From: Candidatus Gastranaerophilales bacterium
Lineage (GTDB): Bacteria > Cyanobacteriota > Vampirovibrionia > Gastranaerophilales > Gastranaerophilaceae
Length of the DNA stretch: 61,559 bases
Direction of reading: 5' to 3'
Assembly: GCA_944325155.1 (NCBI GenBank)
Contig: CALUYY010000011.1
Span: 1 to 61,559, forward strand
The position numbers were made by a program, and so were the translations under genes. Below are positions 1-61,559 of the stretch, piece by piece. The notes under the pieces were generated by a model, which was given only the letters and a program-made list of their open reading frames with translations, was not told the DNA's origin and did no database searches. The first letter of the stretch is position 1; the number at the start of each line of letters is the position of its first letter.

Positions 1-1082
1 GGCATAACCATTTCGCCGTCAAATTTAATTGAACCGGTAACATCAGTTGTTCTGATGTAGAATTGAGGTCTGTAACCGGGGAAGAAAGGAGTGTGGCGTC
101 CGCCTTCATCTTTTGTTAAAACGTAAACGTTAGCGGTGAATTTTGTATGAGGGTGGATTGAACCGGGTTTTGCAAGAACCTGACCGCGTTGGATATCGGT
201 TTTATCAATACCGCGGAGCAATGTACCGATGTTGTCGCCTGCTTGACCCTGATCAAGAAGTTTTCTGAACATTTCAACACCCGTTACGGTTGTTTTCTTT
301 GTTTCGCCGAAACCAACGATTTCAACTTCATCGCCGACTTTAACAACGCCGCGTTCAACTCTGCCTGTTGCAACGGTACCACGACCCGTGATAGAAAATA
401 CGTCTTCAACGGGCATAAGGAAAGGTTTATCTAAATCACGAACGGGAGTAGGAATGTATGAATCGATAGCATCCATTAATTCCCAAATTTTATCAACCCA
501 TTTGTCTTGTCCTCTTTGGATTGAAGGGTTTGCTTGAACGGCTTCCAAAGCTTTAAGAGCCGAACCTCTGATGAAAGGAATGTTGTCGCCGTCGAATTCA
601 TAAGAAGATAACATTTCTCTTACTTCCATTTCAACGAGGTCTAACAATTCTTCATCGTCAACCATATCGCATTTGTTCATAAATACAACTAATTTAGGAA
701 CACCAACCTGACGAGCAAGAAGGATGTGTTCTCTTGTTTGAGGCATTGCACCGTCCGTAGCGGCAACAACGAGGATTGCGCCGTCCATCTGAGCAGCACC
801 CGTAATCATGTTTTTAACGTAGTCGGCGTGGCCCGGGCAGTCAACGTGTGCATAGTGTCTTGTAGCTGTTTCGTATTCAACGTGTGCTGTTGAAATCGTA
901 ATACCACGTGCTTTTTCTTCGGGAGCAGCGTCGATTTCATCGAATTTTTTAGCTTCGGCCTGACCTGCTGCAGCCATTGTACCGGTAATAGCAGCCGTCA
1001 AAGTCGTTTTACCGTGGTCAACGTGGCCAATGGTACCGACGTTAACGTGCGGCTTGGTTCTTTCAAATTTTTCTCTTGCCAT
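1..1082 (-). CDS. tuf: Translation elongation factor Tu, C-terminal end cut by window
   Basis: EF-Tu, the GTPase that delivers aminoacyl-tRNA to the ribosome. About 360 residues are visible of the usual ~395-400; the C-terminal part of domain 3 lies beyond base 1. The N terminus reads [20 protein letters not shown], followed by the P-loop GHVDHGKT at residues 19-26; the NKCD guanine-specificity motif is also readable on the minus strand. The ATG at 1080-1082 has an AAGGAG Shine-Dalgarno eight bases upstream. It lies 53 bases downstream of tRNA-Tyr and is probably co-transcribed with the three tRNAs, as in tRNA-tufB operons of other bacteria. Identification is certain. Confidence 0.98.
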
Positions 1083-1135
1083 AAGATTTTCTCCTTTGTT
1101 TTTATTTTAGGGTTTGATTGTTTTTAAAATAAGTT

Positions 1136-1218
1136 TGGGCAGGGGTGGATTCGAACCACCGTAGACTCACGTCAACAGATTTACAGTCTGCCCCCTTTAG
1201 CCACTCGGGCACCTACCC
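1136..1218 (-). tRNA. tRNA-Tyr (GTA)
   Basis: An 83-nt class II tRNA with a long variable arm. The acceptor stem GGGTAGG/CCTGCCC pairs fully with one G-U; the anticodon loop reads CTGTAAA, so the anticodon is GTA. The 3' CCA is not encoded. It is the last tRNA before tuf. Confidence 0.95.
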
Positions 1219-1261
1219 TTATATTGTATTGATTAAAGTTCTGAATTAATTTTGCTAAGTT

Positions 1262-1333
1262 TGCCCATGACGAGACTTGAACTCGTGACCTCTCCCTTAC
1301 CAAGGGAGTGCGCTACCACTGCGCCACATGGGC
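1262..1333 (-). tRNA. tRNA-Thr (GGT)
   Basis: A 72-nt cloverleaf with acceptor stem GCCCATG/CATGGGC, anticodon stem CTCCC/GGGAG and loop TTGGTAA, giving anticodon GGT. CCA is not encoded. It is the middle tRNA of the tRNA-tuf operon. Confidence 0.95.
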
Positions 1334-1430
1334 ATAAACCCTTAATTGCCCTTATGTTGTGTCTAATTCTTGCCACGCCAAAAGGCATGCTCTAATCTCT
1401 TCTTTCAATGTTCATCTGCAATCTCTAAAA

Positions 1431-1502
1431 AGCCGATGATGGGACTCGAACCCGCAACCTACGGTTTACAAAACCGTTGCTCTACCATTGAGCTACATCG
1501 GC
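1431..1502 (-). tRNA. tRNA-Thr (TGT)
   Basis: A 72-nt cloverleaf with acceptor stem GCCGATG/CATCGGC, anticodon stem ACGGT/ACCGT and loop TTTGTAA, giving anticodon TGT. It is the first gene of the tRNA-Thr, tRNA-Thr, tRNA-Tyr, tuf operon. The 97 bases before the next tRNA contain no further tRNA; E. coli has a Gly tRNA in the comparable operon. Confidence 0.95.
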
Positions 1503-1522
1503 ATTTTATTGACATTACTAAC

Positions 1523-1551
1523 ATGTTATGAAAGACAAGAAAAACTGTCAA
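1523..1551 (-). promoter_or_regulatory. Sigma-70 promoter of the tRNA-tuf operon
   Basis: On the minus strand a consensus -35 TTGACA (1546-1551) is followed after exactly 17 bases by TAACAT (1523-1528). The predicted start lies about 15 bases before the first tRNA. Confidence 0.75.
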
Positions 1552-1596
1552 GAGTTTCTTATCTTTTTGCCGAATAATATACATCAAATTATATAT

Positions 1597-1624
1597 TTTA
1601 CAATAGTTCTGTCTGTTGTATAAT
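1597..1624 (+). promoter_or_regulatory. Possible promoter of the HerA-like gene
   Basis: A consensus -10 TATAAT at 1619-1624 is preceded at 16 bases by TTTACA (1597-1602). It faces away from the tRNA operon and lies 48 bases before the ATG at 1672. The -35 match is imperfect. Confidence 0.4.
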
Positions 1625-1671
1625 TTGATAAGTTGAGAGTGCACTTATTTTAAAAACAAATTTGGTGGCAA

Positions 1672-4332
1672 ATGCGCATTATCCAAACAGTAAATGATAC
1701 CATAAGACTTTTATATAACCCGAAAACAGAGGTTTTCACCATAAGCGATTTTTTGCTTGTAAGAGATTGTGATGAAAATTTTCTTGCGCAGGTGGTGGAA
1801 GTTTATGACGATAAATTTGATCAGGAAGCAAACGTTGCAAAAATCAAGTTGATTTACCGTATTGTTAACGGAAACGAAATTGTACCTTACGATAACTATA
1901 CACCTTCAAGAGAATGCGAAGTCGCAAAAATCCGTCAGAAGGAAATTGAAAAATGTATTAATCTGAACAAAAAAACAATCACAATCGGAACTTCCGCCAA
2001 AACCAAAGAAAAAATGGAATTAAATACGGATTTCTTTGACAATGATTGTGTTATTTTTGCGGATAAATTCGAACAATCCAACCAAATAACGGAAAACCTT
2101 GCCCCGAGGCTCTCAACTTATAAAAACGTTTTAATTTTGGATTTTTCCGGAAGCTGCATTTTGGATAATGCAAAATCTTTTGTTGCGGGTGAAAATTTCA
2201 GGCTGCCTTTATCATCCGACACGATCGATTATATCCAGCAAAAAACTCTCATACGTGCAAAGCTTGAAACACAGGTTGTTTTGGGCGATGTTTTTGAGGA
2301 AGTTAAAAAATTTCTTCTTTTATCGGAAGAAAATTACGTTCCTTTCAACCGCTTTATAAAAGTAATTCAGACCCAATGCAGACAAACTCCTTCGGTTGAG
2401 CTTCTCGTTCTTATAAGCTGGCTTAAAAAATATGCGCAAGCCGGGCTTTTTGCAAAAACCAAAAGAGAATTTGAAGGGTTTTTTAAATCCCTTGAAAAAG
2501 AAAAAATTACCGTTCTTGATATGTCAAATATCAAAACCGACTGGCAGAAAGAATTTGTCGAATATATCGTAAATAAAATCGATAAAAACATTTTCCTTTT
2601 TGTAAGACTTAACGATAACAATATAAATAACGATATTATAAACACTCTCTACTTAAAGAAGAAAAATATATCCTTTATTCCGAGTTTTGCGTACGGATAT
2701 AAAAAAGCTTCTTATATAATGGAATTTGCGCAAAATTATATTTTAATGCCGACATTAAACCCAAAAAGAGATTTTAACCATGCAAATTTCCAAATCCAGT
2801 CCTTAAATAAAGAGTCTTATATGCTTTTTGGCGAAGACACAAAAGATTTTATCTTTACTCTTGAAAACGAATCGCCGGTGAGAAAAATAAAGACAAATCA
2901 AGATGACGAAAAAGATAAAACCTTTATATCTTTGAATCTTCAGCTTGAAGATATGACCCCGCTTGAATTAAGACCGAATAACTTTGAAATTAAGCACTCT
3001 GAACCGAGGAAAAAACGCTTAAGAGAAGAAATTAATCTTTCCGATGTTTTGGGCAGAGAAGAAAAAGAAGAAGAATTTTATGAAGAAAATAACGACGAAA
3101 CAATTTCATACGATAAAGTTTTAAACCCCGAAATTGAAACTTATGAAGAAAATCCAAAAGAAGAAGAAACCTTTGAAGAAGTGCAAAATGGTGAACAAAA
3201 CGAACAAATCGAATCTTCAATAAATCAGCCTGAAGACAGCCAGGATTTTATTATGGAAGATGAGCTTGATTATTTTGAGCCGAATGAAGAAACCGAAGAA
3301 ATTGAACAAAATGATTCTGCGGAACAAATTGAGCCTGAAGTTTCAATAAATTCAAAGGATAATACGCCGGAAACCGAACAAACGGATAAAAACGAAAAAA
3401 CCCTTGAACAGGAAGCCGATGAATTTTTGGATGATAAAAAGGAGACAATTGAGCCCGAAATTGTTAAAGAAACGGACGATGAAACAAAAGAAATCATGCC
3501 TGATGTTACTCTTGAAGCTGAAATTGTTGAAGATAAAGAAAGCCCTTTAAATAATAATGAAATTCAATCAGACAAAATGCCCGAAATTAAAAATCTTGAA
3601 ACAGGCGATGAGCCTAAAATTAAAGAAGATAACGCAATAAATGTTGTCGGGGGCGAATTAATCGAATTTGCAAAAACGCAGGAAAATATTTATCCCGTTG
3701 AGATTGAGGAAGAAAAAGAAATCGAAAAACAGGAAGATATTATCAATGATAATATTTTAGATGCAATTGATGAAGCAAACGGAATTGATACCGAAAAAGA
3801 AAAAATTGAAGAAACAAAAGACAGCGTTTCAACGATAATAGATGAAGTCGTTCAGGAAAAAATTGAAGACAAATTAAAAAGCGATGAAACGGTAAATAAA
3901 CTGGATGAATTAAATTCCGAAAGCTTAAATCAGGCTAAATTAATCGAAGAAAAAGAACAAGAAGAAAATGATGAAATTGAAGCCAAATTTGAAGCAATTA
4001 TGAATGAAACAAAAGAAGAAGCATCTTCAAAAGCCCCTATTCAGATAGACGGCAAGGTTTCGATAGATTTGGAAAAAATCAAAAAAGAAATTAAATCGCC
4101 CAAAGAAAAAACGCTCCCCGTTTTTGACGATGAAAAAGAAGCGGCGGAAAATGTTTCCCTTGACGGGTTTGTTGAAGATCAACAAGTTTCCCATGAAAAA
4201 TACGGCACGGGAACAATTTTAAAAGTTATTAAATATTCAAACAGATGTTTATTACAAATTGAATTCCCTGAAATCGGAAAAAGATTATTAGATCCTAAAA
4301 TTGCAAAACTTAAAATTGCCAATGAAGCCTAA
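1672..4332 (+). CDS. HerA/DUF87-like protein without P-loop, fused to a UvrD-type Tudor domain
   Basis: An 886-residue protein of unknown role. Residues 1-100 look like the HAS-barrel that precedes HerA/VirB4-type ATPase domains. Residues 100-400 follow the layout of that ATPase: IGT and NTDFF before the P-loop position, NVLILDFSG at 152-160, and a Walker-B-like TVLDMSN near 280. The nucleotide loop itself is replaced by FADKFEQSNQ at 129-138, so ATP binding is probably lost. Residues ~430-830 are a very acidic Glu/Asp-rich linker. The last ~48 residues (HEKYGTGTILKV... FPEIGKRLL) resemble the C-terminal Tudor fold of PcrA/UvrD, which in those helicases contacts RNA polymerase. A GGTGG Shine-Dalgarno supports the start. 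The domain reading is by eye; no match search was possible. Confidence 0.6.
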   Translation: MRIIQTVNDTIRLLYNPKTEVFTISDFLLVRDCDENFLAQVVEVYDDKFDQEANVAKIKLIYRIVNGNEIVPYDNYTPSRECEVAKIRQKEIEKCINLNKKTITIGTSAKTKEKMELNTDFFDNDCVIFADKFEQSNQITENLAPRLSTYKNVLILDFSGSCILDNAKSFVAGENFRLPLSSDTIDYIQQKTLIRAKLETQVVLGDVFEEVKKFLLLSEENYVPFNRFIKVIQTQCRQTPSVELLVLISWLKKYAQAGLFAKTKREFEGFFKSLEKEKITVLDMSNIKTDWQKEFVEYIVNKIDKNIFLFVRLNDNNINNDIINTLYLKKKNISFIPSFAYGYKKASYIMEFAQNYILMPTLNPKRDFNHANFQIQSLNKESYMLFGEDTKDFIFTLENESPVRKIKTNQDDEKDKTFISLNLQLEDMTPLELRPNNFEIKHSEPRKKRLREEINLSDVLGREEKEEEFYEENNDETISYDKVLNPEIETYEENPKEEETFEEVQNGEQNEQIESSINQPEDSQDFIMEDELDYFEPNEETEEIEQNDSAEQIEPEVSINSKDNTPETEQTDKNEKTLEQEADEFLDDKKETIEPEIVKETDDETKEIMPDVTLEAEIVEDKESPLNNNEIQSDKMPEIKNLETGDEPKIKEDNAINVVGGELIEFAKTQENIYPVEIEEEKEIEKQEDIINDNILDAIDEANGIDTEKEKIEETKDSVSTIIDEVVQEKIEDKLKSDETVNKLDELNSESLNQAKLIEEKEQEENDEIEAKFEAIMNETKEEASSKAPIQIDGKVSIDLEKIKKEIKSPKEKTLPVFDDEKEAAENVSLDGFVEDQQVSHEKYGTGTILKVIKYSNRCLLQIEFPEIGKRLLDPKIAKLKIANEA

Positions 4333-4418
4333 AAAAATATAATTTCTTTTTCGTTACGGCGCCTTAAGCTGACTTAATAATAAAATTTAGATTATTTATT
4401 GTCAAATTAAAACCCGAA

Positions 4419-4443
4419 TTTAATCTAAAAAGTTTAGATTAAA
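4419..4443. terminator. Hairpin between convergent genes
   Basis: A perfect 11-bp inverted repeat (TTTAATCTAAA / TTTAGATTAAA, 3-nt loop) between the stop of the HerA-like gene and the end of the YhcH-type gene, overlapping the latter's stop codon. The T-runs are poor, so the terminator role is inferred from position. Confidence 0.45.
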
Positions 4444-4880
4444 ATTTTAACAACGGCTTTTTTAACCGTTTCTTCTTCGTTGTTAAAATTAATGCAGGGC
4501 GAGTGAATATCATCGGGGTAGAATATCGCAAATTTGTTTCTATCAAGATAAATTTTATTTAACGGTTTAAAATCCGGTGTTTTATAAAATTCAATATCTT
4601 TTTTATCATCATATTTTTCGGTTATTTCCAAGCCGCTTTTATCCGTTATATAAATTCTTTCTTTTCCTTTGATTAAAAACTGAATATCAATATATTTTTT
4701 GTGCCCTTCAAGTTTAACTGTTTCTTTTTTTCTTGTTTTATATTCATCTATATTAATATATGCATATTCTGTTATTTCGTATCTTCCCGTTTTAATTTCA
4801 GGGTCGATGTTTAAAATAAAATCTTTAACTTTATCATCGATATCATATAAATCTATATTTTTAAAATCATCAAATATCAT
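4434..4880 (-). CDS. YhcH/YjgK/YiaL family (DUF386) protein
   Basis: A 148-residue cupin-like protein of the YhcH/YiaL/EbgC family, whose members are often linked to sugar or sialic acid catabolism. Family-typical stretches are the GRYEI-type strand, EGHKKYIDIQFLIKGKE, the FYKTPDF region and FAIFYPDDIHSPC, which carries the metal-binding His. An ATG further upstream exists, but the ATG at 4880 follows an AGAGGA site and matches the family N terminus. It starts 13 bases after the bioB stop and is probably co-transcribed with it. No sugar gene is next to it, so its substrate is unknown. Confidence 0.8.
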   Translation of the reverse strand: MIFDDFKNIDLYDIDDKVKDFILNIDPEIKTGRYEITEYAYINIDEYKTRKKETVKLEGHKKYIDIQFLIKGKERIYITDKSGLEITEKYDDKKDIEFYKTPDFKPLNKIYLDRNKFAIFYPDDIHSPCINFNNEEETVKKAVVKILI

Positions 4881-4893
4881 CTTGTCCTCTGTT

Positions 4894-5820
4894 CTAGATT
4901 TTATGAAGCCCCAGCTCATCCAGCAATTTTTTATCATGTTCTTTGGTGGAACCCAGAGTTGTCAGGTAATTTCCCACAATAAGCGCATTAATTCCCGCAT
5001 ACAGCCCCAATTTTTGATATTCATCGGAAAATCTTGTCGTTCTTCCGCCTGCATATCTTAAATAAACATCGGGCAATATAATTCTGAATATACAGATTGT
5101 TTTTAGAATTTCTTCTTCATCAATTTTATCTTCATAATTTTCCAAAGGTGTTCCTTTAATCGGGTTTAAAAAGTTTATCGGAGTCGATTTCGGGCTTAAT
5201 TCTTTTAAGGTTAATGCCATATTTATTCTGTCAATTCTATCTTCGCCCATTCCTATAATAACGCCCGTACAATTTGACATTCCGCATTTTTCGGCAAGTT
5301 TTACAGTATTAATTCTGTCTTTAAAATTATGCGTTGTGCAGATTTTTGAATAATAATTTTCGCTTGTATTAATGTTGTGGTTATATCTGTCGCAACCCGC
5401 TTCTTTAATTTTTCTCATCTCTTCTTCGTTTAATAACCCTAAAGAAGCGCAGCATTTTAACCCTTCTATATTTGATACCGCCCTTATCATATCCAATACA
5501 ATTTCAAAATCCCTGTCTTTTAATTTTCTTCCCGATGTTACGATTGCAAACCTTGTTGCACCTCTTTCTTTGGCGGATAATGCCGCCGTTTTGACTTCTT
5601 CAACGGAGAGCATGGGGTGAATTTCAATGTTTGCATGGTTATGAATGCTCTGTGCGCAATATTTGCAATTTTCCGTGCAGGCTCCGGTTTTTGCGCTTAT
5701 AATTGAACAAAATTCAACATTTCCGTTAAAATTTTCTTCGGTAATTTTATGTGCAATTTCAACAAGCTCTTTTGTGTCTTTTTCATATAATTTTAAATAT
5801 TCCATAACCTTATCGGACAT
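4894..5820 (-). CDS. bioB: Biotin synthase
   Basis: A radical-SAM enzyme that inserts sulfur into dethiobiotin to make biotin. From the ATG at 5820 it has 308 residues. The [4Fe-4S] motif CTENCKYC has cysteines at 48, 52 and 55; later family landmarks are YNHNINTSE, a CGMSNCTG cysteine and YLRYAGGRTTR with the Arg that ligates the [2Fe-2S] cluster. An AAAGGA site lies seven bases before 5820, better than for the upstream ATG at 5856. bioD is 23 kb away on the same strand; no bioA or bioF is in the window. No BirA-type operator was recognised. Confidence 0.96.
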   Translation of the reverse strand: MSDKVMEYLKLYEKDTKELVEIAHKITEENFNGNVEFCSIISAKTGACTENCKYCAQSIHNHANIEIHPMLSVEEVKTAALSAKERGATRFAIVTSGRKLKDRDFEIVLDMIRAVSNIEGLKCCASLGLLNEEEMRKIKEAGCDRYNHNINTSENYYSKICTTHNFKDRINTVKLAEKCGMSNCTGVIIGMGEDRIDRINMALTLKELSPKSTPINFLNPIKGTPLENYEDKIDEEEILKTICIFRIILPDVYLRYAGGRTTRFSDEYQKLGLYAGINALIVGNYLTTLGSTKEHDKKLLDELGLHKI

Positions 5821-5862
5821 TATTATTTCCTTTATCTTTTTGTTAAAGTTTAGCATAAAAAC

Positions 5863-7512
5863 TTAGATTTTTCGGAAAATAATAAATTTTTCTTTTTCGC
5901 CCGTATATTTTTTAACGGGGATATAATTTTCAAAGACATAATTGCATAATTCAAAGGCATAGCCGTTGCAGATTTCGCCGTATCCGTAATCATTCATTTC
6001 GGTATTTAAAAAGACGATATAATCGGGAGAATTTTTAATATAATATTCTTTTATTGTCTTATCGCCGAATCCTTCCGTATATAAAGGAATTAAAGAATTA
6101 TAAAAGCCCGATGTTTCGGTTTGCTTTTTACTTAAATAATTAACGTTTAAACCTTCGGGAAATATCATTACATAAGGATTTTCAATTTCAATATTGTCGA
6201 TAAAATTAATAAGTTCAATCGTTAAATTTGCCGACTCTTTTCTTGTTTTGATTGTGCCTTTATCGGTTATAATTTCCGTATTTTGAAGCTTAATTCCTTC
6301 TATATTGATTGTAAGATAATTTAAGCTCATCATAATTAAAACAATTGAAAAAGCTTTATTTATGTTGTCGTTAAAGTTATTTTTTAAGAAAATGAAAAAC
6401 GATACAAAAACGGCTCCCGCATAATAAAGCCCGTAATTCACATGGGATAATCCCCAAAAAGATTTAATCCCGATTAAAAATGCGCTTAAAATAAAAATGT
6501 TTTCTTTTAAACTGTTTTTATTAAACCTTAAAATCAGACTTAAAAATACAAGAAAAGTTAAAAATAAGTATGACGTTTCAAATGTATTGAAATATATAAA
6601 CAAGCATCCGAAAACAATTACGGCGAACCCCGAAATTTTTATAAAAACATTTTTCTTATTTTTTAAAATGAGCCCCGAATAAATAATTAACACAAAAACC
6701 GAATCACAAATAATATCTTTTAACCAGTTGCCCCAAAGTTTCGGGTTATAATAAACGCCTTGCTTTGAATAAAAAACATCAAGCGCTTTTGTATTTGCAA
6801 AAGATTTAATTAAATAAAAAGAATTTATGATATCGTCCGCTCTAAGCCCCTGAAAGAAAAGAAAAATAAAAGGAATTAATACGGAAATTGAAACGGCGGC
6901 CAGTGTTTTTAAAATGAGCTTAATGTTTTTTGTTTTAAAAAGAGCAATTAAAAAGGGAATTAAATATAAAATAAAATCATATTTGCAAACAAGACAAAGC
7001 CCGCAAAATAACCCCGATATATATAAAAATTTGTTGTCGTTTTTTTCAAGAAAATTAACCAAAAAATAAATCGAAACAAGAAAAAATAAAAGCCCGTAAG
7101 TAACTGCGTATGAATAAGGAAGCGTGAAATTAAAAATTCTGACCGATAAACACCCCGTTATAATAACAAAAAGAGTAATCGTAAAAGAAGTTAAATCCGA
7201 TAAAAACTTTTTTGAAACTAAATAGGTAAATATAACGATAAGAAGCGCGCTTGCTGAGCCTAAAAAATATAAAACATTTAATTTTGCACCGAATAATTTA
7301 TAAAATAAACCGTTAATTAAATATGATAAAGGCCCGTATATACAAAAAATGTCTTTATATAAAACCTTTCCTTTTGAAATTTCCAGGGGATAATACATTT
7401 CTCTTCCGACATCAATATAAATATTTGCATAATGCCCGACGGAAATAAAAAGACAAATAACACTTAAAAAGATTAATAATAAAAGGTTTTTATTTCTTTT
7501 TACAAACTCCAT
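5863..7512 (-). CDS. Polytopic GT-C-type glycosyltransferase-like membrane protein
   Basis: A 549-residue protein with roughly a dozen hydrophobic segments and a short soluble C-terminal part. The first extracytoplasmic loop (DVGREMYYPLEISKGKVLYKD, then YGPL) has the position and acidic character of the catalytic loop in GT-C transferases, which use polyprenyl-phosphate sugars. The family call is by layout and this loop only; donor and acceptor are unknown. The gene ends 42 bases before bioB on the same strand and may lead that operon. No clear Shine-Dalgarno precedes the ATG at 7512. Confidence 0.5.
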   Translation of the reverse strand: MEFVKRNKNLLLLIFLSVICLFISVGHYANIYIDVGREMYYPLEISKGKVLYKDIFCIYGPLSYLINGLFYKLFGAKLNVLYFLGSASALLIVIFTYLVSKKFLSDLTSFTITLFVIITGCLSVRIFNFTLPYSYAVTYGLLFFLVSIYFLVNFLEKNDNKFLYISGLFCGLCLVCKYDFILYLIPFLIALFKTKNIKLILKTLAAVSISVLIPFIFLFFQGLRADDIINSFYLIKSFANTKALDVFYSKQGVYYNPKLWGNWLKDIICDSVFVLIIYSGLILKNKKNVFIKISGFAVIVFGCLFIYFNTFETSYLFLTFLVFLSLILRFNKNSLKENIFILSAFLIGIKSFWGLSHVNYGLYYAGAVFVSFFIFLKNNFNDNINKAFSIVLIMMSLNYLTINIEGIKLQNTEIITDKGTIKTRKESANLTIELINFIDNIEIENPYVMIFPEGLNVNYLSKKQTETSGFYNSLIPLYTEGFGDKTIKEYYIKNSPDYIVFLNTEMNDYGYGEICNGYAFELCNYVFENYIPVKKYTGEKEKFIIFRKI

Positions 7513-7656
7513 TTTAAAAATCTAGCAGATAGAAAATTAAAACGCAAATTAAAATTGTAAATATTTGTAAAAATTATTTTCATGAAACCTAAATAAACCC
7601 ATGCATTTTGCCGATGTAATAAACAAAGTAAGGAAGGAAAACGGAAAGGAACCAAA

Positions 7657-10600
7657 ATGGGTTTTGGTATTGATGATTTAAAAAATGCAGGTGTCGTAGC
7701 AAATGCTCCCGTGCAGAGTGCTCCCCAAACGCAAACTCAAAAACCCGCTTCAACGGGCGGATCAACAGGTACTCAATCGACGGGCGACGATGAATATGTA
7801 GATTCAACAGGGCTTCAGGACGATACAAGCGGACCCAGTCAGGCAGAAATAGAGGCACAACAAAATAAAGAGCAATATGAAGCTGCAGCGCAAAAACTTC
7901 AAGCGGCTGCTTCCGCATTCGGCGTTAAAAATTCCACAAGCGGCGAATATGACGATATTGAATCTCAAATTTCAGCATTAAGCGAACTTGGAAACTTACC
8001 GGGTGTTACCCCCGATACAACGGCTGATGAAGCAAAAGGCGTTCTTGAAGAAGCGGATGCCACAATTGCCATGGAAAAAGACCAGTATAATAATTTCTGC
8101 CAGCAATTATCCGCATTATCAGACAGCAGTCTTGCGCAAGACCCTGAATCTTTTGCAGAGCTTTTAGATAATTTCAATTCTTCAAAACAGGAAATAAAAG
8201 ATTCGGAAGGAAATGTTAACAGCGATTTGGCCGATAATGTGGGAAATTATGTCTATTTAACGGAAGCAGAATATACCCAGATTCAAGAAGCCGTTGGCGC
8301 CACCATGGAACAGACAATGGCAAATTCGGTTAATCAGGTATATGAAAGCAACGATTATAAAATTTTAACGGGCGAAGTTCCCGCAACGGAAGAAGAAAAA
8401 CAACAAGCAAGAGCAAATTTTGAACAGCAAAAAGCAAACCTTTCATCGGCAGGCACAATGTTTAGCGAACTCGGTCTTACATTGCCAGAAAATTGTCAGA
8501 TAACGGAAGTTGTTGACTGGGGCTCCCAAGCCAAAGAAGGCGATGCAGTTGCAAACGATTGTATGGATAGAATTATCCAGAACTATTTATCTAAAAACAA
8601 TTTGGAAGGATACCTGACTCCTTCCGAAGCATACGATATGATTATGCAATTAAACCCCGACATTTATTCGGATATTAATTCGGGACAAACAATATATGCG
8701 GGACAGCAGTTTTTAATGCCGGATGCAAGCGCAATAAGAGGCATGGATGGCGTTAAAGAACAAATTTTAACGGAAGCGATTAATGCCGATGAAACTCTAA
8801 ACGGTCAAATATCGGAATTAGGCGATAATGCCGATGTTAACTATAACGCAAAGAATAATCAGATAACGGTTGTAGATAAAGAAACCGGTGCTCTGACCAC
8901 GTATGACGTTAAATTTAATTCTGATACCGGCGCTTACGAAGTTGATAAGGATTCCGAAGCAACAACTTACGATAAAGAAACGGTTGATTCTTCAATGCAA
9001 AACGCATTAAGTAAAATGGGCATAACGGATGCAACGGCAGTTGACGGCACATATTCAACGGGTTCGACTTCCGGAAACGGAAATGTTGAGAGCGTATATG
9101 AAACCGAAGAAGGCGACAAAATTAAAGTTTCATATGACCCCGAAACGGGCAAAACCGTAATGAATTATATTACAAGCGATGAAAAAGACGAAGACGGCAA
9201 TTATACAGACCTTGCAGGGGATGTTACTTTTGATGAAAACGAGAACACGTTAACTTTCATTCAGGAAGAAGACGGCAACAGCTATCAATTTGTAAATTAC
9301 CTTGATGATGAAGGCAATGTTACAAAAAGTGATAAATATAATACAAACGGTACAATCGCCTCGACAACAACCTATAATTCGGATGGCGAAGAAGAAACGT
9401 CAGAATATACATATTCTTCAAACGGTTCGCTGGCTTCAATTAAAGTCGGAGACAAAGAATATTCAGTTGAAGATCTTCAAAGCGAAAATGAAGATTTAAC
9501 AAACTATCAGGCACAAGATGTTTTAAAACAAATTGCAAACGGCACATCCAAAGAAACGGCGCTTGAAAACGTTCAAAGCGGCAAATATTCAACGGATACG
9601 GAAGATAAAGGTGATGCTGCAGACAAAGATACTGATAGCGATACAACGGGCACCGTAAATGCCGAAGCTTCAAAAGAATCGATTGTGGCAAACTTGGATG
9701 AAAATGCACCCGATGATATTGAATTTGAACAGCAAGAAGATGGTACGTATACGGCAGAATACACGACAAATTTAAGCGATCATCATGGAGCTTTAATAAC
9801 AAAAAGTGTTGTAACATATGATCCTGAAAGCGGTATAACAACAATTAAAAATTATAATGTATCGGATACCGAAGGTAATGAAATTGAAGAAGGACAAGAA
9901 CCTTCAAGTGTCAAAGAATATAATGAAAATACAAATACGGAAACATTTACCAGCACGCTTACCAGACAAGAAACAGGTAAAGAACCCGAAACAATAAACC
10001 AGAAACATACAATTGTTTATTCGGATGATTCCATGAGCAAAGAAGCTGCAACAAGAGTATACGTGGAAGAAATAGACGAACAAGGAAATGAAAAATTATC
10101 TTCCGTTACGACAAAACAAGACGGCGAAATAACCGGATACTATGCTGTTGAATATGAAGGCGATGCAATTAGTGAGTTTACCGTAAAAGACGCAAACGGA
10201 ACACAGCAAACATTCTCGGTTGCCGACCTTGAAGGTCTGAAAGATGCAAACGGCAACCAGATAACATCATCTCAAATTAAAGATATTATGACAGATATTC
10301 AAAACGGCGAATCCCCCAAAACCGCATTCAAAAATAACGGCGGTGATGAGCTGTTAAATTACATCGCTGAAAATAATATTCAATTGGGAACAAAAGGCAC
10401 AAGAAACGGTACCGAAGATATGACCTATGCCGTAGATGAAGCTGCAGCGTTATGTCTGCCGCAATTTGCCGATTCTCTTGAATTAAGCGGAAATGTTGAA
10501 GAAAAAGACGGCGTATATGTTATGACATATGAAGGTTCAATTCCCGTTAGTGCAGAAGAAAATGAAAACGTAACTTATCAGGTTGAATATAATCCCGAAA

Positions 10601-12105
10601 CCGGAGTAACAACGTTTAGTGCTCTTGATGAAGAAGGAAATCCGACCGAAGAAACACATTCTTATGATTCAAAAAATCTTGTAAGTAAATCAAAAAATGC
10701 TGACGGCTCCGTAGAAATTTCAAAATATTCATACGGCGAAAATGAAGAAGGCGAACTTGAAGAATATGCAGATACAATGCAAGTTGCATACGATGATAAT
10801 GATAAAATTTCCAAAGTTACGGTTAAGGATACTAAAGGCACATCAGTTACTATTGATGGAGATGTTCTGAAAGATTTAGACTTAACGCAAACCGAAATTG
10901 ATGAGATTTTTAACGAATTAACGTCGGGTGAAAGTTCTCCAAGATCAATTTTAGAAGATCATCTTACGGCAGAAGCCTTAGGCAGTTTGGAATTATCCGA
11001 AAATAATAACGAAGCCTCAAATGAAGCACTAAATAACTTCTGGGGAACAGACAATAATACGATGAACATTGAAAACTTTGAAGAAGAATTCAACAAACAT
11101 CTTGAAGACGGCACCCTTCACGACTATTTAATAAATAATGTTACATCAGATAATATTATGGATATTGTATCAACTCTTGGTACGGGTGAAGAAGACAGCT
11201 TTGATATAATGAATGCAATCTGGGACGCAACATATATGGACCAGGAAGAAATGGATAAATGTGCGGAACTTCTTTCAAACGTAATATCCGGCGTTGATGT
11301 TGATGAATTAAAAGAAAACGGTCAGTATGAAGCATATGTTAACTTTGTGGCGAATGAAATCAATAATGATTTGGCAAATGACGCAAGCGATGTAAGCATG
11401 ACTTCAAGCTTTGCAAACAATATAATCACAGGTTCGCTTGATGAAAGTACAATTATTGATATTGTATCGGCAGCTTCAGGCAGTGTTTCAAACGGCTGTT
11501 TATCGGATGAAGCAAAAGCGGAAATTGAAAATATAGCAATCAGATATATGGTGTCGGATGAAGTTTCAAATCTTGACGGAACAAATCTTGCTTCAAAAGC
11601 TCAGGATTTGTTGATTGAAAGATTTAAAGACGGTACGGAAGCCGACATCATACAAAGAATAGTCGACAAAGATAATGAAGAATATAATGCGGCACTGGTT
11701 GATTTGGCGCAAAAATATTCCGAACAAAACGATAATGCTTCGCTGATGAGACAAATTGAAAGCGACAGAGACTTGTGTATGGCATACGCTAACAGATTGA
11801 TAAGCCAATTTGCTCCATCAGGCGAAAATAACGATAAACTTGCAAAAATCCTTGCAAATGACCTTTATCAGGCAATGGAAGGAGCAGGTTCAAGAACAAA
11901 TATGCTTGATGCAATACTTGGTAACAAAGATAACGACAGGTCAAGAATTTCAAAAGACTATATTATGTTGATTGAAGATGCATTTAATAATGCAAATTAT
12001 AAAAATACAAAATTATGGCAATATATTGACAGCCAGTGGTCAATAGGCGCCGACAGACAAAAAGAATACAAACAACATCTTGATGAAGATTGGTCAAACG
12101 AATAA
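7657..12105 (+). CDS. Giant acidic repeat protein with a LysM-like segment
   Basis: A 1482-residue, strongly acidic, Asn/Thr/Ser-rich protein with no signal peptide or membrane segment. Residues ~327-355 (MIMQLNPDIYSDINSG, then QQFLMP) look like the second half of a LysM motif. Between ~480 and ~1150 three units of about 230-260 residues recur. Each opens with a YDPETG-type strand (near 491, 718 and 976), continues with YD-like beta repeats, and ends with a VKD..GT strand and a short helical block. The last 350 residues are predicted mostly helical. An AAAGGA site precedes the ATG, and a strong terminator follows. The composition suggests a large secreted or surface protein exported by another route, but function is unknown. 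Confidence 0.6.
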   Translation: MGFGIDDLKNAGVVANAPVQSAPQTQTQKPASTGGSTGTQSTGDDEYVDSTGLQDDTSGPSQAEIEAQQNKEQYEAAAQKLQAAASAFGVKNSTSGEYDDIESQISALSELGNLPGVTPDTTADEAKGVLEEADATIAMEKDQYNNFCQQLSALSDSSLAQDPESFAELLDNFNSSKQEIKDSEGNVNSDLADNVGNYVYLTEAEYTQIQEAVGATMEQTMANSVNQVYESNDYKILTGEVPATEEEKQQARANFEQQKANLSSAGTMFSELGLTLPENCQITEVVDWGSQAKEGDAVANDCMDRIIQNYLSKNNLEGYLTPSEAYDMIMQLNPDIYSDINSGQTIYAGQQFLMPDASAIRGMDGVKEQILTEAINADETLNGQISELGDNADVNYNAKNNQITVVDKETGALTTYDVKFNSDTGAYEVDKDSEATTYDKETVDSSMQNALSKMGITDATAVDGTYSTGSTSGNGNVESVYETEEGDKIKVSYDPETGKTVMNYITSDEKDEDGNYTDLAGDVTFDENENTLTFIQEEDGNSYQFVNYLDDEGNVTKSDKYNTNGTIASTTTYNSDGEEETSEYTYSSNGSLASIKVGDKEYSVEDLQSENEDLTNYQAQDVLKQIANGTSKETALENVQSGKYSTDTEDKGDAADKDTDSDTTGTVNAEASKESIVANLDENAPDDIEFEQQEDGTYTAEYTTNLSDHHGALITKSVVTYDPESGITTIKNYNVSDTEGNEIEEGQEPSSVKEYNENTNTETFTSTLTRQETGKEPETINQKHTIVYSDDSMSKEAATRVYVEEIDEQGNEKLSSVTTKQDGEITGYYAVEYEGDAISEFTVKDANGTQQTFSVADLEGLKDANGNQITSSQIKDIMTDIQNGESPKTAFKNNGGDELLNYIAENNIQLGTKGTRNGTEDMTYAVDEAAALCLPQFADSLELSGNVEEKDGVYVMTYEGSIPVSAEENENVTYQVEYNPETGVTTFSALDEEGNPTEETHSYDSKNLVSKSKNADGSVEISKYSYGENEEGELEEYADTMQVAYDDNDKISKVTVKDTKGTSVTIDGDVLKDLDLTQTEIDEIFNELTSGESSPRSILEDHLTAEALGSLELSENNNEASNEALNNFWGTDNNTMNIENFEEEFNKHLEDGTLHDYLINNVTSDNIMDIVSTLGTGEEDSFDIMNAIWDATYMDQEEMDKCAELLSNVISGVDVDELKENGQYEAYVNFVANEINNDLANDASDVSMTSSFANNIITGSLDESTIIDIVSAASGSVSNGCLSDEAKAEIENIAIRYMVSDEVSNLDGTNLASKAQDLLIERFKDGTEADIIQRIVDKDNEEYNAALVDLAQKYSEQNDNASLMRQIESDRDLCMAYANRLISQFAPSGENNDKLAKILANDLYQAMEGAGSRTNMLDAILGNKDNDRSRISKDYIMLIEDAFNNANYKNTKLWQYIDSQWSIGADRQKEYKQHLDEDWSNE

Positions 12106-12122
12106 AAATAAACAATAATACC

Positions 12123-12160
12123 AATTGCCTCTTTTGTAAATTACAAAAGAGGCAATTTTA
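12123..12160. terminator. Strong intrinsic terminator
   Basis: A perfect 17-bp inverted repeat (AATTGCCTCTTTTGTAA and its complement, centre 12140) followed by TTTTATTTA. It ends the 1482-residue gene. Confidence 0.85.
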
Positions 12161-12232
12161 TTTATAAAAACTTTGTTTAATTTCTTTCCGATATGCTAAA
12201 ATCTTTTATAAAGCAAGGGTATAATAACTTTA

Positions 12233-12577
12233 ATGTTTGATGAAGTTTTTGAAAAATTAAGCAAATCAAAATTCAGAAGCAAATTTAAACTGAAAGAAAA
12301 AGACCTTTTATATATAAAAGAAAAGGGTTTGGATAAAATAAAATCCCATGCAAAAGATTTTATCGAAAAAAGAATTGCGCCAAAATTTATACCCAACGAC
12401 GGAAAACAAACCCCTATGAAGGGACACCCCGTTTTCATCGCACAGCATGCAACCGCCGCTTGCTGCAGAAACTGTATTTTTAAATGGCATAAATTTAAAA
12501 AAGATGTTGAACTAAACGAAAACCAAAAAGAATACCTTGTTTTATTAATAACGGAGTGGATAAAAAGGCAATTGTAA
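12233..12577 (+). CDS. DUF4186 family protein
   Basis: A 114-residue protein matching the DUF4186 pattern: KEKDLLYIKEKGLDKI, IPNDGKQTPMKGHPVFIAQH, an ATAACCRNCIFKWHKF cysteine segment and a terminal EWIKRQ. Family function is unknown; the Cys/His cluster suggests a metal site. TATAAT at 12220-12225 lies seven bases before the ATG and there is no good Shine-Dalgarno, so the mRNA may be leaderless. It is translationally coupled to the next gene through TAATG. Confidence 0.85.
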   Translation: MFDEVFEKLSKSKFRSKFKLKEKDLLYIKEKGLDKIKSHAKDFIEKRIAPKFIPNDGKQTPMKGHPVFIAQHATAACCRNCIFKWHKFKKDVELNENQKEYLVLLITEWIKRQL

Positions 12578-13047
12578 TGGAATTTAAAACAAATGTTATG
12601 AGAATGCTCGACAGAGCAAAAATAAAATATAATTCTTATTCTTACGCAAATACAAATGCAATAAGCGGGCTTGAAGTCGCAAAAGCCTTAAATCAGGATA
12701 AAAACAAAGTTTTTAAAACGCTTGTTACTTCTTCAAAATCGGGGAATCATTATGTTTTTATGATTCCCGTTGAAAAAGAGCTGGATTTAAAAAAGGCGGC
12801 GGAATCCGTTAATGAAAAAGCGGTTAATATGCTAAAACAAAAAGAGCTTTTGCCTCTGACGGGGTATATCCACGGGGGATGTTCTCCCATCGGGATGAAA
12901 AAATTTTTCAAAACAACAATAGATATCTCCGCCAAAAATTTTGATACAATAATTTTTTCTGCGGGCAAAATCGGCTATCAGGTTGAACTTAGCCTTGATG
13001 ATTTATCCAAAATAATAAATTTTCAAATTTTTGATATAACCCTTTAA
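12577..13047 (+). CDS. ybaK: Cys-tRNA(Pro)/Cys-tRNA(Cys) deacylase, YbaK/EbsC type
   Basis: A 156-residue trans-editing hydrolase of the YbaK/ProX superfamily that removes cysteine from mischarged tRNA-Pro. Visible landmarks are the early FKTLV strand with the conserved Lys, the MIPVEKELDLKKAA segment and the GYIHGGCSPIGMKK loop typical of YbaK. The ATG at 12577 overlaps the stop of the DUF4186 gene (TAATG) and has an AAAAGG site nine bases upstream, so it is preferred over the in-frame ATG at 12556. It converges with the sensor gene, the two ends overlapping by four bases. Confidence 0.88.
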   Translation: MEFKTNVMRMLDRAKIKYNSYSYANTNAISGLEVAKALNQDKNKVFKTLVTSSKSGNHYVFMIPVEKELDLKKAAESVNEKAVNMLKQKELLPLTGYIHGGCSPIGMKKFFKTTIDISAKNFDTIIFSAGKIGYQVELSLDDLSKIINFQIFDITL

Positions 13048-13673
13048 TTTTGTCTGTCCAAAAGGTTATTTATTTCTTCATACACATTTTGAAATTCTTT
13101 TGATGATGTTATTTTGGAACACCTTCTTAATTTGTTTCCTTTTTTATAACATTCAAAAACATCTTTGATTTCAAGCATGGGATTAATTATATTTTTTCTG
13201 ACATTTCTTATGATTAAAATTCCCGTTATCCAGATTGCAAGAGTCATAAAAACAATTACCCACGAACCGACAGAGCTTAATTTTTTAGCTTCAAGCGCAG
13301 CGTTTTTCATTGCAATTCTGTTTATTTTTGATAATTCAATAATTCCTTCAACCGTTTTTTCTTCTTTTAAATTATCCCCTTCAAAAGCCTTTTTATAGTT
13401 ATTTTCAATCTGCTTGACAGCTTCTTTTTCGCCGATTTCGGTTATGTTTTCTTTTGCAAGAAAAAGAGCATTTTCAAAAGTTTTTTTATTTTTTTCGATT
13501 GCAATCGATGAGAGCATCTTTTCCGCCACAAATAAAGATCTTGTATTGTGGCGGTTAATTTGCTCAATTGAAGGCGCAAGCCTTGAAAAACCCCTGATAC
13601 CCGCAAGCGCAAGGAAGGTTGTTAAAACTAAAAGCAAAAGAAAAGATAAATAAATCGATTTTGAAAATTTCAT
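13044..13673 (-). CDS. Membrane sensor with four-helix-bundle and HAMP-like domain, no output domain
   Basis: A 209-residue protein: N-terminal membrane helix (residues ~8-26), an extracytoplasmic helical bundle of ~105 residues like those of methyl-accepting proteins, a second membrane helix (~136-156) and a HAMP-like stretch (NPMLEIKDVFECYKKGN) followed by one helix. No kinase, methyl-accepting or cyclase domain follows, so it is a sensor without an obvious output. It is the third gene of the ktrB-ktrA operon: its ATG overlaps the ktrA stop by one base (TAATG) and has a GAGGAG site. This suggests a role in potassium or osmotic sensing, which is inference. Confidence 0.65.
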   Translation of the reverse strand: MKFSKSIYLSFLLLLVLTTFLALAGIRGFSRLAPSIEQINRHNTRSLFVAEKMLSSIAIEKNKKTFENALFLAKENITEIGEKEAVKQIENNYKKAFEGDNLKEEKTVEGIIELSKINRIAMKNAALEAKKLSSVGSWVIVFMTLAIWITGILIIRNVRKNIINPMLEIKDVFECYKKGNKLRRCSKITSSKEFQNVYEEINNLLDRQN

Positions 13674-14320
13674 TATTTATTCTCCTCAATCATTTTTATA
13701 ATTGCATCCTCATTGCACACAAGAAGCAATTTATCTTCTTTTAAAAGTTTTTGATTGGGAAAGGGTCTTGAGAGAGAATTACCCTTTTTGACCGCCGCAA
13801 CGATAATGCCGTATTTATTGGGGAGCATTAATTCTATCAGGGTTTTTCCTATCATAAACGGCTGAACGTTAATTTCAAGAAGCTGGATGTCATTTGAAGC
13901 TTCATCTGCTATAACGTTTTGGAACATAATTTTATATGCAAATTTTTTTCCGTATTCAAGGTCGGGGTTAATAACGGTTTTGGCACCGACCGCTTTTAAA
14001 ATTCTTTCATGGATTTTATCGGTTGCTCTTGCAACAATATTTTCGCACCCCAGTTGTCTTAACAATGCCGTTGTTAAAATTGAAGCTTCTCTTGCACCGA
14101 TTGCACAAATTACAACATCTCTTTCCTTGGGGCATAATTTTGAAATTGAAACTTCATCGGTCGCATCAAGACAAATGGCATCATCAAGAAAGTTTGAAGC
14201 TTCATCCACAAGTTCTTTGTTAATGTCTGTTGCAATGACCTCTGCTCCTTTTTGGGACAATGTTTTTGCCAAAGACATTCCAAACTGCCCTAAACCTATT
14301 ATTAATACTTGTATAGACAT
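13673..14320 (-). CDS. ktrA: KtrA/TrkA-type potassium channel regulatory (RCK) subunit
   Basis: A 215-residue cytoplasmic gating subunit with an RCK_N Rossmann domain (GLGQFG at residues 9-14, acidic Asp32 at the end of strand 2) and an RCK_C domain from about residue 140. It forms a ring that binds nucleotide and opens the membrane subunit KtrB, whose gene lies 20 bases upstream. An AAGGAG site precedes the ATG at some distance. Length and single-RCK layout fit KtrA rather than the two-domain TrkA. Confidence 0.93.
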   Translation of the reverse strand: MSIQVLIIGLGQFGMSLAKTLSQKGAEVIATDINKELVDEASNFLDDAICLDATDEVSISKLCPKERDVVICAIGAREASILTTALLRQLGCENIVARATDKIHERILKAVGAKTVINPDLEYGKKFAYKIMFQNVIADEASNDIQLLEINVQPFMIGKTLIELMLPNKYGIIVAAVKKGNSLSRPFPNQKLLKEDKLLLVCNEDAIIKMIEENK

Positions 14321-14340
14321 ATTTTTTTAAATCTCCTTTT

Positions 14341-15684
14341 TTAAGTTAAAGATATTTTGGCATCGGGATAAACCAATTTGTTTTGATAGTTTTTGCCGTT
14401 TAAATAACAAATTAAAGTTGCGGGCATGGTTCTTCCCAAAAACATGCCGATAATTATAATTGTTTTTCCGACTTCATCAAGCTCGCTTGTTATACCCATT
14501 GAAAGCCCGACCGTGCCTAAAGCAGACACCGCTTCAAAAATAAGCTCTTTATCCCCCGATGTTTGTGTTGTTAAAAGCATTAAAATTAAAAGAATTAAAA
14601 CCGAAAAATATACACAAATAAGGGTTATTGCGTTTTGAATCGTTTTCGGTTTTATTCTTCTGTTTCTTATAATGTTTTTTCTTCCCAAAAACGAATTATA
14701 AGCGCATAATAACAAAACGGTGAAAGTTGTTGTTTTAATTCCGCCTGCGGTGCCCCCGGGGGAACCGCCCACTATCATTAAAAATATCATTAAGATATAG
14801 GTGCCGGTGTTTATTTTTGATAAATCAACACTGTTAAAGCCGGCCGTTCTTGCACTTGCAGATTGAAACCACGAATTGTTAAATTTTTCAATTATGTTCA
14901 TATTGCCTAAAATGCCGTGGTATTCGGAAATCATAAAAAACAAACTTCCCAAAACCAAAAGCGAAACCGTTGCCCATAAAACAATAACCCCGACGGGCGG
15001 AAGTTTTTTCTTTTTAAAAACGTTATAAATCATAACGGACAACATAGGAGATAAACCTCCCAAAATAATAAGAAAAGAAATTGTATATAAAACAATTCCA
15101 AAATCGTTATAATCAATTAAATTATTTGAATTTAAGAAAAACCCGGCATTACAAAAAGCGGAAATTGCGCTGAAAAACCCTAAAGATAAAGCTTCAAAAA
15201 TGTTTTTTCCTTCCGTTAAAAAACATATAGAAAGAATAACGGCGCCGATAAATTCAAGAAGAAAAGTGTATTTAAAAATTAAAATAATAGATTCTTTGAT
15301 TTCTTCTTTGCTTTCTGCGTCAAATATGTTTCTTGCCGTTTTTTCATGAGATAAAGACATTCTTTTTCCAAGCAATATAAAAACAATTGAAGATATGCTC
15401 ATAATCCCCAATCCGCCCGTTTGAACCAAAACAAGAAGGATAAATTGCCCGAAACCGTTCAGGGATTTTGTAATGTCAAAAACGCTCAACCCCGTTACGC
15501 AAACAGCGCTTGTTGAGGTAAAAAGAGCATCGATAAAATTAATATCCCCCTTATGGGAAAAAGGCATAAATAACAAAATTGCACCTAAAAAGCAGAGTGC
15601 AAAAAATGTCAGCGGCAGAATTTTTTCCGGAGACTTAATTAAAAAATCGAATTTATAATTTTTTAAACTCTGAATTAAATTCAT
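14341..15684 (-). CDS. ktrB: KtrB/TrkH-type potassium uptake membrane subunit
   Basis: A 447-residue potassium translocator with four membrane-pore-membrane repeats. The four selectivity-filter glycine segments are readable in order: VCVTGLS, CNAGFF, SARTAGFN and GTVGLSMG. The PGGTAGGIKTTT segment in the third repeat matches the intramembrane gate of the family. It is the first gene of a three-gene operon with ktrA and the sensor-like gene. Confidence 0.95.
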   Translation of the reverse strand: MNLIQSLKNYKFDFLIKSPEKILPLTFFALCFLGAILLFMPFSHKGDINFIDALFTSTSAVCVTGLSVFDITKSLNGFGQFILLVLVQTGGLGIMSISSIVFILLGKRMSLSHEKTARNIFDAESKEEIKESIILIFKYTFLLEFIGAVILSICFLTEGKNIFEALSLGFFSAISAFCNAGFFLNSNNLIDYNDFGIVLYTISFLIILGGLSPMLSVMIYNVFKKKKLPPVGVIVLWATVSLLVLGSLFFMISEYHGILGNMNIIEKFNNSWFQSASARTAGFNSVDLSKINTGTYILMIFLMIVGGSPGGTAGGIKTTTFTVLLLCAYNSFLGRKNIIRNRRIKPKTIQNAITLICVYFSVLILLILMLLTTQTSGDKELIFEAVSALGTVGLSMGITSELDEVGKTIIIIGMFLGRTMPATLICYLNGKNYQNKLVYPDAKISLT

Positions 15685-15798
15685 AAGATTTTATAATTAA
15701 AAGATTTTTCTATTATTAAAAACAAAATATGGAAAAATTCCAACAAAGCGCCTTTTTTCTGTAACAATTTGTGAAACGGCTCGTTTAATTTATGCGTT

Positions 15799-15987
15799 TT
15801 ATCCGGCAAGCTTTAAGCCCGCCGTACCAAGGATTATAAAAAGAATTGATACAATCTTTAGAATATTAATTGATTCATTAAAGAAAAATATGCCGACAAT
15901 ACTTACAAATAATATCCCAAGAGCGCACCAGACCGCATAGGCAAAGCTCATCTCCATTGTTTTCAGAACAAATGATAAAATATACAA
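15799..15987 (-). pseudogene. C-terminal fragment of an SMR-family multidrug transporter
   Basis: 62 residues covering the last two to three membrane helices of an EmrE/SugE-type protein: AYAVWCALG, then FFFNESINILKI and a GTAGLKL end. Complete SMR proteins have ~105-110 residues and four helices with an essential Glu in the first; that half is absent and the sequence upstream (15988 on) does not encode it. The break coincides with the start of the hipBA island, so the gene was probably truncated by insertion or deletion there. Confidence 0.75.
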
Positions 15988-16110
15988 AATATTTAAATTT
16001 TGTAAAAAAATGTTCCCGTGCGCAAAGTTAAGATAAGGTAAGCTTTATTGAAATAAACTATCATTATAAGATTCAAAACACAAGAAAATGAGATTGATTT
16101 AAAAAAGCCC

Positions 16111-16229
16111 AAATTTACCGCACGGTAAATTTTATAGTAAAAATTGTTTCTGAGTACGTGATTTTTACAGTTCGGTAAAAAAGTTGATTTTTTGATAAAA
16201 ATATAGTAAAATTTTACCGATAGGTAAAA
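16111..16229. promoter_or_regulatory. Three palindromic operators upstream of hipBA
   Basis: Three copies of a TTTACCG-N2-CGGTAAA palindrome: 16111-16132 (perfect 10-bp arms), 16162-16181 (one mismatch pair) and 16212-16229. Their centres are 50 and 49 bases apart, close to five helical turns. The third overlaps the AGG Shine-Dalgarno of hipB. HipB-type antitoxins autorepress through such repeated operators, so these are very likely its binding sites. A TATAGT box occurs at 16202-16207. Confidence 0.8.
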
Positions 16230-16230
16230 A

Positions 16231-16470
16231 ATGAATATAACAGATACTAAAAAATTAGGAACTTATATTAAAAATGCCCGTAAGGAACAACATCTTACAC
16301 AAGCGGATTTGGCGATTGCTGCTAATGTCGGGGTAAGGTTTCTTGTTGACCTGGAAAACGGGAAAGAAACTGCTCAAATTGGGAAAGCCATAAGTGTTTG
16401 TCGTGCACTGGGGATTACAATAGATGTAAAATCTCCTTATGAAAAAATTTATGAGGTAGATTTTGAGTAA
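16231..16470 (+). CDS. hipB: HipB-type antitoxin, XRE/Cro helix-turn-helix
   Basis: A 79-residue protein with a helix-turn-helix: LGTYIKNARKEQHLTQADLA, recognition helix around NVGVRFLVDLENGK, then the LGITIDV strand typical of HipB-like proteins paired with HipA. It should bind HipA and repress the operon at the three upstream palindromes. It overlaps hipA by eight bases. Confidence 0.9.
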   Translation: MNITDTKKLGTYIKNARKEQHLTQADLAIAANVGVRFLVDLENGKETAQIGKAISVCRALGITIDVKSPYEKIYEVDFE

Positions 16471-17701
16471 TTCTTTAAATGTATTTTTGAACGATAAACA
16501 TATCGGAATATTAGAAAAAGACGGGAGTGGCGGTGTAAATTTCCAATATTCGAACGATGCAAATAGAATCTTATCTTTGAGTTTGCCAATTCAAAAAGAA
16601 CCTTTTGAAAACAAACAATGCAGAGGCTTTTTTAATGGATTATTACCTGAAAGCGAACATACAAGAATTGCTATTGGGAAAAAATACGGAATTAATCCTA
16701 AAAATGATTTTTCTATATTGCAAGCAATAGGTTATGATTGTGCAGGTGCTGTTTCTTTCTTTGATAGTGATGATGAACAAATACCTTCAAAATACTTGCA
16801 AGAGACCTATGAATTTGATTATACGCCATTGTCAGAAAATGCACTTGAAAAATTTATAAATGAACTGCCTCAAAAACCATTAGCAACAGGAATTGAGAAT
16901 ATGCGATTATCTTTAGCCGGTGCGCAGGATAAAACCTCTGTAATAGTTGTTGATGGGCAAATAGGAATTCCCAAAAATAACGTACCGACAAGCCATATTT
17001 TGAAACCTGCAATAAACGGATTTAATGAAACAATTGAAAATGAATTTATATGTATAAAATCAGCTGAAAAGTTAGGAATAAAAGTTCCTGCTATCAAAAT
17101 CGGTTATGCTAATAAAACAAAATATTTTTTAATTCAAAGATACGATAGAGAAGTAATTGATAATAAAATAAAAAGAATCCATCAAGAAGATTTTTGTCAG
17201 GCCTCCAACATTCCAAGCGCATACAAATATCAATCTGAAGGCGGTGTTGATTTTATAAGATGTTTTAAAATTTTAAGAGCGACCTCTCAACCTGCCGTCG
17301 CAATTAATCAGTTTATTCAATTAATGATTTTTAATTACTTGATAGGAAATAATGATGCCCATGGCAAAAATTTTTCTATACTGCATTATGACAATGGAGA
17401 AATAAAATTTGCACCTGCATACGATATTTTATGCTCCCAAGTTTATCTTGAATTATCAAATAAAATGGCAATGAAAATCGGCGGACATTATAAACATGAT
17501 GAGATTTTATTAAGGCATTTTGAAAAATTAGCAAATGAAAATGATATCAGTTTTACTCAGTTAAAAAAAGTTATAAAAAATCAGTGCGAAACCCTCCCAG
17601 ATATTGTCAATAATGTTATAAACAATTTTGAAAACAAAATCGGAAAAGATATTTTATTGGTAGTACAAAAAAATTGCACTAAATTATTAAAAGAATTTTA
17701 A
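16463..17701 (+). CDS. hipA: HipA-family serine/threonine kinase toxin
   Basis: A 412-residue HipA-like kinase. E. coli HipA phosphorylates glutamyl-tRNA synthetase and induces dormancy. The N-terminal ~100 residues form the HipA N1 domain (NVFLNDKHIGIL, GFFNGLLPES). The kinase part has LAGAQDKTS near 150, HILKP, FLIQRYDRE, catalytic IGNNDAHGKNF near 291-304 and the metal-binding PAYDILC near 317-323. Catalytic Asp and Asn are present, so it looks active. The start is a TTG at 16463 preceded by GAGGT and overlapping hipB. A terminator follows at 17708. Confidence 0.93.
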   Translation: MSNSLNVFLNDKHIGILEKDGSGGVNFQYSNDANRILSLSLPIQKEPFENKQCRGFFNGLLPESEHTRIAIGKKYGINPKNDFSILQAIGYDCAGAVSFFDSDDEQIPSKYLQETYEFDYTPLSENALEKFINELPQKPLATGIENMRLSLAGAQDKTSVIVVDGQIGIPKNNVPTSHILKPAINGFNETIENEFICIKSAEKLGIKVPAIKIGYANKTKYFLIQRYDREVIDNKIKRIHQEDFCQASNIPSAYKYQSEGGVDFIRCFKILRATSQPAVAINQFIQLMIFNYLIGNNDAHGKNFSILHYDNGEIKFAPAYDILCSQVYLELSNKMAMKIGGHYKHDEILLRHFEKLANENDISFTQLKKVIKNQCETLPDIVNNVINNFENKIGKDILLVVQKNCTKLLKEF

Positions 17702-17707
17702 TTTACC

Positions 17708-17742
17708 AAAATACAACAAAATGAAGTTGTGTTGTATTTTTT
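17708..17742 (+). terminator. Terminator of hipBA
   Basis: An 11-bp perfect stem (AAAATACAACA / TGTTGTATTTT) with an 11-nt loop, ending in TTTTTT seven bases after the hipA stop. Confidence 0.75.
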
Positions 17743-17782
17743 GAATTCGGGAGCCAAATTTTCTAAACCCCGCTTGAATGCC

Positions 17783-17811
17783 GTTTAAACATTGTTTAAA
17801 TAGCGTTTAAA
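17783..17811 (+). repeat. Three GTTTAAA repeats at 11-bp spacing
   Basis: GTTTAAA occurs at 17783, 17794 and 17805, one helical turn apart, about 70 bases before the integrase start. They could be arm-type sites for the recombinase or a regulator binding face; nothing in the sequence decides this. Confidence 0.5.
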
Positions 17812-17880
17812 TTTTGTGTCATTCGACTTTACTTTTTATAGGAAAGAATCAATCATTGTCCGTGATTAAGCGAGTTTAAA

Positions 17881-18421
17881 ATGAATGTAGTACAACCTAT
17901 AAAAAAGCTAGAAGATATTCAAAAGATTAAAAAATATTTGGCAAAAAAGCCTAGAGATTCACTGCTTTTTAGTTTCGGGATAAATACGGGACTAAGAATA
18001 TCAGATATATTATCGCTTGATGTTAGGGATGTAAAAGGCAAGGATTATATCGAAATTAGAGAGAAAAAGACGAATAAGTATAAGAAATTCCCGCTTAATA
18101 GGTTTTTGAAGGAGGAGATTGATTTATTTATAGAAGGCTTGCCAAGTGAGCAACCGCTTTTTTATACTCAAAAACATTGCAGGCTTGATAGAGCACAGGC
18201 GTATAGAATTTTGAATAATGCAGCACAAGCCGTTGGGGTAAAGGAAAGAATCGGAACACATACACTGAGAAAGACATTTGGGTATCATCATTATAAAAAA
18301 TATAATGATATAGTACTTCTTATAAAAAATCTTTAACCATTCTTCACCATCAGTAACACTTCGCTACATTGGCATTGAACAAGACACAATCGACGAAAGT
18401 TACATGAATTTTTATTTATAA
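17881..18421 (+). pseudogene. Tyrosine recombinase/integrase catalytic domain, frameshifted
   Basis: The first frame gives 151 residues: catalytic Arg in GLRISDILSL, the beta-hairpin Lys (EKKTNKYKK) and HTLRKTFGYH with His and Arg. It then stops at 18334-18336. In another frame the text continues at once with IFNHSSPSVTLRYIGI, supplying the missing second His and nucleophile Tyr, to a stop at 18419-18421. One extra A in a run of six A at 18324-18329 explains the shift. There is no N-terminal arm-binding domain, so it is a minimal or already truncated integrase. It marks the island as formerly mobile. A base-calling error in the A run is the alternative. Confidence 0.85.
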
Positions 18422-18480
18422 AAGTATGCCTAATTTTTTGCACGATATGAGATTTGTATTCTGCTTGATAATTATTGTAT

Positions 18481-19242
18481 TTAATTCTCCGATAGATATT
18501 TAAAAATAATATTTTGTATTTCTGTTTCAGAAAGGAAATCAACGTTTGTTACTGCGGCATAGCGACGGAAATATTTTATACATTTTCTGACTAATTCGGA
18601 ATTAATATTTTCTGTAACTTCGCCCTTATATTGCTCTATTGCAAGTAATATCCCGGTTATTATTGTTTTATTACCGCAGAATGGTGTATCAAGAATATCT
18701 GCACATATTTGTTGTCCTGTAAATAATATTTGGGTTAAGTGATATGGATCGCTGTGATTTTTATCGTACGTAAGAAAGCCAGCCCACCACAGTCTTGAAA
18801 TTGCATTCATTCTCATAATGTCTTTTTTATTTGAAGAACAGAAAAAGCGTTTTTGGATAGTTTTAACTGTGCCTTCATGTTTATCCTCATCTTCAGGATT
18901 TTTTATCCAGCGGGCTATAACATATTTTTTGTATTTTGTATGACATAAATAGGACCATAAATATCCGTTAGTTGCAACTAACGGTGACAACGTTTTTAAT
19001 GCTTCATATATAAATCTTGTATTAACAATATCCGACTTGTTTTTTTCATCTGTGTTCATATCATTTTTAAAATCCAATTCGCTTGGTAAATTTGCACTAA
19101 TTGTGGATTCTCCGTAATATGGAATATTCGGTAATAAATCCTTTAACTCTACATCTGATGAAGCATAGAAATCAATGTTATTTTTTATATCTGCAAATAA
19201 ATTACCATATACTGTTTCATCAAAATATTTTAAATTAGCCAT
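18481..19242 (-). CDS. DUF6339-type protein of the GHKL defence operon
   Basis: A 253-residue protein whose pattern agrees with DUF6339 as I remember it: an N-terminal helical part, NTRFIYEALKTLSP, LWSYLCHTKY, a basic patch with KRFFCSS, and the NAISRLWWAGFLTYD core, with a helical C terminus. Function is unknown; family members occur beside restriction-type genes. A GGGAG site precedes the ATG at 19242, whose first base is also the last base of the 298-residue gene's stop. It is the last gene of the four-gene minus-strand operon. Assignment to DUF6339 is from memory of the family and needs a profile search. Confidence 0.65.
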   Translation of the reverse strand: MANLKYFDETVYGNLFADIKNNIDFYASSDVELKDLLPNIPYYGESTISANLPSELDFKNDMNTDEKNKSDIVNTRFIYEALKTLSPLVATNGYLWSYLCHTKYKKYVIARWIKNPEDEDKHEGTVKTIQKRFFCSSNKKDIMRMNAISRLWWAGFLTYDKNHSDPYHLTQILFTGQQICADILDTPFCGNKTIITGILLAIEQYKGEVTENINSELVRKCIKYFRRYAAVTNVDFLSETEIQNIIFKYLSEN

Positions 19243-20138
19243 TAATCAATACTCCCTATTTCATTTGAACCGTCAGCTAAACTGCTTAGTGCTTCCTCAA
19301 AATCAATTAATGCAGTTGAAACGATTTCTCCAAGCAGAGAACTTGCAACCGAAGTAATTGATTTATCTTCAAAAGATAATTTCTTTTCTTCTATTTTACG
19401 TTTAATTTGACGGTACCAGCGTTTATCTTCATAAACTGATGGTTTATCAGAGTTTTGTTCATCTGATGCAATATAAAAAAGAGCTTCAGTTAATGCAGGT
19501 AAAACTATTGCTGCTGCTAAATATTTATCTAAAACTTTTTGTGATCTTATTTTTATATAAGATTCGTAAGCTCTTTTATTTAAATGTATATTTATTTTTT
19601 CTGTATCAGTGTCTAAGATCACATCTACGGATTCTTTTAATTCCTCGTTTTTTATAATCTGAAAAATGGATGCAACAGGCCCTTCCAGTTCACTCGAGTC
19701 TAAAGGTAATGAATACCCCGGATGCAGTGCTAATATATCTCCTTTTCTTATATTGAAAATTTGAGATTTAAAGAATAACTCATTCAATTCAGCAGGGTGG
19801 AAATTTTTAATATTATCTGATGCAATAATATACCCCTCTATTGATATCTTTTTTGCTAAATTGTTCTTATTGATACAGATAAGTAGTTCTCTTTTATTAT
19901 CAAATTCAAATATTTCACGATAAGGAGTCCCAACGCTTTGAATTTTAATAATTGCTTTTGCCTTTCCTTCTTTTATAAATTCAGCAAGACTGCTACATTC
20001 AATTTCATATTTAAGGTTTAACTTTAGTAAATCATTATCAATGGAAAAATTTTCCAATATTACATCAAATGTTGAATCGTTATAATCCATATTATTGTTT
20101 ATTAGTACAGGATTTGGAAAATTATTTAGATTTTTCAT
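19242..20138 (-). CDS. Unrecognised 298-residue protein of the GHKL defence operon
   Basis: A 298-residue protein without a domain I can name. The N-terminal ~170 residues look beta-rich, with KAKAIIKIQSVGTPYREIFEF and an IRKGDILALHPGY segment. The C-terminal ~100 residues look helical (AAAIVLPALTEALFYIAS, then RWYRQIKRKIEEKKL). No nuclease, helicase or methylase motif is visible. A GGAGGAAG site precedes its ATG, which overlaps the GHKL stop by one base; the ends of neighbouring genes touch on both sides, so the three proteins are probably made in fixed proportion and may form a complex. Confidence 0.6.
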   Translation of the reverse strand: MKNLNNFPNPVLINNNMDYNDSTFDVILENFSIDNDLLKLNLKYEIECSSLAEFIKEGKAKAIIKIQSVGTPYREIFEFDNKRELLICINKNNLAKKISIEGYIIASDNIKNFHPAELNELFFKSQIFNIRKGDILALHPGYSLPLDSSELEGPVASIFQIIKNEELKESVDVILDTDTEKINIHLNKRAYESYIKIRSQKVLDKYLAAAIVLPALTEALFYIASDEQNSDKPSVYEDKRWYRQIKRKIEEKKLSFEDKSITSVASSLLGEIVSTALIDFEEALSSLADGSNEIGSID

Positions 20139-22063
20139 TATTCAACTTCCTCCATAATATCCATATTTATCAACATTTTTTCTTTGTTTTCAAATGTTAC
20201 AAATATTTCTTTAGCCTCATCTTTTTCAATTACAATAGGTCCGATTTTAGTATTATTACAAGGTGTCGTTTGCTTATCTAGAGTATATTTTTCAACAATA
20301 ATTTTATCGTTTGAATCACCCTCGCCTATTGCTGAAAATGCAATATACAAAGAGTTACAATCTTCAGTCGGGCACAAAATTATTTTATAGAGACCTACAT
20401 CCTGGCTAACGGCAGTTATACGCTGATACTTTATATTAGGATAGGTTGTTAATTTTTTAGTTCCGTTTTGTGGTGAAATACCTTTACTTTTATTTTCATC
20501 TGGATCGTTATATCTCTCTACTTTATTTTTGGGTTTATATTCCGGGAATCTATAAGCTGAATCTGAAGAATTATTTATTAAACTTTCGTCATGGATCTCT
20601 TTGCCTTCATCAGTTCCTGCTACGTCTATGTTTTCATTCATAAATATTTTTTGTAATTTGGGTTTTTCTACGATTTTTATAACCGGTTTTAATTTATCCG
20701 TTCCCGGTTTATTTTCGGACAAATTGCTTAAATCGTCAGGTAAAAATTCCCCGACCCCCGAATCAACACTGTCAGAAATTTCTTCACTGTAAATGTTTGA
20801 TATTGAAAATAAAATTTCATTATCGATTTGTTCAATGTACTTTTGCGCTTGCTTTGCTTCTTCTTTATCTTCTATTCTTTTTGCGTCCCATATATTATGC
20901 TTCGGAGGTTCTGTTTTTCTTAATATTTCATTTAAATTTTTACCCCTAACAATTACGACAGCCGTAAAATTTTGATATGTGCGTTTACCATGCTCCCAAA
21001 CAAGCATCCCCGAAGATCTGAATTTTGCTATTTTTCTTTTATAATCAGGCTTAGATTTAAGATAAATTTCCAAATCGTTTTCATCAATAATTGTTTTATA
21101 AATAACCCCACCTTCAGGAGAAGTTAGTGTTTCATAAAAATTAGATGTTAAAAAAGAATTTGTATTGACATTTTTATACTTTTCAATCAGTACAGGGAGA
21201 GTTTCATTGTTAATAACGTCAGTTTCTACTTTTACAATCAGCTTCTTTTCCTTTATTGCCAAAAGAAAATGATGTAATACCGCTTGAACCAGTTTATCTT
21301 GCCAATCACTATTTTTTTCTATAAATGAATTACAACCGACAATTATTATATCAGTACCATATTTTTTTCTTGCAAACATATCACGAATCGGACAGGCAAT
21401 ATCTTCCGTAATCGGTTTATAGTGTTCATCAGAACGATAATGCCCGATAGCTTGTGTAAGATCTTTTTTATCATTCATAAGCGTAGCTGCTCTTGCTACA
21501 CCTTCCATTGCCTTTTTGTTATCTTTTGCATAAGTATTATAAAAAACAAGACTGAGGTCAGAGCATGCGAACGGAGCATTTTTACCTATACCGTAAGACC
21601 CCCCGGCATCTTCAGATTTATCCGATATACCATCAGAATTTACAAGAGCACTCCATATAGATGATTCCATCATTCCACAATCAGAGCCAATTAATCCCGT
21701 AGTGTTATAATCACTTGCAGATAGCACCTTTATTTGATTTTCTGCAATTACCTTTTCTGCCCTATCCAGAAATTGCATTACCCTTTTATCATTTTTATCT
21801 TGCCAAAAACTTTTACCACCTTTTAAATATTCAGAATATTCACGTAAAAACGGATGCTCTTCTTTTGTGATCGTGGCTAATTTAAATTCAACAGTTACGG
21901 GTTCACAGGAATCAGGATCTTTTGCATCTAATGAATTTTGACATATTTCTCTTGCTAAATTATCAAGTAATTCAGTCCCTTTAAATGTTTCTATACCACT
22001 GTTTGTATAACCTTGCTTTTGCCCGCCGTCTAATTCGGGAAAATCCCATCTTGCATTCGCCAT
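20138..22063 (-). CDS. GHKL ATPase (MutL/MORC-like) of a restriction-type locus
   Basis: A 641-residue protein with a complete GHKL ATP-binding domain at its N terminus: Glu39, Asn43 and Asp46 in REICQNSLDAK, Asp118 in SDYNTTGL and the lid GGSYGIGK at 154-161. Middle residues (~170-400) fit a ribosomal-S5-like transducer. The C-terminal ~240 residues are charged, low-complexity in part (~400-520), and unassigned. MutL/MORC-like ATPases in restriction-modification loci with Vsr have been described as likely DNA clamps. No HATPase/kinase partner domain (HisKA) is present, so it is not a sensor kinase. AAGGAG precedes the ATG. Confidence 0.8.
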   Translation of the reverse strand: MANARWDFPELDGGQKQGYTNSGIETFKGTELLDNLAREICQNSLDAKDPDSCEPVTVEFKLATITKEEHPFLREYSEYLKGGKSFWQDKNDKRVMQFLDRAEKVIAENQIKVLSASDYNTTGLIGSDCGMMESSIWSALVNSDGISDKSEDAGGSYGIGKNAPFACSDLSLVFYNTYAKDNKKAMEGVARAATLMNDKKDLTQAIGHYRSDEHYKPITEDIACPIRDMFARKKYGTDIIIVGCNSFIEKNSDWQDKLVQAVLHHFLLAIKEKKLIVKVETDVINNETLPVLIEKYKNVNTNSFLTSNFYETLTSPEGGVIYKTIIDENDLEIYLKSKPDYKRKIAKFRSSGMLVWEHGKRTYQNFTAVVIVRGKNLNEILRKTEPPKHNIWDAKRIEDKEEAKQAQKYIEQIDNEILFSISNIYSEEISDSVDSGVGEFLPDDLSNLSENKPGTDKLKPVIKIVEKPKLQKIFMNENIDVAGTDEGKEIHDESLINNSSDSAYRFPEYKPKNKVERYNDPDENKSKGISPQNGTKKLTTYPNIKYQRITAVSQDVGLYKIILCPTEDCNSLYIAFSAIGEGDSNDKIIVEKYTLDKQTTPCNNTKIGPIVIEKDEAKEIFVTFENKEKMLINMDIMEEVE

Positions 22064-22072
22064 ATATTCTCC

Positions 22073-22291
22073 TTACAGTTCAAACTTATTCTTTTTTGTG
22101 CTTTTTATAAATTTAGCCTTTGATGCTTTTACTTCCGCTTCGATTGCATTAAAAATTTTTTTAACATCATTTTCTGAATATTCATAATTCCCTGTATTAG
22201 AGCAATTGCCCAGCAATTTTAACATATCTAAAATTTTATTTGTTCTTGCACCTGCAATTCTTTTAAAGCGTTGTCGTCTGGTTTCTTCCAT
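22073..22291 (-). CDS. Small 72-residue protein leading the GHKL operon
   Basis: A 72-residue basic, helical protein (RRQRFKRIAGARTNKILDML, LLGNCSNTGNYEYSENDVKKIF). I do not recognise a named family, but the charge and two-helix layout would suit a small DNA- or RNA-binding regulator. It has a strong AAGGGG site and ends nine bases before the GHKL gene. As first gene, facing dcm across a palindrome, it is a candidate regulator of the locus; this is inference. Confidence 0.65.
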   Translation of the reverse strand: MEETRRQRFKRIAGARTNKILDMLKLLGNCSNTGNYEYSENDVKKIFNAIEAEVKASKAKFIKSTKKNKFEL

Positions 22292-22382
22292 GCAATACCC
22301 CTTTTATTTCATATTAATTATTTTATATATAAAACATTTTGTCAATATTTTGTAAATATATATTAAATTTATATATATAAAG

Positions 22383-22403
22383 CCTATATTTTTCAAATAT
22401 AGG
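22383..22403. promoter_or_regulatory. Palindrome in the divergent dcm/GHKL control region
   Basis: A perfect 9-bp inverted repeat with three-base centre (CCTATATTT-TTC-AAATATAGG) in the 176-base region between the divergent operons. The surrounding DNA is extremely AT-rich with TATATATAAA stretches at 22369-22381, and a TATAAA box lies at 22440-22445 before dcm. It is a likely operator coordinating methyltransferase and effector expression. Confidence 0.5.
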
Positions 22404-22467
22404 GGATTATAAAGAAACTGGCTATTTCTCTATTTTTGATATAAAGTAGATTTAGGAAGATACGGCT

Positions 22468-23556
22468 ATGCATAAAGAAAAGAGCAAAATTAAAGTGTTT
22501 GATTTCTTCTCAGGCTGCGGAGGGACAAGCGAAGGCCTTCGAGAAGCAGGTATGGATATAGTTTTAGGCCTGGATAATAATAAAGAAGCATTAAAAACCT
22601 TTGAAAGGAATATTAAACCGGAATGTGGTACAATACCTGATGATATAACATTGGTAGAAACAACCAGAATTAAAAATATAGTAGATAAATACAGAATTAG
22701 CGGAAATCGTATTTTATTTTGTGGATGTGCACCATGCCAACCGTTTTCAACACAGAATAAAAAACGATTTGATTCAAAAGATGAACGTATAAATCTTTTA
22801 AGTGAGTTTTTAAGGTTTGTAGAAGACTGTCAACCAGATTTTATATTATGTGAAAATGTACCAGGATTGCAAAAAATTGATAAAGACGGTCCTTTACCAA
22901 ATTTTATCAGTAAACTTGAAAGCATGGGCTATCATGTCCCCGTTCCTCAGGTAGTACATGCCGAAGATTATGGTGTGCCACAAAGAAGAAAAAGATTAGT
23001 ATTAATTGCAAGTAAACTCGGTGAATTAACTTATCCTGAGAAAAAATACGGTACAAAGCCAGGATTACTACCATTTAAAACCGTTAGAGACGCTATCGGA
23101 AACGGGCAATATCCTGTATTAAAACACGGAGAAGAATGCAAGGATAAAAAATATGCAAATCACAGATCTGCAGCTTTATCAGAATTAAATTTAGAAAGAA
23201 TACGATGCATAAAAGAGGGGCAAGGCAGAAAAGACTGGCCAGAAGAACTTATGCTTAAATGTCATAAAAAACATGAAGGTCATTCTGATGTATATGGGAG
23301 ACTTGAATGGGACAAGCCGTCCGTTACTTTGACAACAAAATGCACAAATATTTCTAACGGTAGATATGGTCATCCAGAACAGGATAGAGCACTAAGTGTA
23401 AGAGAAGCTGCTAAACTACAAACATTTCCTGATGATTTTGTATTTGAGGGCAATAGTCTTGGGTCTTTAGCAAGACAAGTTGGTAATGCGGTTCCAGTAT
23501 TACTTGCCAAAACTTTTGGAAAAATGTTTATAGAACACAATAAAAAGCATAGCTAA
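22468..23556 (+). CDS. dcm: DNA (cytosine-5) methyltransferase
   Basis: A 362-residue C5 methyltransferase with all key motifs: FFSGCGG at 13-19 (SAM), catalytic Cys90 in GCAPCQPFS, ENV at 129-131, QRRKR at 172-176, and the C-terminal LSVREAAKLQTFPDDF with RQVGNAVP. The target-recognition region (~195-310) is unassigned, so the target is not readable; Vsr next door suggests a Dcm-like CC(A/T)GG-type site. It lacks the N-terminal DNA-binding extension that lets some Dcm enzymes autoregulate. AGGAAG precedes the ATG. It ends convergently with vsr, the stop codons overlapping by four bases. Confidence 0.95.
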   Translation: MHKEKSKIKVFDFFSGCGGTSEGLREAGMDIVLGLDNNKEALKTFERNIKPECGTIPDDITLVETTRIKNIVDKYRISGNRILFCGCAPCQPFSTQNKKRFDSKDERINLLSEFLRFVEDCQPDFILCENVPGLQKIDKDGPLPNFISKLESMGYHVPVPQVVHAEDYGVPQRRKRLVLIASKLGELTYPEKKYGTKPGLLPFKTVRDAIGNGQYPVLKHGEECKDKKYANHRSAALSELNLERIRCIKEGQGRKDWPEELMLKCHKKHEGHSDVYGRLEWDKPSVTLTTKCTNISNGRYGHPEQDRALSVREAAKLQTFPDDFVFEGNSLGSLARQVGNAVPVLLAKTFGKMFIEHNKKHS

Positions 23557-23969
23557 CTGCCTTTTGACATTTCAATAAAATTTATGACTTTCTGCATTGT
23601 CTTTTCAAAATCATTTTTTAGTTCGTGTTCCCAAATTCTGAGGATGTTCCAATTATTTGATTTGTAATATTCTGTTACCAGAGCATCTCTTTTTTGGTTT
23701 CCTGATATTTTATTATCCCAAAATTCAAAATTTGTAGAAGGTGATTTATAATGAATTGGACATTTGTGCCAAAAACATGAATCAATAAAAATTGCCAACT
23801 TGTATTTCTTAATTGCCACATCAGGCTTTCCCTCAAGATCTTTTACATTTTTCCTGAATCTGTAACCAAGTTGCCATAAATAAGTCATAACCTTGTTTTC
23901 AAGTTTGGTATTTTTGCCTTTTACCGCTTGCATGTTTTTATGTCGTTGTTCTTTTGTGTGTCTATCCAT
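23553..23969 (-). CDS. vsr: Very short patch repair endonuclease
   Basis: A 138-residue Vsr nuclease, which nicks T:G mismatches made by deamination of 5-methylcytosine. Landmarks: N-terminal RHTKEQRHKNMQAVKGKNTKLE, catalytic Asp50 in GKPDVAI and FIDSCFWHKCP with His68 and zinc-type cysteines. The position of the second E. coli active-site His holds Asp63. It is usual next to Dcm methylases. There is no Shine-Dalgarno; TAAAAT lies six bases before the ATG, again suggesting a leaderless message. Confidence 0.93.
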   Translation of the reverse strand: MDRHTKEQRHKNMQAVKGKNTKLENKVMTYLWQLGYRFRKNVKDLEGKPDVAIKKYKLAIFIDSCFWHKCPIHYKSPSTNFEFWDNKISGNQKRDALVTEYYKSNNWNILRIWEHELKNDFEKTMQKVINFIEMSKGS

Positions 23970-24064
23970 AAAGAAATTTTAATACAAAATAACAATTATC
24001 GAAAATATCAGTTGATTTTATTTTAACTTCGAGTGATGAATACGACACCTAAAAAGGAGGTCGT

Positions 24065-24235
24065 ATGAGTAAGAGTAAGAAATACAAGATTAAACAAAAA
24101 GATTTTAGGAAGTTAGAAAAATTAGCTGAGCGGATTTATAACACTTCTGTTGTTATTGATTATTTTTGCAGGACGCAACAAGAGATTGAAGAGCTGTATA
24201 ATCTTACTCCAATAGTTGAAAATTTAGAAATTTAG
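24065..24235 (+). CDS. Small 56-residue protein with a perfect Shine-Dalgarno
   Basis: ATG at 24065 opens 56 codons to TAG at 24233. The product is basic at the start (MSKSKKYKIKQKDFRKLEKL) and acidic at the end, predicted as two helices. AGGAGGT lies five bases before the ATG, the best ribosome site in the window, which supports a real gene. No family is recognised. It lies alone between vsr and tRNA-Val. Confidence 0.65.
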   Translation: MSKSKKYKIKQKDFRKLEKLAERIYNTSVVIDYFCRTQQEIEELYNLTPIVENLEI

Positions 24236-24286
24236 AAAAAGTTCTTTTTTTGGCTCAGGGTGGTTAAATTTCAAAAGCAATATAAA

Positions 24287-24309
24287 AAAAGAGGTCATAG
24301 ACCTCTTTT
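24287..24309 (-). terminator. Terminator downstream of tRNA-Val
   Basis: A 10-bp perfect stem (AAAAGAGGTC / GACCTCTTTT) with a 3-base loop. On the minus strand it is followed by a seven-base T run, so it best serves tRNA-Val; on the plus strand it could also end the small gene. Confidence 0.8.
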
Positions 24310-24315
24310 AAATGG

Positions 24316-24388
24316 TGGGCGTTGAGGGATTCGAACCCCCGACCCTCTCCTTGTAAGGGAGACGCTCTACCAGCTGAGCTAAACGCCC
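24316..24388 (-). tRNA. tRNA-Val (TAC)
   Basis: A 73-nt cloverleaf: acceptor GGGCGTT/AACGCCC, anticodon stem TCTCC/GGAGA, loop CTTACAA, anticodon TAC. Unlike the other tRNAs here, a CCA follows directly in the genome (24313-24315). It borders the accessory island on its 3' side and has an unusual repeated leader on its 5' side. Confidence 0.95.
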
Positions 24389-24389
24389 T

Positions 24390-24569
24390 TGTAATTATTC
24401 AGTTTTATCGCGTCTCCCTGCGGGAGACTTTACATTATTAAAAAGCTTTACGCTTTTTAATCAGCCGAGCTAAACACTCTATGAATTATTTGGTTTTAAC
24501 TCATTCCCTTGCGGGAAGTTTTATTTTAAAAAGCTTTACGCTTTTTAAGCAGCTGAGCTAAACGCCCTT
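24390..24569 (-). repeat. Tandem tRNA-Val 5'-end mimics with hairpins in the tRNA leader
   Basis: Two imperfect repeats of 88-91 bases precede tRNA-Val. Each contains a copy of the tRNA 5' end: 24550-24569 is identical to the first 20 bases including the AAG lead-in, and 24462-24480 is a diverged copy. Each copy is followed by an identical 23-nt hairpin (24526-24548 and 24438-24460; stem TTAAAAAGC/GCTTTTTAA) and then a GC-rich hairpin (TTCCC/GGGAA at 24504-24517; GTCTCCC/GGGAGAC at 24412-24428). The rest of the tRNA is absent from both copies. They would be transcribed from the promoter at 24603. Confidence 0.8.
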
Positions 24570-24602
24570 AAAACAAGGAAGCAGCTCCTCATTTCTTTTT
24601 TT

Positions 24603-24660
24603 ATATTACAATCTCAATTTTTATTGTCAAGTTAACTTGAATTATTTTTTATGCTAATAT
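24603..24660. promoter_or_regulatory. Divergent promoters of tRNA-Val and the heptose kinase gene
   Basis: Leftward: -35 TTGACA (24625-24630) and -10 TAATAT (24603-24608), spacer 16, feeding the tRNA-Val leader. Rightward: TTAACT (24632-24637), 17 bases, then an extended -10 TGC-TAATAT (24655-24660), predicting a start within a few bases of the ATG at 24670. A perfect 14-bp palindrome TCAAGTTAACTTGA (24627-24640) lies over both -35 regions. Confidence 0.6.
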
Positions 24661-24669
24661 TTTCTTGCA

Positions 24670-25677
24670 ATGAACAAAACAGAACTTATTAACAATCTGG
24701 ATAAATTAAAAAACGCCAAAATTCTTGTAATCGGCGATTTTGCGATAGATGAAATGGTGTTCGGGCAAACGGAGAGAATTTCAAGGGAAGCGCCCGTTTT
24801 AATTTTGGAGCACACGGAAACAAAAATCATACTGGGTACGGCCTCAAACGCCGCAAACAACATATCTTCCCTAAATTCGGGGAAAGTCGGCGCAATCGGA
24901 GTATACGGGGATGATTATTACGGAAACATTTTAATTGAAGCCTTAAACAGCGCAAAAATAAATACCGATTATATGGTAAAAGACAACAAAAGAAAAACAA
25001 CCACAAAAACAAGAATTTCAGGCTCCTGCTCCCAAAGCGTTACCCAGCAGATAGTAAGAATTGACAGGCAAACAAAAACCCCCGTTGAAGGAGATGTTGA
25101 ACAACAAATAATTGAAAACATAAAAAAAGCGGTTCCGAACTATGACGGCGTTATTTTATCCGATTACCATTTGGGCTGTTTAACGGATAACGTAATCAAA
25201 ACTGCAATTGATACCGCAAAGTTGCACAATAAAATTATTGTTGCGGACATTCAAAAATCAATGGAAAAATACAAAGGTGTTACGGCAATTACTCCCAATC
25301 AGCCCGATACCGAAAAATTTATTTCAAAATTCATCAAAGACGATGAAAGCTTAAAAGAAGCGGGGAAAGAATTAATTGAAAAACTGGGTTTAAAATATCT
25401 TCTTATTACAAGAGGCGAAAACGGCATGGCTGTTTTTGAAAAAGGAAAAGATTTCACTAAAATTCCCGCTTTCAATAAAAAAGAGGTTTTTGACGTAACC
25501 GGTGCGGGCGATACGGTTGTTGCGGCTTTTACATTGGCACTTTGTACAGGGTTCGGCGCAATTGATTCCGCCATTATCGGAAACACAGCCGCAAGCATAG
25601 TAATAAGACATTTTGGCTGCCACACGACAACAGTTGATGAAATAAAGTATGAATTAAGCAATCTTAAGGAGATTTAA
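24670..25677 (+). CDS. hldA: D-glycero-beta-D-manno-heptose-7-phosphate kinase
   Basis: A 335-residue PfkB-family kinase of the RfaE/HldE N-domain type, making heptose 1,7-bisphosphate for LPS core synthesis. Features: ILVIGDFAIDEMVFG start, sugar-binding GTASNAANN, RIDRQTK hinge typical of RfaE, TPNQPD, and DVTGAGD at 275-281 with catalytic Asp281. The C-terminal cytidylyltransferase domain of HldE is absent, so it is the kinase-only form. There is no Shine-Dalgarno before the ATG. It is followed at four bases by DUF4330 and then O-antigen ligase genes, an envelope operon. Confidence 0.92.
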   Translation: MNKTELINNLDKLKNAKILVIGDFAIDEMVFGQTERISREAPVLILEHTETKIILGTASNAANNISSLNSGKVGAIGVYGDDYYGNILIEALNSAKINTDYMVKDNKRKTTTKTRISGSCSQSVTQQIVRIDRQTKTPVEGDVEQQIIENIKKAVPNYDGVILSDYHLGCLTDNVIKTAIDTAKLHNKIIVADIQKSMEKYKGVTAITPNQPDTEKFISKFIKDDESLKEAGKELIEKLGLKYLLITRGENGMAVFEKGKDFTKIPAFNKKEVFDVTGAGDTVVAAFTLALCTGFGAIDSAIIGNTAASIVIRHFGCHTTTVDEIKYELSNLKEI

Positions 25678-25680
25678 TTT

Positions 25681-26250
25681 ATGGATTTTATAAAAAAATT
25701 AAGACCCTTTGATATTATAGTTATTGCTCTTGTCATAATTGCGTTTTTTGTTTTTGTTATAACCCAAACGGGGCACAGAAAAACATCTTCAAAACAAATT
25801 GAAGCGGAAACCAAAGTAGACATTGAAGTTTATTTCAGAGGCGTTGTCATAACAAGTAAAAATTCACCTTTTAAAGAAGGTGAGGAAGCATTTATCACAA
25901 TAAGAAACGTTCCCTATACAAAATTAAGAATTAAAAACACAAGCTATGAAAGAAAAAAAATCATGCTTCCTTTGGGCAATTCTTCAAAAAGTTATCAGAT
26001 TGTAGACGATTTAACCTCGCCTTTTAATTATGATTTTCTTGTTACATTGGAAGATGATGCCAAAATAACCAAAGACGGTGCGGTTGTCGGCGGAAATAAA
26101 ATTAAAATCGGGCTTCCCGTTACCTTAGAAGGAGTTGACTACAAACTTAACGGCGTTGTATCAAATATAACACTTTCAAAACCTGCCGAAGGCAGCATTG
26201 TGGATAAAGATTTGGATGTTGAGGTAAATAAAAACCAGGATGTTCATTAA
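25681..26250 (+). CDS. DUF4330 family membrane-anchored protein
   Basis: A 189-residue protein: one N-terminal membrane helix (residues ~11-27, after LRPFDIIVI) and a periplasmic beta-rich domain. The order fits DUF4330, which is common in cyanobacteria and relatives. Function is unknown. It sits between the heptose kinase and O-antigen ligase genes and overlaps the latter by 11 bases, so a role in LPS or polysaccharide assembly is plausible. Confidence 0.75.
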   Translation: MDFIKKLRPFDIIVIALVIIAFFVFVITQTGHRKTSSKQIEAETKVDIEVYFRGVVITSKNSPFKEGEEAFITIRNVPYTKLRIKNTSYERKKIMLPLGNSSKSYQIVDDLTSPFNYDFLVTLEDDAKITKDGAVVGGNKIKIGLPVTLEGVDYKLNGVVSNITLSKPAEGSIVDKDLDVEVNKNQDVH

Positions 26251-27610
26251 CAAGCTTATTGAACGGTTTCATAATTCAAAGGCTGCAAAGTTTTTGTCCG
26301 ACAGTTTTCTTTTTGAAAACATAGATGACATATCCTTTCTTTTGCTTATCTTAACAATAATTTCGACCGCTTTTATGCCGAGCGGAACAATCGGGCTTCT
26401 TGCTTTATTTTTTACGATTTCATGCGTTTTTAAAATGTTTGTTAAAAAAGGCGAAGCCGCCGAATTATCTTTTTTAAACAAAGTTTTAATCGTTTATTTT
26501 CTTTTTGTCGTTATATCTTTATTCGGCTCATCCCTTTTTATATTAAGCTTAAAAGGCATTTTAAAAACAATTATTTATATGGCTTTTTATTTTGCCGCCG
26601 TATATTATTTATCAACCAATAAAAAAAGAATTATACCCGTTATGCTTACAATCGCCGGTGTTATTTCTTTTGAAGGAATAGTTGCCATTATACAGAATTT
26701 ATCCCATATTGAAGCAATTGCCACATGGCAGGATATGTCAAACGTTTCGGATTCAACAAAAGTAATCTCAAGAGCATACGGCACACTGAAACCCTATAAC
26801 CCCAATTTACTTGCGGGATATTTAATTACGGGTTTATCTTCAATTGTTGCATTGTTCGGCTTGGCATATTTAAAAAGAAGCAAAAAAACGCTTATTGTTC
26901 TTGGTGTTTTATTTTTAACCGTCTTTTTTGCGGTTTTTGTAACCGGTTCAAGAGGTGCATACCTTGGTTTATTCGGTTTTATGGGCGTTTTATTTTTATT
27001 TATGATTTATATTATAAAAAATTATTTCGGCGGATTTTATAAAATTAAAACAAAATATAAAGTTATTTTATCCGTATTAACCGGTTTTTGCCTTGTTGTT
27101 GCATTTTTAATTCCTTCTTTCAGGGAAAGAATAATATCTATTTTTTCTTTCAGAAAAGATTCTTCAATCTCATTCAGGATGAATGTTTATGAAGCCTGTT
27201 ATCAAATGTTTCTTGATAATAAATTTTTAGGGATAGGTGTCGGCAACAACAACTTCAGAGAAATCTACGGGCTTTATATGAAAACGGGCTTTGACGCTTT
27301 GGGTTCATATTCGGTGCCGTTGGAAATTGCGGTTGAAAGCGGAATATTTGCATTTTTGGCGTTCTTTTTATTTATATTGCTCGTTGTTATAAGAAGCATA
27401 AGATTTATAACGTATAAAGGCGCTCATCCTTATAACAGGTTAATTGTTTTGTCGGTTTTATTAACCGTATCTGCCGTTATGTGCCACGGGCTTTTTGATA
27501 CGGTGTTTTTCAGACCCCAAATCCAAATACTTTTTTGGACTTATATGGCAATTTTTCATGCCGTTACGATTAAAAGAGCAAAATTAAAACAGTTAAGACT
27601 TTTAAGATAA
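26240..27610 (+). CDS. O-antigen ligase/polymerase family membrane protein
   Basis: A 456-residue polytopic protein with about a dozen membrane helices and a large extracytoplasmic loop containing YGTLKPYNPNLLAGYL, typical of Wzy_C/WaaL proteins. VTGSRGAYLGL and GIGVGNNNFREIYG follow the family signature, with the Arg and His-rich (CHGLFDTVFFRPQ) positions expected for glycan transfer. It would join or polymerise lipid-linked glycans at the outer face of the inner membrane. Ligase and polymerase cannot be separated by eye. Confidence 0.85.
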   Translation: MFINKLIERFHNSKAAKFLSDSFLFENIDDISFLLLILTIISTAFMPSGTIGLLALFFTISCVFKMFVKKGEAAELSFLNKVLIVYFLFVVISLFGSSLFILSLKGILKTIIYMAFYFAAVYYLSTNKKRIIPVMLTIAGVISFEGIVAIIQNLSHIEAIATWQDMSNVSDSTKVISRAYGTLKPYNPNLLAGYLITGLSSIVALFGLAYLKRSKKTLIVLGVLFLTVFFAVFVTGSRGAYLGLFGFMGVLFLFMIYIIKNYFGGFYKIKTKYKVILSVLTGFCLVVAFLIPSFRERIISIFSFRKDSSISFRMNVYEACYQMFLDNKFLGIGVGNNNFREIYGLYMKTGFDALGSYSVPLEIAVESGIFAFLAFFLFILLVVIRSIRFITYKGAHPYNRLIVLSVLLTVSAVMCHGLFDTVFFRPQIQILFWTYMAIFHAVTIKRAKLKQLRLLR

Positions 27611-27702
27611 CAAATGTTACAAATTAATTATAATCAGGGCAATTTTTAACCTTCAGCAGTTTTGTAGGCATATATAACAAACAAAAAACGGGTTTATATT
27701 TT

Positions 27703-28515
27703 ATGCAGATTAATTCAAACATATCTTTTACCAACAATGAAAATCAACCTCCCCAAAGGGGAAATTTTTTCGGTGCTCTTAAAGATTCTTTTTTAAATGT
27801 GGCGGGAACCGCTGCAGCTGGCGGTGCGCTTGGTGCGGGCGCCGGAAAATTGGTAAGCTTAACGCCCTATAAACCGTCTGAAACCGCACTTAATTTTCAA
27901 TTTGCCGATATGTTTGAAAAAACGGTAAAAAGCGATGAAATACCCGAGTTTATAAAGCAATCGGGCGATGAAATAAAAGATTTTGTTAAGCAGGGTCAAA
28001 AATTTACCGGCGATTATAACGGCATTATCGATTCAATGGAAAAAATCGCCTTAAAACAAAAAGTTCAAGAAATGGCGGAAGAAGCAATTGCAGAAGAAAA
28101 AACCCAATCTTTTATAAGAGAATTTTTCAAAGACGCTAAAGATGCAGTCCCCGAAGGCGGATATAAAAAAGCCGACATCCTAGAAAGATTAAAAGATGTA
28201 GCAACAGATGAAAAAACGGTTGAGGGGCTGAAAGAGCGCAAAAACACAATAGAAGAGCAATTTGAAAATATACGGCAGGGCTTTATTAAAAAAGCCTCCG
28301 AATTAAAAGACAGCATCATAAATAAATATGCTCAAGACGGCGCAAAACATTTAAGAAAAAGAACGATAATAGGTGCCGGAATTGCAATAGGCGCAGGCGT
28401 TGCCTTAGTGTTAAATCTTTTAAGAACATACGGTGTTATAGGCAAAAAAGGCGCTCCCGATAATCAGACAGCGCCAAATCCTGCTTCAGCACCCTTAAAA
28501 ACAACTCAGGGCTAA
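27703..28515 (+). CDS. Lineage-specific protein with hydrophobic C-terminal helix
   Basis: A 270-residue protein of unknown function. The N terminus (MQINSNISFTNN...NFFGALKD) resembles a type shared by other proteins here (58227-60095). A Gly/Ala-rich segment lies near 34-46 (TAAAGGALGAGAGK). Residues ~60-220 are charged helices, probably coiled coil. One hydrophobic helix (~221-240) and a Pro/Ala tail follow. It overlaps bioD convergently by 21 bases. Confidence 0.6.
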   Translation: MQINSNISFTNNENQPPQRGNFFGALKDSFLNVAGTAAAGGALGAGAGKLVSLTPYKPSETALNFQFADMFEKTVKSDEIPEFIKQSGDEIKDFVKQGQKFTGDYNGIIDSMEKIALKQKVQEMAEEAIAEEKTQSFIREFFKDAKDAVPEGGYKKADILERLKDVATDEKTVEGLKERKNTIEEQFENIRQGFIKKASELKDSIINKYAQDGAKHLRKRTIIGAGIAIGAGVALVLNLLRTYGVIGKKGAPDNQTAPNPASAPLKTTQG

Positions 28516-29160
28516 ATTTTCAATAATTTTTGATGTTAAAAGCGAAAAATCTTTTTGATTTTGTTTGATAACATCCAAAACTTTTACGCTTCCGGAGAAC
28601 ATCTCAATCATTTCTTTCGCTCTTGATATAACGGGGTCTGTTGTTTTGTCGGGATATTTTGAAATAACGACGCCTAAAACTTTTATATCGTTATTTATAA
28701 GGCAATCTATCGTCATTAACGTATGATTTATTGTTCCTAAATCAGGGCGCGCAACAATTAAAGTCGGCAGATTAAGGCGTTTTATTATATCAATCATCAA
28801 AACCCCTTTTTTAACGGGAACATAAATTCCGCCCGACCCTTCAACTATTACGTTTCTGCATTCTTTTTTTAAAAGTTCATAGTCATTTGTAATTTTATTT
28901 AAATCATAATCCACACTGTCAATTTCAGCCGAAATCAAAGGAGTTGAAGGAGTGCGGGTTATGTATGAACTTATTGTTTTTATTGACTGATTATTTAAAG
29001 TAATCGTATCCGCATCATTTAAAACGCCGTCAATTACACCCGATTGAAAAGGTTTTAGGTATCCGACCGTTTCATCGTGGCTTGTTAATTCCTGACAAAT
29101 TCCTCTTGCTACATAGCTTTTGCCTACATCGGTATCCGAACCGGTTACAAAAATATACAT
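28495..29160 (-). CDS. bioD: Dethiobiotin synthetase
   Basis: A 221-residue ATP-dependent carboxylase closing the ureido ring of dethiobiotin. It has the P-loop GSDTDVGKSYV near residue 7, the KPFQSGV substrate segment near 37 and VEGSGGIYVP near 110. The ATG at 29160 follows AGGAGGT and starts directly with the conserved MYIFVTG; the longer reading from 29184 is less likely. The product feeds BioB encoded 23 kb upstream. Confidence 0.95.
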   Translation of the reverse strand: MYIFVTGSDTDVGKSYVARGICQELTSHDETVGYLKPFQSGVIDGVLNDADTITLNNQSIKTISSYITRTPSTPLISAEIDSVDYDLNKITNDYELLKKECRNVIVEGSGGIYVPVKKGVLMIDIIKRLNLPTLIVARPDLGTINHTLMTIDCLINNDIKVLGVVISKYPDKTTDPVISRAKEMIEMFSGSVKVLDVIKQNQKDFSLLTSKIIENLALSCF

Positions 29161-29223
29161 ATCCTGACACCTCCTATACAACAACTACCATTATACCAAA
29201 TAATCAAGTATGAATAAAGAGGC

Positions 29224-30603
29224 TTAAAGCAAATACTTATCAAGTGCGTTTTTATCGAAAAATTCAATTGTGTCTTTATTGTGAATAAAAATAAGACAGG
29301 TTATAACCGATTTAAACATATTAAATTCGCTGTATGCAAATTTCTTCCTTAAATCGTCCATATTATCGGCTAAAAATTCGGTTATAAGGGTTTTATTTTT
29401 TAGGGTGAGAGATGTAAAAAAGTCCAAACCTTCTTTTGTTGCAATCCCTTCAAAATAAACAATATCAGGCGATTGAAATTCAATATATCTCATCGCTTTA
29501 TCAAGATTAAACCCGACGGATTCATTCAATTCCGATTGTCTTACGTTTTTAAGCTTATATTTTGCAATTGATTCCAAAGACATAACCGTTTTATTTTCTG
29601 GAATTAAATCATCCAAAATCGAATAAATAAGATGGGTTTTGCCCGATAATGAGCTTCCGCACACCAATATGACCCCCGGAACCAAAAGAGCCGTTTTTAG
29701 GGCATTTATCGTATTTTCATCTTTTATAAGTTCATTTATTTTTTTTGGCGGATGATAAATTTTAAGAAGAATTCTTTCTCCGTTTATGGTCGGAAATGCC
29801 GATATGCTTGCGGTTAAAGAAATTGAATCCACATTAAAATTCAATTTTCCCAATTGCGGAATTTCGCTTATGGTAGGGTCAAGCGAACATAAAGATTTTA
29901 ACATTTGAATAAAAGGGCTTATCAAAAGAGAAGGAATTGAACCCGTGGAATAGGCATTGTCGCCTTTTTTGAAATTAACGGAAAGTCCCTCTGTCGTATG
30001 TTCAAAATAAAGTTCATGAACATTTTCTTTAATGGCATTTTTTAAAATTGCCCTGAAAAGGTTTTGAAGATGTTCTTCTGACATATCGTCATTATGGAGT
30101 TCATCAATCCAATTAAAACTTTTATCTTCTTTTGTTGTAATATCCTGAACTTTTCCTTTAAGATCGTAATATTCGTTTATTTTCTTTAAAATCGCATTTT
30201 GCGACCCCAAAACAGGCTCGATTGTTTTTCCCGTGCGCTCTATTATTTTATCAATCGCAAACAAATCCAATGGATCTGCCATAATGACGGTCAAGGTGTC
30301 CTCAATTTGGAAAAGAGGCAGAATTTTATAGGTTATTGCTTCTTTATAGCTTATATATTGGAGGCATTTTTTATCGATTTCATAATCGTCAAGATTAACA
30401 AAAGGAATGTGCAGTTTTTCTTCCAAAAATTTTAAAAGATTTTCTTCGGTGATTAAAGAAGAATTAATTAAAACCTGCCCCAGATTTGTATTTTGGGCGT
30501 TTGCAATTTCCTGTGCGTGTTCAATATCTTCAAACGTGATTATATTATTCCTTACAAGGTCATATTTAAGCTTATCTATGGTTTTATTGGTAACTAAATC
30601 CAT
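29224..30603 (-). CDS. Divergent GspE/PilB-type ATPase, likely catalytically impaired
   Basis: A 459-residue secretion-ATPase homologue. The N-terminal ~145 residues form a MshEN-type domain (LGQVLINSSLITEENLLKFL, IPFVNLDDYEID). The ATPase core has an intact Walker A, GSSLSGKT at 316-323. The Asp box (normally SDIHIEP) reads VHELYFEH, the Walker B Gly-Glu is swapped (PDIVYFEGIATKE) and the His box (normally LHTND) is ITEFLADN. The zinc tetracysteine domain is missing. It probably binds nucleotide but cannot power pilus assembly normally. It follows the CheY gene by three bases with a GGAGG site, so it may be a regulated regulatory paralogue. Confidence 0.7.
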   Translation of the reverse strand: MDLVTNKTIDKLKYDLVRNNIITFEDIEHAQEIANAQNTNLGQVLINSSLITEENLLKFLEEKLHIPFVNLDDYEIDKKCLQYISYKEAITYKILPLFQIEDTLTVIMADPLDLFAIDKIIERTGKTIEPVLGSQNAILKKINEYYDLKGKVQDITTKEDKSFNWIDELHNDDMSEEHLQNLFRAILKNAIKENVHELYFEHTTEGLSVNFKKGDNAYSTGSIPSLLISPFIQMLKSLCSLDPTISEIPQLGKLNFNVDSISLTASISAFPTINGERILLKIYHPPKKINELIKDENTINALKTALLVPGVILVCGSSLSGKTHLIYSILDDLIPENKTVMSLESIAKYKLKNVRQSELNESVGFNLDKAMRYIEFQSPDIVYFEGIATKEGLDFFTSLTLKNKTLITEFLADNMDDLRKKFAYSEFNMFKSVITCLIFIHNKDTIEFFDKNALDKYLL

Positions 30604-30606
30604 AAT

Positions 30607-30975
30607 TTAAGCCTCCAGATATTTATTGACGCAATCCAATACTTCTTCAAATTCAAAAGGCTTTGTAATATACTCATCGGCCCCTGTTTCTTCGCCTATT
30701 AATTTGTCCGAATCCTGACCTCGGGCAGTTACCATAATGATTGGAATATGTTTATATTTACTGTCATATTTAAGAAGTCTTGCAATTTTATAACCGTTAA
30801 TTTTCGGCATCATAACATCAAGTATCATTAAATCGGGCGATTGTTCCTTTGCAAGCTTCAGACCTTCTTCGCCGTCATAAGCCTCAATTACTTCGTATCC
30901 TCTCGCCCTCATCATAAAAGAAAGGGTTTCCACTATATCTTTTTCATCATCCACGACAAGAATTTTTTTTGACAT
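30607..30975 (-). CDS. Single-domain CheY-like response regulator
   Basis: A 122-residue receiver domain with Asp9-Asp10, phospho-acceptor Asp53 (LMILDVMMP), VTARG with the Thr switch and the KPFEFEEV Lys. There is no output domain. GGAG precedes the ATG. It lies between a histidine kinase gene (25 bases) and the PilB-like gene (3 bases), suggesting a phosphorylation-controlled partner of one of them. Confidence 0.93.
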   Translation of the reverse strand: MSKKILVVDDEKDIVETLSFMMRARGYEVIEAYDGEEGLKLAKEQSPDLMILDVMMPKINGYKIARLLKYDSKYKHIPIIMVTARGQDSDKLIGEETGADEYITKPFEFEEVLDCVNKYLEA

Positions 30976-31000
30976 ATAAACTCCAAACCGATAACGGCAA

Positions 31001-32989
31001 TTATACGGTATCTTTTTTATAATACGCTTTTGTTAATACTATATCACAAGATTTATCTTTTGAATTTATTTCTTCCTCTATTTTGGAAATCATAAAATCA
31101 TAAGCGCACCTGTCCAAATCGGAGATAAAAACTTCGCTTATTGATTTATCATCCATGTTATAAATGTGTTCTTTTGAATGTTTTGTTAATTTTATGATGT
31201 TTGTGTCTTTTAAGTATCTGTAAAAATCGTTTTCTTTGTTTTGTTCTTCAATTTTAATAAAGCCCGTTTCGGTTTCATTTTTGATTTTTAAATTTAATTC
31301 GGCTTCAAATTCTTTTTGTTCCGAATAAACGGGAATTATAAAATTAAAACTTGAACCTTCGTTTTTTGCCGAATCGACCCAGATGGCGCCAAGGTGTGCG
31401 TCTATAAAATGTTTTGTAATCGTAAGCCCCAGTCCTATACCGCCCGTTGTTCTTGCAAGGGAATTTTCGATTTGCGAAAACTTATCAAAGATTTTAGGTA
31501 TGTTTTCTTTTTCAATTCCTATGCCTGTATCTTTAACGGAAATTTTAAGATAGTTTCCTTTATATTGTTTTTGCGAAGGAAAAATAAATTCTTTTTGATT
31601 AACGGAATTTTCATCCGCCGTTTTTGCTTCTATTGTTATTTTTCCGCCTTCGGGGGTAAATTTTATCGCATTTGTAATAAGATTTGATAAAATTTGGTCA
31701 ATCCTGTGCGGGTCAATATAAACTTCGGGAAGACCGTCATCTAAAATAAGCTCAAATTCAAGATTTTTATTTTGCGCAGGCGTTTTAAACGTGTTATAAG
31801 CAAGTTCAAGCGAAGGGTAAATATCCGTTTTTTTAAATTTAAAGTCAAATTTCCCCGTCTGCATTCTGGATAAGTCAAGCAAATCTTCAATAATGCCCGA
31901 TAATCTTGAAACGTTTCTTTTTGCGATATTCACAAAATTTTTATTTATATCGCCTATTTTTCCTCCCTGTTCCGATAAAATTATTCCCAATGCATTATTA
32001 ATCGGGGTCAGAGGAGTTCTTAGTTCATGGGATACGATTGAAACGAATTCGGATTTAATTTTCTCGAGGTTTTTTAATTTTTTATTTGCATTAATTATAT
32101 CTTCATATAATATGGCGCTTCTTAAAGGCGCTAAAAGCTGGTGTATAATTGATTGAAAACAGGTTATATCTTCTTTTGTAAAAGGATTTTTTCTTATTAT
32201 TTCAAAAATCCCTTCAAATTTTCCTTTAATGATAACGGGAGCCGTTAATTTGTCATAATTTTCAATTTCGTTGTCAAAAAATTCGTTTTTATACGAAGGT
32301 TTTGTTTTTTGAATGATTTCAAGTTCAAAATGATTCGGTTTCAGTGTATCTAAGTTTTCTTCTTTTGCCTTTCGGGATAAATTTTTAATTAAATTTGAAT
32401 TAAATTCATCCGTTGTTTTTTTAAGAGAATTTATATAAAATTTAAGCTTATTTCCTTCAAAATTATCGTTAACAAGAAACGAAGCCAAATCAAAACTTAA
32501 AACCCTTTCAAAAATCTCAAAAGCAACTTCATAGAGTTTTTCTTTTTCAAGAGTGCCCGCAAATTTTGAACTTGCGTTATATAAAACATCAATCTGGTAT
32601 AAATTTTTCTTTAATTCCTGATTTTCTTTGTGCAATAAATTGTATGAGGTTTTAATTTTTTCTATTTTTTTTAATTCGTTAATTAAGATTTTGGGGTTTA
32701 GGGGTTTGCTTAAAAGAAATATATCGTTTTCATCAAAATCTTCAATATTTTTTTCATCAATTAAAAATATTATTGAAAAATCATTATTTGAATTTTTTGA
32801 TATCAGCTGTTTTAAAACAATTTTTGAATCAAAAATTTCATCATCCAAAATAACAATATCCGGTTCAAATTCATCAATTAAATTAAACGTTTCATTGTTA
32901 AATTCGGATGTTGAATTAACCTCAAATGAAAATTCATTGAATTTTTCAATATAAGTATCGTTTTTCCCAATAAAAAAAATTTTTGTCAT
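31001..32989 (-). CDS. Histidine kinase with degenerate receiver, GAF and HATPase domains
   Basis: About 663 residues. Residues 1-115 form a receiver-like fold (MTKIFFIGKNDTY, VILDDEIFD) with an altered active site; ~140-300 is a GAF-like sensor (VLYNASSKFAGTLEKEKLYE). The HisKA box has His321 in SHELRTPLTP, followed by HATPase motifs NLITNAIKFT, DTGIGI and GGIGLGLTIT. A short acidic tail follows. No membrane helix, so it senses a cytoplasmic signal. An ATG at 33025 exists, but the ATG at 32989 has an extended -10 TGA-TAATAT seven bases upstream, giving a leaderless start. First gene of the kinase, receiver, PilB-like operon. Confidence 0.88.
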   Translation of the reverse strand: MTKIFFIGKNDTYIEKFNEFSFEVNSTSEFNNETFNLIDEFEPDIVILDDEIFDSKIVLKQLISKNSNNDFSIIFLIDEKNIEDFDENDIFLLSKPLNPKILINELKKIEKIKTSYNLLHKENQELKKNLYQIDVLYNASSKFAGTLEKEKLYEVAFEIFERVLSFDLASFLVNDNFEGNKLKFYINSLKKTTDEFNSNLIKNLSRKAKEENLDTLKPNHFELEIIQKTKPSYKNEFFDNEIENYDKLTAPVIIKGKFEGIFEIIRKNPFTKEDITCFQSIIHQLLAPLRSAILYEDIINANKKLKNLEKIKSEFVSIVSHELRTPLTPINNALGIILSEQGGKIGDINKNFVNIAKRNVSRLSGIIEDLLDLSRMQTGKFDFKFKKTDIYPSLELAYNTFKTPAQNKNLEFELILDDGLPEVYIDPHRIDQILSNLITNAIKFTPEGGKITIEAKTADENSVNQKEFIFPSQKQYKGNYLKISVKDTGIGIEKENIPKIFDKFSQIENSLARTTGGIGLGLTITKHFIDAHLGAIWVDSAKNEGSSFNFIIPVYSEQKEFEAELNLKIKNETETGFIKIEEQNKENDFYRYLKDTNIIKLTKHSKEHIYNMDDKSISEVFISDLDRCAYDFMISKIEEEINSKDKSCDIVLTKAYYKKDTV

Positions 32990-33084
32990 ATTAGAAATAT
33001 TATCAGATATGAATTTTCTTGGCATATATTTAACAATTTAAAAATATTATCCATAAAGTGTCAAAAATACTATTAATAAAGGGC

Positions 33085-33113
33085 TTGCGGGGATTTTTTA
33101 TTTGTGCTATAAT
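33085..33113 (+). promoter_or_regulatory. Sigma-70 promoter of the phosphodiester glycosidase gene
   Basis: TTGCGG (33085-33090), 17 bases, TATAAT (33108-33113). The transcript would carry a ~100-base leader before the ATG at 33220. Confidence 0.65.
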
Positions 33114-33219
33114 AGTAGTATAAAGCCGTATATTTTTTAATTATTGCAACCAATCCCATTAATTTTATATAAAAACGCATACAAATAAGAAGTTACTGAC
33201 TATTACGGAATAAAACAAA

Positions 33220-34548
33220 ATGTTCACGGCTAAATCATCTTTGATTTTTAAAAAGCAAGATGGCAAAATGTTATCCTGCATAAGATGGTTTATAGCATTT
33301 ATGATATATTGTTTTAATTTGAACATAGTCCTTATATGTTTGATATCAATGGGGTTTGTCGGATGTTTTGTAATCCCTAACGAATCAAATCAAATTAATG
33401 CAAAAGAAAAAATTACCATGCTTGCGCCCGTTAATATCAATGTTCCCGATATTATAAGCCAAAACGAAATTACAAATTGGCTTGAGGCCATGAACGTTAA
33501 GTATGCAAAATACAAATTAACTTATCCGAAAGAAGGAATAATTCATGCCAAAGGAAACGTAAAGACGGGTCAAAGACAGGTAAGAGTCAACGTTTTGGAA
33601 ATAAACAGAAAAATAAACTCCGATATTATAATACGCCCCGAAATTGCTTCAAAATACTTAAATTCAAAAGCCAAAATAAAAACAATTGCAGAAAAAAACC
33701 ATTCAATTGCGGCCGTAAACGGCGGATATTTTAAACCCCAAACGGGTGTCCCTCTGGGGGCGCTTAAAATCGATAACGAACTTTTAACCGGCCCCGTATA
33801 TAACCGTGTCGGGCTTGGAATAAATAATGACGATACTTATTCAATGGGTAAAACCGATATAAAATTTTCTCTAAACAGCCGTAAACTGAATTTGAATGTG
33901 GATAACATCAACCAACCCAGGATGTTATCCACATATGTTCTTATTTATACGGATAAATGGGGAAAATTTGCACCAAATCCGCCCAAATACGGCGTTAATA
34001 TTTTAATTAAAAATAATAAAGCAGTTTCAATGCACACATCAAGCGTTGAAATCCCGAAAAACGGCTATGTATTATCCGGCCCCAAAAAAGAAATTGAAAA
34101 AGTTTTGGGGCAGAAAAATTTAAAATTAAAAATCGATTACCCAAAACACTTTGAAAAAAGCGTTCATATAATTTCGGGCGGTCCTTATCTTGTAAAAGAC
34201 GACGAAATTTACATAAATACAAAAGAAGAAAAATTAGGGGCAATCACCGGTAAAAACCCGAGAACCTTAATAGGATACACAAAAGAGAACAGTTTAATAA
34301 TAGCAACGGTTGACGGCAGGGAAAAATATTCCGTCGGAATGAATTTATATGAGGCCGCAAAATTTATGCGCTCTTTAGGATGTATTAACGCAATGAACCT
34401 TGACGGCGGCTCGTCAAGCGTTATGTATTTAAACGGAACAATAACAAATACGCCGCCTTCAAGCGGCGGAATTCCAATCCCCGGAGCAATTACCGTTAAT
34501 TTAAACAGCCTTATAACAAAGAATAAAAACGGCAGAGCCGAAATGTAA
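33220..34548 (+). CDS. Exported phosphodiester glycosidase (NAGPA domain) protein
   Basis: A 442-residue protein with one N-terminal membrane helix or uncleaved signal (residues ~25-50). It is followed by a linker and a NAGPA-type phosphodiester glycosidase domain: AAVNGGYF near 165, GAITGKNPRTLIGYT and MNLDGGSSSVMYLNG near the C terminus, with Gly/Asp residues typical of the family. Bacterial members act on envelope glycans. The gene stands alone with its own promoter and terminator. Confidence 0.85.
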   Translation: MFTAKSSLIFKKQDGKMLSCIRWFIAFMIYCFNLNIVLICLISMGFVGCFVIPNESNQINAKEKITMLAPVNINVPDIISQNEITNWLEAMNVKYAKYKLTYPKEGIIHAKGNVKTGQRQVRVNVLEINRKINSDIIIRPEIASKYLNSKAKIKTIAEKNHSIAAVNGGYFKPQTGVPLGALKIDNELLTGPVYNRVGLGINNDDTYSMGKTDIKFSLNSRKLNLNVDNINQPRMLSTYVLIYTDKWGKFAPNPPKYGVNILIKNNKAVSMHTSSVEIPKNGYVLSGPKKEIEKVLGQKNLKLKIDYPKHFEKSVHIISGGPYLVKDDEIYINTKEEKLGAITGKNPRTLIGYTKENSLIIATVDGREKYSVGMNLYEAAKFMRSLGCINAMNLDGGSSSVMYLNGTITNTPPSSGGIPIPGAITVNLNSLITKNKNGRAEM

Positions 34549-34660
34549 AGAAAGATTAATATATATTTTATATATACGTTATATATAAATAAGGTGTGGA
34601 ATAATATAAGTGGTTAGTTCTTCTCTTTTCCACTCCTTCCTCCATTATATACGAAATTTC

Positions 34661-34706
34661 AGGCGCTCATCAAGCTATCAAATGCTTTATATGGCGCCTT
34701 CTTTTT
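34661..34706 (+). terminator. Intrinsic terminator
   Basis: AGGCGC (34661-34666) pairs with GCGCCT (34694-34699), with an inner AAGC/GCTT stem, followed by TTCTTTTT. It ends the glycosidase gene. Confidence 0.6.
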
Positions 34707-34716
34707 ATGTTTGAAT

Positions 34717-35226
34717 TTATAAAAATCTGCCCGCAATTTTTTGTAAAATGCCTGCAATAACGGGGGTTTTTGTTTTCTTATCGGAAGGAGCTATGGTATC
34801 GCCCAATAATTCTTTTGCGTATTCGTTGAATGCGCCTATCCTTTCTTCTTCGGTATTGAATTCATCTCTTATTTTGATTAATTCGCTTTTATCCAAAAAT
34901 TTGCCGCCGCAGTTGTAGCATTCATCGATTTTAATTTTTTTCAGGTGGCTTGTATAATTCTTTACCATTCTTGTGCCGCAGACGGGGCATATTCTTATTT
35001 CCTCACCGTCGGTATCAATAAAAGTTTTATCTTTAAGGGCTTCAAGTATGGGTTCTATATTTTCCGCTTTTTCATCTATTTTTTTATATTCTCTGTTATC
35101 CAGATATATTCCGCCGCAGCCTTCGGTGCAAACATCTATTACGGTTTTTTGATCGGGCAGATAAATTTTTTTCATCTCTTTTTTGCAAGCGGGGCAGTTT
35201 ATTATATCTTCCTCAAGGTTTGACAT
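34717..35226 (-). CDS. Double TFIIB-type zinc-ribbon protein
   Basis: A 169-residue protein with two zf-TFIIB-type ribbons: CPACKKEM...CTEGCGGIYLD (residues 11-43) and CPVCGTRM...CYNCGGKFLD (~80-112). Each has the four cysteines and the aromatic/aliphatic-Leu-Asp end of the family. A helical tail follows. It probably binds zinc and perhaps nucleic acid; cellular role unknown. It is transcribed away from alaS. Confidence 0.85.
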   Translation of the reverse strand: MSNLEEDIINCPACKKEMKKIYLPDQKTVIDVCTEGCGGIYLDNREYKKIDEKAENIEPILEALKDKTFIDTDGEEIRICPVCGTRMVKNYTSHLKKIKIDECYNCGGKFLDKSELIKIRDEFNTEEERIGAFNEYAKELLGDTIAPSDKKTKTPVIAGILQKIAGRFL

Positions 35227-35352
35227 CTCTTTTATACTCCAAAAATTTAATAATAACTAAAATACTTTTTTTTAAGGGGTGTGTCAACAAAATAAAAAAT
35301 ATTTATGATAATATTTACTTATCAAAAAGTAGATAAAATAAGGTTTAAAACA

Positions 35353-38013
35353 ATGAAATCGTCAGCCGAGATTAGAGAGATGTTTTTATCGTTCTTTGAA
35401 AAAGAACATAATTCAGCACGTGTTAAAAGTTCGTCATTAATACCCGATAACCCTACTATTTTGCTTACAACGGCAGGTATGGTTCAATTTATGCCGTATT
35501 ATCTCGGGCTTGAAAAACCGCCCTATAATCCGCCCAGAGCTACAAGCTGCCAAAAATGCGCACGTGCGGGCGGAAAAGATTCGGATATTGAAAATGTCGG
35601 AAGAACGCCGAGACACCATACATTCTTTGAAATGCTCGGAAATTTCAGCTTCGGTGATTATTATAAAAAAGAAATTATCCCCTGGGCCTGGGAATTTGTA
35701 ACAAGCGAAAAGTATTTGGGACTGGATAAAAAAAGGCTCTGGGTAACAATTTATCAAGACGATGATGAAGCATTTGAAATTTGGAAACAAACAGGTGTTG
35801 AGCCGGACAGAATAATAAGAAAAGGTAAAAAAGACAATTTCTGGGGACCTCCCGGGGCATCAGGGTCTTGCGGGCCTTGCAGTGAAATTCATTATGATTT
35901 GGGCGAACATTTGAAATGTTCAAATGATTGTTCGATTGCAACATGTGAATGCAACCGCTGGGTTGAAATTTGGAATTTGGTCTTTACGGAATTATTTCAG
36001 GATGAACAAGGCAACCAAAGCCCTCTGGATAAGAAAAATGTTGATACGGGAATGGGCTTAGAGCGTATTGCAATGGTTTGTCAGGGAGTGGAGAGCACTT
36101 TTGAAACAGACCTTTTAAAATCAATAATCGATAAAGTGTCTGAAATTTCGGGTAAAAAATATAAAGAAAACGAAAAAACCGATATTTCCTTAAGGATAGT
36201 AACAGACCATGCAAGATGTGTTTCTTTTATGATAGCCGACGGCATACTTCCCACAAACGAAGGCAGAGGATACGTTTTAAGAATGATTTTAAGAAGGGCG
36301 CTTCGCCACGGATATATGCTCGGGCTTGAATTGCCTTTTATGGCGCCCGTTATAGATAAAGTCATCGACAATTATAAAGACGCATACCCCGAATTAATCG
36401 AAAATAAAGAAACGATACAAAGAGTTGTTCTTCAGGAAGAAGAAAGGTTTAAATTAACGCTTCAGCGCGGTTACAGCCAGATTGAAGATATGATAAAAAA
36501 CTTAAAAGATAATAACCAAAATGTTTTAAGCGGAATTGACGCTTTTAAATTGTATGATACATACGGTTTTCCTTATGAACTTACAAAAGAAATCGCTTTG
36601 GAAAACGGCATTGAAACCGATGAAAAAGGGTTCAGGGATGAAATGGAAAACCAGAAACAACGGGCAAGATCATCAATGCAAAAAGTTATTTTAACGGATG
36701 ATTTAAGCTATACAAATAACCCCGATACAAACTTTAAAGGCTATGAACAAAATGAAGTTGAGGCGGAAGTTTTGGCCGTTGTAAAAGACGGAGTTAATGT
36801 CGATTCAATCGACAATGAAGAAGCGGATATTATCCTTAACCAAACGCCCTTTTACGCAGAATCCGGCGGGCAGACGGGAGACAAGGGGATTATAAACTCT
36901 TCATCTTCTTATTTTGAGGTCAAAAAAACGTTTAAAGCGGGAAAAGTTTTTGTCCACAGGGGCTTTGGCTCAATCAAAAAGGGCGATAAGGTTTTTGCCA
37001 AGATAGATATTAAAAACAGAGAAGAAATTAAAAGGCACCATTCTCTTGCGCACCTTCTTCAAGCCGCTTTAATTAAAGTTTTGGGCAATGAAGTTCACCA
37101 ATCGGGGTCTTATGTTGACAATGAAAGAACAAGATTTGACTTTTCATTCCAAAGAGCAATGAGCAAAGATGAAATCAAAGAGGTTGAAAAATATATTAAT
37201 TTATGGATCTCGGAAGGACTGAAAGGCAAAACCGAAATTATGGATATCGAACAAGCCAAAAAATCGGGTGCAATGGCGTTATTTAACGAAAAATACGGCG
37301 ATACGGTAAGAGTCGTAAGCTTTTTTGACGATGAAAAATGTATTTCAAAAGAGCTTTGCGGCGGAACACACGTTGATAATACAAAAGATTTAAGGCTTGC
37401 AAAAATAGTTTCCGAATCCGCAATTTCACAAGGAGTAAGAAGAATTGAAGCCTTTTGTTCAAATTCCGCCGTTCAATATTTAAACGATATGAGCGATTTA
37501 ATTGTTGATATAGCGCACAATTATAAAATTAAACCCGTTGAGGTTAAAGAAAAAATCGAAAAATTAACGGATGAAATTAAAGATAAAAATGCACAGATTG
37601 CGGAATTGGAAAATAAAATCACAACCGCAAAATTTGACTCGTTAATTTCAAGAGCGCAGGATATTGAAATCAAAGGAACAAAAGGGAAATTGTTTATTTC
37701 GCTTGCGGAAGATATGCCTGTTAACGCAGTTAGAATAGGCGTTGAGATGTTATTAAAACGTCTGGGCGGAGAAGCGGTTATCGTTGTATGTTGCAAAAAA
37801 CCGGAAGGCGGCGCCGTTGTCATTTCAAAAGTGTCCGATAACTTTGTTAAAGCTGGAATTTCAGCGGGCGCAATCGTTTCTAAAATAACAAAACTGATGA
37901 ACGGAAACGGCGGCGGAAAGCCGAATATGGCGCAAGGTTCCGCCAAAGATATAACAAATGTTATTCAAATTTTAGCCGATTTGGAAAAAGAAATAAAAGA
38001 GAATGCAAAATAA
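35353..38013 (+). CDS. alaS: Alanyl-tRNA synthetase
   Basis: 886 residues, the normal length for bacterial AlaRS. Class II core: MKSSAEIREMFLSFFEKEHN start, TTAGMVQF, RHHTFFEMLGNFSFGDY, and GLERIAM. The editing domain has the zinc ligands HSLAH and CGGTH. The C-terminal coiled coil and C-Ala domain end in NGNGGGKPNMAQGS. The ATG at 35353 with AAGG nine bases upstream is preferred to 35305. Nothing like a T-box precedes it. It overlaps the first GT-C gene by 11 bases. Confidence 0.97.
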   Translation: MKSSAEIREMFLSFFEKEHNSARVKSSSLIPDNPTILLTTAGMVQFMPYYLGLEKPPYNPPRATSCQKCARAGGKDSDIENVGRTPRHHTFFEMLGNFSFGDYYKKEIIPWAWEFVTSEKYLGLDKKRLWVTIYQDDDEAFEIWKQTGVEPDRIIRKGKKDNFWGPPGASGSCGPCSEIHYDLGEHLKCSNDCSIATCECNRWVEIWNLVFTELFQDEQGNQSPLDKKNVDTGMGLERIAMVCQGVESTFETDLLKSIIDKVSEISGKKYKENEKTDISLRIVTDHARCVSFMIADGILPTNEGRGYVLRMILRRALRHGYMLGLELPFMAPVIDKVIDNYKDAYPELIENKETIQRVVLQEEERFKLTLQRGYSQIEDMIKNLKDNNQNVLSGIDAFKLYDTYGFPYELTKEIALENGIETDEKGFRDEMENQKQRARSSMQKVILTDDLSYTNNPDTNFKGYEQNEVEAEVLAVVKDGVNVDSIDNEEADIILNQTPFYAESGGQTGDKGIINSSSSYFEVKKTFKAGKVFVHRGFGSIKKGDKVFAKIDIKNREEIKRHHSLAHLLQAALIKVLGNEVHQSGSYVDNERTRFDFSFQRAMSKDEIKEVEKYINLWISEGLKGKTEIMDIEQAKKSGAMALFNEKYGDTVRVVSFFDDEKCISKELCGGTHVDNTKDLRLAKIVSESAISQGVRRIEAFCSNSAVQYLNDMSDLIVDIAHNYKIKPVEVKEKIEKLTDEIKDKNAQIAELENKITTAKFDSLISRAQDIEIKGTKGKLFISLAEDMPVNAVRIGVEMLLKRLGGEAVIVVCCKKPEGGAVVISKVSDNFVKAGISAGAIVSKITKLMNGNGGGKPNMAQGSAKDITNVIQILADLEKEIKENAK

Positions 38014-39445
38014 AATATTAACGGCAAGGAATATGAAATTTATTTTTCTTGCCGTTTTTATAATATCAACGTTTATACTTCTTTTTTTAAGAGAGCCCTT
38101 CTTTGATGAAGCGCATGCCTGGATGGTGTCAAAATCATTCGGATTTTTTGAATTATTAAAAGCGGAAAAATATGAAGGACATCTTTTTATTTGGCATACA
38201 ATTTTAATGCCCATTGCAAAAAATAATCTTTTCTACCCTTATTCAATGTATATTATAAACTGGATATTTTGTATTATTGCTCTTATTATTTTCTGGAATA
38301 AAGCACCTTTTAATCTTGTTGAAAAAACATTAATTACTTTTTCATATCCTTTCTTTTGGTATTTTTCAATTGTTGCAAGATGTTATTCAATCGGGATATT
38401 ATTTTTGTTTTTAATTTTATCTTTTTGGAGAGAAAGATTAAAAAGACCTTATTTAATATCGACTCTTTTAATTCTTTTGGCTAATACTTCCGCCATGGCA
38501 TTAATCGGGGCGTTTGTTTTAGGTTTAATATTTTTATTTGATTTAATAAAAGAAAAAGATAATAAAAAAATATTTTATTCATTATTAATTTTAAGTGCCG
38601 GGGCAATTGTCGTTTTTTGTCAATTGTTCGGTGCAAAACACCCCGATATTTCAATAATGACAAAAGAACATATATTCTTTTATAAATTTATGATTTATTT
38701 TTTCCTTTTTGATTTTAAAAACAATTTTTCAATTTTTTATATTCTTGATAAAATCACGGCATTTGCAATTTTATTATTATATTTTATATCAGTTTTTTAT
38801 TTTAAAAATAAAAGAGTTATATTTTTCTTAATCTCAACCGTTTTATTAATGCTTTTTATTTTTATATTTAAGTATCCGGGCACCTGGTGGCATTATTTAT
38901 TTTTCTATATTTATTTTATTGCTTCAATTTGGCTTTTTAGAATTGAAAATAATGATGAAAATAAATTCAAAAAACCTTTTAACTTTCTTTTTTATTTTAT
39001 CGCTTTATCTTTTTGTATAACAACATTGTTTTTCCCCGCTGCTTTTAATTCCGAAGTTTATAATTCAAAAACAAAAACGATTTCAAAAATAATAAAAGAA
39101 AAAGAACTTTTTAAAAAAGACGATAAAATTTATGCGCTTGATTTATTTTCGCAGACTTCAACGGGGATTTTACCTTATTTTAACGATATTCAATTTTATA
39201 ATATATTCGGGAATAAAAAATACGGTTTTGAAGAATATCAAAACTATGTAACTCCAAAAACCCAAAAAGAAAAAATTGAATCTCTTATAAATTCGCTTGA
39301 TAAAAACAAAAATAATATAGGAATTTCGGACAGAAAATTATATCCTTTTTACGAAGGGAAAGACGGGTTTATTATTTTAAGCCCTTTATATGTAAATCAA
39401 AATCCTTATTTTATAATTTATAAAATATATAAGGGGTTAAAATGA
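38003..39445 (+). CDS. GT-C glycosyltransferase-like membrane protein, paralogue 1
   Basis: A 480-residue polytopic protein with ~10-11 membrane helices and a soluble C-terminal tail of ~120 residues. The first outside loop holds PFFDEAHAWMVSK, matching the conserved acidic loop of GT-C transferases of the GT39/ArnT type. It begins inside the end of alaS (start at 38003; 38033 is possible with an AAGGA lying too close). Paralogues 2 and 3 follow with overlapping ends. The likely substrate is a polyprenyl-linked sugar; the acceptor is unknown. Confidence 0.65.
   Translation: MQNKILTARNMKFIFLAVFIISTFILLFLREPFFDEAHAWMVSKSFGFFELLKAEKYEGHLFIWHTILMPIAKNNLFYPYSMYIINWIFCIIALIIFWNKAPFNLVEKTLITFSYPFFWYFSIVARCYSIGILFLFLILSFWRERLKRPYLISTLLILLANTSAMALIGAFVLGLIFLFDLIKEKDNKKIFYSLLILSAGAIVVFCQLFGAKHPDISIMTKEHIFFYKFMIYFFLFDFKNNFSIFYILDKITAFAILLLYFISVFYFKNKRVIFFLISTVLLMLFIFIFKYPGTWWHYLFFYIYFIASIWLFRIENNDENKFKKPFNFLFYFIALSFCITTLFFPAAFNSEVYNSKTKTISKIIKEKELFKKDDKIYALDLFSQTSTGILPYFNDIQFYNIFGNKKYGFEEYQNYVTPKTQKEKIESLINSLDKNKNNIGISDRKLYPFYEGKDGFIILSPLYVNQNPYFIIYKIYKGLK
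38214..38610 (+). repeat. Gene-conversion tract, copy in paralogue 1
   Basis: 397 bases identical by eye to 39650-40046 inside paralogue 2, with one mismatch just upstream and further identity to 38177. Sequence on both sides of the tract differs strongly between the paralogues. Confidence 0.85.
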
Positions 39446-40884
39446 TAACTGTTAATAAAGAAAAAATTGTTAAATATACGGTTCTTTTAATTTTTATTGT
39501 TTTAACGTTATTTTTTATGTTTCAAAGAGCCCCGTTTTGCGATGAAGCAAATGCTTGGATGATATCAAAAAGTTTTAATTTGTTTGAATTATTCAAAATA
39601 GAAAAACTGGACGGACATCTTTTTATTTGGCATACAATTTTAATGCCCTTTGCAAAAAATAATCTTTTCTACCCTTATTCAATGTATATTATAAACTGGA
39701 TATTTTGTATTATTGCTCTTATTATTTTCTGGAATAAAGCACCTTTTAATCTTGTTGAAAAAACATTAATTACTTTTTCATATCCTTTCTTTTGGTATTT
39801 TTCAATTGTTGCAAGATGTTATTCAATCGGGATATTATTTTTGTTTTTAATTTTATCTTTTTGGAGAGAAAGATTAAAAAGACCTTATTTAATATCGACT
39901 CTTTTAATTCTTTTGGCTAATACTTCCGCCATGGCATTAATCGGGGCGTTTGTTTTAGGTTTAATATTTTTATTTGATTTAATAAAAGAAAAAGATAATA
40001 AAAAAATATTTTATTCATTATTAATTTTAAGTGCCGGGGCAATTGTTGTTTTTTGTCAGTTATCGGAGGGTAAACCTTTAGATAAAACGCTTGATATAAA
40101 GGATTTTATTATAAACATATACTATTTTTTGCAGCTTCATATAACGGAAAAAGAAATTTTTTCAATTTTAACCAAGGCAAAATTTTTAATTTGTGCGCTT
40201 TTAGCTTTATTTTTACCTTTATGCTTTTTTCAAAATAAAAAAACGCTGTTTTTCTTTTTCGGGACATATTCTTTATTGTTCGGATTGTTCGGGTTTATAT
40301 ATTTCGGGCACTGGTGGCATTATTTATTCTTTTTTGTTTATCTTGTTGCTTCAATTTGGTTTTTTAGAATTGAAAATAAAAAAGAATTTCCCTTGGTAAA
40401 ATATTTTAATTTTATCTTTCTTTTGCTTCTTATTGTTTATTTTTTAAAGACAATATTTTTTGAAGCAAAAAATTATACATACGTATATAATTCAAATGCA
40501 AACCTTGTTGCCGATAAAATAAAAGAAAAAAATTTAATAAATAAAAATTCAAAAGTTTATACAATAGGGGACTTTGCGGAAATTGCAACAACAATTAATC
40601 CTTATTTTAAAAATCTTGAAATATATAATTATGACGGCCAAAAAAGATTTACCCCCAAGGGATATAAAACCAACATGAAGCCGTTTATAAATACAAAAGA
40701 AAATGTAGATAAATTTGCGGATACTCTTGATAAAAATAAAAAAAATCTTGCAGTCTTAAATGCGAATATTAAAACAATTCTGCCTTCAAAAGGCATAAAA
40801 TATAATATAGAATATAAAAAAATATATAAAGACAAAAATTTAGAGTTTTTGGTTTATGAAATTAAAAAGCATAAAAATAAATAA
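39442..40884 (+). CDS. GT-C glycosyltransferase-like membrane protein, paralogue 2
   Basis: A 480-residue protein of the same layout as its neighbours: PFCDEANAWM in the first outside loop, ~10-11 membrane helices, a soluble tail. Residues ~58-205 are almost identical to paralogue 1, including silent sites, while the N terminus and the last ~270 residues differ. This points to recent gene conversion and to selection for variation in the C-terminal part. GGGG precedes the start, which overlaps the previous stop (ATGA). Confidence 0.65.
   Translation: MITVNKEKIVKYTVLLIFIVLTLFFMFQRAPFCDEANAWMISKSFNLFELFKIEKLDGHLFIWHTILMPFAKNNLFYPYSMYIINWIFCIIALIIFWNKAPFNLVEKTLITFSYPFFWYFSIVARCYSIGILFLFLILSFWRERLKRPYLISTLLILLANTSAMALIGAFVLGLIFLFDLIKEKDNKKIFYSLLILSAGAIVVFCQLSEGKPLDKTLDIKDFIINIYYFLQLHITEKEIFSILTKAKFLICALLALFLPLCFFQNKKTLFFFFGTYSLLFGLFGFIYFGHWWHYLFFFVYLVASIWFFRIENKKEFPLVKYFNFIFLLLLIVYFLKTIFFEAKNYTYVYNSNANLVADKIKEKNLINKNSKVYTIGDFAEIATTINPYFKNLEIYNYDGQKRFTPKGYKTNMKPFINTKENVDKFADTLDKNKKNLAVLNANIKTILPSKGIKYNIEYKKIYKDKNLEFLVYEIKKHKNK
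39650..40046 (+). repeat. Gene-conversion tract, copy in paralogue 2
   Basis: Partner of 38214-38610; the offset is 1436 bases. Identity stops at a C/T difference at 38611/40047 and is lost about ten bases later. Confidence 0.85.
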
Positions 40885-42304
40885 AGAAAATATAATAAAA
40901 TATTCGATTTTCGGGGTTTTTATCGTTTTAACACTGTTTATTATGCTGAACAGAACCCCCTTTTGGGATGAAGCAAACTCCTGGATGGTATCAAAAAGCT
41001 TTAATTTATTTGAATTAATTCAAATTGAAAAATATGACGGTCATCTTTTTATTTGGCACCTTTTGCAGATGCCTTTTTCTAAAAATGACTTTTATTATCC
41101 TTATTCAATTTATTTTTTGAACTGGATATTTTGTCTTATTGCTCTTATTATTTTCTGGAATAAGGCGCCATTTAGTATTTTGGAAAAAAGTTTAATTACT
41201 TTATCTTTTCCTTTTGTAAGATATTTTTCAACCGTTGCAAGGTGTTATTCAATAGGTTTAATTTTTTTGTTTTTAATTTTATCTTTCTATCCGGAAAGAT
41301 TAAAAAGACCTTATTTAATATCGACTCTTATTATATTGTTGGCTAATACTTCCGCCATGGCGCTAATCGGGGCGTTTTCTCTCGGAATTATTTTTATATA
41401 TGACATTATAAAAGAAAAAGTTGATAAAAAAGTTCTTATCTATTCATCGTTAATACTTTTAACGGGTGCGCTTTTAGCGGGGTTTCAGCTGTTTGGCGCA
41501 GAATATAAACTTTATGAATACGGAAAAGATAATTTTATTTTAAGAACTCTGGGATTTTTCTTTCTTTTTGAAGCCGGTAATTCTGATATATTTGCTTTAA
41601 TTTTTTCAAAAGCATTTTCTTTTATTGTTTTTGCGATTTTATTTTGCACGATTTTCTATCTTAAAAATTCAAAAAACGCACTTTTATTTATAATAATTTC
41701 AAACTGCATGCTTTTATATTTGTTTATTTTTAAATATCCGGGCGACTGGTGGCATTATTTATTCTTTTTTATATTTTTAATAAGCGCAATCTGGCTTAAA
41801 AGAATTGAGGATAATAAACCCTCAAAATTTGAAAAACCGTTTAACATTTTATTTTTAATTTTAATTTCATTTTTATTTATTGAAACTTTTGTCTGCAAAA
41901 TTGATAAATATCCCTATGTTTTCTCGGGCAGGGGAGAAGAAATTGCAAAAATAATTAAAACAAACAATTTATTTAAAGACAATGACAAAGTTATTGCCCT
42001 TGACGCTTTCAGCGATACATCAATCGGCATAAACCCTTATTTTAAAAATTTAAAAATGTATGATATATTCGGCAGTCAAAGATACACCCCGAAAGGCTAT
42101 AAAAATAATCTTTATTACCATAAAACAAAGATTAATTATGAAAACATATATAAAATAGCGGGCGATAATTCAAGAACAATTGCAATTACAAGCCATTATC
42201 CGGGTTTGGATTTTGATGATACGGGAAGAGTCAAATTCATAAAATTATTCGAAAATAAAGACCCCGGTTTTATTATTTATGAAGTTAAAAAAATTAAAGA
42301 CTAA
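40856..42304 (+). CDS. GT-C glycosyltransferase-like membrane protein, paralogue 3
   Basis: A 482-residue member of the same tandem family: PFWDEANSWMVSK loop, ~10-11 membrane helices, C-terminal tail with a LDAFSDTSIGINPYF segment like those of the others. It is more diverged over the conversion tract but keeps short identical blocks near 41291-41330 and 41343-41360. The start at 40856 overlaps paralogue 2 by 29 bases. Its end overlaps the convergent 214-residue gene by four bases. Confidence 0.65.
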   Translation: MKLKSIKINKENIIKYSIFGVFIVLTLFIMLNRTPFWDEANSWMVSKSFNLFELIQIEKYDGHLFIWHLLQMPFSKNDFYYPYSIYFLNWIFCLIALIIFWNKAPFSILEKSLITLSFPFVRYFSTVARCYSIGLIFLFLILSFYPERLKRPYLISTLIILLANTSAMALIGAFSLGIIFIYDIIKEKVDKKVLIYSSLILLTGALLAGFQLFGAEYKLYEYGKDNFILRTLGFFFLFEAGNSDIFALIFSKAFSFIVFAILFCTIFYLKNSKNALLFIIISNCMLLYLFIFKYPGDWWHYLFFFIFLISAIWLKRIEDNKPSKFEKPFNILFLILISFLFIETFVCKIDKYPYVFSGRGEEIAKIIKTNNLFKDNDKVIALDAFSDTSIGINPYFKNLKMYDIFGSQRYTPKGYKNNLYYHKTKINYENIYKIAGDNSRTIAITSHYPGLDFDDTGRVKFIKLFENKDPGFIIYEVKKIKD

Positions 42305-42945
42305 AAGAAAAAGTTTGTTTTGGGGTTTTGTTCATGGAACTGACCGCCCGCGCATACAATTTCAATAACTTTTAAAAGAAAATCCCTCGGCGCATCCACA
42401 TGGGATAAGAAAGATTCCTGATTATCTTTGTGCCTTATTGTCATAATAACGCTCTGGTTTTTTTCCGCAGGAACGTATAATGACGCTATTTCATTATCCA
42501 ACAATGCCTTAATCTGCCCGTCATAATCGCTTATGCCCTGCATAATATTAACGTAGTTTCCGTTAACGGCAAAAATTCTTCCGCAAAACAACGGCGGCTG
42601 GCCTTCTCTCGGGAGTGCTTTCGGGGCAATGTTAAAGCGGGAAGTAAAGCTGATTGTATGCCACAAAATATTAATCGTTGCAACGGTTTTTGTTGAATCA
42701 ATTTCACAGTATATGTTCCCTGAAGGTATATTTCTGACATTAAATGATTGTTTCAGGGACTCAACAACCTGATTCATAATGTCTGCCATTTTTATAAAAA
42801 TCTCGGCGGTATTTTGTGTTGATTTTTGAAAGTCCAAAAACTGTTTATACATATGGACGGCAACAAGCCCCGTGCGCTCTTGCACAACGGAGGATTTCCT
42901 TACGTTATCTTCCAAATTGTTTAAACTTTCAAAGTTATTAGCCAA
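42301..42945 (-). CDS. Unrecognised 214-residue cytoplasmic protein
   Basis: A 214-residue protein without a known family. It has a helical N-terminal ~75 residues (VHMYKQFLDFQKSTQNTAEI) and a beta-rich C-terminal part with CEIDSTKTVATINILWH and FCGRIFAVNGNYV. No signal, membrane helix or catalytic motif is visible. The start is a TTG at 42945 with GGAAG six bases upstream; the in-phase alternatives are worse. Confidence 0.6.
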   Translation of the reverse strand: MANNFESLNNLEDNVRKSSVVQERTGLVAVHMYKQFLDFQKSTQNTAEIFIKMADIMNQVVESLKQSFNVRNIPSGNIYCEIDSTKTVATINILWHTISFTSRFNIAPKALPREGQPPLFCGRIFAVNGNYVNIMQGISDYDGQIKALLDNEIASLYVPAEKNQSVIMTIRHKDNQESFLSHVDAPRDFLLKVIEIVCAGGQFHEQNPKTNFFF

Positions 42946-43090
42946 TTTTCTTCCATTCTTTTCAAAAGTTAATAAGTAAACCCATGGTACATTAAAAATG
43001 CAGATTTACTACATCATCTTATAATTTTTTTTACAATTTAAAAATACTTAATTTATATTAATTTTGACAAAAAAATGTATAATATAAGCT

Positions 43091-43993
43091 ATGGCGGTTA
43101 ATGAAAAATCAAAAGACTATCTTAAAAATTTTGAACTTTATCTTAAAATTGAGAAAAACTTTTCTTCACATACGGTAAAAGCTTATTGTGCAGATGTTCT
43201 GGTGTTTTTAATCTGGGCAAGCGATAAAGATGTTAAAGAAATCGACGCCAAAAAATTCGGAGAATATCTTTATTTTATCCAGCAGATGAACTATTCAAAA
43301 ACGACAATTGCAAGGAAAATTGCCTCTATAAGAGCTTTTTACAGATTTTTATATAACAGGGAAATAATTGATTATAACCCGACAGACACGACAAAAGGAC
43401 CGAAACTGCCCAAAACATTACCGGATTTTTTAACGAAAGAAGAAATCGAAACGATTTTAACGAACGTTAAAATTCAAAGCCCCGCAGGGTACAGAAACAG
43501 GGTTATTTTTGAACTTCTATGGGTGTCGGGGATGAGAATTTCCGAATTATCGGGGCTGAATTATAAAGATTTGAACCTTGAAGAAAATGAGATAAGGGTA
43601 TTTGGCAAAGGCGCAAAAGAAAGAATAGTTTTAATTCCCGATAAAACAAAAGAATTGTTAAAAAATTATATGGAAAACGTTTCCGATTTAATCTGCAAAA
43701 CGGATAAAACGCCCGATTCACCGTTATTTATTAATAACCACGGCTTCAGGCTTCAAAACCAAAGTATAAGAAATGCCCTGAAACAGGTTGTAAATTCAAT
43801 AGAATTAAATAAACATGTTACCCCGCACATTTTCAGACATTCTTTTGCGACAAGATTGATTGAAAACGGAGCGGATTTAAGGGTTGTACAGGAATTATTG
43901 GGGCATTCAAGCATTCAAAACACACAAATTTATACCCATGTTTCAATGCAAAGATTAAAAACGGTCTATGAAGCTTCACACCCGAGAGCATAA
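43091..43993 (+). CDS. xerC: XerC/XerD-type tyrosine recombinase
   Basis: A 300-residue recombinase of the length and layout of Xer enzymes that resolve chromosome dimers. It has a SAM-like N-terminal DNA-binding domain (residues 1-110) and catalytic residues in GMRISELSGL (Arg), FGKGAKER (Lys), HIFRHSFATRL (His, Arg), LGHSS (His) and TQIYTHV (nucleophile Tyr). No second Xer gene is seen, so it may work alone. TATAAT (43078-43083) lies seven bases before the ATG and there is no Shine-Dalgarno, so the mRNA may be leaderless. Confidence 0.93.
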   Translation: MAVNEKSKDYLKNFELYLKIEKNFSSHTVKAYCADVLVFLIWASDKDVKEIDAKKFGEYLYFIQQMNYSKTTIARKIASIRAFYRFLYNREIIDYNPTDTTKGPKLPKTLPDFLTKEEIETILTNVKIQSPAGYRNRVIFELLWVSGMRISELSGLNYKDLNLEENEIRVFGKGAKERIVLIPDKTKELLKNYMENVSDLICKTDKTPDSPLFINNHGFRLQNQSIRNALKQVVNSIELNKHVTPHIFRHSFATRLIENGADLRVVQELLGHSSIQNTQIYTHVSMQRLKTVYEASHPRA

Positions 43994-44008
43994 AAAAGAG
44001 GGAAAATT

Positions 44009-44503
44009 ATGTTTAGAGAAATGAGAAGAAAAAACCAGCTGTTAGAACATAAAGAAGCAATAAAAATTCTTGAAACCTCAACATCCGGAGTTTTGTCTTT
44101 GCTTGGCGACAACGGCTATCCGTACGGAGTTCCTTTAAGTTTTGTTTATTATGATAATAAAATTTATTTTCATTGCGCCAAAGAAGGACATAAGCTTGAT
44201 GCAATTAAAAATTACAATAAAGCTTCATTTTGCATAATTGAAAAAGATAACGTTTCACCGAAAGAATTTACGACACATTTCAGAAGCATAATTGCTTTCG
44301 GGAAAGTAAGAATTATTGAAGATGAGATTGAAATGCTTAAGTATATAAAAATTTTAGGCAAAAAATATGCTCCGAATGATGATAAGGGACTTGAAGACGA
44401 AATAAAAAAAGATTTCCCGAGAATGAAAATGATTGAATTTGATATTGAGCATTTAACGGGAAAAGAAGCAATAGAGCTCGTTAAAAAAAGAAAATCAAAT
44501 TGA
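44009..44503 (+). CDS. NimA-like pyridoxamine 5'-phosphate oxidase-fold flavoprotein
   Basis: A 164-residue split-barrel protein of the PNPOx/NimA family: MFREMRRKNQ start, GVLSLLGDNGYPYGVPLSFVY, FHCAKEGHKLDAI with the FMN/haem-region residues, and FRSIIAFGKVRII. Relatives reduce nitroimidazoles or bind haem; the physiological substrate is unknown. GAGG precedes the ATG. It converges with prmC, overlapping by nine bases. Confidence 0.85.
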   Translation: MFREMRRKNQLLEHKEAIKILETSTSGVLSLLGDNGYPYGVPLSFVYYDNKIYFHCAKEGHKLDAIKNYNKASFCIIEKDNVSPKEFTTHFRSIIAFGKVRIIEDEIEMLKYIKILGKKYAPNDDKGLEDEIKKDFPRMKMIEFDIEHLTGKEAIELVKKRKSN

Positions 44504-45331
44504 AGCCTTTATAACTCTTTTAATTCCCTGAACGTCAAGATAAGCTTCAATATTTTTAAAACCCTCTTTTATAAAAAGTTCATCAACAAAATCAAACTGC
44601 CCCCGCATTAATTCAAACAAAATAAGACCGTTTTCTTCAAGATGGTTTTTTGCTTCTTTTATAATTAAATCGTAATAATAAATTCCTTTATCATCATCAA
44701 CAAAAAGAGCATCGTAGGGTTCAAATTTAACTTCGTTTTGGATTTTTTCATATTCTTTTTTCGGAATATAAGGCGGGTTTGAAACAATAATATCAAATTT
44801 TTCACTTACATTTGAAAAAAGGTCCGATTTTCTGAACATAACGGATCTTGTCAGATTTAATTTTTTCATATTATCTATTGCGATATGAAGCGCTCGGGTT
44901 GAATTATCAATTCCTATAATTTCAACTTCTTTTTTATCTTTTATTCTTTTTGCGGCAATGCAGGCAATAATACCGGAACCCGTTCCGATATCCAAAATTT
45001 TTATTTTATCTTTATTTATGTTAAGGGCGGCATTAATTGTTTCGTTAACCAAAATTTCGGTATCAACCCTCGGAATTAAAACATTTTCATCCACAATAAA
45101 ATTTTCACCCATAAAAGGTGCAAAGCCGAGAATATATTGAATAGGCTTTTTGGTTTCAATTCTTTTATTTATAATATCTGAAATTTTTTCATCATTAAAT
45201 TCATCGATAAATAAAAGTTCTTCTTTTGTTTTGCCCAAAACCGTTTCAAGAACAAGTTCAACCTCGGCTTTGGCTTCATTTTTTTCTATTCCTTTATCTT
45301 CTAAAATTTTAACCAGTTCATTTTTCTTCAT
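44495..45331 (-). CDS. prmC: Peptide chain release factor N5-glutamine methyltransferase
   Basis: A 278-residue SAM methyltransferase that modifies the GGQ glutamine of release factors. It has a helical N-terminal domain, the IPRVDTEIL linker, SAM motif ILDIGTGSGIIA, acidic IIGIDNS and catalytic SNPPYIP. The ATG at 45331 is preferred to the TTG at 45352. It overlaps the upstream 167-residue gene by 14 bases, in a run era, small ORF, 167-residue gene, prmC. Confidence 0.95.
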   Translation of the reverse strand: MKKNELVKILEDKGIEKNEAKAEVELVLETVLGKTKEELLFIDEFNDEKISDIINKRIETKKPIQYILGFAPFMGENFIVDENVLIPRVDTEILVNETINAALNINKDKIKILDIGTGSGIIACIAAKRIKDKKEVEIIGIDNSTRALHIAIDNMKKLNLTRSVMFRKSDLFSNVSEKFDIIVSNPPYIPKKEYEKIQNEVKFEPYDALFVDDDKGIYYYDLIIKEAKNHLEENGLILFELMRGQFDFVDELFIKEGFKNIEAYLDVQGIKRVIKASI

Positions 45332-45821
45332 TATCGGGTTCTTTCGGTTCAATTATATCCATAATCCAGTTTCTTAAATCAAGTCTTGATGCGTCTTTTG
45401 TATCATTCATTTTTATATTGTGCGCTTTTGCTATTTTTTCATAATAGATAAGCTGTTTTTTTGTGGGCTTTAATTTGCTCATTTTATAATCATTTGCTTT
45501 TTTTCTCTGCGCTTTTCGGTATTCTTTTTCTTTGTCGATTAAAAATTGCATTTTTTCTTTCTGTTCAAGTTCATAGAATACAAAATCGATATATTTTCTT
45601 AAGTCTTTCAGAAATTCTTCATCCGACAGACAATCGATAACAAATTCAAAGCGGGGATTATTTATCTCAAAGTAATAGTTTTCTTCTTCAATGAATTTAT
45701 CAGTGATTTCTTCTTTTTTTAAGTTTTTATTTTTTTTAACAAAAGATTTTAAAAAGCTCAACAGTGCGCTTTTTTGCCTCGGCGTAAAATTCGGAAAAAT
45801 TGTATTTTTTATATAAAACAT
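45318..45821 (-). CDS. Unrecognised 167-residue charged protein
   Basis: A 167-residue Lys/Glu-rich helical protein. The C-terminal ~45 residues (KLKPTKKQLIYYEKIAKAHN, then DASRLDLRNWIMDII) form a compact motif that I have the impression of seeing at the ends of other proteins, but I cannot name it. No Shine-Dalgarno; TATAAT (minus strand, 45828-45833) lies six bases before the ATG. Located between era and prmC. Confidence 0.65.
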   Translation of the reverse strand: MFYIKNTIFPNFTPRQKSALLSFLKSFVKKNKNLKKEEITDKFIEEENYYFEINNPRFEFVIDCLSDEEFLKDLRKYIDFVFYELEQKEKMQFLIDKEKEYRKAQRKKANDYKMSKLKPTKKQLIYYEKIAKAHNIKMNDTKDASRLDLRNWIMDIIEPKEPDNEEK

Positions 45822-45828
45822 AAAAAAA

Positions 45829-45978
45829 TTATAGCAAATCTTTATAATTTATTTTCTTTTTTGCAAGCTTAAATTCAATAAATTTCTTTTTAATCGGGTC
45901 GCTTGCACCCTTTATATTAATTTTTAGGGGTTCGATATTTTCTTTTTTATTTTCTTTAATTTTATCTTTGTTCTTCAT
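45829..45978 (-). CDS. Possible 49-residue Lys-rich small protein
   Basis: An ATG inside the era 3' end opens 49 codons that fill the gap to the next gene: MKNKDKIKENKKENIEPLKI, then GASDPIKKKFIEFKLAKKK. Its length, same-strand position and coding-like composition support it, but the ribosome site (AGG) is too close to the ATG. It may be real, or chance in AT-rich DNA. Confidence 0.4.
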   Translation of the reverse strand: MKNKDKIKENKKENIEPLKINIKGASDPIKKKFIEFKLAKKKINYKDLL

Positions 45979-46897
45979 AACCTAACATTTTAAGCGCATT
46001 TTTATCTTTTTGCCAGTTCTTTTTAACTTTTACAAATAATTCAAGATAAACTTTTCCTTCAATTATTTCTTCAAGCTCAATTCTTGAATCGGTTCCTATT
46101 TTTTTTAACATCTGTCCTTTTGAACCTATTATTATCCCCTTTTGGCTTTCGGCGGATACAAAAATCGTTGCTTTTATTTTATCCAGATTCCCCTCCGTTT
46201 TATATTCATCAACCATAACGGCAACGCTGTGGGGAATTTCTTCTTTTGTATTTAAGATTATTTTTTCTCTTATAACTTCGGAAGCTATCATTCTCATATT
46301 CTGGTCGGTTATTGTTTCTTCATCGTATAAAGGAACACCGGATGGCAGATATTTTTTTATTTCTTCAATTAAATTTTCGACATTTTTTCCCGTCTTGGCA
46401 GAAATTTTTATAACGGGCAGATTTTTTTCAAATAAAGTTTTATATGAAATTATGTTTTCTTCTTTTTTAATTTCGTCTTTTATTAAATCGGCCTTGTTTG
46501 CAACGATTATTACCGGCTTATTTATTTTTTTAAGGCAGTTTTCAACAATCCAGATATCGCCTTTTCCTGCTTTTGTCGTTATATCAACCATAAAAACAAT
46601 AACATCCGAATCATCAAGCGCTAAAATTGCCTGTTCGGTCAAAAATTCGCCCAGTTTATTTAAGGGTTTATGAACCCCCGGGGTATCAATAAAAATTATC
46701 TGGCAGTTATCTTTTGTATATATTCCTTTAATTTGTTTTCTTGTGGTCTGCGCAACAGGCGTTGTTATTGCAATTTTTTGCCCCGTTATAAAATTTAAAA
46801 GTGTTGATTTTCCCGTATTCGGGCGGGCTAGTATAGCCGCATAACCGCATTTATAATCTGTTACATTATTAAGTTTTGTCATGTTTTGTTTATTCAT
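45962..46897 (-). CDS. era: GTPase Era
   Basis: A 311-residue GTPase that binds 16S rRNA during 30S maturation. G1 reads ARPNTGKST (residues 24-32), with Ala where nearly all P-loops have Gly; G3 is DTPG, G4 NKAD, G5 SAKTG. The KH domain (IIGSKGQMLKKIGTDSR) is complete. The start at 46897 or the ATG at 46882 are both possible; no Shine-Dalgarno is seen. Divergent from the 727-residue gene only 14 bases away. Confidence 0.95.
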   Translation of the reverse strand: MNKQNMTKLNNVTDYKCGYAAILARPNTGKSTLLNFITGQKIAITTPVAQTTRKQIKGIYTKDNCQIIFIDTPGVHKPLNKLGEFLTEQAILALDDSDVIVFMVDITTKAGKGDIWIVENCLKKINKPVIIVANKADLIKDEIKKEENIISYKTLFEKNLPVIKISAKTGKNVENLIEEIKKYLPSGVPLYDEETITDQNMRMIASEVIREKIILNTKEEIPHSVAVMVDEYKTEGNLDKIKATIFVSAESQKGIIIGSKGQMLKKIGTDSRIELEEIIEGKVYLELFVKVKKNWQKDKNALKMLGYEEQR

Positions 46898-46914
46898 AGT
46901 ATAATTGTACTATG
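46895..46914. promoter_or_regulatory. Inverted repeat holding both start codons of era and its divergent neighbour
   Basis: CATAGTA-TAATTG-TACTATG, perfect 7-bp arms. It contains TATAAT (46900-46905) for the rightward gene, with TTGTCA at 46876-46881 and an 18-base spacer, and TACAAT on the minus strand (46904-46909). Each box lies six bases from its ATG, so both messages could start at or near the A of ATG. Confidence 0.5.
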
Positions 46915-49095
46915 AAATCCGAAATCGGGGATTATTTAAGGATGAAGAAAGTTTTTACGGTTATATTTCTTATTGCCGCATTTATATTTAATACCGGCAA
47001 CATTTGGGCGCAGCCGAGCGCATATAAAAACGATTTGTTAAAAATCGAACTTACAAAGCTTGATGAAAATCATTATGATATAGGGCTATATACCCAAAAA
47101 ATTTATAATGAGCCCGTGAAAATCATTAAAAAATCGGATACGGTTTATTACTTTTTATTACCCGAAACAAGCCATTCAATAACATCCGTTACGCCTTTGG
47201 ATGCGATTAAAAGCGTTATGTTAAAATCATATCCTTATGCGGGGCAGGATTTGGATAACAGCTATACAAAAGTTGCAATTATTACATCCAAACCGCTTGA
47301 ACTTACCACTTCTCTAAAAACCCTTGATACTACAATTTCACCCAGGTTGGACCCCATAAGGCTTGCAAAACTGGATCAGGTTTTTGAAAGATATTCGCAA
47401 AGACTGGCTGAAAATAATATCCCGAGCCCCTTAAACGATTTCAGAAAAACAACCGTTGCTCAAAGACCGAATCTTCAAAGCAATGTTGTGGTTGAAGACG
47501 ATAAAAATGAACTTATAGCATCAAACAATAAAGAAACAAATTCTTTAGAAGAATACCAAAATAAAGTAAATCAAAAACAGGCTGAAGTAAAAAAACAGGA
47601 AACAAAACCTGCGCCTGAAAAACCTGCGGTAAAACAGGCTCCAGCAAAACAAACGGCAAAGCCCGCCAATATTCAAACACCCAAGAAAACAACCGTAACA
47701 ACGGCAGCAAAACCTGTTTCAAAACCCGTTTCAAAACCTGCAGTAAAACCTGCGGCAAAACAGGTTTCAAAACCCATAGCAAAACCTGCTATTCAAGCGC
47801 CGAAACAAAAAACACCGGCTCCCTCTGCAAAACAGACGGCAAAGCCCGAAGTAAAACAGCCGGTAAAACAAACGGCAGTCAAACAGCAGGAAACAAAACC
47901 CGTTACGATTGCACAAAATGTTAAACCCATAGAAACACTTCAAAAAAAAGAAACAACTAAAACGGTAACGCCCGATATTAAAGATAATGAATATTCAAAA
48001 TATGAAAAACAGCTTGCACTGAATAAACCCATTGATGTTGAATTCAGCACCGAAGTGCCGAAAGAAACGGTAAAAGATGAGCTTAAAAATAACAAAGAAC
48101 AGGAAGAACAGGTTCTTCCGATTGAAAACATAAAAGTTAAAGACAGAGTTATCGTTTCCAAAAAAGCCCAAAAAGAAGCACAGCAAAAACAGCGGAATTT
48201 CATTACACTTCTTGTGCTGTTCGGCGCTTTAGCGGGCATTTATATAATGGTAAAGAAAAAGGCAAATGCCAAAAAACAACAATCGGCAGCAGAATTTCTT
48301 GCCGCTAAAAAGGCTGCAAGAGAAAGTTCGGATATTAAGGAATATCTTAAAAATAAGCAGCTTGCAAAACTTAAACAAAAAACGGAAGAAGCAAAACACA
48401 AAGAAGAAGAAAAGCCCGTTTCATATATTGAAAATAATGTCAATGAAACCGTTACCGCTCAAAATGAAGTTCAATCATACGGCGAATATAAGGAACCCGA
48501 AAAAACACGGGATGAAATTACCGAAGAAGAAAAAGTTAAAGCGTTTAACGCTTATATGGACAGCATAACGGAACCCGAAGAAAAAGAAGAGGAAGAAACA
48601 CTATATAACTACGAAGAAATAAAAGAACACCAAGAAACTCCCATTCAATTGGAAGATGATGAAGAAATCGCACTTAAAGAGCTTTATACTCCGATTGAAA
48701 CAAGATATACGGCAGCTTACCCGATTTCATACGATACATCAGATGAAGCGGAAGTATTAAGTGCGCTTCGTGCACAGGATGAACAAAATAAACCCAAAAG
48801 CGAACCGCAGGAAACGGATGAAGATGTTGCAACAATTGTTTCTTCTTCAAAATTAACCGAAACAAGGGGTTTATATCTTGCAAAATTTGAAGGCACAACT
48901 TCTCTTGTAGGGTATATTCAAGACGACATATACGTTCTTTATAATTTCGGCGATGTTGAAATTCAAGATACGGACATTCAATCCCGCCTTGCTCAGGAAA
49001 ATGATACGGATAGCTTATATATAGTAAAAACCGGCGGGAAAAAGCTTATGGTTAAATCAACACCTTATGATATGAGTTTAGAGATGGTAATGTAG
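46912..49095 (+). CDS. Membrane-anchored exported protein with Lys/Pro-rich region
   Basis: A 727-residue protein. An N-terminal signal (MKKVFTVIFLIAAFIFNTGN from the ATG at 46942, perhaps the true start) precedes an AMIN-like beta domain (residues ~35-150). Next is a low-complexity Lys/Pro/Gln/Ala region (~215-345) with KPVSKPAVKPA-type repeats, then an acidic stretch and a membrane helix near 424-440 (LLVLFGALAGIYIMV). A coiled, charged region and a C-terminal globular domain (~635-727, GLYLAKFEGTTSLVGYIQDD) end it. The layout suggests a cell-wall-spanning anchor; AMIN domains localise envelope proteins. Function unknown. A strong terminator follows. Confidence 0.65.
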   Translation: MKSEIGDYLRMKKVFTVIFLIAAFIFNTGNIWAQPSAYKNDLLKIELTKLDENHYDIGLYTQKIYNEPVKIIKKSDTVYYFLLPETSHSITSVTPLDAIKSVMLKSYPYAGQDLDNSYTKVAIITSKPLELTTSLKTLDTTISPRLDPIRLAKLDQVFERYSQRLAENNIPSPLNDFRKTTVAQRPNLQSNVVVEDDKNELIASNNKETNSLEEYQNKVNQKQAEVKKQETKPAPEKPAVKQAPAKQTAKPANIQTPKKTTVTTAAKPVSKPVSKPAVKPAAKQVSKPIAKPAIQAPKQKTPAPSAKQTAKPEVKQPVKQTAVKQQETKPVTIAQNVKPIETLQKKETTKTVTPDIKDNEYSKYEKQLALNKPIDVEFSTEVPKETVKDELKNNKEQEEQVLPIENIKVKDRVIVSKKAQKEAQQKQRNFITLLVLFGALAGIYIMVKKKANAKKQQSAAEFLAAKKAARESSDIKEYLKNKQLAKLKQKTEEAKHKEEEKPVSYIENNVNETVTAQNEVQSYGEYKEPEKTRDEITEEEKVKAFNAYMDSITEPEEKEEEETLYNYEEIKEHQETPIQLEDDEEIALKELYTPIETRYTAAYPISYDTSDEAEVLSALRAQDEQNKPKSEPQETDEDVATIVSSSKLTETRGLYLAKFEGTTSLVGYIQDDIYVLYNFGDVEIQDTDIQSRLAQENDTDSLYIVKTGGKKLMVKSTPYDMSLEMVM

Positions 49096-49099
49096 ATAT

Positions 49100-49135
49100 A
49101 AAAAAAGAGCTTAACCGCAGTTAAGCTCTTTTTTT
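49100..49135. terminator. Strong bidirectional terminator
   Basis: A 16-bp perfect stem (AAAAAAAGAGCTTAAC and complement) with a CGCA loop and a seven-base T run, between the 727-residue gene and the convergent 94-residue gene. Confidence 0.9.
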
Positions 49136-49150
49136 ATTTAAAACTTTTAT

Positions 49151-49435
49151 TTAAGCGTATGTAAACAGCCTGTGATCATCCGGATTAAATGTTCCGCCAA
49201 GCCCGTTTTCAAAGTTTGCTTTTTTACTTTGCCCAATCATTGCAACGTCATTTATATCTTTTTGATAAGAGCCTCCCGTATGAGGAGTTTGAGGCGGGGT
49301 TTGAACGCCTGTTGTTTGCGGACTTCCCCAAATGCTTGTACCCTGAGAAGCGCCGCCTCCGATAAAGGGGTTATTCGTCGGGTTTATTTGCTGATTTTGG
49401 TATGCGTTGTATGCGCCTATTGCATTTAAACTCAT
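49151..49435 (-). CDS. Small lineage-specific Gly/Asn/Thr-rich protein
   Basis: A 94-residue protein, MSLNAIGAYNAYQNQQINPT start, a Gly/Pro/Thr-rich middle and a conserved-looking end (NFENGLGGTFNPDDHRLF). AAAAGG precedes the ATG, which supports it. No family recognised. It resembles, in style, the other small proteins at 53989 and 57873. Confidence 0.6.
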   Translation of the reverse strand: MSLNAIGAYNAYQNQQINPTNNPFIGGGASQGTSIWGSPQTTGVQTPPQTPHTGGSYQKDINDVAMIGQSKKANFENGLGGTFNPDDHRLFTYA

Positions 49436-49770
49436 GGTATTACCTTTTTATACCTACAATGAAATAAAAACATTTGAAAAATAAAAATTTCACAAATACT
49501 AAACTATGTTACAAATGTTTACATAAAAATTAATTCCGGTTTTTGTGCACTTTAAGGGGATAAAAAAGAAAAAATAAAAAGATAGAATAATTTTATAAGG
49601 TTGTTTAAATCCGAATAAAATTCAAAAAGGAGCAAAAGACCGCTTATTAAAAACGCTTTTTTGGTCTTTTATATGCTCAAATAAAAGGGGGTTAGCCCCC
49701 TTTTATTTTGCTAACCGTTATCCGATATGTTATAATTCCGCAAAGGGAAGCAGTTTTTTAGGATAGATTT
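49436..49770. other. Gene-free region with two stacked hairpins, possible small RNA
   Basis: No open frame with a ribosome site is seen, although AAGGAG occurs at 49627. A hairpin with AAAAGACC/GGTCTTTT arms (49634-49670) is followed by a terminator-type hairpin with perfect 13-bp arms (AAATAAAAGGGGG, 49679-49708, TTAG loop). They lie between divergent genes, where no terminator is needed for them, which suggests a small transcript ending here. No clear promoter for it was found. Confidence 0.4.
49708..49736 (+). promoter_or_regulatory. Extended -10 promoter of the pyrophosphatase-like gene
   Basis: TTGCTA (49708-49713), 17 bases, then TGT-TATAAT with the -10 at 49731-49736. The transcript would start about 28 bases before the ATG, allowing the AGGAT ribosome site. 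Confidence 0.7.
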
Positions 49771-51597
49771 ATGACATTTTTGATTAGATTGAGAAGAATT
49801 TTATTTTATGCAGCTTTTTGGATTGCCTTTATTTATTCGGGCTGGGTTATTTTCTTTAAATATGCACCCGATTTTACAAAAATAAATATTATTTGGGCGG
49901 GGGCAATTTCAGGAATGCTTGCTTTATTTTTTTCGGCATTAAAAATCCATGAAATTGCGCTTAAAGATATAAATACCGATAAAAAAACAAAAGATTTGCT
50001 TTACGGGGCGGCAAATATATTTTTTAAAAATACTTATCTTATATTAACGCCGCTTTTAATTGTTGCGTTTATCTGCATTTTAAAATTCATAAATTCCGAC
50101 AGCGCCGTTTGTTTTATAACGGGCGCAATTGTTTCCATGGTAAGTTTATATATATCGGCTTTAATTATAAAAAAATCGGCAAAAAGCACCTCAAATGTTT
50201 CAAAAAATTCTTATAAAGAAACCTTTAATGTAGCTTTTGACGGCGCTTTGGCTTCTTCGCTCATTATAATCGGGCTGTCTTTAATGATGATAACATTTTT
50301 ATATTTTTGGTATAAAGACCCGAATATAATAAGCATATATGCCTTAGGCTGTATTTTTAGCGCATTATTTATTAATATCTCAAAACTTATTTATAACAAT
50401 AATTTGACGGCAAACACGGCGTCAAAAACAGATAACCGTGTTTCATTCAATGCCGATTTTTTATCGTTGTTTGTTTTATTAATTGCGGGTTCTATGGCTC
50501 TCGGGTCTTTGTGCCTTGATTTAATGGGAACTTTTATTCCTTTGTGTATTGCATCAACCGGAATTTTATGTTCAATTATTTCAAGCTTAATTATAAAAAC
50601 AAATGAAAAAATTAACCCTTTGGTTTCAATGCATTTGGGAAATGCCGCCGGAATTATTTTATATCTTGTAATAAATTATTACTTGCTTGGCGTAGTATTT
50701 ATGCCGGATTATAAAGGAATTTATTTAACCGTTGCAATAGGCGGTGTCATAGGGTATATATTCGGGCTTTTAACAAATATAATTAATGACAAAGATAAAA
50801 TTGAAGAAAATAAAACAAAAAGCCGTTATGCGTTTTTGGTTTTATTTTTATCCGCAGTTATAAGCGTTGTAAGTTTTATCGTAATAAGCGGAATGTCAAG
50901 CTATAATGCGGGCGCATTCGGCATAAGTTTGACTGCAATCGGCATAATTTCAAATTCGGCCGTTATTCTTGCGTTTAACTCATTTAATTGTATTTCCAAA
51001 ATAAGTAAAAATATTTTAAGCTCAATAGAAACAGACCAAACGGCAAAAGAAAGAATTGAAAAATCCGTTTTAAAAGGAGAAAAAATCTGCCTGTATGCAA
51101 AAGGAACAGCTATAATTTCCTCTTTGCTTGCCGCCTTTATTTTAACAATAGTTTTCGGGCTTACGGTTAATGTCGAAGACCTTGATATTCTAAATCCTTT
51201 TGTATGTATGGGTATAGTTTTGGGGGCTTCAATTCCTTTTTTGCTGACAGGCACTCTTATAAAAGGTTCATATATTAAAAAAAGCGAAAATGCCGAAAAT
51301 TCAAAGGATGGTATAGAAGATACAAAAACCGCTTCAATTTTATTTGCGCTTAAAGCGGTTATTCCGTTTTTGTTTGTTATTGCACTTGTTCTTATTGTTA
51401 TAGGGGGCACATATAAACTGTTCGGCAAAATTCTTTTATCGCAGACAATGGGCGGATTTTTAACGGGTGCCATAATTTCCGGTATTTGTTTATCTTTTAT
51501 GAAAATAAATTCAATTAAAAGCGATTTATTAAATGTATTTGTCAAATTTATGCCGGCGCTTATCTTTATTTGTTCGGGGGTATTTATTTTAAAATAA
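49771..51597 (+). CDS. Membrane pyrophosphatase (HppA) homologue without catalytic residues
   Basis: A 608-residue protein with ~15-16 membrane helices whose order of segments follows ion-pumping pyrophosphatases: GAISGMLALFFSALKI, LCIASTGILCSIIS, GGVIGYIFGLLTNII, GAFGISLTAIGIISNSAVIL, FVCMGIVLGASIPFLLTG and LSQTMGGFLTGAIISGICLS. At positions where active enzymes carry DVGADLVGKVE, DNVGDN, DAYGPIADNAGGIAEM and NAGGAWDNAKK, this protein has STSNVSKNSYKETF, NSFNCISKISKN and FMKINSIKSDLL. The Asp/Lys clusters that bind magnesium and pyrophosphate are gone, so it cannot hydrolyse pyrophosphate as the family does. The family assignment is by eye. It may be a structural or ion-channel derivative. 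Followed at three bases by the M24 peptidase gene. Confidence 0.7.
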   Translation: MTFLIRLRRILFYAAFWIAFIYSGWVIFFKYAPDFTKINIIWAGAISGMLALFFSALKIHEIALKDINTDKKTKDLLYGAANIFFKNTYLILTPLLIVAFICILKFINSDSAVCFITGAIVSMVSLYISALIIKKSAKSTSNVSKNSYKETFNVAFDGALASSLIIIGLSLMMITFLYFWYKDPNIISIYALGCIFSALFINISKLIYNNNLTANTASKTDNRVSFNADFLSLFVLLIAGSMALGSLCLDLMGTFIPLCIASTGILCSIISSLIIKTNEKINPLVSMHLGNAAGIILYLVINYYLLGVVFMPDYKGIYLTVAIGGVIGYIFGLLTNIINDKDKIEENKTKSRYAFLVLFLSAVISVVSFIVISGMSSYNAGAFGISLTAIGIISNSAVILAFNSFNCISKISKNILSSIETDQTAKERIEKSVLKGEKICLYAKGTAIISSLLAAFILTIVFGLTVNVEDLDILNPFVCMGIVLGASIPFLLTGTLIKGSYIKKSENAENSKDGIEDTKTASILFALKAVIPFLFVIALVLIVIGGTYKLFGKILLSQTMGGFLTGAIISGICLSFMKINSIKSDLLNVFVKFMPALIFICSGVFILK

Positions 51598-51600
51598 AAA

Positions 51601-53169
51601 ATGGTATATAAATTAAAAAATAACGAATATCTTTTATTAAAATCAAAAGACGATTATTCATTTGAACACTATAAAACTTCGCCCCTATCAAAAATAACAG
51701 GGTTTATAGGAACGGCGGGCGAAGGAATTCTTGATTTTAATAATCATATAACCCTTTTTGTCGACCCGAGGTATCATATTCAAGCCGATATTCAAACCAA
51801 AGGAAAAGATGTTTCCGTTGTAAAAATGAATTCGCAATTTTCTTTTATCGATTATCTTAAAAATTTTCTTCCCCCGAATTCAATTCTTTATATACCCGAA
51901 CAATCAACAAGCCGTTTATTTTATTTAAAATTAAAAGAAAATTTAAAAAATATAACTCTAAAACCGTATAGAACGGAAATTGATAATTCATCAATCGACA
52001 ATGATAAAAAAGAAGTTTTTGAAGTTGAAAAAAATATAGCCGGAACCTGTCAAAAAGAGAAAATTGATAAAATAAAAATTGATAATTTTTTAATTACAAA
52101 TCTTGAACATATTGCATATATCTTAAATTTAAGGTCGTTTAAAACAAAAAACACATCAACTTTCAGAGCAAAACTTTTTATAAAAAATAAAGATGAGGTT
52201 ATTTTATTTTGCGATTATAAAATTCCTTTTAAATACGATTTTATAAAAATTAAACCGATAAAATCTTATGAGAAATTTATAAAAAGTATAGATTCTGAAA
52301 TCTATACCGATTTTTCGACGATTTCTTTTTATGATTTCAATTTAATTAAAAAACCGGTTGAGATAAAAAAGAACCCCGTTGTAAAAATGGCGTCAATTAA
52401 GAATAAAGCGGAGATAAACCACTATATTGATTCGTTTAAAAGACTTGATGGCACTTTGTTTTCTTTTAGAGAACGGATAAAAGAAGGATTAAGTGAATTT
52501 GAATTAAATAAAATTTTTGAAAAAGAATTAAAAAAAGAAGGCGCAATTACAACTTCTTTTAAAACAATTCTTGCAATCGGCGAAAATTCAAGCATAATCC
52601 ATTATACAAATTTATCAAAAGATAAAATTTTAAAAAAAGGCGATATTATCCTTCTTGATTGCGGCGGATATTACGGGGGCGGATATGCAACCGATATTAC
52701 AAGAGTTTTTTGGTGCAAAGACAAAAAAGCGTCCTGTGAAATTAAAAAAATATATACGGCCGTTCTTAAGGCACAGTTAAATGTTTATCATTCTGACCTT
52801 TTGATGACGGATGAGCTTCATAATCTTGCGGTTAAATATTTAAAAAAATACGAAAAAGAAGGATTTTATTTTCCGCACGGATTGGGCCACGGTATCGGAA
52901 TTCCGGTTCATCAGGCGCCCCCGACATTAACAAATAAAATCAGATTAAAAATAAAAAACAATAACGTTTTTTCAATTGAACCCGGGCTTTATAAAGAAGG
53001 TTCTTTCGGAATCAGGCTTGAAAACTGTGTTTATTTAAAACAAAATAAAAAAATATCCTTATCAAGATTTCCTTATGAAGAAGATTTAATTGATTATGAT
53101 ATGCTGAATAAAACGGAAATTAAATATCTGGATGAGTGGCAAAAATATTATCAAAAGGGCTTAAATTAA
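51601..53169 (+). CDS. Xaa-Pro aminopeptidase-like M24 metallopeptidase
   Basis: A 522-residue M24 peptidase with a creatinase-type N-terminal domain (residues 1-130, VDPRYHIQAD), a second domain and a C-terminal pita-bread domain. The dinuclear metal ligands are all present: Asp in LLDCGG, Asp in ATDITR, His in GLGHGIG, Glu in SIEPG and Glu in RLEN. It fits aminopeptidase P2-like enzymes that remove N-terminal residues before proline. It ends in TAATG, coupled to the SpoU gene. Confidence 0.9.
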   Translation: MVYKLKNNEYLLLKSKDDYSFEHYKTSPLSKITGFIGTAGEGILDFNNHITLFVDPRYHIQADIQTKGKDVSVVKMNSQFSFIDYLKNFLPPNSILYIPEQSTSRLFYLKLKENLKNITLKPYRTEIDNSSIDNDKKEVFEVEKNIAGTCQKEKIDKIKIDNFLITNLEHIAYILNLRSFKTKNTSTFRAKLFIKNKDEVILFCDYKIPFKYDFIKIKPIKSYEKFIKSIDSEIYTDFSTISFYDFNLIKKPVEIKKNPVVKMASIKNKAEINHYIDSFKRLDGTLFSFRERIKEGLSEFELNKIFEKELKKEGAITTSFKTILAIGENSSIIHYTNLSKDKILKKGDIILLDCGGYYGGGYATDITRVFWCKDKKASCEIKKIYTAVLKAQLNVYHSDLLMTDELHNLAVKYLKKYEKEGFYFPHGLGHGIGIPVHQAPPTLTNKIRLKIKNNNVFSIEPGLYKEGSFGIRLENCVYLKQNKKISLSRFPYEEDLIDYDMLNKTEIKYLDEWQKYYQKGLN

Positions 53170-53900
53170 TGAAAGAGATTATAAGTCTTAAAAACGATTT
53201 AATAAAAGAAGCGGTAAAATTGCACCAAAAAAAATACAGAGAAAATTTTATTCTTCTTGAAGGAAATAAAGCGCTTGAAGGGGCGGTTTCAAATAATTTG
53301 AAGATAAAATATATATTCTCTGCCGACAAAAAACTTCTTGAAGAATATAAAAATTATGAAACTTATTTTGTAACGGATGAAATAATGAAAAAAATTTCAA
53401 CGACGGAAAGCCCATCAAACATTATATCCGTTGCACAAAAGCCGAAATATTCAATTGATGATTTTTATAAATTTAAAAAAATTACCCTGTTGGATAATAT
53501 AAAAGATGCGGGGAATTTGGGTACCATAATAAGAGCAAGCGCAGCCTTTAATTACGAAGGAATTATTTTATACAACGACACGGTTGATGAATTTTCCCCG
53601 AAAGTTATAAGGTCTGCAGCGGGGAACATTTTTAAAATTCCCGTTATCAAAATATCAAAAGGAGAACTCTTAAAATTTAAAAAAACGCACAAATTCGTTG
53701 CAACGGTCGTAAATTCCGATAAAACACCAAAAGACATAAAAATCGATTCAAATACAATTGTCATGTTCGGCTCCGAAGCGGATGGTTTGTGTGAAGAATT
53801 ATTAAATTTATCCGATGAAAAAATAACAATAAAAATGGCTAATGACGTTGAATCCTTAAATTTAGCGCTTTGTGCGGGGATTATTTTATATCTTTTATAA
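53169..53900 (+). CDS. SpoU/TrmH family RNA 2'-O-methyltransferase
   Basis: A 243-residue SPOUT enzyme with an N-terminal substrate-binding domain (FILLEGNKALEGAV) and the three knot motifs: DAGNLGTIIRASAAF, MFGSEADGLCEE and ANDVESLNLALCAGI. It resembles TrmH-family rRNA methylases (RlmB/TsnR group); the target nucleotide is not readable. The ATG at 53169 shares its A with the previous stop. Confidence 0.92.
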   Translation: MKEIISLKNDLIKEAVKLHQKKYRENFILLEGNKALEGAVSNNLKIKYIFSADKKLLEEYKNYETYFVTDEIMKKISTTESPSNIISVAQKPKYSIDDFYKFKKITLLDNIKDAGNLGTIIRASAAFNYEGIILYNDTVDEFSPKVIRSAAGNIFKIPVIKISKGELLKFKKTHKFVATVVNSDKTPKDIKIDSNTIVMFGSEADGLCEELLNLSDEKITIKMANDVESLNLALCAGIILYLL

Positions 53901-53926
53901 TAAATTAATATTGCTCCCGTAACTTA

Positions 53927-53955
53927 TTGCATAAGGGATTAAGTTGTGGTATATT
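53927..53955 (+). promoter_or_regulatory. Promoter of the 69-residue gene
   Basis: TTGCAT (53927-53932), 17 bases, extended -10 TGG-TATATT (53950-53955), leading to a ~26-base leader with AAGGAG before the ATG at 53989. Confidence 0.65.
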
Positions 53956-53988
53956 TAACTGGAACCTACTTTTAAGGAGTCGATTTTT

Positions 53989-54198
53989 ATGCGAATTTCG
54001 CCGATTTTTGCACAAACGGGAAGAACAGCGTCAACAGCAATGGGACAGGCTTTCCAACAAAAAACAAATTGCAGAAAACCTCATAATTTGAGTGCGAATT
54101 CCGCTTATGACAAAAACGATGTGTTTATGAGATTAGCAGAAGCAAGCATGAGAGACGCAAAAATCGAACTTGAATTAAAATCAATGGGGCTCATATAA
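53989..54198 (+). CDS. Small lineage-specific protein, 69 residues
   Basis: MRISPIFAQTGRTASTAMGQ, a basic Asn-rich middle and a helical end (RLAEASMRDAKIELELKSMG). A good promoter and an AAGGAG site support expression. No family recognised. It precedes gpsA by 20 bases. Confidence 0.65.
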   Translation: MRISPIFAQTGRTASTAMGQAFQQKTNCRKPHNLSANSAYDKNDVFMRLAEASMRDAKIELELKSMGLI

Positions 54199-54218
54199 TT
54201 TTTTAAGTACGGGGTGAA

Positions 54219-55229
54219 ATGAAGTTAACTGTTTTAGGTTTAGGCTGCTGGGGGTTGGTTTTAACTAAGCTTTTAACCGATAATTTCGATGAAATTACGG
54301 GGTGGTCAAGACAGTCCGATTTATCTGAGGATTTAATTTTACATAAAAAAGTTTCAAAACCCTTTGAAATTGAGCTTGATAAAAAAGTTAAAATAACATC
54401 TGATTTAAGTGAAGCAATTAAAGATGCGGATATTATTCTTCTTGTTGTTGCAACATCAGCTATAAGAGCGGTTTGCAAACAGTTAAAAGAAGCGGGAATT
54501 AAAGATGAACAAATTCTTGTTAACGCTTCCAAAGGCTTAGAGCAGGGAAGCTTAAAAAGAATGAGCGAAGTTATAAAAGACGAGCTTCCCAATCAAAAAA
54601 TTGCAATTTTATCGGGTCCGACCCTTGCAAAAGAAGTTCTTGAAGGGCAGCCGACAGCCGCTTGTATTGCGTCTTATAACATTGAAGATGCGCTTAAGGT
54701 TCAAAAATTATTGAGCGTTAAAAATAAATTCAGATTATATACAAACGATGATGTTATAGGGGTTGAATTGGGCGGCAGCCTTAAAAACGTTATAGCAATT
54801 GCCGCAGGTTTTATTGACGAAATGAATTTCGGCGACAATTCAAAAGGCGCCCTTTTAACAAGAGGGATGGCGGAAATTGTAAGAGTAAGCGTTCATTTGG
54901 GTGCAAATCCTTCAACTTTGTGGGGATTATCCGGCATGGGCGATTTAATTGCCACCTGTTACAGCCACTTAAGCAGAAATAACACGGTCGGAAGAATGCT
55001 TGCAAAGGGCAAAAAAATTGATGACATATTGGCAGAATTAGGCTCCGTTGCGGAAGGCGTTAAAACATCAAAAGCAATTTGCGAGCTTGCGGACAAAATA
55101 AATATTGAAACACCAATCTCAAAAGCCATATATAAAGCCGTTTATTCAAAAGAAAATTCAAAAGAAGTTTTTCTTGAATTAATGAACAGAACCCTCAAAG
55201 GCGAAGAAACGTTTGTCAAAAAACAATAA
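54219..55229 (+). CDS. gpsA: Glycerol-3-phosphate dehydrogenase (NAD(P)+)
   Basis: A 336-residue enzyme making sn-glycerol 3-phosphate for phospholipids. It has the dinucleotide motif LGLGCWGLVL (usual GAGSWGTAL), LVNASKGLE, SGPTLAKEV and catalytic Lys in GGSLKNVIAIAAG, with GLSGMGDLIATC and SRN following. GGGGTG precedes the ATG. Length is typical. Confidence 0.96.
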   Translation: MKLTVLGLGCWGLVLTKLLTDNFDEITGWSRQSDLSEDLILHKKVSKPFEIELDKKVKITSDLSEAIKDADIILLVVATSAIRAVCKQLKEAGIKDEQILVNASKGLEQGSLKRMSEVIKDELPNQKIAILSGPTLAKEVLEGQPTAACIASYNIEDALKVQKLLSVKNKFRLYTNDDVIGVELGGSLKNVIAIAAGFIDEMNFGDNSKGALLTRGMAEIVRVSVHLGANPSTLWGLSGMGDLIATCYSHLSRNNTVGRMLAKGKKIDDILAELGSVAEGVKTSKAICELADKINIETPISKAIYKAVYSKENSKEVFLELMNRTLKGEETFVKKQ

Positions 55230-55309
55230 TTTTCACCCGTTTTTATTATATTGTTTGAAGATTAAGCCGTTTTGTAGTAAAATTTTTATATAAAAGTGAG
55301 AGAGATTTT

Positions 55310-55972
55310 ATGAAAACTTTGACGGAAAAAAATGTTGCCGTATTAAACCATCCGTTAATAAAACACAATCTGGCCGTTTTAAGAAATAAAAACACAAATA
55401 CGGAAGCGTTCAATATGGCTTTGAAAAGAATTTCATACGCACTTTTTTTTGAAGCAACAAAAAATCTCCCCTCAAAAACAGTTAAAATCCAAACGCCGAT
55501 AAAAGAAACGGAAAATGAAATTATATCGGATGAAATTGATATTATAATCGCTCCAATTTTAAGAGCGGGGCTTGTTTTTTCGGATGTTGCGCAATTTATG
55601 CTCCCGAATGCCCGCATTCATCATCTGGGAATGTATAGAAACGAAGAAACGCTTGAACCCATATGGTACTATAATAAAATGAAGGGTAAATTCAAAAATC
55701 CCGACAACACTTATGTTTTTATACTTGACCCTATGCTTGCAACGGGAAATTCCGGGTATGACGCCGTTCATAACTTTGTAAAACAGGGAATCAAAGAGGA
55801 AAACATTGTTTTTATGAGCCTTATATCCGCACCCGAAGGAATAGAAAAATTAACAAAAGCATATCCGGATATCAAAATTGTTACCTCTCAAATAGATGAA
55901 ACATTAAACGAAAAAGGTTACATAGTCCCGGGGCTGGGAGATGCCGGGGATAGAATTTTTAACACAATATAA
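55310..55972 (+). CDS. upp: Uracil phosphoribosyltransferase
   Basis: A 220-residue salvage enzyme converting uracil and PRPP to UMP. It has NHPLIKHNLAVLRNKNT at the start, APILRAGLVF, the PRPP loop LDPMLATGNSGYDAV and the C-terminal uracil-binding YIVPGLGDAGDRIFNT. GAGAGAG precedes the ATG. The sigma factor gene follows directly. Confidence 0.97.
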   Translation: MKTLTEKNVAVLNHPLIKHNLAVLRNKNTNTEAFNMALKRISYALFFEATKNLPSKTVKIQTPIKETENEIISDEIDIIIAPILRAGLVFSDVAQFMLPNARIHHLGMYRNEETLEPIWYYNKMKGKFKNPDNTYVFILDPMLATGNSGYDAVHNFVKQGIKEENIVFMSLISAPEGIEKLTKAYPDIKIVTSQIDETLNEKGYIVPGLGDAGDRIFNTI

Positions 55973-55976
55973 ATTT

Positions 55977-56780
55977 ATGGCAAACGAAGAAAATACAGAA
56001 CAAATAGAAATAAACGACTGGCTTCTTGAATATAAAAATACAAACGACGAAAAAATAAAAAAGAAGCTTAAAGGGCTTATTGCAATGGCATATCTGCCCT
56101 TGGTTACAAAAGTTGCAAGGTCGTTTGCAAGACGTTCAAATGACCCTGTTGAAGATATTGTTCAGGTCGGTTCAATCGGGCTTTTAAAGGCGGTTGATTT
56201 ATATTCGGCAAACAAAAGTACAAGTTTTAAAACTTATGCGACTTATCTTATAACAGGCGAAATAAGACACTATTTAAGAGACAAAGCTTCTATGATAAGA
56301 GCGCCCAGAGAAATTAAAGAGCTGTCATACCGTGTGCATAAAATTACCATGGAATTAACGCAAAAATACGGTTCAACTCCGACAGACGAACAATTGGCGC
56401 GTGCACTTCAAATGCCGCAGAATAAAATTGAAGAAGTAATTGATTTAGACAGAAGAACATCGACCATATCAATTGACCAAATTACGACAAGCGAAACGGA
56501 AAACGGGCAAAACGCCTCAATTGTCGATAAAATCCCCGATGAAAGCCAAAAGGCAATGCAGGAAATTTTTGAAGACAGAATGATTTTGGAAGAAGCCATT
56601 AATTCACTAAAAGAAGAAGACAGAAAAATTGTTATGATGAATTTTTATGACGGTTTAAATCAAAGAGAAATTTCAGAAAAGCTTAATATAAGCCAAATGC
56701 AGGTTTCAAGAAAAATGAAAAAGGCGCTTGCAAAACTTTTTGAATACATAACAAGCAAAGGCGTCGTTTCGTATGAATGA
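55977..56780 (+). CDS. sigF: SigB/SigF-type alternative sigma factor
   Basis: A 267-residue sigma-70 factor with regions 2 (DIVQVGSIGLLKAVDLY, FKTYATYLITGEIRHYLRDK), 3 (IRAPREIKELSYRVHKI) and 4 (NQREISEKLNISQMQVSRKM). Region 1.1 is absent, as in group 3 factors of the SigB/SigF kind. In cyanobacteria SigF governs pilus and envelope genes; here the next gene is pilD, overlapping by eight bases. The ATG at 55977 lies after the upp stop; an earlier in-frame ATG at 55941 would overlap upp. No anti-sigma gene is seen. Confidence 0.9.
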   Translation: MANEENTEQIEINDWLLEYKNTNDEKIKKKLKGLIAMAYLPLVTKVARSFARRSNDPVEDIVQVGSIGLLKAVDLYSANKSTSFKTYATYLITGEIRHYLRDKASMIRAPREIKELSYRVHKITMELTQKYGSTPTDEQLARALQMPQNKIEEVIDLDRRTSTISIDQITTSETENGQNASIVDKIPDESQKAMQEIFEDRMILEEAINSLKEEDRKIVMMNFYDGLNQREISEKLNISQMQVSRKMKKALAKLFEYITSKGVVSYE

Positions 56781-57783
56781 ACTTTTAATTGCCCCCGAAA
56801 ACAAAATTATTTTTGCAATCTGGTTTTTTTTAACGGGGCTTTGTATAGGAAGTTTTTTAAATGTTGTTATTTTAAGGGGGCTGTCAAACGAAAGCATTGT
56901 TTTTCCCGCATCAAAATGTCCCAAATGCGGAAATAAATTAAAATGGTGGATGAATATACCCGTTTTATCTTATATTTTAATTAAAGGAAAATGCCGTTAC
57001 TGTAAAGAGCCTGTTTCAATTCAGTATCCTGTCGTTGAATTTATAACGGGGTTATTTTTTCTTTTGATTTTTTTAAAATTCAATTTAAGCGCACAGACAT
57101 TTTTTTATATAACCGGCTTTTCGATTTTTACCGTTATGGCGGTAACAGATATTAAAGAAAGCGTCATTTTTGATTTACATGCTTATTTATTAATAATAAC
57201 CGGGCTTATTTTCAATTCGCTTCCTTTTTATGATAGCCCTGGCTTTTTAGGATCTTTGGGAGGAGGCGCTGTCGGTTTTATATTATATGAGATTATGGCA
57301 AGAAGCGGTTATATTTTTGCGGGGCAAAGGGCTTTCGGCGAAGGCGACAGCCTTATTGCAGCCGGTATCGGGACATTTTTCGGATGGAAAATGGTTATTG
57401 TTTCTTCTTTTATAAGTGTTATTTTAATGGCGGTTTGCGTTTTACCTTATTTTCTTATTCATTCTTATAAAACGGGGAAGAAAAAAACCGTTTTTGCCCT
57501 GATTGTATCAATTTTTTTAATTATGGCAGCGTTTTTGGTTTCAAAATTAAAAATGATAAAAACATTTGAAGAAGCGATGATATTTTTGATTGTTATCATA
57601 ACGGGCGCAATTTTATGTGCATATTTTATTATTGATGATATGAAAAAGAAAGACGAAGAAGGGAATTTGGAATTATTTGTTCTTCCTTTCGGGCCTTCAA
57701 TGATGATTTCATTTATTCTTATAATGTTTTTTGAAAAAGAGATTGAAGGCTTTATTAATACTTACCTTTCCGCCATTTCTTAA
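56773..57783 (+). CDS. pilD: Type IV prepilin peptidase/N-methyltransferase
   Basis: A 336-residue A24 peptidase. The N-terminal CPKCGNKL...CRYCKEP four-Cys zinc site lies between the first helices. The catalytic aspartates are in VTDIKE and GEGDSL, in the usual places of the six-to-eight-helix core. Two extra C-terminal helices make it longer than the usual ~250-290. It would cleave and methylate prepilins, so type IV pili or a type II-like system exist elsewhere in the genome. Confidence 0.93.
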   Translation: MNELLIAPENKIIFAIWFFLTGLCIGSFLNVVILRGLSNESIVFPASKCPKCGNKLKWWMNIPVLSYILIKGKCRYCKEPVSIQYPVVEFITGLFFLLIFLKFNLSAQTFFYITGFSIFTVMAVTDIKESVIFDLHAYLLIITGLIFNSLPFYDSPGFLGSLGGGAVGFILYEIMARSGYIFAGQRAFGEGDSLIAAGIGTFFGWKMVIVSSFISVILMAVCVLPYFLIHSYKTGKKKTVFALIVSIFLIMAAFLVSKLKMIKTFEEAMIFLIVIITGAILCAYFIIDDMKKKDEEGNLELFVLPFGPSMMISFILIMFFEKEIEGFINTYLSAIS

Positions 57784-57872
57784 CAAACGTTAACAAATTT
57801 GAAAATAAAAGACAATTTTTTCTCGAGTATATTTTTTATATATATGTAAGATATAACACGAGAGGATATAAA

Positions 57873-58154
57873 ATGTCACCCGAAATCGGAGTAAACGGTT
57901 CTAATCCATATCAAAACGCAACCGATGCAATTCATTTTACAAACATTGAAGGTCTTAAATCCACGTTGGATGACATTGACGTATTAAATATAAGAACATC
58001 TTTTAAAACAGCCAAAGACCCTATTTATCTGGCATTTGACCACATCGACAAACAGCCTCTTAAAAAAGTTGCCAAAGATTTTGTCAGAGATTTATCGGAC
58101 GGCTTTGTTGAATTTGTTTCATCGCTTCCCGGTTTATTTTCAAATCAGGAATAA
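57873..58154 (+). CDS. Small lineage-specific protein, 93 residues
   Basis: MSPEIGVNGSNPYQNATDAI start, then helical (SFKTAKDPIYLAFDHIDKQP, FVRDLSDGFVEFVSSLPGLF). AGAGGA precedes the ATG. No family recognised. An imperfect CTCG...CGAG hairpin lies in the leader (57822-57863), and a terminator follows. Confidence 0.6.
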   Translation: MSPEIGVNGSNPYQNATDAIHFTNIEGLKSTLDDIDVLNIRTSFKTAKDPIYLAFDHIDKQPLKKVAKDFVRDLSDGFVEFVSSLPGLFSNQE

Positions 58155-58201
58155 ATAAGTACATACCACAATTAGGGACAGGGCATAAGGTTACATTTTA
58201 T

Positions 58202-58228
58202 AAAAGACAGCATATTGCTGTCTTTTTT
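58202..58228. terminator. Bidirectional intrinsic terminator
   Basis: An 11-bp perfect stem (AAAAGACAGCA/TGCTGTCTTTT) with a TAT loop and a T run, between the convergent 93- and 622-residue genes. Confidence 0.85.
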
Positions 58229-60095
58229 AAGCTTCGCTTATAAATTGAGAAGCAATTTTAGAAAAAGTTTTATCTTTAGAATATTTTTTAAGCTGCAAAA
58301 ATTCATCTTTTTTTTCTTCGGGTCTTGATAAAACGGGACTTTCTTTCGGGAAAACGGTTTTAGGATTATAGATATTGTTTTGAATTCTTTGCTGCTCTAA
58401 AAGCGCTTTTCTTTTTGCTTCTTTTTTGTTTGTAACATGTCTGTTATACATAGGTAAAAACACGCCCAAAAGGGCAATGGAAAAACCTATGCCGCCGAGC
58501 TTTGCAAGAGAGCGGTAGTTTGTAAATTCTTTAGGGATTTCATCAAAAGATTTTACGTTTGTGTCTTTAACCCAGCCCGTAAATCTTTGCAAAACATTTT
58601 TATATTCTTTGGGGTCTTTTGTTTTGTTAAACATGTTCAGTTTGCCTTCTTTACCGGGTTTTGAGAATTTTTGTATGGCGGTTGCGGCAAGTTTTTCCGC
58701 ATAATCGCCAAGGAAATATAACCCCGCAAAGCTTGCAACATCTCTTACGGTGCTTTCCCTTAATTCGTTAGGATCTTCCGATGCCATCATTCTTGATGCA
58801 AAAGTTGATGTTGCAATGACGCGGCACTGGTTTAAGGTCGGGAATTTTGTGTTGAATTGAAACATATTAACCGCCTGGGATAAGCTTTTCGGGAAAGTTT
58901 TACCCATGGAAAGTGCGGCAAGACCTATCATTGAAGCAACGGCTATCGGTTTTCCGACCTTTAATTGATTTTTTTCTTTTTCGGTTAAAACTCTGTCTTC
59001 TTTTTCAAAATCCTTATATATGGGAGCACCCGTTCTTTTATATTTGTGTCTGGTGATTGCCCTGTTTATATATTGCATGCTCATTGCAAGCGGAATAACC
59101 AGTGCAAGGCCGGTTAAGCTTTTTGCATTTACCATTTTTGTTGCTTTTTTAATAAACAAATCGGGATTTTGTCTTATGTCATCGGATTGCAATATAACCT
59201 GCCCGATATCAACGGTATCTCTCAGCAGACATTTTAAATCGGAGCTCATTTGTTTGCCGTTAAATTTAATATCCTGGCATGCTTTGAGTCCGCCGTTTTC
59301 TTCTATTTTTTTAATAATTGTTTTGCCGTTTTCTTTTATTTTATACTCGCCTTTTACAATAACATCAAAAGCCTGCTGGAGAGCGTTATTTCTTTCTCTG
59401 TTAAATTTAAAGCGGGCAATAGGTCCTGTGGGTTTTCTTTTGGAAATGTAGGGACCTAAAATTTTTGAAGCTTCATCAATTAAACCTTGATGATCGGACA
59501 GCTTAACCCAGTTATCAACTCCTTCAAGCCCTTCCACATTTTTTAAAACACTTCTTGCAAAATTTTCCGTGTCAAAATGTTTTTTTTCGATGATTTTAAG
59601 CGCCTGCTGTTTTTGTTCGGGATTAACTATGTCTTTAATATCTTTGCCGATACCGGTATATTCTTTCCAAACGCCTACAATATTTGAAATTGATTCACCG
59701 TTTGCCCAGGAAGACGAGATATTTACGGGACGTTTTTGAAAATTCGTAAAATCTCTCATATAGCCGTCGTTTACGAGTTTTGCCGCACCGTATACAAAGG
59801 CGCCGGGGATTAAGCAGTTAACAATCAGTCCGGAAAATTCACGTCTTGCCGTTTCTGCGGCAGCGGGAACACCTACCTGTTTAAGGTCGACAAGCGTTCT
59901 CGGCACATCGGTTGCAATACTGTCCGTGACGGCAACACCAATCATCGGGACATCATCGCACAGCTGAAAAAATTTGCCGACACCGCTCATCACGGCAGAA
60001 CCGGCACTTTTAAATGCGGGAGAATTATTATTTATGTTTGTGTTATTGCTGATATTTTGTTTTGTTTCGCAGTTTGAAATTTTGGAAATTTGCAT
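58227..60095 (-). CDS. Large lineage-specific membrane-associated protein
   Basis: A 622-residue protein with no recognised domain. The N terminus (MQISKISNCETKQNISNNTN, then SPAFKSAGSA) matches the style of the 27703 protein. Hydrophobic segments occur near 90-105 (LIVNCLIPGAFVYGAAKL), ~330, ~390 and ~545 (GGIGFSIALLGVFL). The middle is charged and helical. GGAGAG lies upstream at long distance. The role is unknown; the repeated N-terminal type hints at a shared localisation. Confidence 0.6.
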   Translation of the reverse strand: MQISKISNCETKQNISNNTNINNNSPAFKSAGSAVMSGVGKFFQLCDDVPMIGVAVTDSIATDVPRTLVDLKQVGVPAAAETARREFSGLIVNCLIPGAFVYGAAKLVNDGYMRDFTNFQKRPVNISSSWANGESISNIVGVWKEYTGIGKDIKDIVNPEQKQQALKIIEKKHFDTENFARSVLKNVEGLEGVDNWVKLSDHQGLIDEASKILGPYISKRKPTGPIARFKFNRERNNALQQAFDVIVKGEYKIKENGKTIIKKIEENGGLKACQDIKFNGKQMSSDLKCLLRDTVDIGQVILQSDDIRQNPDLFIKKATKMVNAKSLTGLALVIPLAMSMQYINRAITRHKYKRTGAPIYKDFEKEDRVLTEKEKNQLKVGKPIAVASMIGLAALSMGKTFPKSLSQAVNMFQFNTKFPTLNQCRVIATSTFASRMMASEDPNELRESTVRDVASFAGLYFLGDYAEKLAATAIQKFSKPGKEGKLNMFNKTKDPKEYKNVLQRFTGWVKDTNVKSFDEIPKEFTNYRSLAKLGGIGFSIALLGVFLPMYNRHVTNKKEAKRKALLEQQRIQNNIYNPKTVFPKESPVLSRPEEKKDEFLQLKKYSKDKTFSKIASQFISEA

Positions 60096-60293
60096 AAAAA
60101 GTGATTATCTCTCCAGGGCAATAGCTGTTAAATTCATAGGATATAACACAAATACAAAACACAAAAAAATAAAAACTTTCCAGTTTGCTCTAATGTGTTA
60201 CATCTGTAATAAATAATAAAATAAACAAGATTAAATGCAAACATTAAAAAGCAAAGGGCTTAATAATTTGTAAAAATTAATTTAAAAGATTGC

Positions 60294-60322
60294 TTGACCG
60301 CAATATATTTAGATGATATTCT
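60294..60322 (+). promoter_or_regulatory. Promoter of tRNA (CAT)
   Basis: TTGACC (60294-60299), 17 bases, extended -10 TGA-TATTCT (60317-60322), about 47 bases before the tRNA. The rest of the 273-base region before it (60096-60368) shows no gene. Confidence 0.7.
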
Positions 60323-60368
60323 TTTTTTAAGCTGACAAGCTTTAGGTAATGTTTAAAGAAGCAGCTTT

Positions 60369-60429
<61 letters not shown>

Positions 60430-60440
<11 letters not shown>

Positions 60441-60591
60441 AATTTTAAAAGACCTTCTTCATAAAAGGTCTTTTTTTATTGCAAAATTTGGGGGAGGGCT
60501 TCTCACCCAGTGGGTTCTTCCCCTCCTTCCCTCGGAGATTATCAATCTCCTCGGGCGGAGTCCTTCTCCGGGCCCAAATTTTAAAAGACCT
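60430..60591 (+). repeat. Duplicated tRNA 3' end flanking a GC-rich hairpin segment
   Basis: A 26-base sequence made of the last 11 tRNA bases plus the terminator's first arm (60430-60455) recurs exactly at 60566-60591. The ~110 bases between are far more GC-rich than their surroundings and contain a perfect GGAGATT/AATCTCC hairpin (near 60535-60551) and others. No gene is seen in 60478-60600. Confidence 0.75.
60447..60477 (+). terminator. Terminator of the CAT tRNA
   Basis: A 10-bp stem (AAAAGACCTT/AAGGTCTTTT) with an 8-base loop and a seven-base T run, seven bases after the tRNA. Confidence 0.85.
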
Positions 60592-60618
60592 GTTTTTAAT
60601 ACTTCATCTTTTAGTCTT

Positions 60619-61110
60619 TCACTCTTTAAGTGCCGCATGCCAGATTTTATACAGGTCATCAAGCTTATATTTCGCATTGGCAGGGCTTGTTGATGGCAAT
60701 TTATAACATTTATATTCATTTAAAATATCGGGGAAATATTTTTTAAAAGCGTTATATGCCTTATTTCCGTTTAAAAAAATTTTTTTAACATTATAGGTTT
60801 TAAGCAATTTTTCAATGTCGTTTTTTGTTTCTTTTTGAATATTTGAATCCAAACTGCCTTTTCTTTCACAGCTTTTTATAACATCCCAAAGCGCAAATTC
60901 ATTTTCAAGAAGAATTTTAAGCTTTTTATCATAATCAAGTTTTTCCATTTCAAAACAATTCAAAATAAGCCCGATTAATTTCCAAAATCTGTTATTCGGG
61001 TGCGCATAATATTGTTTTTCATCTAAAGATTTTACCCCCGGCATTGATCCGAGTATCAAAATTTTAGAATTTTTATCTATTACGGGCAAAAAGCTTCTGC
61101 ATTTGTTCAT
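60619..61110 (-). CDS. Family-6 uracil-DNA glycosylase/hypoxanthine-DNA glycosylase
   Basis: A 163-residue glycosylase of the HDG type that removes deaminated bases, chiefly hypoxanthine. Motifs: LGSMPGVKSLDEKQYYAHPN with NRFW, LWDVIKSCERKGSLDSNI and LPSTSPANA near the C terminus. A TATAAA box lies eight bases before the ATG and there is no Shine-Dalgarno, another leaderless candidate. Confidence 0.9.
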   Translation of the reverse strand: MNKCRSFLPVIDKNSKILILGSMPGVKSLDEKQYYAHPNNRFWKLIGLILNCFEMEKLDYDKKLKILLENEFALWDVIKSCERKGSLDSNIQKETKNDIEKLLKTYNVKKIFLNGNKAYNAFKKYFPDILNEYKCYKLPSTSPANAKYKLDDLYKIWHAALKE

Positions 61111-61181
61111 AACCGCATTTTATACCAAAATTAACACTTTCGGGCAATTTGTATAAAAGAAAAAAGAAATAAAATAAAATT

Positions 61182-61529
61182 ATGTATAATTCAGATTGGT
61201 ATAATTCTTTAATTAAGCCTTTTTTGTCCCCTCCCGACGGAGTTTTTTTGCCCGTGTGGACGGTTTTATACATAACAATTTTAATTTCATTTATTTTGTA
61301 TTTTATAAACCCGAATAAAAATAAAAAATCGGGATACATTTTCTTTTTTGTTCAGCTTGTTTTAAATTTAAGCTGGAGCTTTGTATTTTTCAAATTTAAA
61401 AGCATTTCGGGCGGTCTTATCATAATTTTTCTTATGGGCGTTTTTATTTTTTTAACAATAAAAAAGTTTTATTCCGTCAGCAAATGCTCATGTACGGTAA
61501 GGAAGCAAGCAACCGAAAACAATAGATAG
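61182..61529 (+). pseudogene. tspO: TspO/MBR-like protein, C-terminal part replaced
   Basis: Residues 1-101 follow the TspO/MBR tryptophan-rich membrane family: SDWYNSLIKPFLSPPDGVFLPVWTVLY, then LVLNLSWSFVFF. The family has five helices and ~155 residues; here it departs after about residue 101 (base ~61485) and stops at 115 with a hydrophilic tail (CSCTVRKQATENNR). No frame in the remaining bases continues the family. The end may be a chimeric contig end rather than a real truncation. Confidence 0.75.
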
Positions 61530-61559
61530 ACCGCCAGCACTACACTATTCCGAACCAAA
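61485..61559. other. Atypical terminal sequence of the window
   Basis: The last ~75 bases are clearly richer in G+C than the preceding DNA and interrupt tspO. No feature is recognised. A misjoined or unpolished contig end is the simplest reading. Confidence 0.5.

What the first reader, a model, noticed from the sequence alone, without database searches (positions are those of the whole stretch)
18481..23969. Compact Dcm-Vsr-GHKL-DUF6339 defence-type locus
Seen: one operon of a 72-aa basic protein, a GHKL ATPase with all ATP motifs, an unassigned 298-aa protein and a DUF6339-like protein, with one-base overlaps at GHKL/298-aa and at 298-aa/DUF6339. It diverges from a complete Dcm methylase that converges with Vsr. 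Known: MutL/MORC-like GHKL ATPases were described in restriction-modification loci with Vsr, often with Z1 and PD-(D/E)XK proteins. Here no helicase, Z1 or canonical nuclease other than Vsr is visible. Inference: either the 298-aa or DUF6339 protein carries an unrecognised effector activity, or Vsr and GHKL form the effector, making this a reduced or new variant.
Basis: partly seen in the sequence, partly recalled or inferred. Interest (0 to 1): 0.72.

Follow-up and report, generated by a model that had tools for sequence, protein, structure and literature searches.

The report
Swappable ATPase module beside a DNA methylase
A bacterium carries a mobile six-gene cassette that pairs a DNA-marking enzyme and its repair partner with a three-protein ATPase unit found in many microbes; the unit sits where a DNA-cutting enzyme often sits, yet no cutting enzyme can be recognised in it.

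Summary
In detail: six intact genes, with TAATG overlaps at A/B and B/C. The GHKL-298aa-DUF6339 triad is already catalogued in PADLOC as an unpublished candidate, PDC-M33 (A, B, C). M33A shows the GHKL motifs and the ExxxH mark of paraMORC2 ATPases, by motif only. A 72-aa protein (S72) precedes A in 29 of 42 compared loci. In 398 genomes of one phylum, full-length A, B and C occur in the same 8 genomes, adjacent. Distances correlate within ABC (0.95-0.98) and Dcm-Vsr (0.92) more than between A and Dcm (0.61): two exchangeable modules. One same-family relative shares Dcm, Vsr and S72 with the window but carries Clostridia-type ABC. In other relatives the place beside Dcm-Vsr holds HpaII, EcoRII, NgoFVII or GHKL+Z1. 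The cassette (18476-23993) moves as a unit and contains no recognisable restriction enzyme. Models of B and C gave no nuclease match. Best reading: M33 is the restriction-side module of an m5C-marked system, and Vsr is the methylase's repair partner, not the effector. Against it, 9 of 31 Dcm-linked M33 loci also carry a restriction enzyme and some loci show no methylase. No activity was tested.

The parts
18476..23993 (.). six-gene cassette that moves as a unit
   Evidence: matches L009 8071-13585 at 90.7% over 5521 columns; beyond it only one short match (window 24134-24221); window 1-32000 compared; neighbours differ
18481..19242 (-). M33C, DUF6339 protein, 253 aa, predicted mostly helical
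   Evidence: PF19866 2.4e-46; PDC-M33C 1.4e-50; model pLDDT 92.2
19242..20138 (-). M33B, 298 aa, Ig/FN3-like N-terminal sandwich, helical C-terminal part
   Evidence: PDC-M33B 4.2e-50; model pLDDT 81.9, pTM 0.51; fold matches span residues 10-148
20138..22063 (-). M33A, 641 aa, GHKL/paraMORC2-type ATPase (by motif)
   Evidence: PDC-M33A 1.3e-153; GHKL motif columns and ExxxH invariant in 27 of 27 aligned
22073..22291 (-). S72, 72-aa small protein ahead of A
   Evidence: relatives ahead of A in 29 of 42 M33 loci; alignment A4; no PADLOC match
22292..22467 (.). intergenic region between the divergent S72 and Dcm starts, presumably holding both promoters
   Evidence: coordinates only; promoters were not scanned
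22468..23556 (+). cytosine-5 DNA methylase (Dcm), 362 aa
   Evidence: PF00145 1.7e-61; TIGR00675 5.9e-49
23553..23969 (-). Vsr mismatch endonuclease, 138 aa
   Evidence: TIGR00632 3.7e-41; aligns to E. coli Vsr 1cw0 at 4.8e-20
24313..24388 (-). tRNA-Val at which same-genus similarity begins; variable site beside the cassette
   Evidence: ARAGORN; four same-genus stretches match the window only from 24285-24306 rightwards, one of them ending about 1 kb beyond

Best explanation
A mobile R-M-like cassette in which Dcm marks self DNA with 5-methylcytosine, Vsr repairs T:G mismatches left by deamination of that mark, and S72-A-B-C (PDC-M33) is the exchangeable restriction-side module. Shown: composition, conservation, block-wise exchange, GHKL motifs, no recognised restriction enzyme in the cassette. 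Inferred: A is an ATP-driven GHKL clamp, B (Ig-like plus helices) and C (helical DUF6339) are obligate partners, and the complex acts on invading DNA that lacks the methylase's mark, either by an unrecognised nuclease activity in A, B or C or by clamping DNA so that it cannot replicate or be expressed.
For: A, B, C together: same 8 of 398 genomes, adjacent; distances correlate at 0.95-0.98. Dcm+Vsr is a second unit (r 0.92; A-Dcm 0.61). Block swap in L020: to the window S72 74, Dcm 81, Vsr 77% but A 42, B 37, C 41%; to Clostridia L019 A 69, B 61, C 78% but Dcm 24%. Dcm tree of 36 rows: M33 linkage needs 7 changes, at least 6 forced by well-supported branches. Slot: in 6 of 19 fetched relatives' Vsr regions a profile-confirmed partner lies beside Dcm-Vsr: EcoRII, HpaII (two), NgoFVII, HATPase_c_3+Z1, or a two-HATPase protein. 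31 of 42 M33 loci have a C5 methylase within 6.5 kb. Cassette edges are tight against L009.
Against: 9 of the 31 Dcm-linked loci also carry a profile-recognised restriction enzyme (HpaII 3, EcoRII-C 2, NgoFVII 2, MutH 1, Mrr 1), so M33 is not always the only restriction candidate. L062, L064, L065, L066 and L097 show no R-M gene by eye in the stretch, so M33 may need no mark. Even the A-Dcm correlation (0.61) exceeds all 2000 permutations: the modules are exchanged, not independent. No nuclease match for B or C. GHKL rests on motifs, not profile scores. No activity data found.
Confidence: 0.45

Rival explanations
1. S72-A-B-C is an autonomous anti-phage module that does not read the methylation mark. 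It travels with R-M systems as a companion or back-up, for example triggered when phage inhibits the R-M system, and also works alone.
For: Some loci show no methylase or restriction gene by eye (L062, L064, L065, L066, L097); partners include m5C methylases and, in L030, L088 and L090, N6-adenine methylases; 9 of 31 Dcm-linked loci have a recognised restriction enzyme as well; one group of 10 rows in the A tree is Dcm-less in 9 (support 94/86).
Against: 31 of 42 loci have a C5 methylase nearby and the association recurs on deep branches. The window's clade of 18 is Dcm-linked in 18 of 18, and in many of these no restriction enzyme was recognised (lists cut), which would leave Dcm-Vsr without a partner.
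Confidence: 0.28
2. The module is not an effector: it regulates or maintains the methylation system, or the cassette is a former R-M system that lost its restriction enzyme and persists as an orphan methylase with accessory genes.
For: No restriction enzyme recognised in or beside the five cassettes of the window's Dcm lineage (family lists cut at 25). In the Dcm tree the methylases of L016, L018, L019 and L025 are sister to that of L021, which has HpaII, although no HpaII enzyme was seen by eye beside the four.
Against: A, B and C overlap or nearly touch and co-diverge over very long distances, were replaced as a block rather than lost in L020, and also occur where no R-M gene is seen.
Confidence: 0.15
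3. Vsr and the GHKL protein together form the effector, like MutL-Vsr co-operation, with B and C as scaffold.
For: Vsr is the only recognised nuclease in the cassette; MutL-Vsr interaction in E. coli is recalled, and a reference to it stands in PMC2292703.
Against: 0 of 11 Dcm-less M33 loci have Vsr while 24 of 24 Vsr loci have Dcm; Vsr follows Dcm in divergence (0.92 against 0.72 with A) and its place varies (upstream, downstream, either strand); L017 has M33 and Dcm with no Vsr in its 8.7-kb contig.
Confidence: 0.06

Closest known systems
PDC-M33 (PADLOC-DB 2.0 candidate system)
   Same: All three models match and the genes are adjacent: M33A 1.3e-153, M33B 4.2e-50, M33C 1.4e-50.
   Different: No PADLOC model matches the 72-aa gene. 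PDC systems are called unpublished candidates in PMC11811056 (passages); no held paper names PDC-M33. Whether PADLOC's system rule mentions Dcm or Vsr was not seen.
paraMORC2 GHKL ATPases in R-M loci (Iyer, Abhiman and Aravind 2008, PMC2292703)
   Same: GHKL motifs, the ExxxH motif given as the paraMORC2 mark, neighbourhood with cytosine methylases and Vsr, wide lateral spread (text parts 1-3; alignment).
   Different: That text stresses SFII helicases and RE-fold nucleases; the window has neither apart from Vsr. Its figure (domains X1-X3, Z1-Z3) is not held, so whether B and C were drawn there is unknown.
GHKL + Z1 helicase loci (Mza-like; the label is recalled, PADLOC gives an MzaC match for the Z1 protein of L061)
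   Same: Also Dcm-Vsr-linked; seen in the same family (L127: Vsr, Dcm, HATPase_c_3, Z1).
   Different: No Z1 or PD-(D/E)XK gene in the window. Z1 beside M33 is profile-confirmed in L061 and L096; L095 has a similar-looking 946-aa ORF that was not scanned.
VcSduA, a Shedu nuclease with an N-terminal GHKL ATPase (PMC12137116)
   Same: GHKL ATPase in an experimentally protective phage-defence protein (passages).
   Different: There the nuclease is fused to the ATPase; M33A gives no Pfam nuclease match and has two separate partner proteins.
HpaII, EcoRII and NgoFVII type II R-M systems with Vsr
   Same: Same Dcm-Vsr halves; their methylases interleave with M33-linked ones in the tree.
   Different: Their restriction enzyme is missing from the window cassette.

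Membership tests
PDC-M33 | M33A, M33B and M33C encoded side by side | tested here: met
   for identity, for adjacency
PDC-M33 | anti-phage activity | not testable with these tools
   no experiment; no held paper under 'PDC-M33' or 'DUF6339'
paraMORC2 | GHKL ATP-binding motifs | tested here: met
   ExxQNxxD, DxxTxG and GxxGxG columns invariant in 27 of 27; reading them as GHKL boxes is from recall
paraMORC2 | detectable profile similarity to GHKL/HATPase families | tested here: inconclusive
   no Pfam HATPase at E<=1; hhalign probability 1.7%, P 0.029, three motifs superposed
[quoted passage not shown]
   E385/H389 of the window protein; invariant in 27 of 27; a cruder pattern scan found it in 42 of 43
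paraMORC2 | S5-fold domain after the GHKL domain | not tested
   A was not modelled
type II restriction-modification system | DNA methylase | tested here: met
   PF00145 1.7e-61
type II restriction-modification system | recognisable restriction endonuclease in the cassette | tested here: not met
   the six proteins scanned against Pfam, PADLOC and NCBIfam; only Vsr is a known nuclease
GHKL/Z1 (Mza-like) system | Z1 helicase and PD-(D/E)XK nuclease genes | tested here: not met
   none among the cassette proteins and the four neighbours scanned
PD-(D/E)XK or other known nuclease (proteins B, C) | nuclease-like fold | tested here: inconclusive
   Foldseek and VIA-align searches of both models gave no convincing match; B after about residue 150 barely tested
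Vsr family | Vsr domain and alignment to E. coli Vsr | tested here: met
   TIGR00632 140.2 bits against cut-off 97.85; 1cw0

The most novel reading that the evidence does not exclude
PDC-M33 is a restriction engine of a new type: a GHKL ATPase clamp with an Ig-like partner and a helical DUF6339 partner that inactivates DNA lacking the mark of whatever methylase it is paired with, through an activity outside the known nuclease folds, and that can be plugged into different methylase-Vsr pairs in place of a conventional restriction enzyme.
Probability: 0.25. Interest if true: 0.82.

Novelty: new variant of a known kind. Interest (0 to 1): 0.52.

Why it matters
If M33 restricts unmarked DNA it would be an R-M system without a recognisable restriction enzyme, and it would give bacterial MORC-like ATPases a tractable phage-defence test case. 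The natural swap in L020 (window-type Dcm-Vsr-S72, Clostridia-type ABC) suggests that ABC need not match the methylase, which is directly testable.

Tried and rejected
Hidden nuclease in B or C: AlphaFold models searched against PDB and, for C, viral models. B: best Foldseek E 2.1e-3; in the VIA-align list the matches are Ig/FN3-type sandwiches or similar, best Z 8.5, 2.0 A over 82 residues. C: best PDB E 1.4, best VIA Z 5.5, 2.3 A over 65 residues. Neither shows that a fold is new or that no activity exists. A was not modelled (both jobs used).

PDB sequence searches with profiles of A, B, C and S72 gave no credible relative. PHROGs gave at best weak matches for the operon proteins.

Altered Vsr active site: the window has Asp where E. 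coli Vsr has the His of IFTHGCFWH. Of 22 proteins compared, 16 have Asp (window included), 2 Asn and 4 His, so this is an ordinary variant. Active-site roles are recalled.

Restriction enzyme beside cassettes that seemed to lack one: 34 neighbouring ORFs of 16 loci, chosen by eye, were scanned as a set (A8, not a real alignment). Among the 25 families shown of 79 (PADLOC) and 52 (Pfam) the only restriction-type one is GmrSD_N (one member); the lists are incomplete. L013 (7262-8011) and L023 (7968-9059) have neighbours that look HNH-like by eye; Pfam did not call the L023 one HNH.

hhalign of A against single GHKL, Z1 and EcoRII proteins gave nothing.

Of 26 plasmid records with M33A I opened 5; the single phage record was not opened. 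L022, L023 and L026 are near-copies and inflate counts; L017 and L068 come from one genome. The genome samples contain the centre genome, chosen because it has M33, so prevalence is slightly inflated. The Dcm tree used 22 M33 loci chosen because they have Vsr, and 14 others; L120 (near-copy), L126, L129 and L131 were not given, L134 had no Dcm.
Full report
WHAT IS THERE. The six ORFs lie at the stated places and are intact. On the minus strand 72 aa (S72), 641 aa (A), 298 aa (B) and 253 aa (C) follow each other, with TAATG overlaps at A/B and B/C; Dcm diverges from S72 and overlaps Vsr tail to tail by 4 bases. Pfam recognises only Dcm, Vsr and DUF6339 over a cut-off. PADLOC recognises the triad: PDC-M33A (1.3e-153), PDC-M33B (4.2e-50), PDC-M33C (1.4e-50). 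PDC systems are called unpublished candidates of Payne et al. in PMC11811056 (passages seen). The held library (open-licence PubMed Central, no bioRxiv) has no paper with 'PDC-M33' or 'DUF6339'. Record titles of relatives suggest a Gastranaerophilales-type host; this was not tested.

WHAT A IS. No sequence profile supports GHKL (no Pfam HATPase at E<=1 for A or for 10 divergent relatives; no PDB relative). But over 27 proteins, 15-33% identical to the first row, the invariant columns are E-Q-N-D of an ExxxNxxD box, D-T-G, G-G-G of GxxGxG, a G of the GTD motif, an R, and E/H of ExxxH. hhalign against three GHKL-type proteins (two of them Pfam-confirmed; the third by eye) superposes the three boxes, at P 0.029 and probability 1.7%. 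ExxxH is the mark that Iyer et al. 2008 give for paraMORC2 (PMC2292703, text parts 1-3 read; the figure is not held). I take A as a paraMORC2-type ATPase on motif evidence.

A, B, C ARE ONE UNIT. In 398 genomes of one phylum (the centre genome included) A hit 9 genomes (8 full length; the ninth, G354, two partial hits), B 8 and DUF6339 8; the 8 are the same genomes, the genes are adjacent, and 0 of 14 control genomes match. G354 has unrecognised ORFs in the B and C positions (L096). In 42 loci compared, the B profile is found in 36 and the C profile in 38 (C of L013 is cut by the contig end). The six loci without a B match (L091-L096) are among the most divergent and have an ORF in its place. 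M33A is sparse: 9 of 398, 9 of 395 and 5 of 193 genomes, partial hits and centre genomes included. S72 is found ahead of A in 29 of 42; it has no PADLOC match and also occurs without M33 in 11 viral stretches.

DCM AND VSR ARE A SECOND UNIT. Protein distances correlate at 0.977 (A-B), 0.959 (A-C), 0.950 (B-C), 0.831 (A-S72) and 0.923 (Dcm-Vsr), but 0.609 (A-Dcm) and 0.722 (A-Vsr) (36 loci given, 18-35 per pair; 0 of 2000 permutations reached any of these, so the modules are not independent either). Dcm lies within 6.5 kb in 31 of 42 loci; Vsr in 24 of 42, always with Dcm; 0 of the 11 Dcm-less loci have Vsr. Three of the 11 (L031, L032, L068) are cut by a contig end close by. The clearest case is L020, a same-family genome: to the window it has S72 74%, Dcm 81%, Vsr 77% but A 42%, B 37%, C 41%; its ABC are much nearer to Clostridia (L019: A 69, B 61, C 78%), whose Dcm is only 24% identical (tree). 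ABC was exchanged as a block behind S72.

WHAT SITS IN THE SLOT. Vsr occurs in 23 of 174 relatives; I fetched 19 regions around Vsr from those without full-length M33. Profile-confirmed partners lie beside Dcm-Vsr in 6 of 19: EcoRII (L116), HpaII (L122, where the ORF covers only the first 216 of 359 profile positions, and L123), NgoFVII (L125), HATPase_c_3 plus Z1 (L127), and a protein with two HATPase domains (L119). The other 13 are a near-copy (L120), are cut by contig ends, show no Dcm, or have a partner that was judged by eye only or not assigned. M33 loci add: HpaII with M33 in L015, L021, L099; EcoRII-C in L067, L090; NgoFVII in L063, L092; MutH in L089; Mrr in L019; Z1 in L096 and, without Dcm, in L061. 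So 9 of 31 Dcm-linked M33 loci have a recognised restriction enzyme; the rest were not all scanned. In the Dcm tree (22 M33-linked, 14 other rows) M33 linkage needs 7 changes, at least 6 forced by well-supported branches, although the label is clustered (2 of 500 shuffles as low). In the window's Dcm lineage (window, L009, L012, L013, L020) no restriction enzyme was recognised (cut lists; L013 has an HNH-looking neighbour by eye).

MOBILITY. Against L009 the window (1-32000 compared) matches over 18476-23993 and, apart from one short match at 24134-24221, not beyond: the cassette is the moving unit. Four same-genus stretches match the window only from 24285-24306 rightwards, at tRNA-Val, one of them ending about 1 kb beyond, so the window's copy lies at a variable site. 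HipBA and a truncated tyrosine recombinase lie on its left.

B AND C. B's model (pLDDT 81.9, pTM 0.51) is an Ig/FN3-like sandwich followed by a largely helical part; C's (92.2, pTM 0.90) is helical apart from two strands in the first 50 residues. Searches gave no nuclease, and for C no convincing match at all. Invariant polar residues of C in 21 sequences are D71, N74 and S149.

MECHANISM. I commit to: Dcm marks self, Vsr repairs the mark's mutagenic by-product, and S72-ABC is the exchangeable restriction-side module (0.45). The step from 'sits where a restriction enzyme often sits' to 'restricts' is inference. Loci where a restriction enzyme accompanies M33, and loci where no R-M gene is seen by eye (L062, L064, L065, L066, L097), keep the autonomous-module rival alive (0.28). 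Vsr as effector is the least likely (0.06).

NOVELTY. The components were named (PDC-M33; paraMORC2) and the R-M link of paraMORCs dates from 2008. Not met in the searches made: S72 as a frequent fourth gene, the two-module structure with a natural block swap, the slot comparison, and a cassette of this kind with no recognisable restriction enzyme.

Noticed in passing
L039-L047, L049, L050 (IMG/VR contigs): Relatives of the 72-aa protein occur without M33 in the stretch, in several cases beside phage-type genes (terminase-, portal-, exonuclease- or integrase-like by eye); either a borrowed phage protein or a phage copy of a defence part.
   Followed up: partly
window 24313-24568: tRNA-Val with two degenerate copies of its 5' end (near 24462-24480 and 24548-24568); same-genus genomes match these repeats too, marking an old hot spot.
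   Followed up: partly
window 16231-17701: HipB/HipA-type toxin-antitoxin pair next to the cassette.
   Followed up: no
window 17881-18336: Tyrosine-recombinase-like ORF of 151 aa, apparently truncated; a similar-looking ORF lies downstream of the cassette in L020 (9092-9631).
   Followed up: no
L094 6583-8442: A second, GHKL-looking protein (619 aa, by eye) sits between Dcm and M33A.
   Followed up: no
L098 8372-11921 (G1003): An M33 locus with A split into three ORFs, so decaying or mis-assembled.
   Followed up: no
L129 6272-6511 (G090): Vsr fragment 89% identical to the window's over 80 aa at a contig end, perhaps another copy of this cassette.
   Followed up: no
L119, L120: Dcm with a HATPase_c/HATPase_c_3 protein, a second protein and Vsr in the same bacterial family, resembling the HK-like/RR-like R-M systems of PMC8011034 (passages).
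   Followed up: no
L087 (Lactococcus plasmid NZ_CP065734.1): M33A with the start of B at the record end, on a plasmid that also carries an annotated AlwI-type R-M system and IS6 transposases.
   Followed up: no
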